Made by a program: the position numbers and the translations under genes. From Labyrinthula sp. Ha (taxonomy: Eukaryota > Sar > Bigyra > Labyrinthulida > Labyrinthulaceae), in assembly GCA_015227615.1 (NCBI GenBank), contig JAALGZ010000001.1, forward strand, positions 2,604,001 to 2,668,000: a DNA stretch of 64,000 nt, read 5' to 3'. The notes beneath the pieces were generated by a model, which saw nothing but the letters and a program-made list of their open reading frames with translations, had not been told where the DNA came from and did not search any database. Below, in pieces: positions 1-64,000 of the stretch (positions are counted from its first letter, which is position 1; every line of letters begins with the position of its first letter).

Positions 1-982
1 ATGCCACCTTCAAGCTATGCGAGAGATTATGCTGCTGATGAATTCGAATTTCTCTTGCGCTCTTGTGGGAAAACTCGCAGAACAGTTTCAAAAGGACAGA
101 GCCGATATCTATGAGCATACATTACATTTTTTACTAGATACAATTTTTCATTCTTCTTTTTCTGGATTTTGCAGCAACACCCTATATAAACATCAGTCGC
201 TTTCGGTAGAAGAAGTATTTTCATCCACTGTTGTCATGCTTGAAAAGCATAAGGAGAATGATTTATGGAATTGTTTCCGAATTGCCTATAAGTTACCAAA
301 ATCATCACCTTTGTGTCTTGTAATTACAGAAGATTCTCAAAAACGTTATTCAGAAATATTTAGTTTCCAACTGAGGATTAAAAGGCTTATGTTTGTCCTT
401 CTTTCATTTTGGAAACAGATGAAACTCTTGAAAAACGAGCTCCTAGGCTTACCTCTTCAGGAACGAGACAACATAGCTGAGTCCTTGGTGCACTGTTTCT
501 TCTTGAGGGGTGAAATGTCGAGTTTTCTTTCTTCATTAGAAAACTATCTATTGCTTCAGGTGTTCGATGAACATTGGAAGCACCTATGTGTGAAACTCAC
601 CTCAATTGACTCTTTCGATGGTGTCGTAGATGCGCATGAAACCTATACTTCAGCGATGGTAGCTGAAATTAAACAAATATGGCAGGCTTTTGAATTAGTT
701 ATACAAGCCATTCAAGAATATGTTACCGTAGTCTCTCAGCTCTTAGGAATTGTTCAAAAGTATACGCATCTGCAAACCCGTTTAGACGACACTGCACAAG
801 AGGTTATGTTAGTTAAGTTGAAAATGACTAAAGTTGCTGCCGAGATCACTGATATAACCTCTAAATATAAACGAAATGTCTCTGATACGTTAAAAAAGTT
901 AAAAAGAAGTAAAGGCAGAGAAAACATTTACGTTCAAATATTAACTGATATTGAGTTTGGAACGTTTTATTCAGCCGAATAA
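1..982 (+). CDS. gamma-tubulin complex component (GCP/Spc97-Spc98 family), C-terminal part
   Basis: The frame is open from the left edge, so this is the 3' part of a larger gene ending in TAA at 980-982. About 325 residues are visible. They match the C-terminal GCP domain: a run like 'H.LQAMREIMLLMNSNF' at the start, then the diagnostic 'YSEIFSFQLRIKRLMFVL..FW' helix pair, and later 'LENYLLLQVFDEHW' followed by 'DAHETYTSAM'. In the family these helices form the gamma-tubulin-binding region of the ring complex that nucleates microtubules at spindle poles and basal bodies. I cannot tell GCP2-6 apart from this fragment. The stop is only 3 nt before the ATG of the next gene on the same strand, so the two are extremely close. 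Confidence 0.8.
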   Translation, partial: CHLQAMREIMLLMNSNFSCALVGKLAEQFQKDRADIYEHTLHFLLDTIFHSSFSGFCSNTLYKHQSLSVEEVFSSTVVMLEKHKENDLWNCFRIAYKLPKSSPLCLVITEDSQKRYSEIFSFQLRIKRLMFVLLSFWKQMKLLKNELLGLPLQERDNIAESLVHCFFLRGEMSSFLSSLENYLLLQVFDEHWKHLCVKLTSIDSFDGVVDAHETYTSAMVAEIKQIWQAFELVIQAIQEYVTVVSQLLGIVQKYTHLQTRLDDTAQEVMLVKLKMTKVAAEITDITSKYKRNVSDTLKKLKRSKGRENIYVQILTDIEFGTFYSAE

Positions 983-985
983 ACA

Positions 986-2493
986 ATGGTACTGGATATA
1001 TATATTTATATTACGTTTTTTAGAGCAAGCTTTTTGGAGCATTTTTTGCAGTTTCCTTGTTTGTTTTGAAATGTGTTTGCCTATATACTGAAAACTTGAA
1101 CGGCAGGATTGGTATTCCTTTGTCAAGACTAGACTTCAGTTCTGGAGAAGTTCTATTGATAGAATTTGAATCTGATAAGCTAATCCTAATTGAAGAGAAT
1201 GATGTCAATGCTCAGAAACTGTTAATCCTTCACCTTGAAAACTTTACTTTAGACTCATTTAAACCTTACTCTCAACTTCTACGAGAGCAAGAAGGTATTT
1301 GGCCGCATATTTTATCCGGTAGTCGCTCCAATTTCGTAGCGCAGTTTGCTAAACCTCGTAAGTTTGTCGAGACCTATATTGAAATTCAACCAAACGCTAA
1401 TGGCGACTTCCTTGCTGCTAGTTCGCAGGGGTTTCTCCATTTACTGTCAGGATACTACCTAACATCGGTGCTTGAATCAGGAAAGATGTTTGCCGAAGTT
1501 AATCTAACAGATTTTGTGGGTATATTATCTTCGTATCAGATCATCAAAGTTTCTGCTGATGGCCTAACCTTAGCATTGCTACTTAAATCTAAGAGCACTA
1601 TATCATTTAATATACTCCTTTATCATTTGTCAAGCTCTACGTGGATGCTTTATTTTGAGACTGACAAAGAAAATATTTATGGTTGTGATGTTTTCGCAGT
1701 TGAGGGTTGGGCGCAGCTCTTTGTATCGTATGTAGAATTTGGAGTTTTGTATCAGGAAACGTTCAACTGTTTTTCATATGAAAGGGCTCGTTTTAATCTT
1801 GGATCGATTGTGTCTTCTTATGAAGGTCGAGCTTGCTCAGCTATTGCTTCGGCTATACGGGAAAATAAGGTTATTATTCAATACGAGTGTGATGCAGATA
1901 GTTTATGTGGCTCCATATTTAAAATATTTCAGAAGGAAGATTTATTGAGTCAAGTTTATGTTCCGGAGGCAGTTGCACAATGGAATGCAATTTCATCTCT
2001 TGAAGGAAAGAATCTAGAAGGAATAGCCTTTTTGAATTCTGCTGGATTTCTTAAAGTTGTATCTTTATCTACTGAGGAAATAGAAACAAAAGAAGTAGAA
2101 CTGCTAGAAAACCGCACTTTCTCTGTATTTAGAGATGTTGTAATAGTAATGAGTCCTACCTACATACTGTTCATTGATCTGGATAAGGATAATGACAAGG
2201 TTCTTGATTTCAAAGATGTGTTTCCACACAAAGGGTTAGGCTCTAGTGATACTGACGCTGATGGCATTCCTGATTCCCTAGATTTACTTCATTTTGAAAG
2301 TGCGTCTGATACAACAGTTCTGGGCTCTGTAACTCTGTGTATTGGGATAATTTTGTTTGTATTCGGTTGTGTCCTCGAGAGCAAACGAAGATTTGAGTTT
2401 TTGTATTACTTTGATCTTATCTACGAGGAGATTGAATATGCAACCTCACCTGACATCTTAGAACGAATCCAGTATTCTTATCAGCCAACGTAA
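986..2493 (+). CDS. type I membrane protein with signal peptide and thrombospondin-3-like calcium repeats
   Basis: I place the start at ATG 986-988, followed at once by a 35-nt intron (989-1023, GTACTG...TTTTTTAG). Exon 2 then reads SKLFGAFFAVSLFVLKC, a convincing signal peptide, so the first exon codes only for Met. The product is about 490 aa. Residues after the signal are a beta-rich, probably extracytoplasmic region I do not recognise. Near the C-terminus are two acidic repeats, 'DLDKDNDKVLDFKDVFP' and 'DTDADGIPDSLD', the pattern of thrombospondin type-3 calcium-binding repeats. A single membrane helix (VTLCIGIILFVFGCVL) and a ~45-residue cytoplasmic tail follow. Role unknown; adhesion or surface sensing would fit the family but is inference. 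The K+ channel gene begins about 190 bp downstream on the same strand. Confidence 0.7.
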
Positions 2494-2680
2494 CAGTTTA
2501 GGGCTTCGAGACCTGCATTTCAGGTGTTGGTAGGAGAGGAGAAGTTTGAAGGTACTCCTGACGTACTTTCAACGCACTATGAGTATATATATACTTTATA
2601 TATATAAGTGTAGTAAGGTTCCGGAGGTTGATGAATTCTTAAAAGCTATATCCTTGACTAACCAGGACAATGACACAAAA

Positions 2681-4838
2681 ATGAGTAACATAGAAATACA
2701 ATACTCTTCTTTAGTGTTTAAAATGTATTTTTTTTGTTTTTATTATGTAGAATCAAGTCCTATGATTCTGCGCAAAACATACTATTAAAATCTTGTAGTT
2801 TGTTTCTGAAGGTGCTTTATGTGCTTTCCTTACTGAATGGTATGCTGAACCGATTCTTTAAATATAGGTTTGTTTCTTTTACGATGTGATGCCCTAGTAC
2901 GCAGTCCAGCTCTGTACAATTCCAATATTTTGCAACAGAAAGTATTATCTCTCTGGATTGATGTTAATTTCAACATAATTTTGGCATTCAGTCTTCTAAA
3001 TGAGTACCTCTGGAACACTGACAAACCGACTTGTAAATTTATTGAAACAAAGCTAGTTTCAGTTTTTGTAATGTTTTGGTCTCTTATAATACCATAGTGC
3101 TTATACTTTGAACCCTTCTTCTGGTTTGATCTAGAGTCCAAATCGTATCAATATGTAATTTCTATATTATGTTTATGAATAGTTTCGGATCTTGCGCACT
3201 CTTCATTTACTAAGAATTGTTAGGTTGTACAAAGAGCTGACAAGAGAAAACTCAATTGTAGTTGTGTCTCATTTATATTGTTCAGGTTGCTTTCATGATC
3301 AGGTTTCCAGAAATATTCCTGGGCATGTTCCTTATTTGCTCCGGTGCTATAATTTCGCTCATAGTGTATCAAACAGAGTTCTCTTATAGTTCCAATTCAG
3401 GTGAATATATTTTAGATACTTATGGGGAATCTCTATGGTTCTCTATGGTAACCATAACTACTGTTGGCTATGGAGATAAATACACAGAACGTGTTCTAGG
3501 TCGGATATTTGGTAGCTGTTCGTCTTTCAGTCAATTTTAGCTATGCTTATGATTCTTGGTGGCATATCATTAATTGGGACTTTATCCGCTTCTCTTGCAA
3601 ATATGGTACAAGGTGTTGGTAATCTCTCCGACAAAATGAAACAAGTCAATAAAGATAATCATCTTAGATATATCTGGAGTCGTTCAGCACTTATGCAAAC
3701 CTCTTTGTCTGTTAATCCAATCCTAACACTGCTACCCAATCTAATGAATCAAGGGTATTTCATAAAAGTTGAATCATGTGTAGGAAGATGGCGTTGTCAA
3801 GAACCACTCGTCAATCAACCGACCGCAGTAGCCTTCTTGGCAGTTTTGGTAGCGAAATCACAGAGAGCCCTGAGTCAGTGCGGTTTCCAGTGGGATACGA
3901 ACTGGCGCAGTATATTGCTCTAAACCAAAGTATTTAGAATTAAACATTCAAATTTAGGTTGGGCTGATTGTCCAAGCTTTACAGTTCCAGATCAAGATCG
4001 ATATCGGGCTGATCAATTTCAAAAAGTTGTTGAAAAATTGGTCTTGGCAAGAAACCGTGCTAGTACCCCAAAGATTAGACTCAACGTCTTGATCAATTCT
4101 TTCTCGTATATCTCAAAAATATCTAATGAAAAGGAACTTTGTTCACAACTTACCTCAGCAATATTTTCTGTTCCAAAAGAGCATGAGTTATATATCGAGA
4201 GATGTGTTGCTATTTTAGTAGAGAATGGCGCTCTTTTGAATAGTGGAACAGATAACAATGGTGAAGCTAGAGAGTCCAAGACTAAGGCTTTTGCAAAATA
4301 TAAGTTGGCAGATCCGCTTGACGAAAAGTTTAGAGTGATTGAGAGCATACTTGCAACGCCCTGTTTTAAGTTAGCGTCAAGGGGTGATTTTTCCTTACTT
4401 CTGATGGAACTATACTGCTTAATGCTGGAGTTTGAAAGGGTATTGATAGCTCAATACATGCTTAGCCATCTAGAACCAATTGCTGGGAGCTGCGAGTGCC
4501 TTGACCCTGGTAAAACTACACAACTAGAAATTGCTTCCTTCTACAAGCGGATTCAAAATAATTTTTTACTCTTTCACCCTCCTGTTATCAGAGAACAGAA
4601 ACTAGTCTTGTTGCTGCAGTTCCTAAAGAGGAATCATTTGGCCAACAAGGCGCTCATGAGTATACAACGTCTACCAGAATTGATTAAAGGAGCAGGAAAT
4701 GAAAGGCCTTTCAAAAGAGATAAAACGACCCGTGATCGAACCTTAATTAAAAAGAAGTCCGTACGGCGCATATCACTGGTAGGAAGAACCATGAGGGCCT
4801 TCCGAAAATCTATGGAAAATAGCCACGAAATATCTTGA
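2681..4838 (+). CDS. voltage-gated potassium channel, 6-TM (KCNQ/Kv-like)
   Basis: Nine exons join in frame into 643 aa: 2681-2724, 2751-2839, 2868-3067, 3098-3154, 3183-3257, 3286-3511, 3541-3754, 3784-3929, 3958-4838. The eight introns are 26, 28, 30, 28, 28, 29, 29 and 28 nt. S3 resembles 'LYFEPFFWFDLESKSY'; S4 is 'FRILRTLHLLRIVRLYK' with the regularly spaced basic residues of a voltage sensor. S5 and the pore helix are followed by the K+ filter TTVGYGD (about residues 213-219), then S6 'MLMILGGISLIGTLSASLA'. The roughly 330-residue C-terminus is helical with a basic tail and no domain I recognise. The protein should act in a membrane as a tetrameric, depolarisation-gated K+ channel. The start is the least certain part: the frame is open upstream of ATG 2681, and an extra 5' exon is possible. 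Confidence 0.85.
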
Positions 4839-7395
4839 GATTAGAATGGATAATTATCACTCGATGATCCTTGAAAACAATTTTATGCCGCTCTGGCACG
4901 TTGAAAACTAGCCACTGTAAATAAAACTTTTTTTTATGCTTTAATCATCAATATACTTTGCATTTGTTTTCAGAAAATACTTGAGAACACTAGGACTGAT
5001 TTTAGACTATCAATAGGTTTGAGAAGTTCAGTGTTCCTATGTGATGGTTTTATCATGTCTATTGTTAAGCTTGTTGAAATTTTCTATTTTTTTAAGTTGC
5101 TGAATATAACAATATATTATATTGTTATTGTGACACAAAGCCACAACATCGTCTGCTAATACTAAGTACCAAAATAAGACATTATCAAACTCTACATCTT
5201 CTGGCTAGGTATTCTTTATCTTGCTAAAAATAGAATTTAGCATCAGCATAGATAAGGATGACTAAAGAGAGTCCGCTTGGAGGAAGTTTCTCTGAAAATC
5301 AAGGTCTCTACTAATAGAACACTGTTTAATGCTTAGTTTTGATCTTCTTATATAGGAACTTGTTAATTCTTTCTACCTTCTACCAAACTTTGTACTCTAT
5401 CAGTAACATACGAAAAAAACATTCACCATGAAATGAAAGGCCTAATTCAAATTGCCAGAGACACTTGCTATGCGTATATTCTTCAATGTTACTGTGATCA
5501 TTGAATTTAGATCTTCAAACTTACAAATAATAGCACTGTGCTGCTTAAATCTCGCTTGGAATTCGGGAAATATTTATAATATTTGTTTTTTTCTTGCACC
5601 TAATATTACAAATAATAATTGAAGAGAAAGGTTAAAAGCACAATAGACTGTTATGAAACATGGATCATTTCACTACCCTTTACCCTTACAAATGTGTATC
5701 ATCTATGACTTACATATCTCTCTCAGACTCTTTCATTCGAATATCTTATTACAAAAGATGATTAGAATGAATTCAATAATGAGTGTTTGTTTATGAAGAG
5801 ATATCTCTAGAAGCTCAATTTCTATTGCAACGATACGGGTAGCTGTATTGTTCTTGAGTGTATTTCTCACATTCAAGACTTCTTTTGATATTGAAAAATT
5901 AATTACTAGTTTTCTTGATGTTCGGTTGTGAACATGAGTTGATTTACACTCTATAGCTTGAACTAACCTACTGTGACAGGGTGATTCGAGCGCACTTTTT
6001 CAGCTTTCCACCATGACAAGAACATGTAATTTCTTTGCGATATTGGCACAGCTTATTTTTTTCGAAATATGAGCGGCTTGTTGTTTATATGCAGATTATA
6101 CACTTTAACCTAGACAAACAGTTACTTTCCAGGGACGCTACTACTTTTCGCGCAATATTTTTTCTTCACTTCTACATATATTCTTCGAACTCATGTGTTA
6201 GAACCCGGCGGCACCACTATCAAATTCTTTCAGTATAGAGCTAAAAATACCAGGTATCAAGACTTTCAATAAAGTTTGATATTTTTTTACAACACGTAAG
6301 TGGTTAGTAGAATTTAAGATAGGGTGCCTTTCTCTTACCATCTAGTGATAGTGTAAGCCTCAGGGTCCTGTCACTCCTTCCCTCAAAGTATGTAACTTGC
6401 TGCAAAGGATCCTCAGAGAGAAAAATCCCAACTCTCTCAGTTTTGACCGAAAATACATAGAAAGTCCGATCATTTTAACTGAAGTAACCCTAGTAGTTAA
6501 TGTAAGCCTTTTGTAATTATTCTAACGAATTTCTTATGACATTAAGTTGTTAACGGAATATGAAAGAGGGGGTGAGTAGTGGCTTTCAGTAGAAGAGAGA
6601 GCACCGATGTTAGTGCAGACAGGAAGTTTTTATTGTGATTTCTTCCCAAGGTCAACCAAAAGATGTCATTAGGCCTATTAATGACTACTAAGAGAACATT
6701 GGAATCCTGAATGACGGGGATATGGGGCACTTGTTAGCAAAACAAATTGATGCAACTGAAGTTTGTCTGTGACAATGCTATCAGAGGCTAATATCAACTG
6801 AAATTATTGCTTTCTTGAAATTATAGAACATACAGCTGTTATACTTCAATTCAAAAAAGTACAAGGGCTTCATTTGTCTTTAGTATACAACTTCTGAGAT
6901 CCTGTTAGTTAGGTATTAACGTTTAACTATGAAAGGGTTTTAACGGCTATACTATGGCAAGCTATGATTTTAACTATATTACACTAAGTACACACCATAT
7001 GTGCACCTGACCTATTACATAAAGTACACTCATAAGCGTGCAATAAGCTAGTTAGTAGCACATATGTTTACGATAATATTTCACAAGTTGAAGGTCATAG
7101 CTAAGCTGCAAGGTCAATATGTTCACACATTTGACCAAACAAAATCATATTGGCCAAAGATTCCATGGCGCAATCAAAGTCAACATGTAGAATAAAACAA
7201 CCCAGATTCTGGAAAGTAAAATTACACTAGCTTATGAATAAGAAGTACACCAAATTCACTTATTAATATACTATCTATATCTCCATTATGTCAATAATAC
7301 TTTTTAGATCGATTCTTACAATCGCTGCCGTGAAGATACTGAAATTATGAGAACTAAAGCAGTATTGCATTACCATATACGAAAAGTTGTGTTTA
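4839..7395. other. intergenic, no gene seen
   Basis: About 2.5 kb of AT-rich DNA between the K+ channel and the ASCC3-like helicase. Reading frames here are short and lack conserved motifs. No tRNA, repeat or transposon was recognised. Genes split into short exons cannot be excluded. Confidence 0.5.
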
Positions 7396-10300
7396 ATGCA
7401 AATCTCGCGAGAGGAAGCTAATACAGAAATATCCAGGAGACGTCATAAACTTCCTCAAATATTGCTCGCTGCCTATCCTTATGGCCATGATTTTTCAATA
7501 GACACTAACTACAAGGATAGAATTCTATTGCGTGGTTCAAAAAAAGAAAATTGCACAACTAGACCCGCGGTTGTAACCACTAAGAAAGAGCCAGATTTAG
7601 ATTGGGTGAACCAGCTTCTCCTTAAACTTATTTCTGATGAAAATTTGGATTTCGATTTTGGTGCTCTAAAGACTAAAGTAATGGAACTGATCAGGTCTAG
7701 TAAAAGTAGTGAGGAGCTTCAAACCGATTTGCTGGATTTGCTTGGTTTCTCTGACACCAGCCTAGAGTTAAGCGAAAGACTCCTTGCTGAAAGAGATGAC
7801 ATAAAAAAATCTTCTTCCACTACATCCTTGAATTTTCAGGTTAAGAACAAGTCTAAGCACAGAAGCATCACTGAACTATTGGAAGACACCATTAATTCAG
7901 AAGTTAGTCAGACTAAAACCTCCATTGGTAAGAATAAAAAACTTGTAGATTTCACCTCTATCAAAGCTGATGATGGATATAAAGCACCTGTTTATGGCTC
8001 AAATGTTGGATCCAGGGCAGCCGGTTTAAATGAAGAAGTTATGAAACATACTTTTCTTACTGGGCCACTAACTCAGATAAAACAAACCAAAGAAAAAAAT
8101 ACTAAAAATCTATCAATAGTAGAATACTCCCAAGTTGTTGTTTCGCCTTCGAGAAAATTTCCGCAGAAGCACGTTCTTGTTCAAATAAGAGAGTTTGAGA
8201 AAGAGTTTTCACCTGTTTTCAAGGGAATAAAGACATTAAACACTATCCAGTCTGTGGTGTTTCCTGTTGCATATAAAGCAAAGAACAATTTGCTTGTATG
8301 TGCTCCGACTGGTATTTTGCTGTTATGTTTAATATCTCTTAGGAGCTGGAAAGAGTAATTGCGCAATGATGACTATATTGGGTGAAGTCCGTAGTAATTC
8401 AAGCCGCGATGAGAAGCAAGAGTTGATCATTAATCGGAAAAAGGTTAAAATTATTTATATTGCACCAATGAAAGCGTTAGTGAATGAAATAGTTACAAAG
8501 TTTAGCAAGAGATTGAGTTGTCTGGAACTTAAGGTGAGAGAATTAACTGGTGATATGAGTCTGACCAAGAAGGAGATGGATGAAGCAAACCTTATAGTTA
8601 CCACCCCTGAGAAGTGGGATGTCATCACAAGGAAAGTAACTCCTTCTACGGGAAGCGATGCAACCGGATCGCTTTCGTCTGTGGTTAAATTGGTTATCAT
8701 TGATGAAATACATCTTCTAGGCGAGGATAGAGGGTATGTTCTTGAATCCATAATTAGCCGGACTATGCAAAATATAACCAGAAATCAAATACCGGTACGA
8801 ATAGTAGGTTTAAGTGCAACATTACCGAACTATCTAGAAGTTGGAACTCTAATTAAAGCAAATCCAGTTGAGGGAATATTCTACTTCGGTCCTGAATATA
8901 GGCCGGTTCCACTCACCCAAACATTTGTCGGAATAGATAACATGAAGACACAAGCATCTGCACTGTGTGCAAGTGGCAGTGGGAAGAATGTAGGTGCTAT
9001 TCAGTCGCAACTAAGAAAGACTCTACTCAATGAGCTGGCTTGGAAGAGTGCACTTGAGGTAGTCGAAACAGGAAACCAAGTTTTGATTTTTGTTCATTCC
9101 AGAAAGGATACTTCTGGTACTGTGAGAGCATTCTTTGATTTGAATAAAGAAAGCTTAAGTGATGCTGGTAGCAAATTCCTGAATACTCAAAATTTACTGT
9201 CCGCCACTGCACGAAACAAATTTTCAGGAAGAGTAAAGCAGTCAAAGAATGACAATTTAAGAGAGTTCTTTGAACATGGCTTTGGGATACATCATGCTGG
9301 TATGTTAAGAACAGATCGTAATCTATCTGAGGAACTTTTTGAGAAAAAGGCTATATCAGTGTTGGTGTGCACTGCTACATTGGCCTGGGGAGTTAACCTT
9401 CCTGCACATTGCGTAATTATTAAAGGAACTGAGGTCTATACCCCAGACAAACCTCAAAGTATAAATGGGTATACCAATATATCTATGCAAGATGTCTTGC
9501 AGTGCTTTGGTCGTGCTGGTAGACCAGGTTTTGATGACCATGGAAAAGCCATTCTAATTTCAGAAAAAACTGAAATGCGGCAATATTTAAAACGTCTTAC
9601 GAACCAAATACCTCTAGAGTCAAATCTTGTACAACATCTGCCAGACATTCTGAATGCAGAAATAGTTTCTGGGTTTGTATCTAATGTACGAGAAGCTGTG
9701 GAATGGCTAGGTTACACATTTTTGTTTGTTAGGATGATGAAGAACCCTTTGGCATATGGAATCACGACCCGGGAGAGACAAAATGATCCTACTTTTATAG
9801 AGCAAAGAGTTCGCCTCATTATAAATGCTGCTGCTGCTCTTGATGATGCTAGAATGGTTCAATTTGTTCACAGGATGCGCTCACTTATGGGTAACACGCT
9901 CGGTGGCTTTCTTTCTGACAAAGATGAAGTTATGAATGCATCTTTTGGTGTCAAACATCTTGGTCGTACCGGAAGCATATTCTACATTGATTATAGAACC
10001 ATTGAACTTTTTGACAAGGGTTTGAAGAGCACACTCTCAGAAGGTGAAATTTTGTCACTCTTATTTCAGGCAACGGAATTTAAGAATATTCAGGTAAGAG
10101 AAGACGAGATATCTGAACTTCGATTCCTGAAACGGAAACTTCCGCTACCTATTGAAGAAGGTTTTGACAGCCCAATCGGAAAATGTATCCTTTTGTTTCA
10201 GTCTTTTATTCTACGCAAGGAACTGAAAACATTCACTTTGGTTTCTGATAGAAACTTAATCTCTCAAAATACCCCTCGGATCCTTGCAGCTTTATTGGAT

Positions 10301-13300
10301 ATAGCTATAAACAAACAAGTTGGTGCTGTGGTCCACTATTTACTCGCCTTCTCTGTGGCAATTAAACAGCGAGTGTTCTATCCACCATACTCGCATTGTT
10401 TATATCAATTTGTTCCCAGGCACCTGAAATATGAGGTTCTGCAAAGTCTACTGAACCATCCAGAGTATCAAAATATAGGAACTTTGGTAGATGAGAGCGT
10501 GGATACTTTAGCAGAAAAGCTGGGTTCTAATCTATATGCTGAAAAAATTAAGCAAGCTGTCAATTTAATTCCTTACTGCCATCTAAAATCAAAAATACGG
10601 CCGCTAGCGCAAAACTGTTTGAAAGTAACTCTCTCTTTAAGACCAGAATTTACTTGGCGTAAGGAGATTCATGGCGGAGTTCAAGTGTTTCATATTTTCA
10701 TTGAAGAGAGTTTACAGAATTCGGCTCATATGCACATATATCACAAGTTCTTTTTATCATATGATAACTATGTATTTCTCAAACAGAACAAGTTTTATCA
10801 AAGCTCTACAGAGCATTGTATAAATATTTCATTCTATGTTCGTGTCCCTGGATTTTCAGGTCGGCAGCTTTTAGTAAATGTTGTAAACGATGCCTTTTTT
10901 GGATCTGATATTCTTGTGCATCATAATTTAGACGAACTTGTAACCGTAAGAGATTTTAATGTGTCTCACAGTCAGCTAAATCTGCTCCCTCTGCCAGTTA
11001 CAGTTTTTCCAGAATTTGAGGCATTGTATGGTAGTGATACAACTGAACATTTTTTTGATTTAGTTCAAACTTCTCTCTTTCATGAGTTGTATTACACTAC
11101 TGAGAATAAAGCTATACTTATACCAAGTGGTAGGGTTTTTCTTTTTGTTTCACATTTAGGCTATAATAACACACTGCTACGAGATCTTTGTATTGCTTCT
11201 ACCCTAAGGAAAGGTCTTGACGTTCTACTTGTGGTAAATAGTCCCTCCCAAAAGACCATCACATTATCTCATAGCTATAAAGAATCTCTAGGATCACTTG
11301 ATTACAGCGTAAAGCTTATTTCACAAGGATCTCCTGAATTGAAATCCCCAACACTATACATCTCCAGCGTGCAAGACTTTACATTACGTACAGGATTCAT
11401 TGAATCAATAGCTAAAAAGTGTGGTGTTTTAATCCTAAATGATGTTACAGCGCTTCAAATGGCAAGTGGGCCTTCCATTGAACACCTCTTAATGAGTCTT
11501 ATACCTAAAACCATAAAAGCTGAGAACCTTACAAGATTAATACTATTTGGCCGTGGGATAAGTAACATGGATGATTTTGGTACCTGGATAGCCCCACCAA
11601 AAATAAACAGTCTAAGAAACTCACGAGCATCTGCGGTATTACATATCCAGAGAAGTGACAGGTCGAAATTGACACCAATTGAGCTTGAGAGAGAAAAGGT
11701 AAGGGCAAAGTATAGACAAAGAATTGGAACTCCAGTTTTTAAAGCTGGTTGTGTTGAAAGTACACAGCGTGATCATATAACTTTTCATGGGTTTCCAGAG
11801 CGCAACCTACAAGCCCGTCTTGATGAAATGAATAAGCCTGTCTTCCACCTCTTGAGCAGTGAGAATAGGTCTGGATTATCTGTTATCTTTGTTAATGACA
11901 GTGGTGAAAGCCAACGCACCGCCGTTGCAATATCTTCCCTCTTAGCTACTTCTCTTAACCCTTTTTTGTTTTTCCAAGCAGATAAAGATGCTAGTATTTT
12001 TTCAGACCTGGTAGAAACCCCAAAGTTAAAAAGTGTTATGAATTTCGGTATCGGGTTTGTTTCTGATGCTTTATCAAAATCAGATATTGCAACAATAAAA
12101 AATCTTGTTAGTGAAGATGCGTTAAGAGTTGTGGTTCTCCCAATCAATATGATTAATGTGTTTGAAACCTTGACTTCAGAATTGACTATAGTCAAAGGGT
12201 TAGAATACAAGAGTACGCTTTTGAAAAAGAATAACCTTTATACCTTTCGAGAAATATCTCTCTTTCTGGGATATACTGGAAAACAAAAAAATGTCCACTT
12301 TTTCTGCAAACACTCCCGAGTGGGATATTTTGAAATGATTGTGGATGGAAAGTTTCCAGTGGAATCTAATCTCATAAAGGAGTTAGACGAGTTCATTTTT
12401 CGGCGACTTAAGATAGAAGGGAAGATATCTAAGTCCTCTATTCTAGAGGGTCTGCAGTACAGTTTCCTCAGAGTTAGGTTAAAAAGCAATCTTTCGTATT
12501 ACGTAGATTCAACAGAAACGACGGATCTTGATGCCGATGATTTTTTGGCTACTGCTGTGGAACAGTCTTTGTTAAAGTTAGAAAAACTTAGTATTGTTCG
12601 CAAAGATGCCGATGGTATTTTTACATCCACTGAAATTGGACAGACAGTGAAATCGAGAATTGAAACAGTTGGTGAAGTGTTAAGTATCCTCCAACGTCTG
12701 GCTCTAGCTTATCCAAGCCTAATTGATATTTTTGTTGGAAAAACTGCGAAGAAAGTAGTTAATAATCCGGTACAGGAAATTATGGAGGAAACTCTTTTGG
12801 GACTTTGTGGAATACTAGAGATAGGCTTTCAAGGTTATCGAATCAAGTTATGGAGACCTATAGACGAGTCTGATTTTATGAATAGTTCTCTTTTGCCTGA
12901 GAAAACTACCTTTCAAACATCCGCTAGTGATATATCCAAAACAATTATCTCCATGTTGAAGAGAAAAAGGAGAAATTGGAAGAGAAATGGCCAGTTATCA
13001 CAATTCTCCACTTATATATCCAGTACGCTTTCCATTGTTGCCGATATCCTGTTGCATCGAAAAGACGCTAATTTGTATCTATATTGGTTAAAGCTTGTAC
13101 AATTTCTGGAATGCCAAAGTTGGCCGAATATTACTCTTGCCGAATATATTAGATCAGATTTTACTCTCCCAATTGGCGAAGAAATTGGCAGGGAAGGTGT
13201 TCTTGCGTTCAATAATAGACTTACAAAATTTCTGGTGTCTACGTCAAAGATAGATTTAATCGACTATCTTGCTAGTAAGAACATTGGAGTTAAGTGCACA

Positions 13301-13630
13301 GAGGGTATTCTTAGCAAGATGACTAACTTTCCGCGCATCTTAATGGAACTGGAACTGTTTGAAAAGGACGTGGTTGTTAAATTATCATTTGCACCAAGTC
13401 CTATTCGCAAACTTCCCAGGGAAAAAAACAAAAACATAATGTTCACTCTTTTTTGTGTTCATGGGAATAGAATCATCGATAGTTTTTGTGTTAAATTCAA
13501 AGGAAAACGTGAAGAAAAACGTTTCATATTTAATGCAGAAAAGGTTACATCAACAAGAAAAGTAGAAGCATTTCTTATATCAACAACAAATTTGGGGCTC
13601 GATTTACATCAGTTCTTAGAGCTCTCTTAA
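7396..13630 (+). CDS. ASCC3: ASCC3/Slh1-like Ski2-type RNA helicase with degenerate second cassette
   Basis: Two exons (7396-8311, 8343-13630) joined over a 31-nt intron (8312-8342) give 2067 aa, close to the usual ~2200. The intron interrupts Walker A, and splicing restores APTGAGKS (residues 303-310); this decides the gene model. Cassette 1 has TPEKWDVITRK, DEIH (426-429), SATLPN, 'FGIHHAGMLRTDRN', 'TATLAWGVNLPAH' and 'QCFGRAGRPGFD', then a Sec63 unit. 'NPLAYGI' and 'GMLRTDRN' favour ASCC3 over Brr2. ASCC3 family members unwind nucleic acid in ribosome-collision clearance and alkylation repair. Cassette 2 (from about residue 1225) keeps the fold pattern but lacks Walker A and the DExH box ('LILNDVTAL') and the 'HHAG' and 'WGVN' motifs; a second Sec63-like region ends the protein. 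The start is the first in-frame ATG. It converges with the next gene, 7 bp away. Confidence 0.88.
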
Positions 13631-13637
13631 AATATCT

Positions 13638-14660
13638 TCATCCTTTTGCATAGCATATTAAAGGTAATTCTTCCATGGAGTCTTCATGAACTTTAAGAGT
13701 TTTAGGTGTATCCTGCAGAGTTTGCAGGAGAACCCTGAATAGTTTATTTATTTTTTTGCTCCTGTTTTGCCACATTGTTGCATCAAAATCTCTCATGTAA
13801 GCTAACCCACCAGCTTGTTCAAGTGGTTCGGTCTCAGCTTCCATTAAGGCGATAGCCAAGAGTTCCTCAACTACAGATCTTCTCTGTTTCATAGCTTCAA
13901 TTTTTCTTGAAAGCTTCATAATGTGCTGATTTTTCCTTTTCAAAAGGAGCTCCAGTGCTCGTATTCTAGCCTCGTCGTTTTCCCTTTTTACTACCAACTG
14001 GTTGCTGATATTAACTGGAACAAGAGAATGAACTACAGTTTGCAGAGAAGGTTGTCCTATTTTTTTTTCTTTTTCACCAAAAATTTTTGTAGTGAGGTTC
14101 CACTTGGTTCCACTTGCTGCACTGCAGTTTCTAACTTTTTCCATGTTTTTTATCTTTGAATTTAAATTCATCATTTGCTTCTTCAAGTTGTTTCTTTCGA
14201 CTTCTACCTCCTTTACATGGGTACTTAGCATCTTCATGTCTCTTTCTCTTTGCTTACAGCGCTCTTGCCAACGAAAATAATGCTGTTCATCATTCCTCCC
14301 ACATCGACTGCCTTTCTTTTCATATGTTTTAACCCTTTTTATCTGAGTCATTTTCTCTTGAGAAGGAGAAAAATATGTTTGTGTACTTTGTTCGAACTGG
14401 TTTATTTGCAACTGGTGTTTACTTTCGGTTTGCACTAGAGTATTCTTGAATGAATGAGGATGCTTGTTCTGTTGAGGGTACTTAATTCTCCCATTTGATT
14501 TTTCAAGCATCGCAATTTTTCGCTGAAAAAAGCTTGTGATATTAATATTGTCTCTCCGTGCTGTGGTCAGGGCATTAATTAGGCTATCATTTTCCAGGAA
14601 GGTTGCAGCCAGCTTATTTTTGAGCTCCTCTATCTTTTTATTTTGTGAGTCAGCGGCCAT
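13638..14660 (-). CDS. coiled-coil protein of unknown function
   Basis: A single open frame of 340 aa starting MAADSQNKK. Heptad-like, Lys/Glu/Gln-rich stretches suggest coiled coils in roughly residues 5-60, 125-180 and 225-265. The middle part (about 60-120) is Ser/Thr/Gln-rich and probably disordered. The C-terminus, after 'EQAGGLAYMRDFDATMW', is a helical segment. I do not recognise the family; a centrosomal, basal-body or flagellar structural protein would be a reasonable guess, but no motif proves it. The stop codon is 7 bp from the stop of the helicase on the other strand, so their 3' UTRs must overlap. Confidence 0.7.
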   Translation of the reverse strand: MAADSQNKKIEELKNKLAATFLENDSLINALTTARRDNINITSFFQRKIAMLEKSNGRIKYPQQNKHPHSFKNTLVQTESKHQLQINQFEQSTQTYFSPSQEKMTQIKRVKTYEKKGSRCGRNDEQHYFRWQERCKQRERDMKMLSTHVKEVEVERNNLKKQMMNLNSKIKNMEKVRNCSAASGTKWNLTTKIFGEKEKKIGQPSLQTVVHSLVPVNISNQLVVKRENDEARIRALELLLKRKNQHIMKLSRKIEAMKQRRSVVEELLAIALMEAETEPLEQAGGLAYMRDFDATMWQNRSKKINKLFRVLLQTLQDTPKTLKVHEDSMEELPLICYAKG

Positions 14661-17600
14661 GAAAGGGTTTAGTTTAAATGAACTCTCCGGGTTTGTTTTT
14701 TTCCCCGGAAAGATGCGTTAGCCGTTAAGAAAGAACAAGATGTTTTATTATAAGCTTAGTCAGCTCTCGGGAAATATACAGGTTTAACCACTTGAAACAT
14801 ACAATCACAAAATAAATTAAGCTGCATTTCTTAAAATGTTAATTCAGAGCTTATTCTGAAAAGAGTGATCAGCTGATCTTTTTTGCAGTCTCATATAATT
14901 GCTTAATTGACTATTACCAACTACAAATGTTTAAGAACAAAAAATCAATGTTCATACGAAGGACCTCTATACCTGTTCAAGAATTGCCAAAAAATTTGCA
15001 CTAGATGTATTAAAGAGAATCTTCACATATTTAATTTTAGCTTTCTTATAAAGGTTAACATACTCATAATGAAAGCAACCTAGAATTTAACTCATGGTTT
15101 GCAGGTTTCTCAATTCTATGCTGATTTTTATATAATTGAGACAAAGGGTATGCGTAGAGCCTAGAGTGACCTAAGGCTTATTTGACTGTAGACAGCTTTT
15201 ATATTTGTGACTTTGTTGATAGTAAACAAATCATTGTTCTCAACAGAGATATAGTTACACAACGCGCATGAGGTTCGAAAGGGCACGCTTCTTGCTGAGA
15301 CTTGGACTATCTTTATGTGAGGTACCGAGTAAGCAATTAAACTTTACTAATACTAGAAGGTGAGCAGTCCTCACAATATAGTTCAATTGTGGTTCTAACT
15401 ATGTAATCTTGATGAATGTTTAAGCCTGTTCTTCATTCTATATTCCTCCATGTGTTTTCCATGGTGATCTGCTTGAATTATATTTCACCAGAGTTGTGTC
15501 TAGGGTGCAACGAGATTCCTCATTCAGGAGTCATTTAAACTTTTGATATATTTTCCAGGTGACGAAAGAGACTGAGTGAGTTTGGACACCAAATTGTGTG
15601 AGAAACTAGGAACAAATTGTCTGAGAAACGAGGAACAAATTAAGGAATTGATGAAGGACCTCTCTGAAGACTTCAACGTTGATGACTGAGTATTTGATAA
15701 TACTGAAAAATTTCAAAGATTACTTTGGGTGTGGATATGAGGATCCTCAATACCTCAATAAGGCACTTTCTTTTTGTCTACCACCAGCTTCGACCAAAAT
15801 ATAAACTACATTGGGTAGGTGTTGTTATATACGGAGTCTTGCTCCTAAGTTGAAATTACTGATGGTTTCATTTAAGACGAAGTAAAAAAGAAAAGAGCTA
15901 ATTAGTATCATGCTTTTCCTTTAATTCTACTAAAAAACATAAACTTCCGATCACTGAGTCATTACAGCAAGAATACAAATAGAGCTGCATGTCAAGAGTA
16001 ACAACTGGTTACAGTATGTTACAATATACAGTCAAAAGTTTTTAACAAGCACATCTCAAAACATACCGAAGAAATATGTAAAATTTAAGAGAACGTCATG
16101 TGCTATGAGCTTAAGAAATCAAGTGATTTAAACAATAACAAAACATGATATTAAAAAGGTTATCCAAAAGCTATACCAATAAAATGGGTATTTTCAATCT
16201 GCATATGCGGACATCTACTCTTAATGAATTCTCAGGCATTGATAAACATACTTTAAACATCTTAGTTAGAGACCATTAATTAAACAATACTTTTTTAGTC
16301 ATCTTTGTGGGAAAATGATTACAACTTCACCTCGTATAGTATAAAGAAGGTATTTTCTATATTTTTTCATGAAAGTTGTCGTTATTTGAAGTTAAAAATA
16401 TATTAAGGGTAACTCACCTGCTCTTTTTTGGCATAAAACGTAGTGTTCTCAGGGTTGGCACTTAACAAAGCCACTATCAGCCTATTATAGTTCTATATCG
16501 GCTAGTCCTATAAATAGCAAAGATCATTGGCAGTCTAAGGATTATTTAGGTGCAGATTTAGTATAAATTCAAGTACTCAGTGCAAGAATAAAAGTATCAT
16601 TTAAGGCGGTAAAACAAATAGTAAATATTTCTACCAATGTCTATGAACCCCTACCCTCTATTAAGAAAATTGATAACTTGCGACATCTTACTGTTTAGAC
16701 TAGGCAGATCTTATACATAGCAACATATGTATTAATTCTAATTCTTTTTCTTCATAATTGAACCATAAGAGAAACTTAAGACAAGATTAGGCACTCCGTT
16801 ATATGCTAGTATCATATAATAATTACATCAAGTGACCTGATTATAATCTCCTCCGTTGGGTCCTAAAAGAATAACTTAAAATATTTTCCAAAGCTGCATA
16901 TTTATGTATTTACCTCTCTTTTTTATCCAAAGATATTTATACGCGAATTTTAGAGAAAAATTTTATCCGTAAGAATATATTACCAAGCCCGAGTCCAATA
17001 GTATGAATAATCATAGGAGCCATTGGGTGATTTCCTTTTAGAATTGAACCACCTTAAAAATAACAGGAATCGTAGTTTTTTTCTTGTATAATAACTTTTC
17101 AATAAAATTTTCACATGTTTCTCCAACTCTTCTAGGCTTATTCAAAATTTTTGCCTCGTGTTGACACATATCTTCATACTATAGTTGTTATGTCCGGTAA
17201 GGGAATCATACTTTCGGAATTTGTAATATCACATCCATGCATCAAGATAATTTTTAGGCTCATATTAATCCTTATTAAAAATACTGTTAACGCCATTAAT
17301 CGTTAGCAAAATCTAATCAAGAGTCAATTCTCTAGAACTCTTTATAATATTTAGAACAATAACAAGTAACAGCTTCTAATAGTAGTATCTTGCTGAGATA
17401 ATTCTGCCGCTACATAGTTATTAATTATGGTAACTGAATCATAATATCTAAATAACTATGCTTTTTATTTTTTGTGTGGGGTTGGGTATCTATTTTAGGT
17501 TATATTTGGGTCCTATAGAATCTCTGATTCATATTTCCTTTTAAAGCAGTAACCCTTACCCCAAAGGTGAATTACCATTGATCAAATAAACAGTATAATT

Positions 17601-17872
17601 TATTTTCAAACTTGTCTTTGCGTGTACACTTTTTAATGAAAATTGGATTCTTGAATTAAAATTTTTAATGGTTAAATCAACCATTTCTAAAAGCCCATGT
17701 CAACGGTTTAATATAGCAAAACCTTAGCCTTTAGGTTCCATAGCAATCGTATGTCACACAGAGAAAGCACACACCTGGGTGTGCACAACATAAAGTACGT
17801 GTCAAAGGTTGAAAAACTCAAGTTCAAGGGAAAATAGAAACAAGACAGATAATATAGATTCTACTATATAAT
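14661..17872. other. gene-poor AT-rich interval
   Basis: About 3.2 kb with no recognisable protein or RNA gene on either strand. It holds one diverged copy of the dispersed repeat described below (about 15497-15770). The rest is AT-rich with only short frames. The segment should contain the promoters of the coiled-coil gene (leftward) and the RNase H1 gene (rightward). Confidence 0.5.
15497..15770 (+). repeat. diverged copy of the dispersed MITE-like repeat
   Basis: Starts with GGGTGCAAC, the same terminus as the copy at 32935-33112, and is rich in the family's TGAGGA/CCTCA words. Within it lies a tandem pair of 23-bp units (about 15597-15642) of the form GTSTGAGAAACKAGGAACAA plus ATT, where S is G or C and K is G or T. 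Boundaries are approximate and homology to the clearer copies at 31085 and 40748 is by eye only. Confidence 0.4.
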
Positions 17873-18740
17873 ATGGAAAAATCAAAAAAAAGAAAAAGAA
17901 GTACTTCAAATAAGGGTAATGCAATTTCATTGAACTATTATGCAGTCTCACATGGCCGCATTCCCGGAATATATTTTACAGCAGAGCATTGTAGGTTGCA
18001 GGTAGAGAAGTTCCCTGGATCACGACATAAAAAGTTTAAAGATATTTTACAAGCAGTGGCTGTTATGCAGGATGCACCTTTTAAAATCCCAAAATCTTCT
18101 CCTGGTGCTATTTCCAAAACATCAGATCCCACATTGTCCAAGACCAGTGATTCTGCTTCAAGTCAGACCACCAAGAAACATCGAATTGCTTCCGTAGTTC
18201 GAAAAAAATTGATTACTTCTAGGAATCAGAGCCCACAGTCATCTATTGAAAAAAATTCTAAATATTTACTGTATACGAATGGGAGCTGCATGTGGAACGA
18301 AATGTCAGGAGCGCAGGAGCCACCTTCAGGCTGGGGATATATCATTGTAGACAAGTTCGAACACATTATATTTCAAAGCTTTGGAAAAGTTTGTTTAGCA
18401 GGAAATGTATCTGAAACTTTTGGAGCCGAAGTGATTTCTAACAATACTGCAGAAATTATTGCGATAGGAAGAGGTTTAGAGTATTGTTTGAATAACCTTA
18501 TTCTGAAAGGTAACAAGAAACTACTTGTTCGCAGTTACTCTATCTATGCTATTTGTTTCAGTTAAAGGGACGCTGAATGGAGTGAAAAATAGAGCTTTAA
18601 TATTATATGTTCGAGGAATTCTGAACAAGGTCAAGATAAAAGTGTTTTCAGTTTCTTTTGAGTTTGTGAAGGGACACAGTACTGCCGCCTTCAATAGATT
18701 AGCAGACGCCTTGGCGAGAAAGGGCGCTTCTTCAATTTAG
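17873..18740 (+). CDS. RNase H1-like protein (hybrid-binding domain + RNase H fold) with altered active site
   Basis: Exons 17873-18533 and 18562-18740 join over a 28-nt intron (18534-18561, GTTACT...TTTCAG) into 279 aa. The N-terminus is basic, then a hybrid-binding domain 'YYAVSHGRIPGIYFTAEHC...QVEKFPG' (about 22-55), a Ser/Thr linker, and an RNase H fold with 'LYTNGS', 'NNTAEIIAIG', 'KGHS' and 'RLADALARKGA'. This is cellular RNase H1, which removes RNA from RNA-DNA hybrids. Two of the four metal-binding acids are not where expected: the first Asp is Asn136 (YTNGS for YTDGS), and the third (usual TDS motif) is absent after splicing; without splicing the same stretch reads 'VRSYSIYAI' before losing frame. 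Glu of TAEI and the last Asp remain. It may be an inactive hybrid-binding protein or a decaying gene. Confidence 0.75.
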
Positions 18741-18908
18741 ATTATAGAAAGTAGCGCCTCAGTTAAGAGGTACACCTGAACAATATTTAAAGACCTGTAT
18801 GTTGCGCAGAGAGATTAGGTTTTGAAAATGTGAAATCATTGAGAATGAAACAAGTGTTACCTTAATTATGAATGTGCTATGGGAAAAATACATATGCTGT
18901 GATTATTC

Positions 18909-21900
18909 TTAACCAGAAAATATTCTCTTCCATTCTTTTTTTGCTGCAATTCTTGGTTCTAGAAGAATACCTCCCTTTTCATCTTCTGTTGAGATTACTA
19001 TTTTCTCGATCAGTTTTTTCTTCTTAGTTACTTCGTTCAAAAGGGTCTCTACATCAATGGGGTACATGTATTTCAACAGAGCCCGCTCTAGCCTTCGCAG
19101 TGAGCAACCTGGATGCTGAAAGACATAAGATAATATGAGCTTTTTAAAAGTCTCTTTAAGCTCAACATTTTCAGAGCCATCTATGTTCGTCCATAAGCGA
19201 GGAACAACATAGTCAAACTGATTTTCTTTTCCAGCTGCAAAATCTTTTCCAATAGCTGAAACTGACTCTTCCTCCGTCTGTTCATCTTCGTTTTCCACGT
19301 CCATTTCCCCTCCCGTATCTGAATCTTGGTCTTCGTTTCCGGCGCTTGTTTTTCTTATCTTGAAGCTGGCTTGAATTTCCTCGACGTTGCCCTTTGGAAA
19401 TAATAACCATCTCACACCTCGTTTGTAATGAATAATTCGATAGTGATCGTAGAATGGAGTTCTCACCAATGTCCCATTTTTAATCATTGGCTCGTAGTTA
19501 AAAGCTTTAAGCTTCGCATCTTCCCTCAAGCCAACCTCTCCAGCTGCATAAAACCTTTTTTCGACATCAGCAAAATACTTCTGGTCATGAATTACTCTCT
19601 TAACTCTTTTTGCGTCCTGTTTCTCACTAGAGATACTAACCTTTCGCCTACTTCTAGTACGTTTGGTTGGTGCAACATCATCAGGAGTTTCTTGTATAAG
19701 GCTGGCTCCACGCCTAGTTTTTAACATCTCCGGTAACTGTTCTCCCGATGATGCCATTGTATTCAATTCTTCATGCATCTTTGATTTTTTGTTTATAGCT
19801 AAATTTTTCATGCGTCTACTAGAACTAATTTTCTCCTTCTCTGCAATTCTATCGGTTTCTAACTGTTGCACCAATTTTGTACGCTTTGCTTGAGCACTTT
19901 CAATTTTCCTTTTAAGTTCCTTTTCCCAACCCTCACTTTCCAGAGCACTTGCAGTCTTTGAGTATTCATCTTTCATTGTAAGTGCAAACGAATTTCTCAT
20001 TGAGGTAACACGTAAACACGTCTCAATGGAGTTATCAAATATATTAGGAAGTTTACATTTGTCTTGACAGCCAATGGAAAGCAAACAAGCGCTCAACAAG
20101 TTGTAGTAAGCTTCATATCCAACAATTGCCCTTCTCAGAGTTGAATCAGAAATGTTTTCTTTTCCCTTTGTAAATATCAGAAGGAGTACCCTTTGTTGAG
20201 TTAACAAACGAAGAAACTGAGTTTTTGGAGCTTTAGGACCAGTAAGGGCATTTTCCTCTGTTGCTGCAGGATAATAAAAGTCTTCTGCTCGAATTGCGCG
20301 CAGCGCTAAAGCAACGTGTGTTATTAGATCAGGATCAAGTTCACCTGTAGACGGGTTATTATAGTTGCTCCTGAAACGCTCAAGATCAAAGAATGATCCA
20401 GCTAGTTCCTCTGCCAACTCAGCCGCTTTACGCTTAATTTTTCGGTTAGATTCGGGCGTTAAACTACCTTGTACTAAGTCCTCTTCAATATCAAGATTTG
20501 GAAGGTCTGGATTTAATGGAACATCAACCTCTGGCAAACTAATCGATGTATGTTTCTGATAGTGCCTTTTTGATGTGCCTTTGAGAACCTTGTCTACTTT
20601 TGTCTTCCAGGCCAACAATGAATATGGACAAGTTCCCGGTTTGTGTGGGCAGCTCTGAATTTCAATCGCGTCACGAAAACATTTTCCATCTAACCCATAT
20701 CTATGTAAAAACTGACTCCAATGGTGCGCCTCAAGATAAATTCTCTTTATATCTTGTAGGGATGATATATGTAATATATCTGATTCAACTTGACCAGTTT
20801 TTAAGAAATCATCCAGTCTCCGAGAATCATATTCCTCAATAATTCTTGGTAGACGGACTGGTGAAACAAGGTCGTATGCAAGTCGCTTTTTCTTTTTTCG
20901 TCCACACAAACCTGTGATTGTGAGACTGAATTGCTGGCTTATGCTAGGCTCAGTTTCTATTGCAAAACCATGACTCTTCAAGGTTTGCATGTAAGTATGA
21001 AACTTAATTCGAGCAGTTCTGGCATAGAACCCATGCTCACTTCTAACATCCGCGAATTTCTTCTTCTTTTCTACATCCTCAAGTAGCTTCGCTGGATTCT
21101 TGTAGTGGAATTTTGAGGCAAGTATCAGATACTCTTGAAGGGGCAACCAACTCTCAAATTCATTTAAGACAATTTTATTTCCTTGAGGAAGCGTAGTTTC
21201 AAAGCAATACAACATTTCATGAAAGGTTTGTATAATCTCCATGTAGGCTTTGCCGGAATATAGCCTCTTTATGTCTTCTTTTGCCTGCGTGGCTTGAATA
21301 GAACTTTCTTTGCCCCTTTTTGGTACCAAGTCATCCTGCTGTACCAAATCCATGGAGTTTGGATCCATTTCACCTTCAATAATCTCTCGCTTCACTAAAC
21401 TAAACATATCATTCTCATACCCTGCACGCAATTTTTCAATAAAAAAAGAAGTAAGTTCTTGTTTTTTTCGCGGGTCGTCGTTCGCCAGGTCAAGTAAAGC
21501 TGTCCAGCTTTTAATTCGTCTAATAGGTTGATCAAACTCCTCTTTCATCGCCAAGAGCACATGTTTATCTTCTGGTCTGTATGGGAATGCCAGAGACCTA
21601 TGTTTCCTCATATCGTCACCTGTTTCCTCTTTTCGCATTGGGGGAGCAAGACGCTTATTTCTTGCTGTGAAGTCGTACATTTTCTCCAGCTTCAAGAAAG
21701 TTGATGCTAAGGTTATGGTAGAAATGTCTCCCTGGGGAACATAAGACACTATTCTACCTCTCTGCTTTCCCTTTTCTTTGTTTATTACAAATACTTTGCT
21801 CTTGGCCAGGGTGAGCAGTGTTGTTTCTAACCTTTTTGTGTATAGCGAATCCTTAGCAACAAACCCAAAACCGTAGGCAATGTCAGAGAGCTTCAAACCT

Positions 21901-23018
21901 TTTTTACCTTTAGAAATCAGAAGTCCTAACAACCTATCATGTTCTGTCCTTGAAAAGGTTACCCTTGCCTTTCTTAGACAATACTTCAATGCCTCTGGAT
22001 CTTCTTCTTCCTCTTCAAATGGCTTTTCTTTCACCGCTTCTATGAACCTATTCTTTCTTACTACCCAGTAATCAATCAATCTCTTACTTTTACTCAAATT
22101 TCTATTTTCTTCAGTATCTTTTCTCTTTTCTTGCACTAAGAGGACCTTCGAGGACTTTCCCTTTCTCAATTGATACCTAAACATGAGGTCTCGAAAGGTA
22201 TAATAGTTAATATCTTTTCCAATAAGCTGTTTAATCTTATTCTTTCCCAAGGATTTCAATAATTCAAAAACGTCATGATACATCATTTCATCAATACCTA
22301 GTACTTTTGTTGCGGTAAAGAATACTTCTATGAATTCTCCTACAAGATTTGACTCGTGGTATTTTGACATGTCTTCCATTATGCGTACCTTATGAATAGT
22401 CAATGCATATTTAAAAGTCCTTGATAAAGGTGGACGAAACGAAAACGCTAGTCCAAGGTTTTGCACCTTCGCCATAGCTTTGTTTAAGTAATTGACATTT
22501 CGAACTTTTGCCTTTAGTTCATGCTTAGTATATCCATCTGGCCCTGCCATACCAAGATAATGTAGAAGTTCCTGAACCTGGGTACCCAGTTCATCATATT
22601 CTGATTCATAATATCCCCAAAATCTATTCATTGATGCTTGTGAACAGCTTATTCTAGTAGCTTTGTCCTCAGACAAAAGAGAAAAAGGTACTTCTAGAAG
22701 CTCTGCTTCAACATGTACATCTTCTCGAACTGCCATAAAACCAACACCACTAGTTTCAACCTGCATACGACTAGCTCCTTGAACCATAGCTTCATAGGTA
22801 AGCTTTAGTTGCTTAGATATATGCATGTCCCACGCAAGCTTCTGCAAATGAGCTCTCAACACTTCATCCTCTCCATATATGGACTTAAAGTAGGAGCTTC
22901 GATCTAGAACTTTGTAGAACTCAAAAAGGGAAAGACCACCGATATGGGAATGTTGACAGAATATTAGGTCTATTTGCTTGCAGAATTTTGTAGCTTGAAA
23001 AACGTTATCATCATCCAT
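18909..23018 (-). CDS. GTF3C1: TFIIIC largest subunit, B-block-binding (GTF3C1/tau138 family)
   Basis: A single 1369-aa frame without introns, starting MDDDNVFQATKFC. The most telling part is the C-terminal 'PRLWTNIDGS...LILSYVFQHPGCSLRRLE', the conserved RPW-DG-HPG pattern of GTF3C1 proteins. The N-terminal third contains winged-helix-like blocks ('GLLISKGKKGLKLSDIAYGF', 'LLHYLGMAGPDGYTKHELKA'). Charged, basic linkers (KRTRSRRKVS) lie near residues 1120-1150, with an acidic stretch shortly after. In the family this subunit recognises the internal B box of tRNA genes and recruits TFIIIB for RNA polymerase III. It acts in the nucleus. The gene is shorter than the human form (about 2100 aa). 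It faces the RNase H1 gene with about 170 bp between stops. Confidence 0.8.
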   Translation of the reverse strand: MDDDNVFQATKFCKQIDLIFCQHSHIGGLSLFEFYKVLDRSSYFKSIYGEDEVLRAHLQKLAWDMHISKQLKLTYEAMVQGASRMQVETSGVGFMAVREDVHVEAELLEVPFSLLSEDKATRISCSQASMNRFWGYYESEYDELGTQVQELLHYLGMAGPDGYTKHELKAKVRNVNYLNKAMAKVQNLGLAFSFRPPLSRTFKYALTIHKVRIMEDMSKYHESNLVGEFIEVFFTATKVLGIDEMMYHDVFELLKSLGKNKIKQLIGKDINYYTFRDLMFRYQLRKGKSSKVLLVQEKRKDTEENRNLSKSKRLIDYWVVRKNRFIEAVKEKPFEEEEEDPEALKYCLRKARVTFSRTEHDRLLGLLISKGKKGLKLSDIAYGFGFVAKDSLYTKRLETTLLTLAKSKVFVINKEKGKQRGRIVSYVPQGDISTITLASTFLKLEKMYDFTARNKRLAPPMRKEETGDDMRKHRSLAFPYRPEDKHVLLAMKEEFDQPIRRIKSWTALLDLANDDPRKKQELTSFFIEKLRAGYENDMFSLVKREIIEGEMDPNSMDLVQQDDLVPKRGKESSIQATQAKEDIKRLYSGKAYMEIIQTFHEMLYCFETTLPQGNKIVLNEFESWLPLQEYLILASKFHYKNPAKLLEDVEKKKKFADVRSEHGFYARTARIKFHTYMQTLKSHGFAIETEPSISQQFSLTITGLCGRKKKKRLAYDLVSPVRLPRIIEEYDSRRLDDFLKTGQVESDILHISSLQDIKRIYLEAHHWSQFLHRYGLDGKCFRDAIEIQSCPHKPGTCPYSLLAWKTKVDKVLKGTSKRHYQKHTSISLPEVDVPLNPDLPNLDIEEDLVQGSLTPESNRKIKRKAAELAEELAGSFFDLERFRSNYNNPSTGELDPDLITHVALALRAIRAEDFYYPAATEENALTGPKAPKTQFLRLLTQQRVLLLIFTKGKENISDSTLRRAIVGYEAYYNLLSACLLSIGCQDKCKLPNIFDNSIETCLRVTSMRNSFALTMKDEYSKTASALESEGWEKELKRKIESAQAKRTKLVQQLETDRIAEKEKISSSRRMKNLAINKKSKMHEELNTMASSGEQLPEMLKTRRGASLIQETPDDVAPTKRTRSRRKVSISSEKQDAKRVKRVIHDQKYFADVEKRFYAAGEVGLREDAKLKAFNYEPMIKNGTLVRTPFYDHYRIIHYKRGVRWLLFPKGNVEEIQASFKIRKTSAGNEDQDSDTGGEMDVENEDEQTEEESVSAIGKDFAAGKENQFDYVVPRLWTNIDGSENVELKETFKKLILSYVFQHPGCSLRRLERALLKYMYPIDVETLLNEVTKKKKLIEKIVISTEDEKGGILLEPRIAAKKEWKRIFSG

Positions 23019-23161
23019 TTATCAAATATCAAGGGTAATTTACTATCGACAGATTTTTCTTTTCTTTGGTTTTTCCGATCGAATATACAACGGTTTATTC
23101 GACAAAAGCCCCAAAAAAGTTGAGCAGCTGAAGCTTTAATTTATAAGAAATAAGTACAAAA

Positions 23162-23636
23162 TCAGGGGCATATAAATAGTTTAAAAATATCAATTATATT
23201 CTCAAGAGAGTTAAATGTTCTGTTTGATAGGACTAAATTTCCTCGAGTTGCGATAGAATCCTCCTTCCTGTGATGTTGCAAAGGCAGTTTCTTTCTTGCT
23301 GGGGACAACTTAACAACCGCTGACACTACAAATTGCAAGTATAATCTCCAAAACGCTGCACATCTATGACATTTTACCAAAGGAAAATATTAATTCTTCA
23401 GCTGGCTGCCTAAACCGAGTAACACAAAAGTCTTCTGTTACTAACGAGGCCACAACCTGTGGTTTAAATGTTAATGAACCAAATTTCAAAGCAAGATATA
23501 TTTGTTCAAAGTGTCTTGAATCGTTTAAGGAGTTCATTATGAGTTCCTTAGAGCTCATGAAATTTCTCATGGTCATGCTTATGTGTGCCGCTACTGAACC
23601 AGGAGCAACTATTTTATCAACGTTCCACTCAAACTG
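23162..23636 (-). CDS. 3' part of a multi-exon gene, function unknown
   Basis: Two minus-strand frames join in phase over a putative 22-nt intron (23356-23377 on the plus strand; GTAAAATGT...TGCAG). The joined product runs from 'QFEWNVDKIVAPGSVAAHIS' through 'FRQPAEELIFSF' to 'AFWRLYLQFVVSAVVKLSP' and ends 'FKLFICP'. Upstream, a further open stretch (about 23744-23930) could supply earlier exons, but I could not resolve the junctions. I do not recognise the protein. A 22-nt intron would be shorter than any other in the window, so the model is tentative; the gene might equally be two short unrelated frames. Confidence 0.35.
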
Positions 23637-25167
23637 GCTTCACACCGCACACGCTTAGCACTTATTTTAGTCTAGGTTTCGTCCAGACTGTGGACAGGAG
23701 CGCTGGGTTTATTTCTTATCTGACAATCTGGTCCTTACTGCTTTTAAAGTCGCAGATAAGTCAAAACAATACATTTTACGGGATCTGTTGCCCTACCACA
23801 AAATTCATGGATTAATGCGGTGGTGGCTGAATTTAACTTGAGACCATCTAAATGACAGAACACATGTAGTTTATGAAGTTTTCCTGCAAAAGGACTTGAA
23901 AATTTTATTACTGAGTATCTCAAGAAACACTGAAAAGTTTTATATGACAAAAGTCGCACAAAACGGTAGGGCTTTATGGTTTAAACCTAGTAGAAGCAGA
24001 AATTATAAAGTAGTTGCATCAACTCTGCAACAAGAAATGATGCTAGGCTCTTTAAAACATTATCCTGTTTGACTCAGCCCTGAATAATTTCTTGTTCCTA
24101 GAATAAACAAGTTCATCTCACGAGCACAGCAAAAACCAGGGTTCGAATCGCCTCTATAGAAAATTCTTTTGTTGTGTGTGTTTTCTCATTCATTGTTCAA
24201 AAAAATCTTCAAACTTTTTTTTGTTGCTTATTTATAATTACTTGATAATCAGATTAAAATCAGAACCATTTAATGTTCAATTAGACCCCGAGGTTGTTGT
24301 TGATAATCGGAATTAAATAAGCATTATTTGAGCTTTGATCATTCTTAAGAGCTCCGCGGCCTGGGCACAGTACGTACAAAGCAGCCAACGTTGAAGATTT
24401 ATCTGGAAGCTATTCCTCAATCATATGAGCAATTTTTTCACATCTTATTTAGTGGAGATGTTATTTACGGAGTAACAATGAGGTAGCAGTCTTAACTATG
24501 GGATATATATATGTCTTAAAGTAACTTGTGAGTAGCTACCGAGTTGGATAAAGCTTGTCGATAACAATTTGATATCTGTTTGGATTCTGATTATCAACAA
24601 GTGATGTAGGATTTTGTATCTTATCAATTGATTGTGATTTTATTCTGAACACCAATTCATTATCACTACAAGCCTGGGCCGCATGGTTAAGGATATATGT
24701 TTCCTTGCTGCGCTGTATGAAAACTTGTAAAGCGCAAATCATGTGGTCTAATCTTATCGGACTCCCGTGTTAATCGCAGACCCCTTGGTTACTTAGTATA
24801 AGGCCATATGGCCTAAACGTATAATTCTACCCAAATGATTTTTAATAATCAAATAAATTAGCTTTCTGAAAATAAATGATTATCAGTGAGAAAAATATGG
24901 GCAACAATATTTTGAATTGATTATCAACAAATAATACCCGAACACTAGTTATGCCTTGTGAGTTGTGACTGGATTGATTAATTCTTTGCCAAAATACTCA
25001 ATACAATGTTGCATTACCCCAGCTCTAGGTAAGTTTCACGCTTTGTAACACGAAGTTTATTCGTTCTTATCAAGAGCGAGTGCCATCAACATTATCTACA
25101 AAACTCTCTCTGTCCTATCGATTAAAAACTAAATTCAATATATTATATCTTGACAGTTTCCAAGAGA
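23637..25167. other. intergenic with recurring 12-bp motif
   Basis: AT-rich stretch upstream of the coiled-coil/RNase H gene. Apart from possible exons of the leftward gene just above 23744, I see no coding sequence. The 12-mer GATTATCAACAA occurs at 24589-24600 and 24919-24930, and its reverse complement at 24297-24308. Confidence 0.4.
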
Positions 25168-26904
25168 ATGGAAGCAAGGTTAGATATAGAGTTTAAGGTT
25201 AGGAGTTTTCCCTCGGGCTTGTCGTTTCCCCCCAAAACACGAGTTCTTAAAACTGAAAACTACAATGTCCATAATAGGTCTGTAAAACCACTCATCCCTC
25301 CTGTAGAAAAGTTGAACATTCCTTCTAAAGGTATATTGAGGGACAGTGGAAGTTCCATAACGAGAGAACAAAACCTTAAGAAATTGAACATTCCAAGACT
25401 TACAAAGAAGGAAAGAAACAAACTCCTTGCTTCATTTAACAATTCTTCAGCGATTTTGAAAAAAATGAAAGTCAAATTTAATAATTTTACAGAAGCTGTT
25501 GCTTCTTTAGAAGATGAACAGAGCAAAAGGTTGAACAATTACTCTAACGAAGAAGAATTTCTTGTGAAGAAATATTCCTTTGTGTACTTACAATGGACCA
25601 CATTTTCTAAGATAATGCAAAGAATTTATAGCCATGAGCTTGAAGATACTTTTATAAATCGGTTTGAGCTTACTTCAAAAATATTAGAAAGTGTTAGCCA
25701 TAAACTATTGCAGCTCAAAAACAAAATCGAAGATTCCAAAGCTCAATATTCTGACCTGAAAAAGGCGCTCCTAACAAGAAAAATTAATGCTCTAAAAAAG
25801 TTTTCTCAAGTTTACAGCAAGCATTTAGTACTTAAAGAGTTAGTAGATGTGATGAAGATACGAGACCGATATAATATTGTGTTGAAGCAACTAATAGAGA
25901 AAACAGAACACAAAGACGCAAAACCATCTACAATTAATGCGGAAAAGAAAAAGCATATTGAAGTGGCTACTAGAGTGTTTTTAGACTTTCCGTTTGAGAA
26001 TAAGTTGGCCACTTCAGAACTAGAAAAAGAGGCATCAAATAGACTCTGGATTTTTGAAGAAATTAGAGGGTGTGTTGATATAAGCAGAAAATATAAAGCG
26101 TATAACTTGAACTTGAAAGAAACTATAATTCTTCAAAGAATAAAAAACATGGAAAGCCTGCTGACATCATCAATGTCATGTCTGGCAGATACATCGCTTA
26201 GAGTTAGAGAAAGGGTTATAGAAGAAATTTTAGCAGTTAGAGACAAAATAAAAGAAGAAGTTGATCTTCTCCAAATTCATTTACTTCTCAGAAACTGTAG
26301 GCCTACCGCTCTAACACAGGAAGCTCATGCACCCGAAATATACGAAGTCCATTTTCCAGACCTCCTGTCGGATACTCATGAAGAGACATTTGATTTGGTT
26401 CTCTACGTTGACGGTAGTTTTGTTCACGAAAAAATTCTTTCCTCTTATAAGCATGGCTTTAACTACTCTGGATGGGCCGTTGTAGGTCTAGAGAACGGGC
26501 AAATTTTATTTGTGTCTTCTGGAAAAGTTGTGTTGAATCCGAAGTCAAAGAGCTTTTATGGAGCTAAGAAGCTTTCGAGTAGTGTTGCAGAAATAACAGC
26601 GTGCATTGAAGGTCTTAATGCCATCCTCCACTTGAAGAATAAAGGAAGGCTGTGTAAAAAAGTGGCTATGAAAACTGACTTCGACGGGCTTGTGAATCAA
26701 CGGGAGGGAAATGTAGATAAGAGAAAAGATAGACTTCTGTATTTACATGTCCAACATATTCTTAAGCTTTTGAGAGAAGAAGGAGTTGAGGTTACATTTC
26801 AACTGGTGGAGGCACATTCTGGAAACCCCTTTCATGACAGGGCTGATCGGGCTGCTCGAAAAGCGGCCTCGTCCATTCGGGAAAGGAGAATAGTATATTT
26901 TTGA
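25168..26904 (+). CDS. long coiled-coil protein fused to a C-terminal RNase H domain
   Basis: A 578-aa single-exon frame starting MEARLDIEFKV at ATG 25168; the frame is open a little upstream but without ATG. Residues about 75-385 are Lys/Glu/Leu-rich and predicted helical or coiled coil. From about 408 there is an RNase H fold with all four catalytic acids: Asp415 (YVDGS), Glu475 (VAEI), Asp504 (KTDFDG) and Asp560 (DRADRAARKAA), plus the 'EAHSGN' loop. The expected activity is cleavage of RNA in RNA-DNA hybrids. There is no hybrid-binding domain and no reverse transcriptase, so it is neither typical RNase H1 nor a retroelement remnant. The helical N-terminus may serve for dimerisation or anchoring; that is inference. 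It complements the active-site-poor RNase H1 6.4 kb upstream. Confidence 0.75.
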   Translation: MEARLDIEFKVRSFPSGLSFPPKTRVLKTENYNVHNRSVKPLIPPVEKLNIPSKGILRDSGSSITREQNLKKLNIPRLTKKERNKLLASFNNSSAILKKMKVKFNNFTEAVASLEDEQSKRLNNYSNEEEFLVKKYSFVYLQWTTFSKIMQRIYSHELEDTFINRFELTSKILESVSHKLLQLKNKIEDSKAQYSDLKKALLTRKINALKKFSQVYSKHLVLKELVDVMKIRDRYNIVLKQLIEKTEHKDAKPSTINAEKKKHIEVATRVFLDFPFENKLATSELEKEASNRLWIFEEIRGCVDISRKYKAYNLNLKETIILQRIKNMESLLTSSMSCLADTSLRVRERVIEEILAVRDKIKEEVDLLQIHLLLRNCRPTALTQEAHAPEIYEVHFPDLLSDTHEETFDLVLYVDGSFVHEKILSSYKHGFNYSGWAVVGLENGQILFVSSGKVVLNPKSKSFYGAKKLSSSVAEITACIEGLNAILHLKNKGRLCKKVAMKTDFDGLVNQREGNVDKRKDRLLYLHVQHILKLLREEGVEVTFQLVEAHSGNPFHDRADRAARKAASSIRERRIVYF

Positions 26905-27116
26905 GTGCCACAATAAAGAAAGTGGCACACAACCTTTTGTTTGTATGGAGTTTTTGAACTGAAACATTAGAATATGCAGCAGTACTTTACATACTATTAA
27001 ATTCTTAAGCAATATTGTGTTCTCACTTCTAGAAACCTTAACTATTTACCAAACAAGTGATCAATATAATTACCCAATAACCAGAACCTAAAACAAAACA
27101 TATGGGCAAATATAGA

Positions 27117-29321
27117 TTAGGCGATGACACTGGGCATAGAACCTCTTCTTCCACTTCCAGGTGTCACATCTGGCAGACCAGCTTCTAAGTACTCAAGATC
27201 ATCAATTTTCTGTTGAGCCTGAGCTGAGTCCGGCACATTGCCCTTCAGAATTTCTAAATCAACTTGCTTCTTTGGGCGACTAGCAGGTTCTGGAAACTCA
27301 TCTTCCTCATCATCCTCTTCGTCGTCATCATCATCATAAGTTCTAACAGTAGGTATTTCCTGCAAATTTTTCTTATGTTTTGGCCTATTTAGGGTACCAT
27401 TCGCAACAGAGATTTCCATATCAGTCATCGGCTTAAAAATAGTCTTATGGCGTTGTTGAGATGTTTGAATCCTTTGTGACATCCTAGCTGAGATCCTAGA
27501 TCGATCTCGTGAGCCCACAAAAGAAATTATATTGTTCCTGTTAAACGCATTTGACATTGGTTTCTTCCGAGGTTTAACTCCGGCGACGGACCTTGGGTTA
27601 TACGAGGTTGGCCTTGGATTATTAGAGAACTTCATACCAGTGTTCCCTGCTGTAGGTGGTGCGGGTTTTGAGAAAGAAAATGATGATGCCGCACCTGGAG
27701 AAGGAGGAACAGTTTGTTCCGCAAATACGGACGTATTGTTCCTAGGCATTGTGGAATGTGCCATACCACCGACCTGGGAGCTCATGACAGACCCGGTATC
27801 ACTGCCTTGCCTATTTGAATCGTATGTTGTAAAACTCTGCATAGATGCCAAAGTATCAAACCTTTGAAGAGGCGCCATAGAGTTATTTGCTTGCTCATAA
27901 TAGTTAGCATTATTGAAATCACCACCCACAGGAATGCTTTCCTCTATTTTAGGCACGTTTTTTTGTCGATAAACTTTCCACTGTGTTTTTGTGAATAAGT
28001 CTTTGCTTTTAAATCTGGCCGTCATTCTTGCACCTAAAGTGGTATACCCGAAGTTGGTTACTCCAAACTCCCTTCCAAGGGATACAAAGATATAACTTTT
28101 TCCTGTACCAAACCCTGCTTTATAATTCTTCAAAACCACCGAGTTAATATCATACTTAGATTTCTTTATTAACTTTTTTATGTTCTCAGCAGCAACCTCT
28201 CCTTGTTTTCCAGCAAAATATGCCTGTTTATTTTCCGGAAAATCATTTATATCTCCAACTGCGAAGACATTTGGTTGTTTGACCAACTGAAGTGTTTTTT
28301 TAACATTAAGCTGTCCAGTTCCTGCGTCCATCCAGTTTTTAGGATATACATTATTATTCAAAGTTTTTCCAGTACAAAGCAAAAAAAGATCAGAACTAAC
28401 CTTTTGTCCAAGATTTGTATAAAACTCTCTAGGTCCAGACATGTAGGGCTTCTTCTTAAACTTTTTCTTAGGTAACTCAAGTCTCTGATTCAAAAAAAGT
28501 CCAATTCCCATTTCATTCATCTGGTCCAAAAGTTGGTCCTGGAAAGATTTTCGCAAAGGAGTAACTCTGTTCAGCAGTCTTTTTCCGGAATGCACTATGC
28601 AAACAAGCTTCTCAGGATACTGGTATTTTATTTCCCCAGCTGTTTCTACTCCTACAGCTCCACCTCCTATAATACAAATACTTCTCGCAGCCTGGATCTT
28701 CCTCGATATTTTCTCATAATACTTAACCATATCACTGCGATCCTTATACTTCAATGGAGGTTCCCCAAGGGATAAGTTAGTTCCACCCGTAGCGGCTACT
28801 AAATAGTCGTAATATAACTTTGATCCATCACCAATTTGTACAAATTTGTCTGAAACTTGCCTTATATTCTCGTGGACAATTCTTCCCTTTCCAGGTTTAA
28901 CTAAATCATAATTTGGGATCAAAACCCGATCAACGTAAGCTTGACCTAAAGCCGAGGCTCTAGCTCCTCCAATCTAATAATAAAAATGTACGAAGAGGAT
29001 TTACCTTGTGAACTGAGCATTGACGTTTCTCAATCACGGTCAAGTCAATTTTCTTTCCAAGAATCTTTTGTAGTCGATTTGCACAAGCAGCTCCTCCATA
29101 TCCTGCGCCTAGAATAACAACCCTTGGTTTTCCAGAATATTCAGGGACTAAGTACATGTAAGGAAAATAAAGTCTTTACCCTGTTCCGTTTCCTTTTCTT
29201 TTTCCCAAGAACCATTTTCGCCACGAACTGTTTGCATAGCCATTTCGTTGAGTTCTCCAAGTGGTAACACACTGGAATGCGGGTCCCTTATGTTTGGTCG
29301 ATCATTCGGATTGTTTTCCAT
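27117..29321 (-). CDS. FSP1/AIFM2-like NAD(P)H oxidoreductase with long disordered tail
   Basis: Three exons on the minus strand: 29180-29321, 29005-29147, 27117-28973, with introns of 32 nt (29148-29179) and 31 nt (28974-29004). They give 713 aa starting MENNPNDRPN. An FAD Rossmann motif VILGAGYGG (about 58-66) follows a ~50-residue leader. A second, NAD(P)H-binding motif IIGGGAVGVETAG follows, then 'LCTGKT' and 'VFAVGDINDFP' typical of two-dinucleotide-fold oxidoreductases. 'VSLGREFGVTNFG' and 'RFKSKDLF' match the AIFM2/FSP1 C-terminal region, so ubiquinone or vitamin K reduction at membranes is the likely role. Human FSP1 is 373 aa; here a tail of about 280 residues, Ser/Pro/Asn/Arg-rich with an Asp/Glu run, is added and is probably disordered. 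No N-myristoylation signal is seen. Type II NADH dehydrogenase is the main alternative. Confidence 0.8.
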
Positions 29322-30438
29322 TTTTCCGCTTATATGGTAAGAGGTTAGAATACCAGATTAAATTATTCCTATTCGTGTGCTATTATGTTGCTCTTGTGAA
29401 TTGGTTTTGTTGCCGATAGATTTTCTTTTGGGGTTATTCTCGGGAGTTGCTAGCAGATACGTTGCACCAACTGGGAATTGGGATCGATTGCGCACCATAG
29501 GACCGAAATTAGCATAACGCAACAAGGATCAAGTGAAAGGACCTTCTCTTGTACTACGAATACATAAAACCTAGTCAAAGGTAACCTCTTCTTCCCATCC
29601 CGGTCTCCACTATGTAGGTCACCTCCTTAAAGAAGAAGCTTCTGGGAAAACGAGAAAATAGAAAAAAAAAATATTAAAACAATGGGAGTATTCGAGGTTT
29701 TCAATTGAACGAGACACACTCAATGCACTAAATAGTTATACTGGTTTTAGAAGCGTCAAAAGCTACGAGTTGTTTCTATTTGAAGCGCAGCTTACCAACA
29801 CTCACGTCAAAATACTTAGTTACCGGCTTAACCATTAATGTAACTAAGTCTAACTAGATATTTCAAGGTGATTACCTTCTGAAAAGTCTTAAATTTTGTG
29901 TTAAAAGCCAGGTCAAGCTCATTGACTGAAACTAAAACAAATATATGTTAGCTAAGAAACTATTGACCCTAAAATTATAAATTCAAAAGATTAGTGCTAA
30001 TACTTTCACTATCTTGACGAAAGAGATATGAGTGAACCTTAAAAACCATAAGTCTTAAATTTTAGTTTCAAAGTACAGAATCCACCATAGTAAGTGTAAA
30101 AGAGATTCTCACAAGCTCCAAAAACATTGCGCTGCAATGTGCTTTAACTAAGTGAGCCTTTTTTATTTATGTGGATAAAGCATTGCCGAGCTCTAGTTGA
30201 AGTGTGAAAATTCTCAGTGTTTTGCATGAAAGTTCTTACTGGTGTGGCCAGAAACGTTATACTATATTGGTTCACTAGGTTGATAAGTGTCTGGAAAATA
30301 TTGAGTTAGCTTAAAGCAAATAGCCCGTCTCATCAAATCCAAAAAGAATGTTTCCAAAAGAAACTTTTCTTACAAAACTTTCCCTGGGCTTATTTGAGAG
30401 TTATTGTACAGTTTTCTGAGTGTTCGGTTTCTTAGAAC

Positions 30439-30615
30439 ATGCCCTACCCTTGCGCCTTAAGAAGAAAGAGTAGCACAAAGATAATATACTTTAAGAAGAT
30501 ATCGCGTCGTTCTGGTTCTGCCCCTATATTAAAAACAGGAACTCTTGGTTTCGTCACAGGTTTTGTTACCCTTATTGCTTACATTCAGCCAAGACATATC
30601 CCTGATTTCTCGTAA
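30439..30615 (+). CDS. possible small single-pass membrane protein (58 aa)
   Basis: ATG 30439 to TAA 30613-30615. The N-terminal half is very basic (MPYPCALRRKSSTKIIYFKK) and resembles a mitochondrial targeting or membrane-anchor sequence. It is followed by a hydrophobic helix (TLGFVTGFVTLIAYI) and a short polar end (QPRHIPDFS). Size and layout fit small subunits of mitochondrial respiratory complexes, but I recognise no family. A 30-nt intron (GTACAGTTT...TTTCTTAG) could end just before it, giving an upstream exon. Tentative. Confidence 0.35.
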   Translation: MPYPCALRRKSSTKIIYFKKISRRSGSAPILKTGTLGFVTGFVTLIAYIQPRHIPDFS

Positions 30616-31084
30616 GGAATGTATGAAAAGTCTTATGGAGAACTGAGAGATTTTGTTGCAAAAACAAATTCACTTGAGTTAGAAAAGGGCTAAATACATT
30701 CAAAGTGGCATTTCATATAGAATTCAAGATACCCGTAGCACGGTATGGTGTGATTTTATAATAGCAGTCAGCGACTCACAAAAACATGTTTTCTATTAGA
30801 GGAAGCTAAACGCCGTAACCTTTTAAAGCTAAAGTTTCATTTATTTTACATCTATCAATATTGTCACCTCAATCTTTTTGTTTCGAGCGAATTTAGCGTA
30901 GATTTTATGAAACCTGTATTCATTCACATTTTTTTTGATTAATACAAAATATACATAGGGTGGAAAAGCGTACCACAACCTCGGTTTATGTTAAACTTCC
31001 TATGGATTATTTACTCAGTGCTTCTTTAACAATTTTTTATATGAATTGGGAACTATGAACTATTGGATGAAAACTTATTAGGCA

Positions 31085-31399
31085 GTAGGGGTGCTGAATG
31101 AGGAAAGTTTCTCATTGAGAAATCGAGGATCCTCAGAATCAAACTCACTCAAAGCAAACTTTTGGAGTTTTAAGGATCCTCAAGACTCATTTAGCAATTG
31201 TCTGAGAATAATTGAGGAACTCATTGAGGATTCTCAATGCCTCAGTCAATTTCTCAGTAATCGTCAGTCAATTCCTTAATGAGGGACTGATTCCTCACTC
31301 AAAGTAGTCTTGAGACTTACTCAGACTCACTCAATCGTCGGAAATTTTGCTCAATGGCGTGAATGAATCCTTAATGGGGACTATTTAAGTACCCCTACA
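31085..31399 (+). mobile_element. MITE-like non-autonomous element, best-preserved copy
   Basis: About 315 bp bounded by inverted termini GTAGGGGT (31085-31092) and ACCCCTAC (31391-31398). It is flanked by a 5-bp direct repeat AGGCA at 31080-31084 and 31400-31404, which looks like a target-site duplication; one extra base sits at the right end. The interior is packed with TGAGGA/TCCTCA words, many in opposite orientations, so it could fold strongly. It has no coding capacity. Homologous, more diverged copies lie at 40748-41040 and 32935-33112. The superfamily is not clear. Confidence 0.6.
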
Positions 31400-32934
31400 A
31401 GGCAGTGCGATTTGTTTATTTTTAAGCAACAAGACCCTTTCATTTTGTATTTTATGAGTTCCTTTATTAGCTTTCACCCTCACCAGAGTTACTTGCAGCT
31501 ATGCTTGTTGTTTTGCCCTTTCTACCCTTATTCTTTATTAAATATTGAAAAAGTAAGCCATGTTCCCAAGAATTATAAAAAAATGTATAGAAGTTGAGTT
31601 TGGTAGATTAATTGAAAAGCTTCTATGCAACAACACCAACATCTACAGTTGTGTTGTGTTTCTTCATCAGATAACTTATAGCTCTCGTCTGAGTCGTACC
31701 ACTCAACTAATTTATTCATTTAAGCATCTGTATAATGGTTCTTGAAACCCTCAAATTCAACTTCATTATTAGACAAAGCTTGACCAAGGTCTTTAGCTTA
31801 TGTGTACTCTTAGTCAAGGTCGGTTAGAAAAAAATATAATAAACAACGCTGGTGCATGTAATTAATGACCACCTCTGCTCATTTTGTTTAGAAAGACTCT
31901 TTGAACAACCTAATGTTCACGCAAAAGAATGACACCAAAAGGTGAAGCTTCTATCAAAACGCGCACAACGATGTTCAACACCATTTTCAATGAATTTACC
32001 ATCTGTCTAATACCGTAGAATAAGCAAGTTTGCCCCTCAGTTTCACTATATACTGGTTTCCAGAGTTATTGCGTAGAATAATTGAAACAAAAGGAATGGA
32101 AATCAACATAATTTTCTAGCTCAAGTGCCAATTTCTGCATGTGCCAACTTGATTCGATATTGTTAGATTAATAGACCGAGATTTTTACTTAGGTAATAAA
32201 TTTATCTTCAAGGTATAGAAACATTTCTAAGAGAGTGTCATGTATAATTTCATCGCAGAGAGAGCCCAGATGTCAAAGTTCTTATCATAATCAACTGTGG
32301 AACAAATGCCCTTAAACCGCTTCGAGTTTGTATTTTTCAGTTATACTCGCCATATGTTACTATTCTCAAATAGTAAGAAAATTCGACTGGCCTGCAAAAG
32401 CAATAGTTTTTTGTCATTATGAATTACATAAGCAACGGTTAAGTATACATATACTAAATGCATATTCATATCAGTCTTTGGGCGACTGTAATCCAAGAAC
32501 CCTCCATATCTTACCAGTAACGTCAACCAGGATAGAGAGTTTGGCGTAGTAGAAAAAGATATAAGAAAATTTGTTTTCATCTTAAGTGGTCCAGTAGGCA
32601 AACAAACTTGTTGACTTTTATGTAGAAAGTTTGCACGGTTTGATTAGAAGAAACCTATAATTTAAAGCCCCGCATATATTTCTACCTAATTCATCTAAAT
32701 AAGTTAGAACACTTAATGACTGTATGGCAGCTAGATTCTAACAATGTCCGCCAGTCAAAATATCGTTCTAGGCAATGGAGATTTTGGATACATTTCTTGG
32801 AAAAGTGACGAATGAAAGAAAGTGGCTTGGACCTATGAGTGCCGTCTCGAACCATGATAATGAATTTTAAGTACCACAGTTTGGTGTATAAAGCAAGTAA
32901 TCTTTAGGCTTCATTCCAATTTTTGATTAATATT

Positions 32935-33112
32935 GGAGTGAATGAGAGAGTTTTCAAGTCACCTTGCATGATGAATGAGGAACACATTGAAGAATTTCAG
33001 TTTCATGACAGAGTCTTATGAATCCCCAAGACTTTTATGCTTGGCTCTGAGTGAGTTTTAAGTTTTTTATCCTAAGTTCCTCGAACAGAAATTTTTCACC
33101 CGTTGCACCCAT
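32935..33112 (-). repeat. dispersed repeat copy, reverse orientation
   Basis: On the minus strand this begins GGGTGCAACGGGTGAAAAA and includes CTGTCATGAAACTGAA, which is also present in the copy at 40748-41040, and AACTCACTCAGAG, matching the AACTCACTCAAAG of the 31085 copy. It is shorter than the full element and its far boundary is uncertain. Confidence 0.5.
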
Positions 33113-33643
33113 GTTCACAAACAGGGAATGCAAAATTCAGTATGTAATTATTAAGTTTTGTGCAAGTTACTAGATAGGTTTATCCCCTGATGCGATTAGC
33201 TTACTACTCTATGTTGATTCACCACATAGAAGCAAACTTTCCCGTCTCATGTTCCTATTGTCAATGTAACCAACCAGATTCTTTATTTTTTTGGACTCCC
33301 ATTCAAATGATTATAGGTAGCGTAAAAAGAATAAACTAAATAAAAAGATAGACAGAAGCTTGTTCTATTTCTCTTGCATTTACACAGTGCGGCGTTTCAT
33401 TCTGGTATTATTGACTTCTAGAGATATTCTCCATGTATGTTGAAATCTGGTATAACAGGGTTTTGATTATGTTCCTCAAACATTGCACGCTAGAATCTGA
33501 AGGTTCAGAGTGTATTTGCAATATTTACGATAGATGATTTTGAGCAACTGTAACAATACTTACAACTTGCAACTTGGGGTTTTTAGAAAAACTTGTCTTG
33601 TTGCTCCCGACGCTACAACACAAGGTTAATTGTTAGAGGTTTC

Positions 33644-33826
33644 ATGGAATGTAGTTCCAAGATGTTTAAATCGAGACTTTTCAACACTTGTTATACAGCT
33701 GGATTGCTGAAAGTATTTTCGAGGAAGAAACCGGTGACAAGAAGTTGGTTGACGCTAGGAACCGTGTTTGGGCTAGCTGCCGGAGGAGTCTATCCCTCGC
33801 TGATAATTTATTCTAGTGACACGTAG
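33644..33826 (+). CDS. possible small mitochondrial membrane protein (60 aa)
   Basis: ATG 33644 to TAG. The first ~35 residues are basic and amphipathic (MECSSKMFKSRLFNTC..., FSRKKPVTR), resembling a mitochondrial presequence. A glycine-rich hydrophobic segment follows (WLTLGTVFGLAAGGVYPSL). The layout resembles small inner-membrane subunits, but I recognise no family. A 25-nt intron starting inside the last codons could instead splice to a frame beginning at about 33841 (VDQSRGIPFDSVVAIHSSTL), making a longer protein; this cannot be decided here. Confidence 0.4.
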   Translation: MECSSKMFKSRLFNTCYTAGLLKVFSRKKPVTRSWLTLGTVFGLAAGGVYPSLIIYSSDT

Positions 33827-35112
33827 TTGAATGGTTGAAGATGGTAGATCAATCGAGAGGCATTCCTTTTGATTCTGTCGTAGCTATACATTCTTCAACA
33901 TTAACCTTGCACGGCACAATATACGGTTTTCTGCTTCGCTACTAATTCTAGTGAATCTGACTGGTTGTAGGGATCCTCTCCTTTTGGAGGCACTGCGCTC
34001 CTTTCCAGGCTGGTCCCTACAGAGCAATGTTTTTTCGCAGATAGGGCCTATTCGATGAGAAACAAGAGCTGGTACGAAGCGAGATTGTCAACACTCACCT
34101 AAAGAGTCATCATTTCTCTGAAGTCATAATTTTTTTCAGCTGATAGCCATCTTGAAACTGACTGAGGCTCGCCTGCATTCATACAGTTTCTATGTTTCTA
34201 AATTATCATTTTTTAAGAAATTAGAGTCCGCATATGATCAAACTTCCGTACATCGGGTTTTTGACTCCGGAGACAGATACTCCTAACTCTGGCTGACTGA
34301 ATTTTTATGTTGCCCAAAACTAAAACTCTGAAAATAAAGGAAATAGAAAATAAACAAAAGGAACTCTGCAGAGAGACAAACAGGTTCAGTAAATTATGTC
34401 AAAAAGAGTCTAACTCATAGGTGAAATTCTTGATATTGCTCCTTTGACGATTGGAGATGCGTCAATCCCAGTTTCTAACTCTTTAAATTATGCTTAATTT
34501 AGGGCATACATTTCACGGTTTTAAGAAGCTGAGAATTTTGAAGACTTGAAACCGGATCAAACACACACTACACTTAAGGTAACCTCTTTGCTTAACAGGT
34601 TTCTACCAACATCATGCTTGACAAATGAAAAAAAGACTTTTCTAAGAAGCTGTAAATTAGAATTTTGAAGATCAACTCGTACATTTGGCAGATGATCCCT
34701 TTGCAGCACGTCCCCTGATGAAGAATTGCTTTAAGGACCTGGAATTTATCATGTGTTATTTAAGAGTGATAAAGCCTAGCTTCCTTAATTCATCTAAATC
34801 TGTGCTTTTTCAAATTCGTGATATAGACTCTTATTATTGCTGCTGTCGTTACGGTTCTCATAGCCCCTTATACATAACTTTTACTCATCCTTCACTGATT
34901 TATGTTCAAGACATGGAAAAATATGCAAATCCATCCTACTTTTCAGCGAGGACCGGGTTATGGGGGTCATTTTTAAAGGCATACGCCAGCTCAAACTTTA
35001 ATGATTAAGTTTGAGTAAAAATAAAAGTTTTGTAATTCCATTGAACAAGTAGAAGAAGACACTTTAACATTAAGTTCTTAACTTTTACTCTTTACTTTGT
35101 AGCCAGCTTCAA
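33827..35112. other. gene-poor interval with a hairpin and one 107-codon frame
   Basis: Contains a GC-richer patch around 33960-34025 with an inverted repeat (listed separately) and an open frame at 34685-35008 without ATG start or recognisable motif. No tRNA or rRNA. Probable promoter region of the downstream gene. Confidence 0.4.
33966..34021 (+). other. inverted repeat able to form a hairpin
   Basis: TGTAGGGA (33966-33973) pairs perfectly with TCCCTACA (34014-34021). A second short hairpin CTCC-TTTT-GGAG lies inside. The patch is clearly more GC-rich than its surroundings. It could be a structured RNA, part of a repeat, or chance; it overlaps possible coding frames on both strands. Confidence 0.3.
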
Positions 35113-35349
35113 ATGTTCTCAGCCCCCTCTATGTCTTACTCAAATATGATAAAATCTCCATTTGGCGCAGTACAGATTCAGACTAAGTATGGGATATCAT
35201 ATATTTTGGAAATTACCACATCCAATCAGATCAGCAAGAGTACCTAACTCCGGAGTCAAGAAATCCGCTGCCAAACTTGGGTGAAATTCTATATAACAGT
35301 ATGGGATTACTGTGAAAAGAAAACTAAGAATTTGTGTTCCCATTTGGAG

Positions 35350-36183
35350 ATGAACGAACCTTCCAGGAGATTTAGACCTGTCGGAGCTGGAACGACTGTC
35401 TATGAGGATGAAGCAGATACATATCGGTATGCCTCCTCTAAACAGCTGCAGTATCAGGCTGATGAAAAACACTATGCAACTCAATCCAATAATCAATGGC
35501 AAGAACAAATGAAAACTACAAACAATCACCCTAACCCATCTTTTGTCATAAAAACAAAACCCCACAAAGAAGTAAAAGGGATTGATAAACCTTTGGGACT
35601 GGAGGAAGACCCCTTAATTGCAGCCAGGAAGTCAATTAATGCTGCATTAGGAAGGTTAAACACGCAACCAGTCAAACCTACAAGATCGTTTGATTCAGAA
35701 ACAAGTGGTTCTTCATTCTCGAATGTGTACTCTAAGTCAAAGCATACAGGATACTTTGCTGATCAAAACTTAAACGAATTTGCAATTGAGCTTCCGTATG
35801 ATTTCGGCATTACCACAGAGCGCCAGGAGCAATCCATAAAATCCAGTTTAGCCATAGTGAATGTAGAGAGATTTGGAAACAAGTATAATTATATATCGCT
35901 TCCCGCAAAAAAAGAAAGTTTATCTGCATCACCTGATAAAGAAGTTGACCTGGAAGATGTCTTGTACACTAAGCATAGTTTTTCAATGAGCATTCCAATT
36001 TTGAGCAAAATAACGCGATATCTCTTTTACTATAGAAGAAATACTTCTCAATCGCAACTGAGCTTTTGGCAAGGAGAAACTTCGGGTTCAAGAAATAAAA
36101 AGAAAGCGTCTAGATCACAGCGAAGAAGGAATGACCAGTATATTGAACAGGAAAGAAAGTATCAGAGAAAAGTTCAGCTGTAG
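35350..36183 (+). CDS. low-complexity/disordered protein of unknown function
   Basis: An open frame with first ATG at 35350 (MNEPSRRFRPVGAG), 277 aa, ending in TAG. It is rich in Ser, Gln, Asn, Lys and Tyr, with a strongly basic C-terminus (GSRNKKKASRSQRRRNDQ). No membrane helix or known domain is evident, so it is mostly disordered. The frame is open for about 100 nt upstream of this ATG, and a protein-like stretch beginning MFSAPSMSYSNMIKSPFGAV at 35113 suggests one or more 5' exons that I could not join with certainty. The stop lies 10 bp from the sdhD stop on the opposite strand. Confidence 0.55.
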   Translation: MNEPSRRFRPVGAGTTVYEDEADTYRYASSKQLQYQADEKHYATQSNNQWQEQMKTTNNHPNPSFVIKTKPHKEVKGIDKPLGLEEDPLIAARKSINAALGRLNTQPVKPTRSFDSETSGSSFSNVYSKSKHTGYFADQNLNEFAIELPYDFGITTERQEQSIKSSLAIVNVERFGNKYNYISLPAKKESLSASPDKEVDLEDVLYTKHSFSMSIPILSKITRYLFYYRRNTSQSQLSFWQGETSGSRNKKKASRSQRRRNDQYIEQERKYQRKVQL

Positions 36184-36193
36184 TAACTTAAGC

Positions 36194-36757
36194 TTAATTT
36201 TCTTCTTTGTCCTCTTTTTTAACCCACAAACTTTTCAAAGATCCAACTATTCCCTCATCTGTAAAACTGAGCTTCATCAATCCTAAACTTGTGAGCAAAG
36301 AAACACCTAGTAGGGCATATCTGGCACCACTGGTAGGAGATCCAGGAACATAATCTGTAAAGATGCAGTTCATCCCCTAAACAAGCTCATAATGAAAAGA
36401 ATTGGTACAATGTGGGCATGCAACGGGAACACGATTGCTAGGGCAATGTCAACCGGCATCGAGAGAGCTGACGGATGAGCAACAATTGCAAGTGGTGCCA
36501 AGACCTATAATTCTGAAACTAGAGAATAAAATACAGCCACAGCATAGTTTGTTTTATGGAGGATCTTCATGTGAGACATGTTTTGATCAGCTGCAGTGAG
36601 AAATTCGAGGAAACTTGTTTCTTTGGCTCCGGAGGCTTGAGCTGTAGTAGATTTGTTTTTTAGATTCTATGCATTTAAAATTCTGGTAAGTTCATACCAT
36701 TTGAACACATCTGGCGCTTCTAATCAAGTTTGATCTTGTTGAAATTAATCTCTGCAT
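36194..36757 (-). CDS. sdhD: succinate dehydrogenase membrane anchor subunit D (CybS)
   Basis: Four minus-strand exons (36698-36757, 36535-36666, 36409-36504, 36194-36376) join in frame over introns of 31, 30 and 32 nt into 156 aa. The start MQRLISTRSNLIRSARCVQ is a typical mitochondrial presequence. Then 'HMKILHKTNYAVAVLAPLAI', 'VDIALAIVFPLHAHIGMN' and 'FTDYVPG' match the CybS signature: the lHsHxG motif (H93/H95) supplies the haem b ligand, followed by the DYV motif. Three membrane helices are evident. The product anchors complex II in the mitochondrial inner membrane and forms the ubiquinone site. In several protist lineages this gene remains in mitochondrial DNA; here spliceosomal introns and a presequence show it is nuclear. 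Confidence 0.88.
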
Positions 36758-39700
36758 TTTTCTTGAACTATTTCACTCAAGGATTTGTGGTAGTTCCTGT
36801 ACGCAGCATTTTTTTACAGTTTTTCGTTTCGTGCAAAATGGATTGCATTTGCCTCATTTATTAGAATTAACGTTATGTAACGTCAATTTTTCCCTAATTC
36901 ATTTTCCACCTACTACTTAAAATTAGCCACACTGTTTTTGCTCCAAATGCTATATATATTCTAGCAAGTTCTATGAGAAAACTTTTCATCTTGTGTTTTG
37001 CCATCGTGCGTGGGGCCTCGTTATGCCAGCTGCTATGGTCGGTTACTTGCATGCAGATTCTTCGTTAATACTCTGTAGCGCCATTCAAGCTTAATTAATA
37101 CTTAGGTATGATACAGGTAGACGAGATTAAAAGAATTTTGAGATAGCTGTTGACATTAAAAATTATTAAACTTGTGTTATTTTGCTCGCTGTGGTAACTA
37201 TGTCGGGCTCACTTGGCTTTTCTTAATAACCTAATAACTTCCTTTAGAAGAAAGATAGCTAGAATGAACGAAACGAATCGTGGTAATGTGGATTCTAAAC
37301 GCTGCTGCCCTTGAGTAAATAGGTTTCTTCTTTCTTAATGAGGTATTATTTTAAATCAACGTTTAACTATCTATATACACACGGCAAGCTATTTATTTAA
37401 ACTGTGCATTACTTCTCCACATCAGAATCTTACACATAACTAAGGTACTTTAGGTTAAGTCCAAAAATTCTTAACTAGAAACAGAAGCTGATATAAGCCT
37501 TGACCCCCAAGTAATTCTTCCTAAACAGGTAATATAATCCTTTGTGGATAGTGTTTGGCCATATCTACCATTATATACTTATGCACAAAATTAAGAAAAA
37601 GAGAAAATGTATTCACTCTTACTTTACCATTTTCCCCAACTGCTTCTCCTTTTTGGTGATATGAACCTAATTCTTGAGCTTCCATATCTTCACAATGTAT
37701 CATAGTAAAGGATTAGTTTATCTTGGAAATTGATCCTTACAGCTGCAAAAGGAAAAAAAAACAATATTTAGCTACTACTGGATGCGATTTTAGTTTCATA
37801 ATTGTACTTTACAAGAATTTGAACTACCCAATAATCATAGACCTGGTCTACATAAGAAAGTATAGGAGGTAGCATGGAGTTTGTTTGAAGAAAGTGCTAC
37901 TGCTGCAAATTAACATAACCAGTTTGTTACTAAATAGATCAAGGTTATGTAATGAGTTTAATGTTGCGCCTATGATTGCAGGGCCAAATTAGCATATCTA
38001 AACTGCAATCTTCCCATCTTTAATCCTAATTTCTCCAACTTGGGTGATGAAATTGAATAATAGTAAATGAAAATTAATAGTTGAAACAAAGTAACCGGAG
38101 TAGCTTATCCTCCATATTTACGACCAAAATGAAACTCTAAGCCCTGACAGCTATATTAACAAAGGTCCGTTGTTGACTATTATCATGAATCTGGTTTGGT
38201 TTCAAAATGAAATACTAAAGAGAGTATAGAAAATAGATAATACACTACTTTTTCACTAGGATTTTTTTGGATACCTCAAGTTTACTACATTGAATATTCT
38301 AAACACGGGCGAGGAGACAAAAAATCTCATCATGCATTAGGAAGATGTATTTTGCACGATTGGCCAACTACTAATATATGAGCAATCCTTCCAGAGCGCA
38401 ATTTAATATTCCTAGCTTGGCTTATATCCTCAAAACCCAAACCATCTAAGCTCGGGCAGGAGTAATTTCCATACTTGAACTCATTGTGGTACCTAATGAA
38501 AACATTTGACTGTATGAGCTACTAGAAAGCCTTTGAAAGCGCAAGAACTCTTTACTGTATGACAGCTCTGTGTCGTTAGGAACTTATTACTCCATCCTAA
38601 TTTAATGTGTCTTTTTCTTCATATATAAACTGTAAAAGTTGACTAAACGACTTAAGCTGGGGGTTATGTACTTGCGAAAAAGATCACTAACTACAGTTTT
38701 TCCTGACTTGAAGTAAAGGTCCAGGGTTCCAAATCCAATTTTTCTTGAAAACCACCCATTAATACTACGTGAGCTAGCGCCAAATTCTTCTTTAACGAAA
38801 AACATCATATCATTCTAGAAAAGCCTTCTCGGGATAATTTTTTGGTAGTATTTCGCTGCACCAGAGATAACCACTCTTCGGTACATTACCGAGATGTTGA
38901 GCTTCTAATTGTTTCTTCTTAACTGCAATTTTTTAATCTGAATTTGAACGTTAAAGAGAAAGGTAAGATAATCTCCCTGAGTAGAATTCTATTTATTGCT
39001 GCATAGTAAAGTCTATTTTTATCCTTAATAGGAAATTAGGATGTACGTAAAAGAAAAGAAGTCCTGAATGAGGCATACGGAAGAAATATGGCTGTGTCCT
39101 TGTCTTTGTTTCCATACCAAGTAAGAGCTGTTTTGTGTTATTTGTTTTTCTAGTTATGTTGAAAAAGCAGATTTGTAATTCCAACTTTGTTTCATGACAT
39201 ATCTTATGAGTATATAGCTATTTCACTTTGGGTGTTACCTACCGTGTTCTCATTTCTGCAACTGTTATCTTTGAGTTCCCTTCTTCTTTGTGATCTTTAG
39301 TTCTTTGACAAATTCCAAGCCAACGTTAAATTAAAATAATGGACGAAGGTCTTCGAAAAATTGTTTAGATTGTACTCTATTATAAACTCCCAGTCTGTAT
39401 CCAAGAAACAGGTGATCCAAACTCAAAAAGAATAAGCTATCGCTTTAAGAAAGGGAAGGATAATCAAGAATATTGCGTAAGACAGAACTACAAAATTCGT
39501 ATAGTTGGAACCAGCAGAAATTATCTTTGGTTGAAACGTTTCTTATGCCACAAACAGTAATATTCTGGTCAAGGAATATGAATATTGTGTTTATCAATCA
39601 TAATCAACGGGATCTTGTCAAGAAGCAATACACTAATTTGTGTGCTACCTAGATGAGTATTTTAACGCATACTTCAGACAATCCGACCAGTAACTAGTTC

Positions 39701-40747
39701 GAGAAAATTTACTAATTATATATATCTCGATAGTGATAAGGTATTTTTTGTCTCTTGGTACAATAAGATCTGATGAATTTATCGTAGGAGATATAACGTT
39801 AATATTACCAAGGTAACAGATTCAATACCCGATAAGTGAACAGTTTTCGAGAATCTTGAAATTTCAATCAAACTTTATACAATATAATGTGTAAGAATGA
39901 ACAAAACTTTTCAGGATTTAGGGGTTTAACAAAATCCCTTCAACCCTATCAGCTTAAGTAGAATCAGCAGACATGATTACATAGAGGCTACGGACATACG
40001 CTCAACATCAAGCAGGAAATCCATAGATTTAAAATTTAATAAGGTATTCTTGGTTCTGTCAGGGTATTACTAGTCGAGCCATTCTTTCTTGAATTCTAAG
40101 ATCTAAAGATAAACTATCTAAATAATCATGAAAATGGGCTAGACTTTTAATCAAAAAATTTAGAAAGTTAGTTTGAACTAACTCATGGTCAAGTACAAAT
40201 GAAAAACCGAGCTCAAAGAAACCATCAATTCCTTTGAATATTGTCATGAACCCATTTACTCATTAACATTTGTTCTGGATTCCATACCTCATCCGAAAAG
40301 CAAAAAATTGTGTTTTCTACCTTATACTTCCATCAACTTGAGCATATAACAGGAATTTTGTTCCAAATATATAATAAACTATACCTTTAGAACAAAACAT
40401 AAACATGAGGCAACCATAAACTTTGAACTAGCCTTAACAATCTGTCGCTTCTCGTAAACAAAAAAATCTCGAAAGTTGTTCTAATTTAGTTGTGGAAATT
40501 AAATATAGCTAAGATCTGTTACGTTAATCTTATGTTACTGATATTTTGATACCAATATAGGACCCAGGGGTTGTTGTTCTTGCCAGTATCATACCGCTCC
40601 TGTTGCCGGTTGCCGGTTGCCGATGTGTAGTGTTATTGGAAAGAGAACTTGGAACAGTTCTGTATTCTCATTTACACACACTTAATGGAACCTGTATTTC
40701 AAAATAATTTGGCTATATCCAACTAAGAACAACGTTTTGACTTATGA

Positions 40748-41040
40748 GTAGGAATTCAGACTGAGGAAAAATTTGCATTGAGAAATGGCGATTCTCAGAC
40801 TCAAACTCACGCGAATCATGTTATGGAGCTTTTTAGGATAATTAAAACCCTGTCATGAAACTGAATTTCCTCTTTGTATTTTTCATTGAGGATCCTGATT
40901 CATATACGCAGCGACCTTCTCCGCCAATTCGTACTGAGTTCTTTATTCTTAATTGATTGTGACATCAAGACTCATTCTGTCACTCAGAAAATTCCTCATC
41001 AGTCAGAATGAGTTTTCAATGAGGGCTCATACTGCACCTT
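40748..41040 (+). repeat. dispersed MITE-like repeat, second full-length copy
   Basis: Left end GTAGGAATTCAGACTGAGG aligns with GTAGGGGTGCTGAATGAGG of the 31085 copy. CATTGAGAAAT and TCAAACTCAC follow in the same order. The right end (AATGAGGGCTCATACTGCAC) corresponds to the right end of that copy. Divergence is high by eye, with several small indels, so this is an old insertion. No clear target-site duplication remains. Confidence 0.55.
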
Positions 41041-41572
41041 TATTTGTTAGACCCGGGGAAAGAAACATTACCAGGAGAGGCAATTCCTTTCAAAACTGTG
41101 TACCTGGTAATTACTTGCCAAAGATTCCATAGAGCACTGCAGATCCTATTTTGGAAACTAACCGTACTATCCAAAAAAAGTTGTAACTTTTGTTGAATTT
41201 TCACCCTATAGCAAAAAATCTTAATGTTTATCAAAATAAAATAGACAGGGTATAATTGAACGCAGGCAATTTCATGATTTGTATACTTAGTACATTTTGC
41301 AAGTTCTCAATTAATAAATACAAGTTCGGTCATGCATAACGCTGAACCCCTTCGGTTGTGCAGTAAAATTTCTAGGTCTCAATAACTTAGTTCAGCCCAT
41401 GAACCGAAGTTCTACACTTGATATGTTTAATTTCAGATCTCTGCGCATTTCTAAATAACAGATGAAACTAAGCAAGGCTCTTTCAAAATCACATCTTATT
41501 GTTTGATCTTATCCAGTTTTGTGCTTAAACCATCGTCCAGTTCAGGCAATAAATTCTAAAGTAATTTTCTTT

Positions 41573-41707
41573 ATGAAAAAGAACTGGTGGCCACAGATCT
41601 GTTTGAAATATTTTTTCCAGTATAATATTCTTACCATAGCAATCTGCTCTGTCGCCATATTGCCAATACTGGTATTCACAGGTATGGTTGAAGAGAAGCA
41701 AGAATAG
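41573..41707 (+). CDS. possible 44-aa single-pass membrane microprotein
   Basis: ATG 41573 to TAG 41705-41707. It starts MKKNWWPQICLKYFFQYN, continues with one hydrophobic helix (ILTIAICSVAILPILVF) and ends in an acidic/basic tail (MVEEKQE). This arrangement is common among very small respiratory-chain subunits, but no family is recognised and the frame is short enough to occur by chance. Confidence 0.25.
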   Translation: MKKNWWPQICLKYFFQYNILTIAICSVAILPILVFTGMVEEKQE

Positions 41708-42108
41708 AAATGTAAAAGGGTAATTTGCTAGAGGAGAACAAGGTTGTGCATTGGAAATTATTTTATATTCTTCACGGGGAGATCATCCCTGCCAGGCAAT
41801 GATAAGCAAGGTTAATAATCGAAGCCAATCCTATTCATTGCTTGCTCTGCAACTAGATGCGATGATTATGATTAGAGTCAAGGAACTGCTTTAGGCAAGC
41901 AGCAGGCCAGGCCACAACTAATGAGGGGAATTAGGTTGACAGAATACAAGTTTCTCAAATATAACCCACATAAGAAAAATGCAACAGAAACCCTTACATG
42001 ATGATAACGTCAGAAGAATTCTCTCAGCGCTTTCCTTATTGTCTGCTGAAAGACACAATTTCCCAGGCAGCTCTAGCTTGAAGAATTCTGGTTTTCCTAC
42101 AAATGGTA

Positions 42109-42131
42109 TTGCTTAGAATTCTTCTAAGCAA
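42109..42131. other. perfect palindrome
   Basis: TTGCTTAGAA (42109-42118) and TTCTAAGCAA (42122-42131) are exact inverted repeats separated by TTC. The neighbourhood (about 41750-42180) is less AT-rich than its flanks and has repeated GAAGAATTC words. No gene overlaps it. Confidence 0.5.
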
Positions 42132-43261
42132 CTCTGGTTTCTCTCTTCCTGTGGAGTACCAAGAGAGAGTCACTCTTTTATGCAATAAGAAATGTATATG
42201 CAGAAAAGTATGAATAATCTTGATGGTATTTTTAAAGTTAAGTTAGCAGTCAAGGATATATAATTTGAAGAATAAACCAGTTTTGAAATCATCTCTTTAG
42301 GGTGTGCTAAAGAGTTTCCCACTTAGTCAACTTGATATAAATTAGCACATGAAACCAAATCTGTGTTACTCCTTTGATACGTTCTACATAAGACATTGAA
42401 TTTTCTTCTATGCTTAGTCCTTGAAAATATCTTTCTTACGCATAATAGATAAAGGGTTCGAGGTAGCGGTTTTCAGATCCCTCAAGTAAAGTAGAAATCC
42501 AGTTTGCATGAATGTTACTTTCATAGTTATTAATGACATGGTGTTAAAATTAACAATCTCACTGAAGAAAATTAAAAGTAAGATAAAAGCATGCTATGCT
42601 TCTACTTGAATAAGCAAGAAAAAGATATTTCGTTTGTTACGTTGTTTTTCCAATCAAAATGGTTAAAATTCCAGCCTATATGAGTAGCTGGATAGGAGCA
42701 ACTTTTTATCAAGCGAAAGCTAACCAGAAAAGATATCACTTTCAAGAAACCAATATGCACAGATCAATGAAAACAAGGAGACATAGTTGGATGTTTTGGG
42801 AATATTATTTCCTCTTTAACCCTGACTGAAACTAAAAAATAATGTTTTGCGAACTTCGGGCCCTTCAACAAGAAAAGCAGCAGTCTTCCTTTCAACTAAA
42901 CTGCTTTTTTTCTCTATCTTTTCCTTACCTTAATAATCCATGGGTGTTGCTATACGAATATGTTTCTTTACAACATAAATAGAAATAGTTGTTCGTTTTT
43001 TCAACTTCCAAAGAAATCTTTCCAAAGTATACTTTAATATCTATAGATACTAATAGTATCTAACGTTTTGTCAATACTGTATATTAAATGTTACATTCTT
43101 ATTACACCCTAGAAGGGGACTTTCTAATTTCATTTCAAATATTACTGGAAATGGACCAAACTTTACATAAAATAGTAGTGATACTTTCGGAAGTACTCCA
43201 AGTCGGTTATTTGAACGGACGCCAAACAGCAACCTAGAAACTAACCAGAGACGAAAACAAC

Positions 43262-45313
43262 ATGCTTCCTGGTTTCTTAAGAAAACAGGTGAAGACTTCC
43301 CCTGCAGATATTACAGGAACAATGCCTCCTCCTATGACTCCAAGTGGACAGCCCAGGAGCCTATCGTCGCCTACAGCAGTTGGTTTTTTCCGGGTAACAG
43401 GAAGTACGGGTCGTTTGTCAGGCTCCAGCAACAGGGGCAACTATGAAAAAAATTACAATAGGTTATCCAAATACATTCCTTTTCTGCTATGCTACCTTCG
43501 TGACTCCAATCATAAGTTTGTCAAATTCTGCTTCAGACAATTCATACCAGAAATAGCTGTATATAAATCTGAGTTTCTTTCCATAGGTTCTGAGTTTCAA
43601 ATGTTTACAAGAGTGGAAAACTTTTTGAAAGGATTTTGTTATCTTTTAAAACAGAGAAAGAGGAAGAAGAACCCTTCAAGTAACAACATTAGCGATACTC
43701 CTTATCTTTCGCATGGAAGTTCTAATTCCCCTCAACGGCTAAAAAAGCGTGAAAGATTGTCACATTTGTCGGTTGAAAACTCAGGCGCGTTTGGAAAGAA
43801 GCAAAAAAGACTTCCCTCAACTCTGGAACTTGAAGAACTTTTCTCTACATGGGAGGTATCTACTTTATGTGGGGGTTTATTGAGAATGTTACAAGTTACC
43901 AAGTTGTTACAAAAGTTACCGCCTCAAGGAAATGGACTTGACTTGACATATGCTGTGGAGTGGACAAGAAAGTTAGACTTTGATGATTATAGAGTTATAT
44001 CTGAGCTGGCAAGTTTTTTTTATGATCTGGACCTGCCAACACTTTTTGGTGGAAGGTATGACCTTGGCTCACCAAGTTTTCCATATTTTGTCAAGAATGT
44101 TTCCAATATATTCCCCTCCTTAGTTGTCCCATTTTCTTCCTCTGCGTCCGGACTACGTTTCACCAAAGCTAACTTAAGTGGAAGGTTTATTGATTTGGAG
44201 CGTGAGCTGGTTGATTTCTTTCAATGCATTGATCCTGACTATTGCAGTGTCGCTCACAAACTTGTACGATTTTACGAGTTACCAGATTTAGCCCTCGGAG
44301 TAATTTACAAGTTTAAGGCACTGCCATACGCATGGAAGGCAAGACTGCTTCATTTACAATCTCCTGAGAAGTGGCTAAATAAAAGAGTGCTGAAGAAGGT
44401 TCGGTTTATTCAACCCAACGCTCAAGTGTCATTGAAAATTTTATTAACCGAACCGCCTAAAGAAGTTCAAATAGAAATGTATAAACGACAGAAGCGTTTC
44501 CGGGACGATAAAAAATCCTTGATTATAAAGGAATACATTGCCTTTGAGAAAAGGTATCTGAATATCCTCACTCGTTTTGTCACTGATTATCTAAGTGAAA
44601 TTGAAAAGATCAGTCAGTGTCAGCTTGGACCTATGCCACAGGAGGCGCTAGGGCTTACGCCTCAAGAGCTTGAAAGGGTTATGCAACCTATTAAGCCCTT
44701 GGTAAAGAGTCTGCAACGTTGGATGATCACTTTGTCCATTGTGACTTTGCTACCTGGTTCTCAAGGGGTTATTCGCTATGAGTCCAAGTCTAAATTACTC
44801 GCCACACTTTTTTTAGAGAACAGTCAGCGGTTTCAGCTATACCTTCAAGGGTACTATGTTAACTATAAAAACAACAAGAATACCTTAGAAGAACTAGTAA
44901 CAAGATTTAATATACGGCCTAGTGAGGGCGTTCATAAATCTCCAAGAGATCCGCAAAACTTCTTAGAGATTTATGCTCAGTTTCAGAAGATGATAAGTCA
45001 AACGAATAATAATGTACTGGGTTATGATGATTCCCGTACTGAAATGCCTGATCTGGATAGTGTGTTGGAGGCGCCTATTCATCACACGCCCAAGATTGGC
45101 TTGTTTTTTGAACGCTTGCTTAAGGTCGAAGAACCGCATTCACCAGAAGCTGAACTTCTTAGTAAAGCTCAAAAAGAATTTAATAACGTCATGAACCTTG
45201 TGAACGCTGAAATAGAGGATACTCCTATTAAGAGAATAGAAAAGAATGCCTCTATTTATTCTGCTTCAAAGTCAAGTTTTGCTTTCTCCAGGTTATTCTC
45301 AAAAAACCAGTGA
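43262..45313 (+). CDS. RhoGEF (Dbl-homology domain protein)
   Basis: A single-exon frame of 683 aa starting MLPGFLRKQVKTSP, with a Pro/Ser-rich first 60 residues. Residues about 415-655 read as a DH domain: CR1 'IIKEYIAFEKRYLNILTRFV', the middle block 'ATLFLENSQRFQLYLQGYY' and CR3 'LEAPIHHTPKIGLFFERLLK' followed by 'EAELLSKAQKEFNNVMNLVN'. DH domains load GTP onto Rho-family GTPases and so control actin and cell shape. I see no following PH domain; the protein ends about 25 residues after the DH helix bundle. The region 190-330 is helical and unidentified. The stop is 267 bp before the channelrhodopsin start, same strand. Confidence 0.8.
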   Translation: MLPGFLRKQVKTSPADITGTMPPPMTPSGQPRSLSSPTAVGFFRVTGSTGRLSGSSNRGNYEKNYNRLSKYIPFLLCYLRDSNHKFVKFCFRQFIPEIAVYKSEFLSIGSEFQMFTRVENFLKGFCYLLKQRKRKKNPSSNNISDTPYLSHGSSNSPQRLKKRERLSHLSVENSGAFGKKQKRLPSTLELEELFSTWEVSTLCGGLLRMLQVTKLLQKLPPQGNGLDLTYAVEWTRKLDFDDYRVISELASFFYDLDLPTLFGGRYDLGSPSFPYFVKNVSNIFPSLVVPFSSSASGLRFTKANLSGRFIDLERELVDFFQCIDPDYCSVAHKLVRFYELPDLALGVIYKFKALPYAWKARLLHLQSPEKWLNKRVLKKVRFIQPNAQVSLKILLTEPPKEVQIEMYKRQKRFRDDKKSLIIKEYIAFEKRYLNILTRFVTDYLSEIEKISQCQLGPMPQEALGLTPQELERVMQPIKPLVKSLQRWMITLSIVTLLPGSQGVIRYESKSKLLATLFLENSQRFQLYLQGYYVNYKNNKNTLEELVTRFNIRPSEGVHKSPRDPQNFLEIYAQFQKMISQTNNNVLGYDDSRTEMPDLDSVLEAPIHHTPKIGLFFERLLKVEEPHSPEAELLSKAQKEFNNVMNLVNAEIEDTPIKRIEKNASIYSASKSSFAFSRLFSKNQ

Positions 45314-45580
45314 AGTGAATCATAAGGTATGAGATCGTGCTTGGGGTGAATGGTTTGCTGTGTTGAATATTATATAGATCCTAGATACAATACTTGTGAA
45401 GAATGTATAGTAAATAAAACAGTGTATTTTGTTGGAGACGGTTATACTACTCTACAAATATACTAGTTTATAAAGCTTAAAGGACAAAGTTTACTTTTCA
45501 GGCAAGATCATTTCTTTCTGTATACTTAATAAGGGCATCATTTCATTAGCCGTTATAAAGAAAACCAAAAAGCATAAAAA

Positions 45581-47226
45581 ATGGAGAACGGTGAAACTTC
45601 CTCGCCTACCGTAAACTTAAATAACAACTTTAAAGATAATGATGACTTGGCCACATTTATGCAAGGAATGGTTATGGTAACATCAGTCTTTCTTGCAGGG
45701 TTCCTTATTATTCAGAAGCTTAGAGGAAAAGGGGCCCCAGAAGCAATTTATGTTTCCTTGGTTACAGTCATTGTCTACGGCACAAACATTCTTACGGGAA
45801 AAGGTCTTACATGGGTTACCATTACAGATGGCCTAGAAGTTCCGCTAGGTATGTCCTTTCTCTAGTTTATTTTTAGGGCGATATTTCTCGTGGCTAATGA
45901 CGTGCCCCGTTATTCTTATGCAGTTTCTACGTCTATATGAGTCAGCTTCAGGCTTCTTGGCAAAGGAAGCTCAAACCCTAACGATAATTCTAGATCAGGT
46001 TATGATTGTCACAGGAGCGTTTGGAGCAGTTTCTCAAGGCGCCCAAAAATGGGTGTTCTTTCTGCTTTCATTTGCAGCGGGAACAGGCCTTTACGCAAAT
46101 ATGTTTTACCTTGCAAAAGAGAGTTATAAATTGTTTCCTCCAGAAGCCAGAACTTCATTGCTAATAGTAAATCTACTGTTCTTCTGCTCCTGGATAATAT
46201 TTCCTATTTTGTGGGTAGTGGGTTCTCCAGGACTTAATGTAATTGATCAAGAATCAGATACGATCGCTCACTGTATAGGTGATTTTGTTGCAAAGAATGT
46301 GTTTGGTTTAGCTGCATGGTATGTTAGATGGAATTTTGACTATTCCAACACAGGTAAAAATAAAGATCCGAATGGTAAGAACATGGCAAAACTTGGACAA
46401 GGAATTGCAGGAAGCAATGTAGGTTTAACTGACGCAGATGTAACTGATGCAAAGGAGAAACCTTTTAGTATTATTTTACTAGGAGGAGACATGCTTGTGC
46501 TTAAGTGCATGAGCTTGATGCTTAAAACAGTAGAGGTAGAAGTTTTTATCACAAATTCTTCGCAGTTGGCTAAGGCTAAAATGTCGATGGAGAAAAGTGA
46601 TAAATTCGATGCAGTACTGTTCTGTCCTACGACAGTTCAATCATGTACTTCTTGTTCTCTTATTTTAGAACTTAGATATTTCTGTTGAGCAATTAGAGGA
46701 CTTAAGCGAGTATATTTGCATGCCGCCATTTAAAATTCCAATGCTTGCTGCTTTTTTTAATGTAGAAGGTGAAATAGATGATCCAGGTGAATATGTTCAT
46801 GGAATCGTACCAAGACCGTTAGATGAAGAAGCCTTCAAATCAACCTTACTTCAATGGAGACTTACGGCGAAACTATGGAGAAAAGTTGCTGACAGTGTCC
46901 AAGCAATTGAAGGTCACGGAATGCAAACAATTAACCAGACACCTGGACAACGGTTTACACCTCAAGGCCAGCAGAGCCCGAACTACGAAAGAGAATCTGG
47001 TTTCTTATTTGGTGGACAAATTGTGCCACAGTTAAAGCATGACAAAGCAAGGCAAGAACCAGCAAAAAAAAACGAGAGTAGCAAGAACAGAAATAAGCAA
47101 CCAAAGATCTCTTCTCAAGAGAGGCCAACTAGTATGCAAGATAACTATGAATCTGATACTTGGCGTCCAATTAGCTCAACAAAAAGCAGGAACGTTCCAG
47201 ATAGGCTACAATATGACTCAAATTGA
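45581..47226 (+). CDS. channelrhodopsin (anion-type features) fused to a degenerate response-regulator receiver domain
   Basis: Exons 45581-45848, 45877-46634 and 46669-47226 (introns 28 and 34 nt) give 527 aa. A short polar N-terminus precedes seven membrane helices (about 25-245). TM3 reads GRYFSWLMTCPVIL: Arg91, Ser94, Cys99. TM4 has Asp129, so the Cys-Asp gating pair of channelrhodopsins (C128/D156 in ChR2) is present. TM7 has GDFVAKNVFG, with counterion Asp225 and retinal Schiff-base Lys229 at the ChR2 spacing. Ser94 replaces the Glu123 counterion of ChR2, as Ser97 does in GtACR1, which points to an anion channel. Residues about 285-400 resemble a receiver domain (FSIILLGGD, FDAVLFCPT, GIVPRPLD), but the phospho-Asp position is Cys339 and the conserved Lys is Arg391. 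A Gln/Asn/Lys-rich disordered tail ends the protein. Light-gated current in the eyespot or plasma membrane is the likely role; the receiver function is inference. Confidence 0.88.
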
Positions 47227-47262
47227 GTTGTTTAATTTTGTAACATAATGCACAGGTAAAAT

Positions 47263-50214
<2,952 letters not shown>

Positions 50215-53200
50215 GTAGCATCGAGTAATGTCATCTTGTGATTTTGAGACAGAGCTTCAGAGAAGTGACGAATGTATAGACAAAATTATACATCTAAACT
50301 TCAAATTAAATAACTAATTGACACAAATAGTAAAAGCGTCTAAAAGAAGGAAAAAAAGAACTAAAAAAAATAATTCATGTATTTTCACAGGGCTTTGGGG
50401 CGAGAAACAGCATGACGCCGTGCAGAGTCCTGGGACCTAGCAGTGGAGAAAGGTTAATATTTACTTGTCTACTATGCCGTTGCTAACAAAATGTTTAAGT
50501 ATATGAGCAGTAAGTAGGAAAATTAAAGAAAATATCAGTCCTTGTTTATTTCTGTCTTATGTTTAATTTATCCCCCCCTCTCTCTCTCTCTCTTTTCAGC
50601 TTAATTTGAACAACTAATATTCGAAAGAGAAGTAGTACCTTGATAACGTACTTTGTTATAAATCATATCGATAACTATAGCCATGAAAAAAATAAAAATA
50701 AAGGTAAACGCAAATAAATCATATTTTTAATATGCTTTGATGAATATACGAGAGCTTTTCTCTCCCAGTTTGTCTCACGATTAAGATCAAACAGCAGTAA
50801 GCTCTTTTTTTGTTACAGCGGTTAGGTTAAGACACAGATCATTAAACAAAATTTTCAGTCATATATTGACTAGTTCTGATATATTGCCTAAATTCTAACT
50901 GTTAAACTACGGCCATTTTTACTTAAAAATTTCACCAGAGTCAGTTGTATTATGAATATATGTAGACTTGCAGATGTGCTCAATTGAGGAGAAAATGGCT
51001 AAGAATCTGAGAAAGAGCTTTTATTATCGCTATAAGCTTTCTAGTAAATGTAAAACATATTAATCGTTCGATTTATTTATAAACCTGAGTCTTAACCCTA
51101 ATCGTAGCAATATATACAAAGCTTTGACCAACAGAATTATGGCGTGCAGTGAAGTTGAACCTTTGGATACAGACAGTAGTCAACTAATGCTTTAAAGATT
51201 CTCATTTCTGAAGATGATTATATGTTGTATAAGTAAGTAATAACTGAATTAAATGTCTCTTAATTTTCGATCAAAAAGTGTCTGAATTGATACAAACTAA
51301 TATTTGTTCTCGCATCACTTAGTTTCTTACATTAGTTTTTGGTAAATGCCTTCCTCAAAAGCACATAGCCAGAATACCAGTATATGCAAACAATACCAAT
51401 CATGTATCATTTGAACTTAAACCAAACATCTTCTAACTTCAAAGAAAATAGGTTCCTGCTTCAAACTAACTGCCCAGTATATAGCTACCTAACAGTATAA
51501 GATAAGGAATTTCTTGGCATCATCGGTATAATGGAAAAGTGTTGAAATTTCTGTCAAACGAATTAATGAGAAACTAATAGAGACTAAAATGAGGGTCTTG
51601 TAACAACATTATTTCCAATAATCTCATCTTATGTCGAAATCTCTTTATATGTTTCTTTTTAGATAATTTAGCTTAGTCAGAAATGTATCAGATGAATAAA
51701 CCAAATGATGGTGTCAATTGTAGCAAGCAAGTAATTGAGGTTTTGCTGGTTTTCTGAAAATATGAACCAGAATTAAGAGCTTAGTATATCTCAAATATCT
51801 GAACTCTACTGATTACTCTTGAGAAATTGATATTTATTCTTGATAAGCAGTGCTAGTTAGTATAACCGGCATATGCTAGAGCTCTACATGCAGTGTTTTA
51901 ATCCTATTAAACCCCGCCATGAAATATAGCTAGCTCCAATTAAGACTCAAGGTATGTCAAAAAAGGGATACAATTTAACCATAATAATAATTTTTTGTTT
52001 ACGGTCGGAAATAAAGCTTAAGTTTTTTTTCAGAAGTAAAGGTAATGGCTATCAGAGAGTATCCGTGGATGTGACTACTGAAATAAAAACTGCAACGATT
52101 TCATTCCATGATTTTTATAAGTTCCTATTAAGAGATTAGAAAAAGTTATAGGCTGGCCGCTTGCCTAAGCATCGGAAGATTAATCTTTTGCCATGAAGCA
52201 ATTTCTCTCTTTCATCTAGAGTTGATAATACATCTAGAATTCATTTCGATCGGAAAGAATTACAATTGAAATATGTTTTATTTGCACCTAAGGCAATAAG
52301 TTTAAGCAACTACCAAAATAACGCGGAGTCACACAGAATTGGAGAAAATGTAGCATTACATCTGGTTTCAAGTCTTAGATCTTGGTAGCTTATTGAGCTC
52401 AGTGCTCATTTCCATTCATTTCTTAGGTAGCAAGCTTCCAGTGAAACTTTCATCTTATGCATTTTCAAACCTGTAGAAAATCTCATTTGTACAGAAAAAC
52501 TCAAAATATAGTGTCAAAATTTAAAGTTCTTATTTTCCATGGACTTTTATGCACTTTATTCATATTGAGTCAGGTTGCATATGACTCCAATCATCTGAAT
52601 GTTTTCTTCATCTTTAATACCATAAAACACAAGAAAATGAAACATCTGGTACGGATATCAGCAACGGAAAAGTGGGATTTGGAACATCTCATCCAAAGCC
52701 CTGAGATGTTTGGGCTTCTTCTTAACGGAAAGATGGGTAGAGACAATAGTTTGTGTAAATCATTCATTAGAGGTTCGTATTCTAATTTCATTAGTACAAG
52801 GGAAGTATTGCACCAGGCTCCGTCGGTGCATGGAGGCTAATAGAAAGGCATTCGCATTAGTTTAATATCTATTGACTGAAAAGGTGATAATGCTACGACT
52901 ATGAAATAATATAATACCCTGGCAGAAAGTAAAGACTTAAGACAAATCAAAGCTCAAATTCTTGAAAATGTGTACTGATATAAGGTCACAACACCAAAAC
53001 ATCATGAAACACTCATAACCATCTTTCAGCTAACTAAGACTGAGTGGGGAAAGATCTAGCAATCTCCAAAGTAAGCTGGGAAGTATCATGAATTTTTTCA
53101 TATATCATGAAAGTATCAAACTCCACCCTTTGTTCCTGTCGCACATAAAGTTCTCCTTGGTGAACAATTCCTGTGAGTCTTCTATGCAAAGTATTGTGTT

Positions 53201-54068
53201 CTTCTAATCTTCATTGACACCGGTGTTCATCAATGAATGAGTTCTCGTGCCTTTCTCCTAACTTAAAAACGTTCTTGTGTTGAACCCATGGAATTTAAAT
53301 CTTCTTGAGTCACCAAGCAGCTACTACTGTTGCCTTAAATTGAAACATTATTTCCCTTGATTAAATAACATCGTAAAGAAACAGTCTAAATCAAAGAAGC
53401 TTAATGCGAAGTTTCCAACCTAGATGAAGTCTTCAAACTTTCAAGTAACTAACAAGCAAATACCAGCTGAATGAAAATACAAGCTCCACACCAATGAACT
53501 TTAAAAGGTAAGATGGACAAAGCTTATTACCAAAGCTTAAATTTCTTAAGCATCATTTCTTAACTATCCTCAGACATAGATCAAAGCATCAAAATTTCCC
53601 CGACTTAAATAAAAACAATTATAAGTGTGAGTGCTAAAAGAACACTGCCAAAAGTTAAGCCTACTGGAAATTTTATTATATTCTCATAGGTTTGATCTAT
53701 TTTGAGTTGAATATTCTCTTCTAGAAAGCTACAACAACTACTAGTATTTACAAAACCTATTTTGTCTTGTTAGTGCTGTCGTTCTTTGTATAATATGTCA
53801 TGAAAAAATAATAAATTTGAAATATATGGGAACTACATTGAACATGTACTTCTACTCTATATCTCATTTAAGATGCCTCTATTGAATTATTCGATGATTT
53901 CCCGGCGACCATACTCTGTGTTTCTTTCGGGAACCAGTTGTATTGACTCAATTCCCCTAGTTTTATTTACTATCCTCAGCACTGTATAATCTTCCCTATA
54001 TAAGTAAATGCCCAAAATATAAGAATTATGTCTGAAACAGACAACATTCCCTTTCAGTGAAAAAAGAG
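50215..54068. other. gene-poor interval
   Basis: About 3.9 kb of AT-rich DNA. Contains a C-run followed by a short CT microsatellite (about 50572-50593) and a 127-codon frame at 52457-52840 that starts with ATG but has no recognisable motif and could be chance. No RNA gene or mobile element recognised. Confidence 0.45.
50572..50593 (+). repeat. C-run plus (CT)n microsatellite
   Basis: Seven C residues followed by about eight CT units on the plus strand, in the non-coding interval upstream (5') of the PRP16 gene. Confidence 0.8.
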
Positions 54069-56156
54069 ATGGGGCAAGAACAGGCTACTCTGAAAAGAAG
54101 ATTCAGACAAGGCGGTTTCTATGTTACAAGATCTCATACGGGTAGTGTAAGTAAATATTTTTTTGATGTTTTTGTTATTTTGATGGTTCTGTTCTACTTT
54201 AAGGTTTTTATCGAAGAAGCATTTTACACCCGCTTAGAAATGTATTTTGCTGAACTTTTTTGTTAACCTTTTTTTTATTTCTTAGCTTACCTTTCACCTG
54301 TTCCTGAAAACCAGCAGGATGAAGAAAATAATTCAAAAAATATTGCTGAAAGAACAATGAAGGAAATCCAACCAAAAAACCTGAATAAATCGCTAACTCT
54401 TCCAGCTAGAAGCTCTCGCAAACTTCCCCCCAGAAAGACCAGAACTACAAATCCCCGGCCGACGGATATCAATTTTCAGAGACAGAAATCGTTTGTTGAT
54501 CTTAACCCCATGGATAGAACAAAAGTTGAACACGTTCTGAACAGACTGCTATCCTCACAAGATGATGAAAACTATGACGCCAAGAGAAGGTTCCAAAGAT
54601 CTGCTTCTATAGCAGAGTTCGAACCTTTGAATGGAAAGAAAACAAAAGTTATTCAAGAAATAAGCCTAATTAAACGGATAGGAAGCGGTTCCTTTGGATC
54701 TGTGTGGAAGGCTGAAAATTTAAAGACGCAGAAGACAATTGCAGTGAAACGAATGATTGGGAACAGTTTTCATGAGCAGCTCAGTTTTTTGCGTGAAGCT
54801 GAAATATTAAAACTATCAAATCATCCAAATGTGTTGAAATTCTTAGGTTTGTATGTAAAAAAGGGTTCTTTAGAGGTTGAAAACATGGAAGAAGTTTCTC
54901 CGGGAGCTCTGAACGAAAATTTAGAACCTGGTTGGGTCGTCTATCTATGCACAGAGTATTGCCGATATCGAAATTTAACCCATCTGTTGAGAAATAAGAA
55001 TGTGAAGTATATTCCATGGAATGTACGCATTAAGCTTTCCTTGGATATAGCGAAAGGTGTGAACCATTTACACAGTTTAAAAGTTATACACAGGGATTTG
55101 AAGTCGGAAAATATTTTGTTGAAACCTTTGAAAAGAGCGCGCATGAGGAATTTGGACCATGAAATGAAAAAATGGAAGCATAAAAAGGAGCTCAAGGAGA
55201 TAAGGCGTGAACATAAGAAATATCGAGGGTTAGGCCTAAGGTTAGGGGAAGAAATTAACCTTGAGAAATCAGGCACTAAAACCTTGAGAAAACTTAAATC
55301 ACGCCGATCAAATGCATTTCGTTCTTTTTTAACTCAAAAGAACTCGAGAAAGTATCATTATAATAGGAAAAACCATGATGGTGCTTCCTCTGTGGCCTCT
55401 TCACAAGATCTATCGTCTACTGATTCAAGTGATTCTGACACTGATTCAGATTTTTGGTCAGATGAAGAACATCCTGACCATACACAGCAACCCAAGTATT
55501 CCACAAGGCATTGGGAGAGAGTTTTGAACTCTCGGGCAATAGTTGCTGATGTGGGTCTTGCTCGATTTTTTAAGGCTAGCTTGGCAAAAAAAGAAAAAGG
55601 AAACAATTTGGAGTTTATACAAAAGCAGAGGCAGGAAAGGCTGACAATTCGTGGAAACCCCTGGACTATGGCGCCAGAACTATTACGGAATCCTTCTATG
55701 ACGAGTTATACAACTGCTTGTGATATATTCTCATTAGGTGTTGTGTTTTTGGAGATATGCACGAGACTGAAAGCTGCAGATCTACCTCGAGCCGGAGATT
55801 TTTCTCTTGATTTCAAAGAGTTTGAGGAACTACCGGTTGAGCTAAAGGAAAACTCTGATGAACAAGAAGATGGTATGGACTCAGCCCAAACTAAACTTAT
55901 CAGCTCAGAGAGTTTGGGGTCACGAATACAGCGGCCGAGTGGAGAAAGCTATTTATTTAAAGATTGTTGTCCAGAGAAATTTAAGCAGTTAGCAGCAGAT
56001 TGTGTGAAAATGGCGCCTGAGCATAGACCTAGTTCCTCAGAAATAGTAAAGCGTCTTCAAATTATTTTAAAGGAGTATAATAAGGAAACACATAAAAGCA
56101 AAGAACCCACTCTTACAGAAAAAAAATCAATCCAACTGGAGAACCCTTCTATATAG
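54069..56156 (+). CDS. tyrosine-kinase-like protein kinase (LIMK/TESK-like) with large insert
   Basis: The main exon codes for a kinase: glycine loop GSGSFGSVWKAE, VAIK-type lysine (IAVKRM), HRDLKSEN, then GNPWTMAPELL and 'DIFSLGVVFLEI'. GNPxxMAPE is typical of LIM/TES kinases in the TKL group, which often phosphorylate cofilin. Two things are odd. About 150 Lys/Arg/Ser/Asp-rich residues are inserted between the catalytic loop and the magnesium loop, and the magnesium loop is DVG rather than DFG (VADVGLARF). Asp is kept, so activity is likely. The acceptor of a 5' intron lies at 54285 (TTTCTTAG). Exon 1 probably starts at ATG 54069 (MGQEQATLKRR) with donor near 54142; at about 144 nt this intron would be unusually long, so a small internal exon may be hidden. 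An alternative start is ATG 54357. Confidence 0.75.
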
Positions 56157-56256
56157 CAAATTGCAAACAAGGTTGGAAATTTTAATATGTAAGTCTTCTG
56201 TGTTAACACAAAATTCGGGTGCATGTTTCATTACTACCAAATAAAAATTAGTCTAA

Positions 56257-56970
56257 CTAGACTGTGTCCTTTCTTCTTGATCGGTTCTTTCTCTTACTTC
56301 GTCCTCTACGCTTAGAACCTCTACCCCCTTTTTTACTACTCTTGGCCTCTGATCTTTCTTTTTTCTCAACACTATCATCATCCAATAAATCTGACTTATC
56401 CGTCTGTCGCTTACCTTTTGCTTGATAACTGGCATCTTCTGACTTTTTAGGCTTATAGGAGTATCCTTGTACTGCTTTTGGTTTTCCTTTCGTAGTGTCT
56501 GGGAATTCATCAAACGGTGTTAAGAAATTTTCAGTAGGAAGATCGTTCGCATAAGGCTCTAGTTGACCCGCTTCATACTTTTTAACATTTGCTTCAGAGT
56601 TTCCATTAAAAAAATCTGCGCCATTGGCCTTGATCATGTACTTGGCAATTAAATGACCCTTCTGTGCTGCAAGATCAGGAACATCCATCAGGTGAACGAT
56701 CGTAATATCTTCAAATTTCTTATCATAAGTTGTCATTATATCTTCTTTTAAATCAATTATATCATCGTATTTTTCTAGAAATACTTTGTTAAGCTCATCT
56801 AACCCCTCATCCCACCAAAACTGCAATGCGATGCAGAGAACGTCGCAATTAGCCTTTGAGATATCATGCTTTAAATAGAACTTAATAAGGTGCATCTGCA
56901 TTTTTAGAAGAAGTTTATCCCTTTCATCGGTCAACTGTGGTGCTTTATCAGGTGGTGGTGGAGGTGGCAT
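56257..56970 (-). CDS. unknown protein with helical core and very basic tail
   Basis: A single frame of 237 aa starting MPPPPPPDKAPQLTDERDKL. Residues about 15-130 are helical with conserved-looking aromatics ('CIALQFWWDEGLDELNKVF'). Residues about 165-237 are charged and low-complexity, ending in a Lys/Arg/Ser/Gly run (SKKGGRGSKRRGRSKRKNRS), suggesting RNA, DNA or tubulin binding. I do not recognise the family. The ATG is well placed and no upstream in-frame extension is needed. It converges with the kinase gene, 100 bp between stops. Confidence 0.6.
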   Translation of the reverse strand: MPPPPPPDKAPQLTDERDKLLLKMQMHLIKFYLKHDISKANCDVLCIALQFWWDEGLDELNKVFLEKYDDIIDLKEDIMTTYDKKFEDITIVHLMDVPDLAAQKGHLIAKYMIKANGADFFNGNSEANVKKYEAGQLEPYANDLPTENFLTPFDEFPDTTKGKPKAVQGYSYKPKKSEDASYQAKGKRQTDKSDLLDDDSVEKKERSEAKSSKKGGRGSKRRGRSKRKNRSRRKDTV

Positions 56971-59900
56971 GGATTAGTTTTACTTGAAGTTACTCTTGTT
57001 CAATTTCGTAAGACCTCCGTTTTTTTTTTTATTGTTACCAGATTACGCAGCACGTATCGGTAATGTTATTGGAACTCTTTAATGACGTGGTTTGTTGATA
57101 AAAGAAATAACACTATTAGCTCAAACTAGTAAATGATTATATTCCAACCTGCTTAAACTAATTTGTCTTACTCAGAATAGAACTCTCTTAAAATGAGCTC
57201 TAACAAGTTGTGATAAAAAATAACATAACAGGAGCAAATCAGCAAGAAGCTTAGGGTTTAAATAATGTTGTCAAGCTTCGTACTTTTCTTCTTGCCACGA
57301 AAGCTCTGTTATTAAGTTTTCATCAACGCAGTGACTTTCAGAGAAAATATGTTGCTTCTGGTGTTAGTAATCACAAGTCTCATATATGCAAGGTGCTAGT
57401 ATAATTGTAAAATTAACTCATTGGAAGGTGTTTCATTAACAAAACGCGACAATCCAAACAACTCGATCAACAATCTTCACGAGGTGCTGGCAAGAGCATA
57501 ACCAACTTCTCCCAGGGAAATCAATCGTCCCAGCACTAAAAAACTTTCAATAAAAGAATTAGACATAAAGTATTTTTTCAGTGTGATGGAAGAACTAAGA
57601 GGTATGAAACTGCTAAGCCATTAGATTGTTCCTAAGGATTCGTTTTATATCGTTTCAAATGTCTTGATATCTTCTTGTTGCATTTTTATTATTCAATTTT
57701 TCTAGTTCTTTCAATAGGTTATTTAATTTACTAGAGGTAGTTCTTGATTATTAATAAAAGTTTTGCAACCTGGTCCTCGCCAAACCTCAAATATTATTAA
57801 ATTAATTTTCATCGTATGAAAGTTTTATGGAACTCGGCTTGAGGCCTAGCTGTATTGTTCTATCCATTTGCTTTGGGGCTATTTTGTCAATTTTAAGGTT
57901 TTTGGTTGGTGCATGAGGGAAATAATTTTTTTCGGGACAACTTTCTTGACGAGATGTGGCCCAACCTTGTAATAATAGTCAATTGAAAACTTGATTAGAT
58001 TTAAAATATATTGAAAAGCATCAGAGTTCCAATTTTTTAATTAATAATCAGGCTAAAACAAAAAAATGAATAATCATAATTCTTACCAGGGCATATTCTT
58101 AGCCCCTTCCCGTTGATAAAATATTCAGGAACTAAGCCATTGCTAAAAAGAATTATACCAACTTCTCGTTCATACAGTTCCTATCAATATTGCGTTTTTC
58201 ATCTTTTGAAGATCTATATCCTAATAAAATCCCCATTTTTCCAATATATAGGAGCAGGGGATTGGTCTTAGGCAATTTTCAGAGATTTATATGCAAAATC
58301 ATCCTAATGTCAAACTTTATTAAGCAAAAACACATGTGAAAGACAGCATGACTAAAATAAAACCAGACTTAAAGATGAAAGGGTAATTCTAGAGTAAGTT
58401 CCTTGAGATGAATATTAGTGATTTTACGGGATTTGATGTTCCTAGAGTAAAACAGTAGGTATATTTCCGAAGAAAGAACAGAATGTCCTAACTTAATTAT
58501 AGTAGTTTATATTCCCATTTATCATGCTTAGAGTAACAGTTGCTCATATCTGACTAGAGCTTAGCAAAAACCTGTTTCACGATAGTAGACTAAATATGAA
58601 CATTTTAATTAATGGCTCCATCTCGTAATAAGCTGTCAAAATTATGTTTGTATAGCTTTTGTGCCCCAGTACTAATACGTTCTATCTCATTGGTAGTTTT
58701 TGCTAGTGTACAGGGTATTAGGAACTAATAATAGAATAATATTACGAAGCAAGTCTAGTTAACATCTTTTTCATAGAGCGACTTTCCAAAATCTTTCCAC
58801 TAAATATCAATGCACTTAATAGCGCCATCTGTAATTCCCAGAGTATCTACCAGATAGATCAGAGAATCTTATTACATATAGTCTAAAGTTAAGGCAATCA
58901 ATAAACTCTACAGTCTTCTTGTTTGTTAACATTTTTAAACTGCCAATAACGGGAAACTTGAAGCCATGTGCGGTCAAAAAGTGCGTTGGCTTGCAGAATG
59001 AGAAAATTTTCGAAATACGACAAGAAGGCTTTGAAGACAGAAGGACTGAATCGAATAAGTTGAGAAACGACAATCTTAGCTCTAAAAAATTGAAAAATGT
59101 GCACTCCAACATTCGGGTAGTCGCGAATGTGTGAAACAGTATTGATTCTAAGCAGATTGCAGTCCTTGTAAGTAGGGCGGGAAAACTAATCTAATTTATT
59201 TTATCTAAATTTAAGTTACACTCCTTTTAAATATCTCCATATTAATTATATCTAAAACAGTACCACATCAATGATAAATTTAAATATCGTCTGTGGATTC
59301 GTAAAAATGAAATCCCGTACTTTTAGCTATTACCAACAGGGAAAAGATTAATACTGATGGAATGTCCATCACAGGAATAAACCAACTGTTAATAAGAAAG
59401 GTAAAATATAGAGTTCTAAAGCCAAAATATGCTCCTCTCTGTTTACGTTATAAGCTATAATTTACAAATTTTGAGGTTTTTGGTCTAATGCGCTAGATAT
59501 TCTTACCCGAGTCAAATTTATATTCTAATATATTCATCGCCTATGTAGTTTTCTTGGTCATCATATTAATGTTTTCATTCATGTGACTCTTGCCTCGCAT
59601 GGATGACGCTTTATACTTACCAAACTCATTATTAACCTTCATATGGCCTTTAAAATATTCAGCTATTATAATAAGGTTTTCAATTTCACAGCAGAACTAT
59701 ATCAGTGGTGTGATAGAATATTTCCAGAGAAACCAAACTTCCTCAACATGCAATAAACTAGTATTGTGTTATCATTTTAACAATAATTTTAAGGATATTA
59801 GTATATTAGCATAAACTTCCCCTTATTGATTTTATGTGAAAAACGGGGAATGGTGAGCCAATGCAAATGTTCCCCAAAGAATAAATTTAGTTCTAAAGAA

Positions 59901-62900
59901 AATTTTTGAGTACCGAGAATTTAAGGATTGTTTTAGTGTAGAATTCATGAATGATTTCAAGGTTAAGAAACCACTGCATAATATATGATAAGCTTATTTC
60001 GTCTAGTTAGAGGTCACTTATCGTGGCTATGAAACAGTGATTTTATTAAACACGAAGAAAAGTACTACTAGAACAAGCAAAAAATCTCTAAATAAAAAAA
60101 TATTGATTCTATCAGTGGAAACGCCTCAATTTCTACTTCCATAAATATTGAGACTTAAGCCTTTTTATTTCAATATCCTTTGGATTTAAATCTATATGAA
60201 ACATAGCAGAGCCCAATGTGTAGACATAAATGGATTTTAGCTAGTACGTAACATCGGTGAAATGGTAGAATATTTATTGTAAAGCAGAAAATATTTCTCA
60301 TGATGGACTCCATGCTTCTAACTAAGCTGAAAATTTATTATCACTGAAAAATTGAAACGTACTATTAACTAAAATTAAACACTTTGGTATCATAATCTAT
60401 AGAGTTACGGTGGTTGGGATAGTATACTATATAATTAAAGTTTCTAAATGTAGGATATAGATAGTTTTAAAAGCTGATACATTTACTAAAAGGTGATAAT
60501 GTTGATGGCGTAAAGTACCAATCATTTGGTGAATGTTCGATGTAGTAAGAAGCTAATTTAATCTTGTCTTTAATAGTGGATTTTCAGTATTTGGCAGAAT
60601 AACTTATATAATAAAGGTTTGATTTTCCTTGAAAATACTCTAACTGTCGCTGCTTTCAGTTTTAAGTGAACATATTCCTAAGAGAGCAGGAAAACCTAGA
60701 AAAAAATATATTTAAGGATCAACCAAGATAGTTTCTTTTGGAGAAGTCTGGTAATAAATCTTTCTTACTTCTAAACCAAAGAGACCTCTGCCTAAAATTT
60801 TTGATTAAATTTGCAGAAATATCTCCAGTTTTCTTCTTAGATATTTTAGGCTCGATCCATAGAATATTTTTACCTGTGGACATAACCATGAAAATTCAGA
60901 TTAAAAATTTTCAATTTTTTATACTGTTTAGTAGCAGGTTTTAATATAACGAATGGTAGTTAATTTATTCTTCCCCCAACTAGTCTTGGAGAAGTCTTAT
61001 TAGGAATTTTTAGGTTAACGGTGCTCAATAGCTAAATTCTATCTCGGAACCTTTTTGAAGACACTAAAATTACACGAACGAAGATCTCATTTTATTAATG
61101 GCAGCTATTCGACTGAAAAACTCAAAGTTTCTTGCAGGTGGACTGCACAAATATATTTTCGCAGTTTATCTTCATCCATAATGCACATAATGGCCTTTCA
61201 ATATGTAGTTCTGTCAATCCGTTGTCTTAAAGCACCTCACAGAGAAGGAAGAAAATAACAATATGAGTTACAAAGTTGTCAAGTAACACTTTGCCCTCAG
61301 TAACTCAGTGGCTGCAAGAATATATAATTAAAGAAGTATTTCTATGATCTTCATTGTTGGGCCATCAAAGGAACTATGATTCATCAAAGATCATGAAGAA
61401 GTCTTTAAACCAAATATTGGCCTTTTATTATCCTCGCTGCAGTTGAGGATATACAAACTAAATTCTAAGATCTTAGTTCACCAATACTTATACAGTACAT
61501 CTCTTAGGGAATACGTGGCATCTGTGTCAACTGATTCACCTTGAGGCTTAAGCGTATTAGAGCTGGTCACATGCAGTGAATCATGGTAGCTGACATTTTG
61601 CGAGGCAGATTGTACATGTTACTTATCATATCAAAGCAGCAAATAAAAAAATGACGTTAGTTTTTAAGCCTTACGATGAATGGATCTTAGAGTAGTAGTA
61701 TTTTTGAGTCAGGGAGTTACATTTTAAGCATGCTAGCTTAAATAATAACTTGCTTAAGGATTCTTTGAATAACCAAATCTGGTTTCTCGTTTACTTCAGG
61801 TATGGTGAAGGTGTCTAAAGGGACCAAATATGGTTAGGGATTGGATTTGTAAAGATTTGTTGATAATTTCTTCTTTCTTTTTCTAAATTTGACTATAAAT
61901 ATGAAATTTGGGGTTTTAGTTCGTATCAAACGACTTTGATTTTGTTTTGAGCATCTACGGATGATCAATAATAAGTTGGGCCACATAGCGCTGGGCCAAC
62001 TGATTCCAAAAATTCTTATATCATGTTTGCGCCATCTGAAAGCTTACTTAAAATTGTCCATGTCATCCTGTCGTAGCCTGGGAGAAGGTTATCGCCGAGC
62101 CATATGGCGTATTTTTGGAATGTTCCATACGGTGGAAGGATAAAGATATAATATAATAACACATATCACCCTCGACTTTGTGGCCTAATCTTGTATGAAT
62201 TAAGAAAGATTATGAAACGCCAATTCAAAATAGTTTCGCAAGCATAAATCATTGTCAATATTAAATTTCTGGGCTAAAAACAGGTTTCAAACCTTTTCAA
62301 TGAATCAAATGTGACCCCTATATGTAGTATACAGTATTATATTTGATTGGCTTATTTTCTGTGCGGTTTCCCCCTATACACAGTCAGAATTTACTTGAAT
62401 TAGACACTTAGTTGCGCTTGTCTCATATATATTGTGCATATATACTAGCTTCCAGCCTTCTTTTAGGTGGAGAGTTCACTCAATTACTAAAAAATTGATG
62501 ATTGCTATGGCTTAAAAGAATAATTTTGATTGACTCAATTATCTGGTGTATGTTCTCTAGGCTAATTTAGTTGCTTTAGGAATCGGTAACCTGAGGCTAG
62601 GCATTAGTCATAGTTCAAACAAGTTATGGCCAGATCTCGTTTGGCTATTTTACTTGGGTAAGTTTATTCATACTGCCTAAGCTTCAAGCACCTAACTCAG
62701 ATCTAGTAAATTTTAATATTACCATCGAGCATACACGTGCTGGTAACCTTAATAAACTATTTTATGAGGGATTCAAGTAGCTGCCTAAGCTCTCCAAAAT
62801 CATAGAGCTACAAGTACTTTTCAATTTCTGTTCATAATTATATTCTTTTCTTATGTCAATTATTGTTAGCTATAACTTAAACAATTTCCAAAAAGAAGTA

Positions 62901-63354
62901 CTAGGGTTACAGGTTCTTCATAAACCTAGTGAAACTAAACTATATGGTTTTCTCTTTTACGTTTCCCAGCCTAATATAACCAAAAATATCAGAAAGGGCT
63001 CAATTTTAGTATGGAGCACTCCTTGACACTAAAGCTCTAGTTTTTATATTTAGAATACTTTTTTAACATATCAGCAATAAAAAATTACAAAGTAAAGCGT
63101 ATGAGTAGAAGTACATATAAGTTTCTTGTTGAAGAACCGAAGTGTTTGAGTCCAAAAATATCAATCTTATTATTCATTCACCTATAAATAGGATCACATT
63201 TTACTCATATTCATGCATAATTCGGAATAACAAACTTCCAAAGTCAGAATGAACCAAAAACGAAATATGGTAACCCTATATCGTGTTGTTTTAAACGAGA
63301 AGAAATTGAATATCGCATTAGCAAAAAACTCCGCCTTCCAAATACTCCCAAAGA
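56971..63354. other. long gene-poor interval
   Basis: About 6.4 kb, strongly AT-rich. Frames of 60-98 codons occur at 58816-59134, 59590-59814, 60738-60944, 61055-61258 and 61961-62143, but none has a motif, an ATG with good context and a plausible partner exon. No tRNA, rRNA or transposon recognised. The right end should contain the promoter of the glycosyltransferase. Confidence 0.45.
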
Positions 63355-64000
63355 ATGAAAGTAAACGATGAAACGACTTCAGAGGAAAACCAAACTTTAC
63401 TCGATCACACAAAAGCACCGTCTTTATCTTCAAATATCTTCAAATTTCTAAAATATATCCTCCTTTTCACTCTTCTTTTTCGGTTAGCCTACCTTTTCTT
63501 CTCGGTTGAAATAGAACCACTTTTGTCGAAATCAAAAGAGAGATCCGGACCGAGTTCTATCATTAATGGAATGAACCCTTCTTTTAAAGCTTCCTCCGAT
63601 GACTTGTTTTGCCCTGAGGAGTATGTGAAGCAGGTAAGACAGGAATACAAAAATAAAGCCACAACTCAACCTGACAAATACACGCTTGTCGTAAGCACTT
63701 ACAATCGAGATAATGAACTCATAAAAAATGTGGATCATTGGCTCTCTTGCCCGCGTGTGCATCAAGTTCAAGTGGTTTGGCATGATCCTCATCGGGATCC
63801 TCCTCCGATTCTTGCCCAGATGGAGCAAGAGTATAACTGTTCAGTAGAAATTGAGTCAGAAGAAGGCCAGTCCACTTTCATTCATAGCCCTAGACTCTTA
63901 ATTCGTCCTCAAGAGAAAGATCTCCTCACCAACAGGTTTAAGATCCCAGATGGAGGCTTTGAAACCGATGCAGTATTTAACATAGATGATGACGCAGTTA
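63355..64000 (+). CDS. exostosin-type (GT64) glycosyltransferase, N-terminal part
   Basis: Frame open from ATG 63355 to the window edge, 215 residues visible. A short cytoplasmic N-terminus is followed by one hydrophobic anchor (FLKYILLFTLLFRLAYLFF), as in type II Golgi enzymes, and a polar stem. From about residue 110 it matches the GT64 fold: 'YTLVVSTYNRDNELIKNV', 'VQVVWHDPHRDPPP', 'DLLTNRFKIPDGGFETDAV' and the metal-binding acidic triplet in 'FNIDDDAV'. GT64 enzymes add GlcNAc or GalNAc during glycan or heparan-type synthesis in ER or Golgi. The rest of the catalytic domain lies beyond the window. No intron is needed in the visible part. Confidence 0.85.
   Translation, partial: MKVNDETTSEENQTLLDHTKAPSLSSNIFKFLKYILLFTLLFRLAYLFFSVEIEPLLSKSKERSGPSSIINGMNPSFKASSDDLFCPEEYVKQVRQEYKNKATTQPDKYTLVVSTYNRDNELIKNVDHWLSCPRVHQVQVVWHDPHRDPPPILAQMEQEYNCSVEIESEEGQSTFIHSPRLLIRPQEKDLLTNRFKIPDGGFETDAVFNIDDDAV

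What the first reader, a model, noticed from the sequence alone, without database searches (positions are those of the whole stretch)
45581..47226. Channelrhodopsin fused to a receiver-like domain that cannot be phosphorylated in the usual way
One gene joins a seven-helix retinal channel to a C-terminal module with the strand/helix order of a response-regulator receiver. The phospho-acceptor Asp is replaced by Cys339 and the conserved Lys by Arg391, while one acidic-pocket Asp (294) remains. Such a pseudo-receiver could couple the light-gated channel to a signalling or trafficking partner. Domain identity of the channel is strong; the receiver call rests on pattern only.
Basis: partly seen in the sequence, partly recalled or inferred. 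Interest (0 to 1): 0.9.

Follow-up and report, generated by a model that had tools for sequence, protein, structure and literature searches.

The report
Channelrhodopsin with phosphorylation-dead receiver tail
The five channelrhodopsin-like genes found in this eukaryote's genome all encode a tail whose sequence profile matches bacterial receiver domains, and the copy in this window has lost every residue used for phosphorylation; the tail is predicted to fold as a receiver and likely works as a docking module, which would make the long-unexplained tails of light-gated channels testable.

Summary
Window 45581-47226 is a 527-residue channelrhodopsin-like gene with two tiny introns (28 nt; 34 or 31 nt). 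After the seven helices, residues 286-423 form one conserved domain. All 5 opsin genes found in the 50.8-Mb genome carry it; the four paralogous copies are 33-45% identical to it, two of them in uninterrupted frames.

The receiver call no longer rests on pattern alone. A ten-sequence profile matches 30 real receivers with P 3.7e-7 (score 44.7; 60 shuffles reached 18.1 at most; two other alpha/beta families 12.3 and 11.7). An AlphaFold2 model of a close relative (pLDDT 88) matches CheY-type receivers.

Two corrections. Cys339 is not conserved (C,T,D,I,A,V,A,I,V,V in ten relatives). Asp294 aligns with the third acidic position; the metal-binding pair is Gly292-Gly293. Arg391, at the receiver Lys, is R in 9 of 10.

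A related domain sits in 33 of 40 natural green-algal-type channelrhodopsins with long tails, whose function is described in print as unclear. No receiver or HisKA match was found in the genome, so I favour a phosphorylation-free docking or anchoring module. That is inferred; channel activity, selectivity and partner are untested.

The parts
45581..45848 (+). exon 1: N-terminus to the start of helix 3 (residues 1-89 and part of 90)
45849..45876 (+). intron 1, 28 nt, GT-AG
45877..46634 (+). exon 2: helices 3-7, linker, and strands 1-3 of the tail domain
46635..46668 (+). intron 2, 34 nt, GT-AG (alternative 46645-46675, 31 nt, scores equally)
46669..47226 (+). exon 3: rest of the tail domain and low-complexity end, with stop
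45680..46334 (+). seven-helix microbial rhodopsin domain (residues 34-242, intron 1 inside)
   Evidence: PF01036 115.4 bits, cut-off 24.6
46293..46295 (+). Lys229, retinal Schiff-base lysine by alignment with ChR2 K257
46464..46911 (+). pseudo-receiver domain, residues 286-423 (intron 2 inside); a predicted lead helix covers residues 275-283 from 46431
   Evidence: profile match; element boundaries transferred from the model of P0002
46482..46490 (+). Gly292-Gly293-Asp294: former metal-binding acidic pair is Gly-Gly; Asp294 is the third position
46623..46625 (+). Cys339 at the phospho-acceptor position
46813..46815 (+). Arg391 at the receiver Lys position
46912..47226 (+). C-terminal end (residues 424-527), not conserved, rich in Gln/Asn/Ser/Lys
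   Evidence: sequence

Best explanation
The gene encodes a channelrhodopsin-like seven-helix protein fused to a tail that matches receiver domains by sequence profile, has lost the residues of the phosphorylation site, and likely works as a phosphorylation-free docking module that would place or cluster the channel by binding a partner through its b4-b5-a5 face. Shown: the fusion, its recurrence in the five opsin genes found in the genome, the receiver-type profile match, the loss of the catalytic residues, and more invariant columns in the second half of the domain than around the former active site. Predicted: the receiver fold, with a loop in place of helix 4 and an extended helix 5. Inferred: light opens a channel (probably for anions, since most pore glutamates are gone), and the tail holds this photoreceptor at a defined place, for example near a cilium, instead of being switched by phosphate. 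Partner, location and channel activity are untested.
Against: No partner, location or current has been measured. The window's own domain was not folded, because intron 2 interrupts it; the model is of P0002 (42% identical over the protein). Helix 4 of the classical a4-b5-a5 face is missing in the model. Pfam's curated cut-off is not reached by any copy scanned: C1a gets 16 bits against 30.2, the window copy nothing. In a PDB sequence-profile search the best hit is an unrelated binding protein (E 0.066) and a receiver comes second (0.65). The genome searches go exon by exon, so a split receiver or kinase could be missed. Conserved surface fits dimerisation or gating control as well as docking. 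The KnChR tail changes channel closing (PMC7902849, abstract and passages), which points to the gating rival.
Confidence: 0.6

Rival explanations
1. The pseudo-receiver is an internal gating brake: it packs on the cytoplasmic side of its own channel and sets how fast the channel closes, without needing a partner.
For: Truncating the KnChR tail slowed closing from 10 to 130 ms (PMC7902849, passages); full-length GtACR1 has a photocycle about three times slower than the tail-less form (PMC10637977, passages).
Against: In KnChR the effect maps to residues 272-317, right after helix 7, with no change among longer variants; in the window gene a linker of about 30-45 residues separates helix 7 from the domain. 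CrChR1 and CrChR2 conduct unchanged without tails (PMC7902849, passages).
Confidence: 0.17
2. The domain is mainly an oligomer clamp: it dimerises through its b4-b5-a5 face and long helix 5 and holds channel protomers together.
For: The predicted helix 5 runs 29 residues; several top VIA-align matches are receivers with long helices after the domain, such as NtrX, AmiR, PleD and DgcR; many pseudo-receivers dimerise without phosphate (PMC12632262, passages).
Against: No complex was predicted. Channelrhodopsins already form dimers or trimers, and their 7TM part is sufficient for channel activity (PMC12448745, passages).
Confidence: 0.15
3. The domain is still a switch, driven by something other than a two-component phosphorelay, for instance by oxidation of Cys339 or by a ligand in the old pocket.
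For: Cys-driven and ligand-driven pseudo-receivers exist in bacteria (PMC12632262, passages); paralogue C1a keeps Asp at the acceptor position and at position 293.
Against: Cys339 occurs in 1 of 10 relatives and positions 292 and 293 vary freely.
Confidence: 0.05
4. The tail is an alpha/beta domain that only resembles receivers and is not related to them.
For: No curated Pfam hit; helix 4 missing; the best PDB sequence-profile hit of the window family is not a receiver.
Against: The match covers 105 columns and is specific to receivers among the three alpha/beta families tested, with R391 on the receiver Lys and C339 on the acceptor Asp; one of 7 copies hits PF00072 at E 0.0018.
Confidence: 0.03

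Closest known systems
Chlorophyte channelrhodopsins (Volvox ChR2, P0009, and relatives)
   Different: Those pores keep Glu at most positions. Their domain has helix 4, mostly His or Ala at the acceptor position (7 and 6 of 16 rows) and Gly at the Lys position in 11 of 16, and sits after a much longer linker. Direct match between the two tail families is modest (75%, P 2.5e-5).
Bacterial pseudo-receivers, e.g. AmiR
   Different: Soluble regulators; here the domain hangs on a seven-helix photoreceptor, and no output domain follows.
Histidine-kinase rhodopsins of green algae (HKR/Cop5 type)
   Same: A rhodopsin and a response-regulator domain in one protein (PMC7693036, passages).
   Different: Those have a histidine kinase before the receiver and often a cyclase after it; no such domain is in this gene, and the genome shows no HisKA or PF00072 match.
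Labyrinthulea anion channelrhodopsins
   Same: Position E90 is not Glu, reported for prasinophyte and Labyrinthulea ACRs (PMC8406140, passages); here it is Thr62.
   Different: RubyACRs have Phe at the counterion position (PMC12448745, passages), this gene has Ser94. Their tails could not be compared; no sequences were at hand.
KnChR of Klebsormidium nitens
   Same: Best PDB sequence match of the 7TM part (9.4e-21); long cytoplasmic tail.
   Different: Its tail is described with a FimV-like region (PMC7902849, abstract and passages).

Membership tests
Receiver domain (PF00072) | five-stranded (beta-alpha)5 fold | tested here: met
   Predicted only: model of P0002's domain has the b1-a1-b2-a2-b3-a3-b4-b5-a5 order, helix 4 replaced by a loop; 39 of 40 Foldseek hits at E<=0.001 are receiver-bearing by title or recollection
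Receiver domain (PF00072) | sequence profile similarity above controls | tested here: met
   score 44.7, P 3.7e-7; other families 12.3 and 11.7; shuffles at most 18.1
Receiver domain (PF00072) | Pfam curated cut-off of 30.2 bits | tested here: not met
   best copy C1a 16 bits; window copy no hit
Receiver domain (PF00072) | five catalytic residues DD, D, T, K (definition: PMC12632262) | tested here: not met
   Gly292, Gly293, Cys339, Phe371, Arg391 in the window copy
[quoted passage not shown]
   all five replaced in the window copy; identification by profile comparison and fold, not by a single-sequence Pfam hit
Pseudo-receiver / aspartate-less receiver (PMC12632262) | no phosphorylation in vitro | not testable with these tools
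   needs an assay
Channelrhodopsin | microbial rhodopsin fold with Schiff-base Lys | tested here: met
   PF01036 115.4 bits; Lys229 and Asp225
Channelrhodopsin | TCP motif in helix 3 and Cys-Asp pair | tested here: met
   TCP with Cys99, and Asp129
Channelrhodopsin | light-gated ion conductance | not testable with these tools
   needs electrophysiology
Anion channelrhodopsin | loss of pore glutamates | tested here: inconclusive
   E82 kept; E83, E90, E97, E101, E123 replaced, but the pattern alone does not decide selectivity (PMC8406140, abstract)
Histidine-kinase rhodopsin | HisKA domain between rhodopsin and receiver | tested here: not met
   no Pfam family other than PF01036 in the protein; no HisKA match in the genome at E<=1, exon by exon

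The most novel reading that the evidence does not exclude
The unexplained cytoplasmic domain of channelrhodopsins is an ancient pseudo-receiver: green-algal channels and this eukaryote's channels inherited the same channel-receiver fusion, a relic of a rhodopsin once wired to a phosphorelay, in which the receiver survives as a phosphorylation-free docking module that positions the photoreceptor.
Probability: 0.35. Interest if true: 0.88.

Novelty: new variant of a known kind. Interest (0 to 1): 0.72.

Why it matters
Channelrhodopsins are the main tools of optogenetics and are usually studied without their tails. [quoted passage not shown]). Here tails from this eukaryote's family and from green algae are each matched to the same fold by sequence profile, with shuffle and other-fold controls. 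That gives domain boundaries and a surface to mutate, makes the role of the tail directly testable, and offers a natural folded handle for targeting channels in cells.

Tried and rejected
Single-sequence Pfam scan of the window tail: nothing. Viral contigs: no relative with A1 or P0072. Cys339 as a conserved substitution: rejected. Asp294 as a pocket residue: rejected. A two-component input: not supported. A paper on ChR1 tail, eyespot and rootlet placement: 0 papers held all five terms. Organism: not identified; a Labyrinthula-like protist is only a recalled guess, and the paper search for that genome did not help.

Results against a universal tail domain: of 40 natural green-type channelrhodopsins with tails of at least 150 residues, 7 (P0044, P0056, P0058, P0059, P0061, P0068, P0079) match neither the green profile nor receivers. 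From the 74 hits that count left out 24 entries (23 that I classed as engineered by name, and P0017, a 310-residue ChR2 form), 8 natural entries in which my helix-7 motif failed (P0012, P0021, P0025, P0027, P0034, P0041, P0070, P0077; seven of them, all but P0041, have the domain) and 2 with short tails (P0065, P0066). GtACR1's cytoplasmic domain is reported as disordered (PMC10637977). The 41-sequence green profile includes four pieces cut by eye without a profile hit (P0071, P0073, P0079, P0080) and one, P0078, extended by eye beyond its hit; P0079 is one of the 7 misses.

Control mended: one of 30 receivers (L117) was read on the wrong strand; searches use the corrected set. A count of residues on A5 failed because rows share names; the 16-row counts given are read.

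Novelty searches in the open library: 0 papers hold 'channelrhodopsin' with 'receiver domain'. Of 32 papers with two of six terms, 30 were listed, and only one of those names channelrhodopsin, a review of optogenetic tools (listing only). Of the 23 papers I looked at passages of three. Most subscription papers are not held, so an earlier description there cannot be excluded.

Full report
WHAT IS IN THE WINDOW. Window 45581-47226 (+) encodes a 527-residue protein once two micro-introns are removed: 45849-45876 (28 nt), and 46635-46668 (34 nt) or 46645-46675 (31 nt). Both intron-2 variants score the same against a profile of relatives built without the window (198.6 and 198.5 bits); read-through scores 64.8. 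Residues 34-242 are a microbial rhodopsin (PF01036, 115.4 bits, cut-off 24.6). The closest solved chains are KnChR (9.4e-21) and Chlamydomonas ChR2 (1.4e-18), ahead of the best anion channelrhodopsin-1 chain (1.2e-12) and bacteriorhodopsin (3.1e-12). The retinal Lys229, its Asp225 and the Cys99/Asp129 pair are present. Of the CrChR2 pore glutamates only E82 is kept (E54); E83, E90, E97, E101 and E123 are A55, T62, N69, G73 and S94. That suggests an anion channel, but PMC8406140 (abstract) warns that the pattern does not decide selectivity.

THE TAIL RECURS. The window lies in a 50.8-Mb, 153-contig assembly. It gives 7 PF01036 matches that belong to 5 genes. A search with the tail domain gives 6 matches, all in the same 5 genes and downstream of the opsin part; the four paralogous copies are 45, 36, 33 and 33% identical. 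Paralogues C57 (562 aa) and C1a (544-aa frame) have both parts in one uninterrupted frame, so the fusion is not a splicing guess. Five further database proteins share the architecture (P0002-P0006; P0006 lacks its N-terminus), on contigs of 1.8-4.7 kb from sources marked lgn and jgi.

IT IS A RECEIVER BY SEQUENCE. A profile of the ten tail domains was compared with 30 receivers taken from a named Halomonas genome (33 matches, 30 with loci). In one search one of these was read on the wrong strand; corrected, the comparison gives 92.9% probability, P 3.7e-7, score 44.7 over 105 columns, from strand 1 into helix 5. Controls: universal stress proteins (17 sequences) 12.3 and short-chain dehydrogenases (28) 11.7; best of 60 column-shuffled versions 18.1. 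Without C1a, the one member with Asp at the acceptor position, the match stays at P 4.2e-6. Single-sequence support is weak: one of 7 scanned domains hits PF00072 at E 0.0018, inferred to be C1a, which as a whole protein scores 16 bits against a cut-off of 30.2. In a profile search of PDB sequences the top hit is an unrelated binding protein at 0.066 and a receiver is second at 0.65.

THE ACTIVE SITE IS GONE. Aligned to receivers, the two metal-binding acids are Gly292 and Gly293, the acceptor is Cys339, the Ser/Thr is Phe371 and the Lys is Arg391. Asp294 is the third acidic position, not one of the five defining residues (definition from passages of PMC12632262). Across ten relatives position 339 is C,T,D,I,A,V,A,I,V,V, while Arg391 is R in nine and K in one. 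So the Cys is incidental and the basic residue is the kept feature. C1a, with Asp at 339 and at 293, is the least eroded copy. Invariant columns number 5 of 85 from the lead helix through helix 3, and 11 of 64 from there to the end of helix 5: selection seems to hold the b4-b5-a5 half.

HOW IT LIKELY WORKS. The genome shows no PF00072 match at E<=0.001 and no HisKA match at E<=1 (exon-by-exon searches, so a split gene could escape), so a phosphorelay input is unlikely. It has an IFT57 match and five carotenoid-oxygenase-family matches, which fit a ciliated cell able to make retinal. [quoted passage not shown] I therefore favour a phosphorylation-free docking or anchoring module. Gating control (as in KnChR, PMC7902849, abstract and passages) and oligomer clamping are the main rivals. 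None has been tested for this protein.

NOVELTY. [quoted passage not shown] PMC7902849 calls it elusive and reports no significant homology among the tails. PMC10637977 mentions three conserved tail regions in Volvox channelrhodopsins and, in the passages I saw, no fold for them. No receiver in a channelrhodopsin tail was described in the passages I saw or in the listings of searches; most subscription papers are not held. Pseudo-receivers and channelrhodopsins are both known kinds; the combination is a new variant.

Noticed in passing
window 43262-47226; P0001: A public EukProt gene model (P0001, 862 aa, AED 1.00) joins the upstream RhoGEF gene (43262-45313) to a middle piece of this opsin, skipping helices 1-3 and the second half of the tail; it looks like a mis-joined prediction.
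   Followed up: partly
window 45849-45876 and 46635-46668; L004, L005, L012: Introns of the opsin genes are tiny: 28 and 34 (or 31) nt here, 28 (or 25) nt in C1b, 31 nt in C62; C62 may have a third one of 27 nt inside its tail domain (read by eye).
   Followed up: partly
L003 (paralogue C1a, P0007): C1a keeps the retinal Lys and its Asp but has lost the Cys-Asp pair (Ser117, Leu147), the counterion (Leu112) and the helix-3 Arg (Thr109), while its tail is the most receiver-like (Asp at 293 and 339); it may be a sensor rather than a channel.
   Followed up: no
P0078 (green-type channelrhodopsin, source lgn): This protein keeps an Asp at the phospho-acceptor position of its tail domain, unlike the other 15 aligned green domains.
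   Followed up: no
P0058, P0059, P0061: These tails are rich in Met, Gln and Gly and show no receiver-like domain; P0058's name mentions an organism beginning 'Tetr'.
   Followed up: partly
window 8366-13630: A 1754-residue open frame with helicase, winged-helix and Sec63 Brl domains, of the SNRNP200/Brr2 kind.
   Followed up: no
window 47263-48273: The gene downstream, on the opposite strand, is the C-terminal part of a DEAH-type helicase (HA2 and OB-fold domains); it starts 37 bases after the opsin stop.
   Followed up: no
window 17873-18565: An open frame with the RNase H1 N-terminal domain (PF01693, E 3.1e-11).
   Followed up: no
window 54357-56156: A protein kinase whose domain matches as two stretches, with a charged insertion between them.
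   Followed up: no
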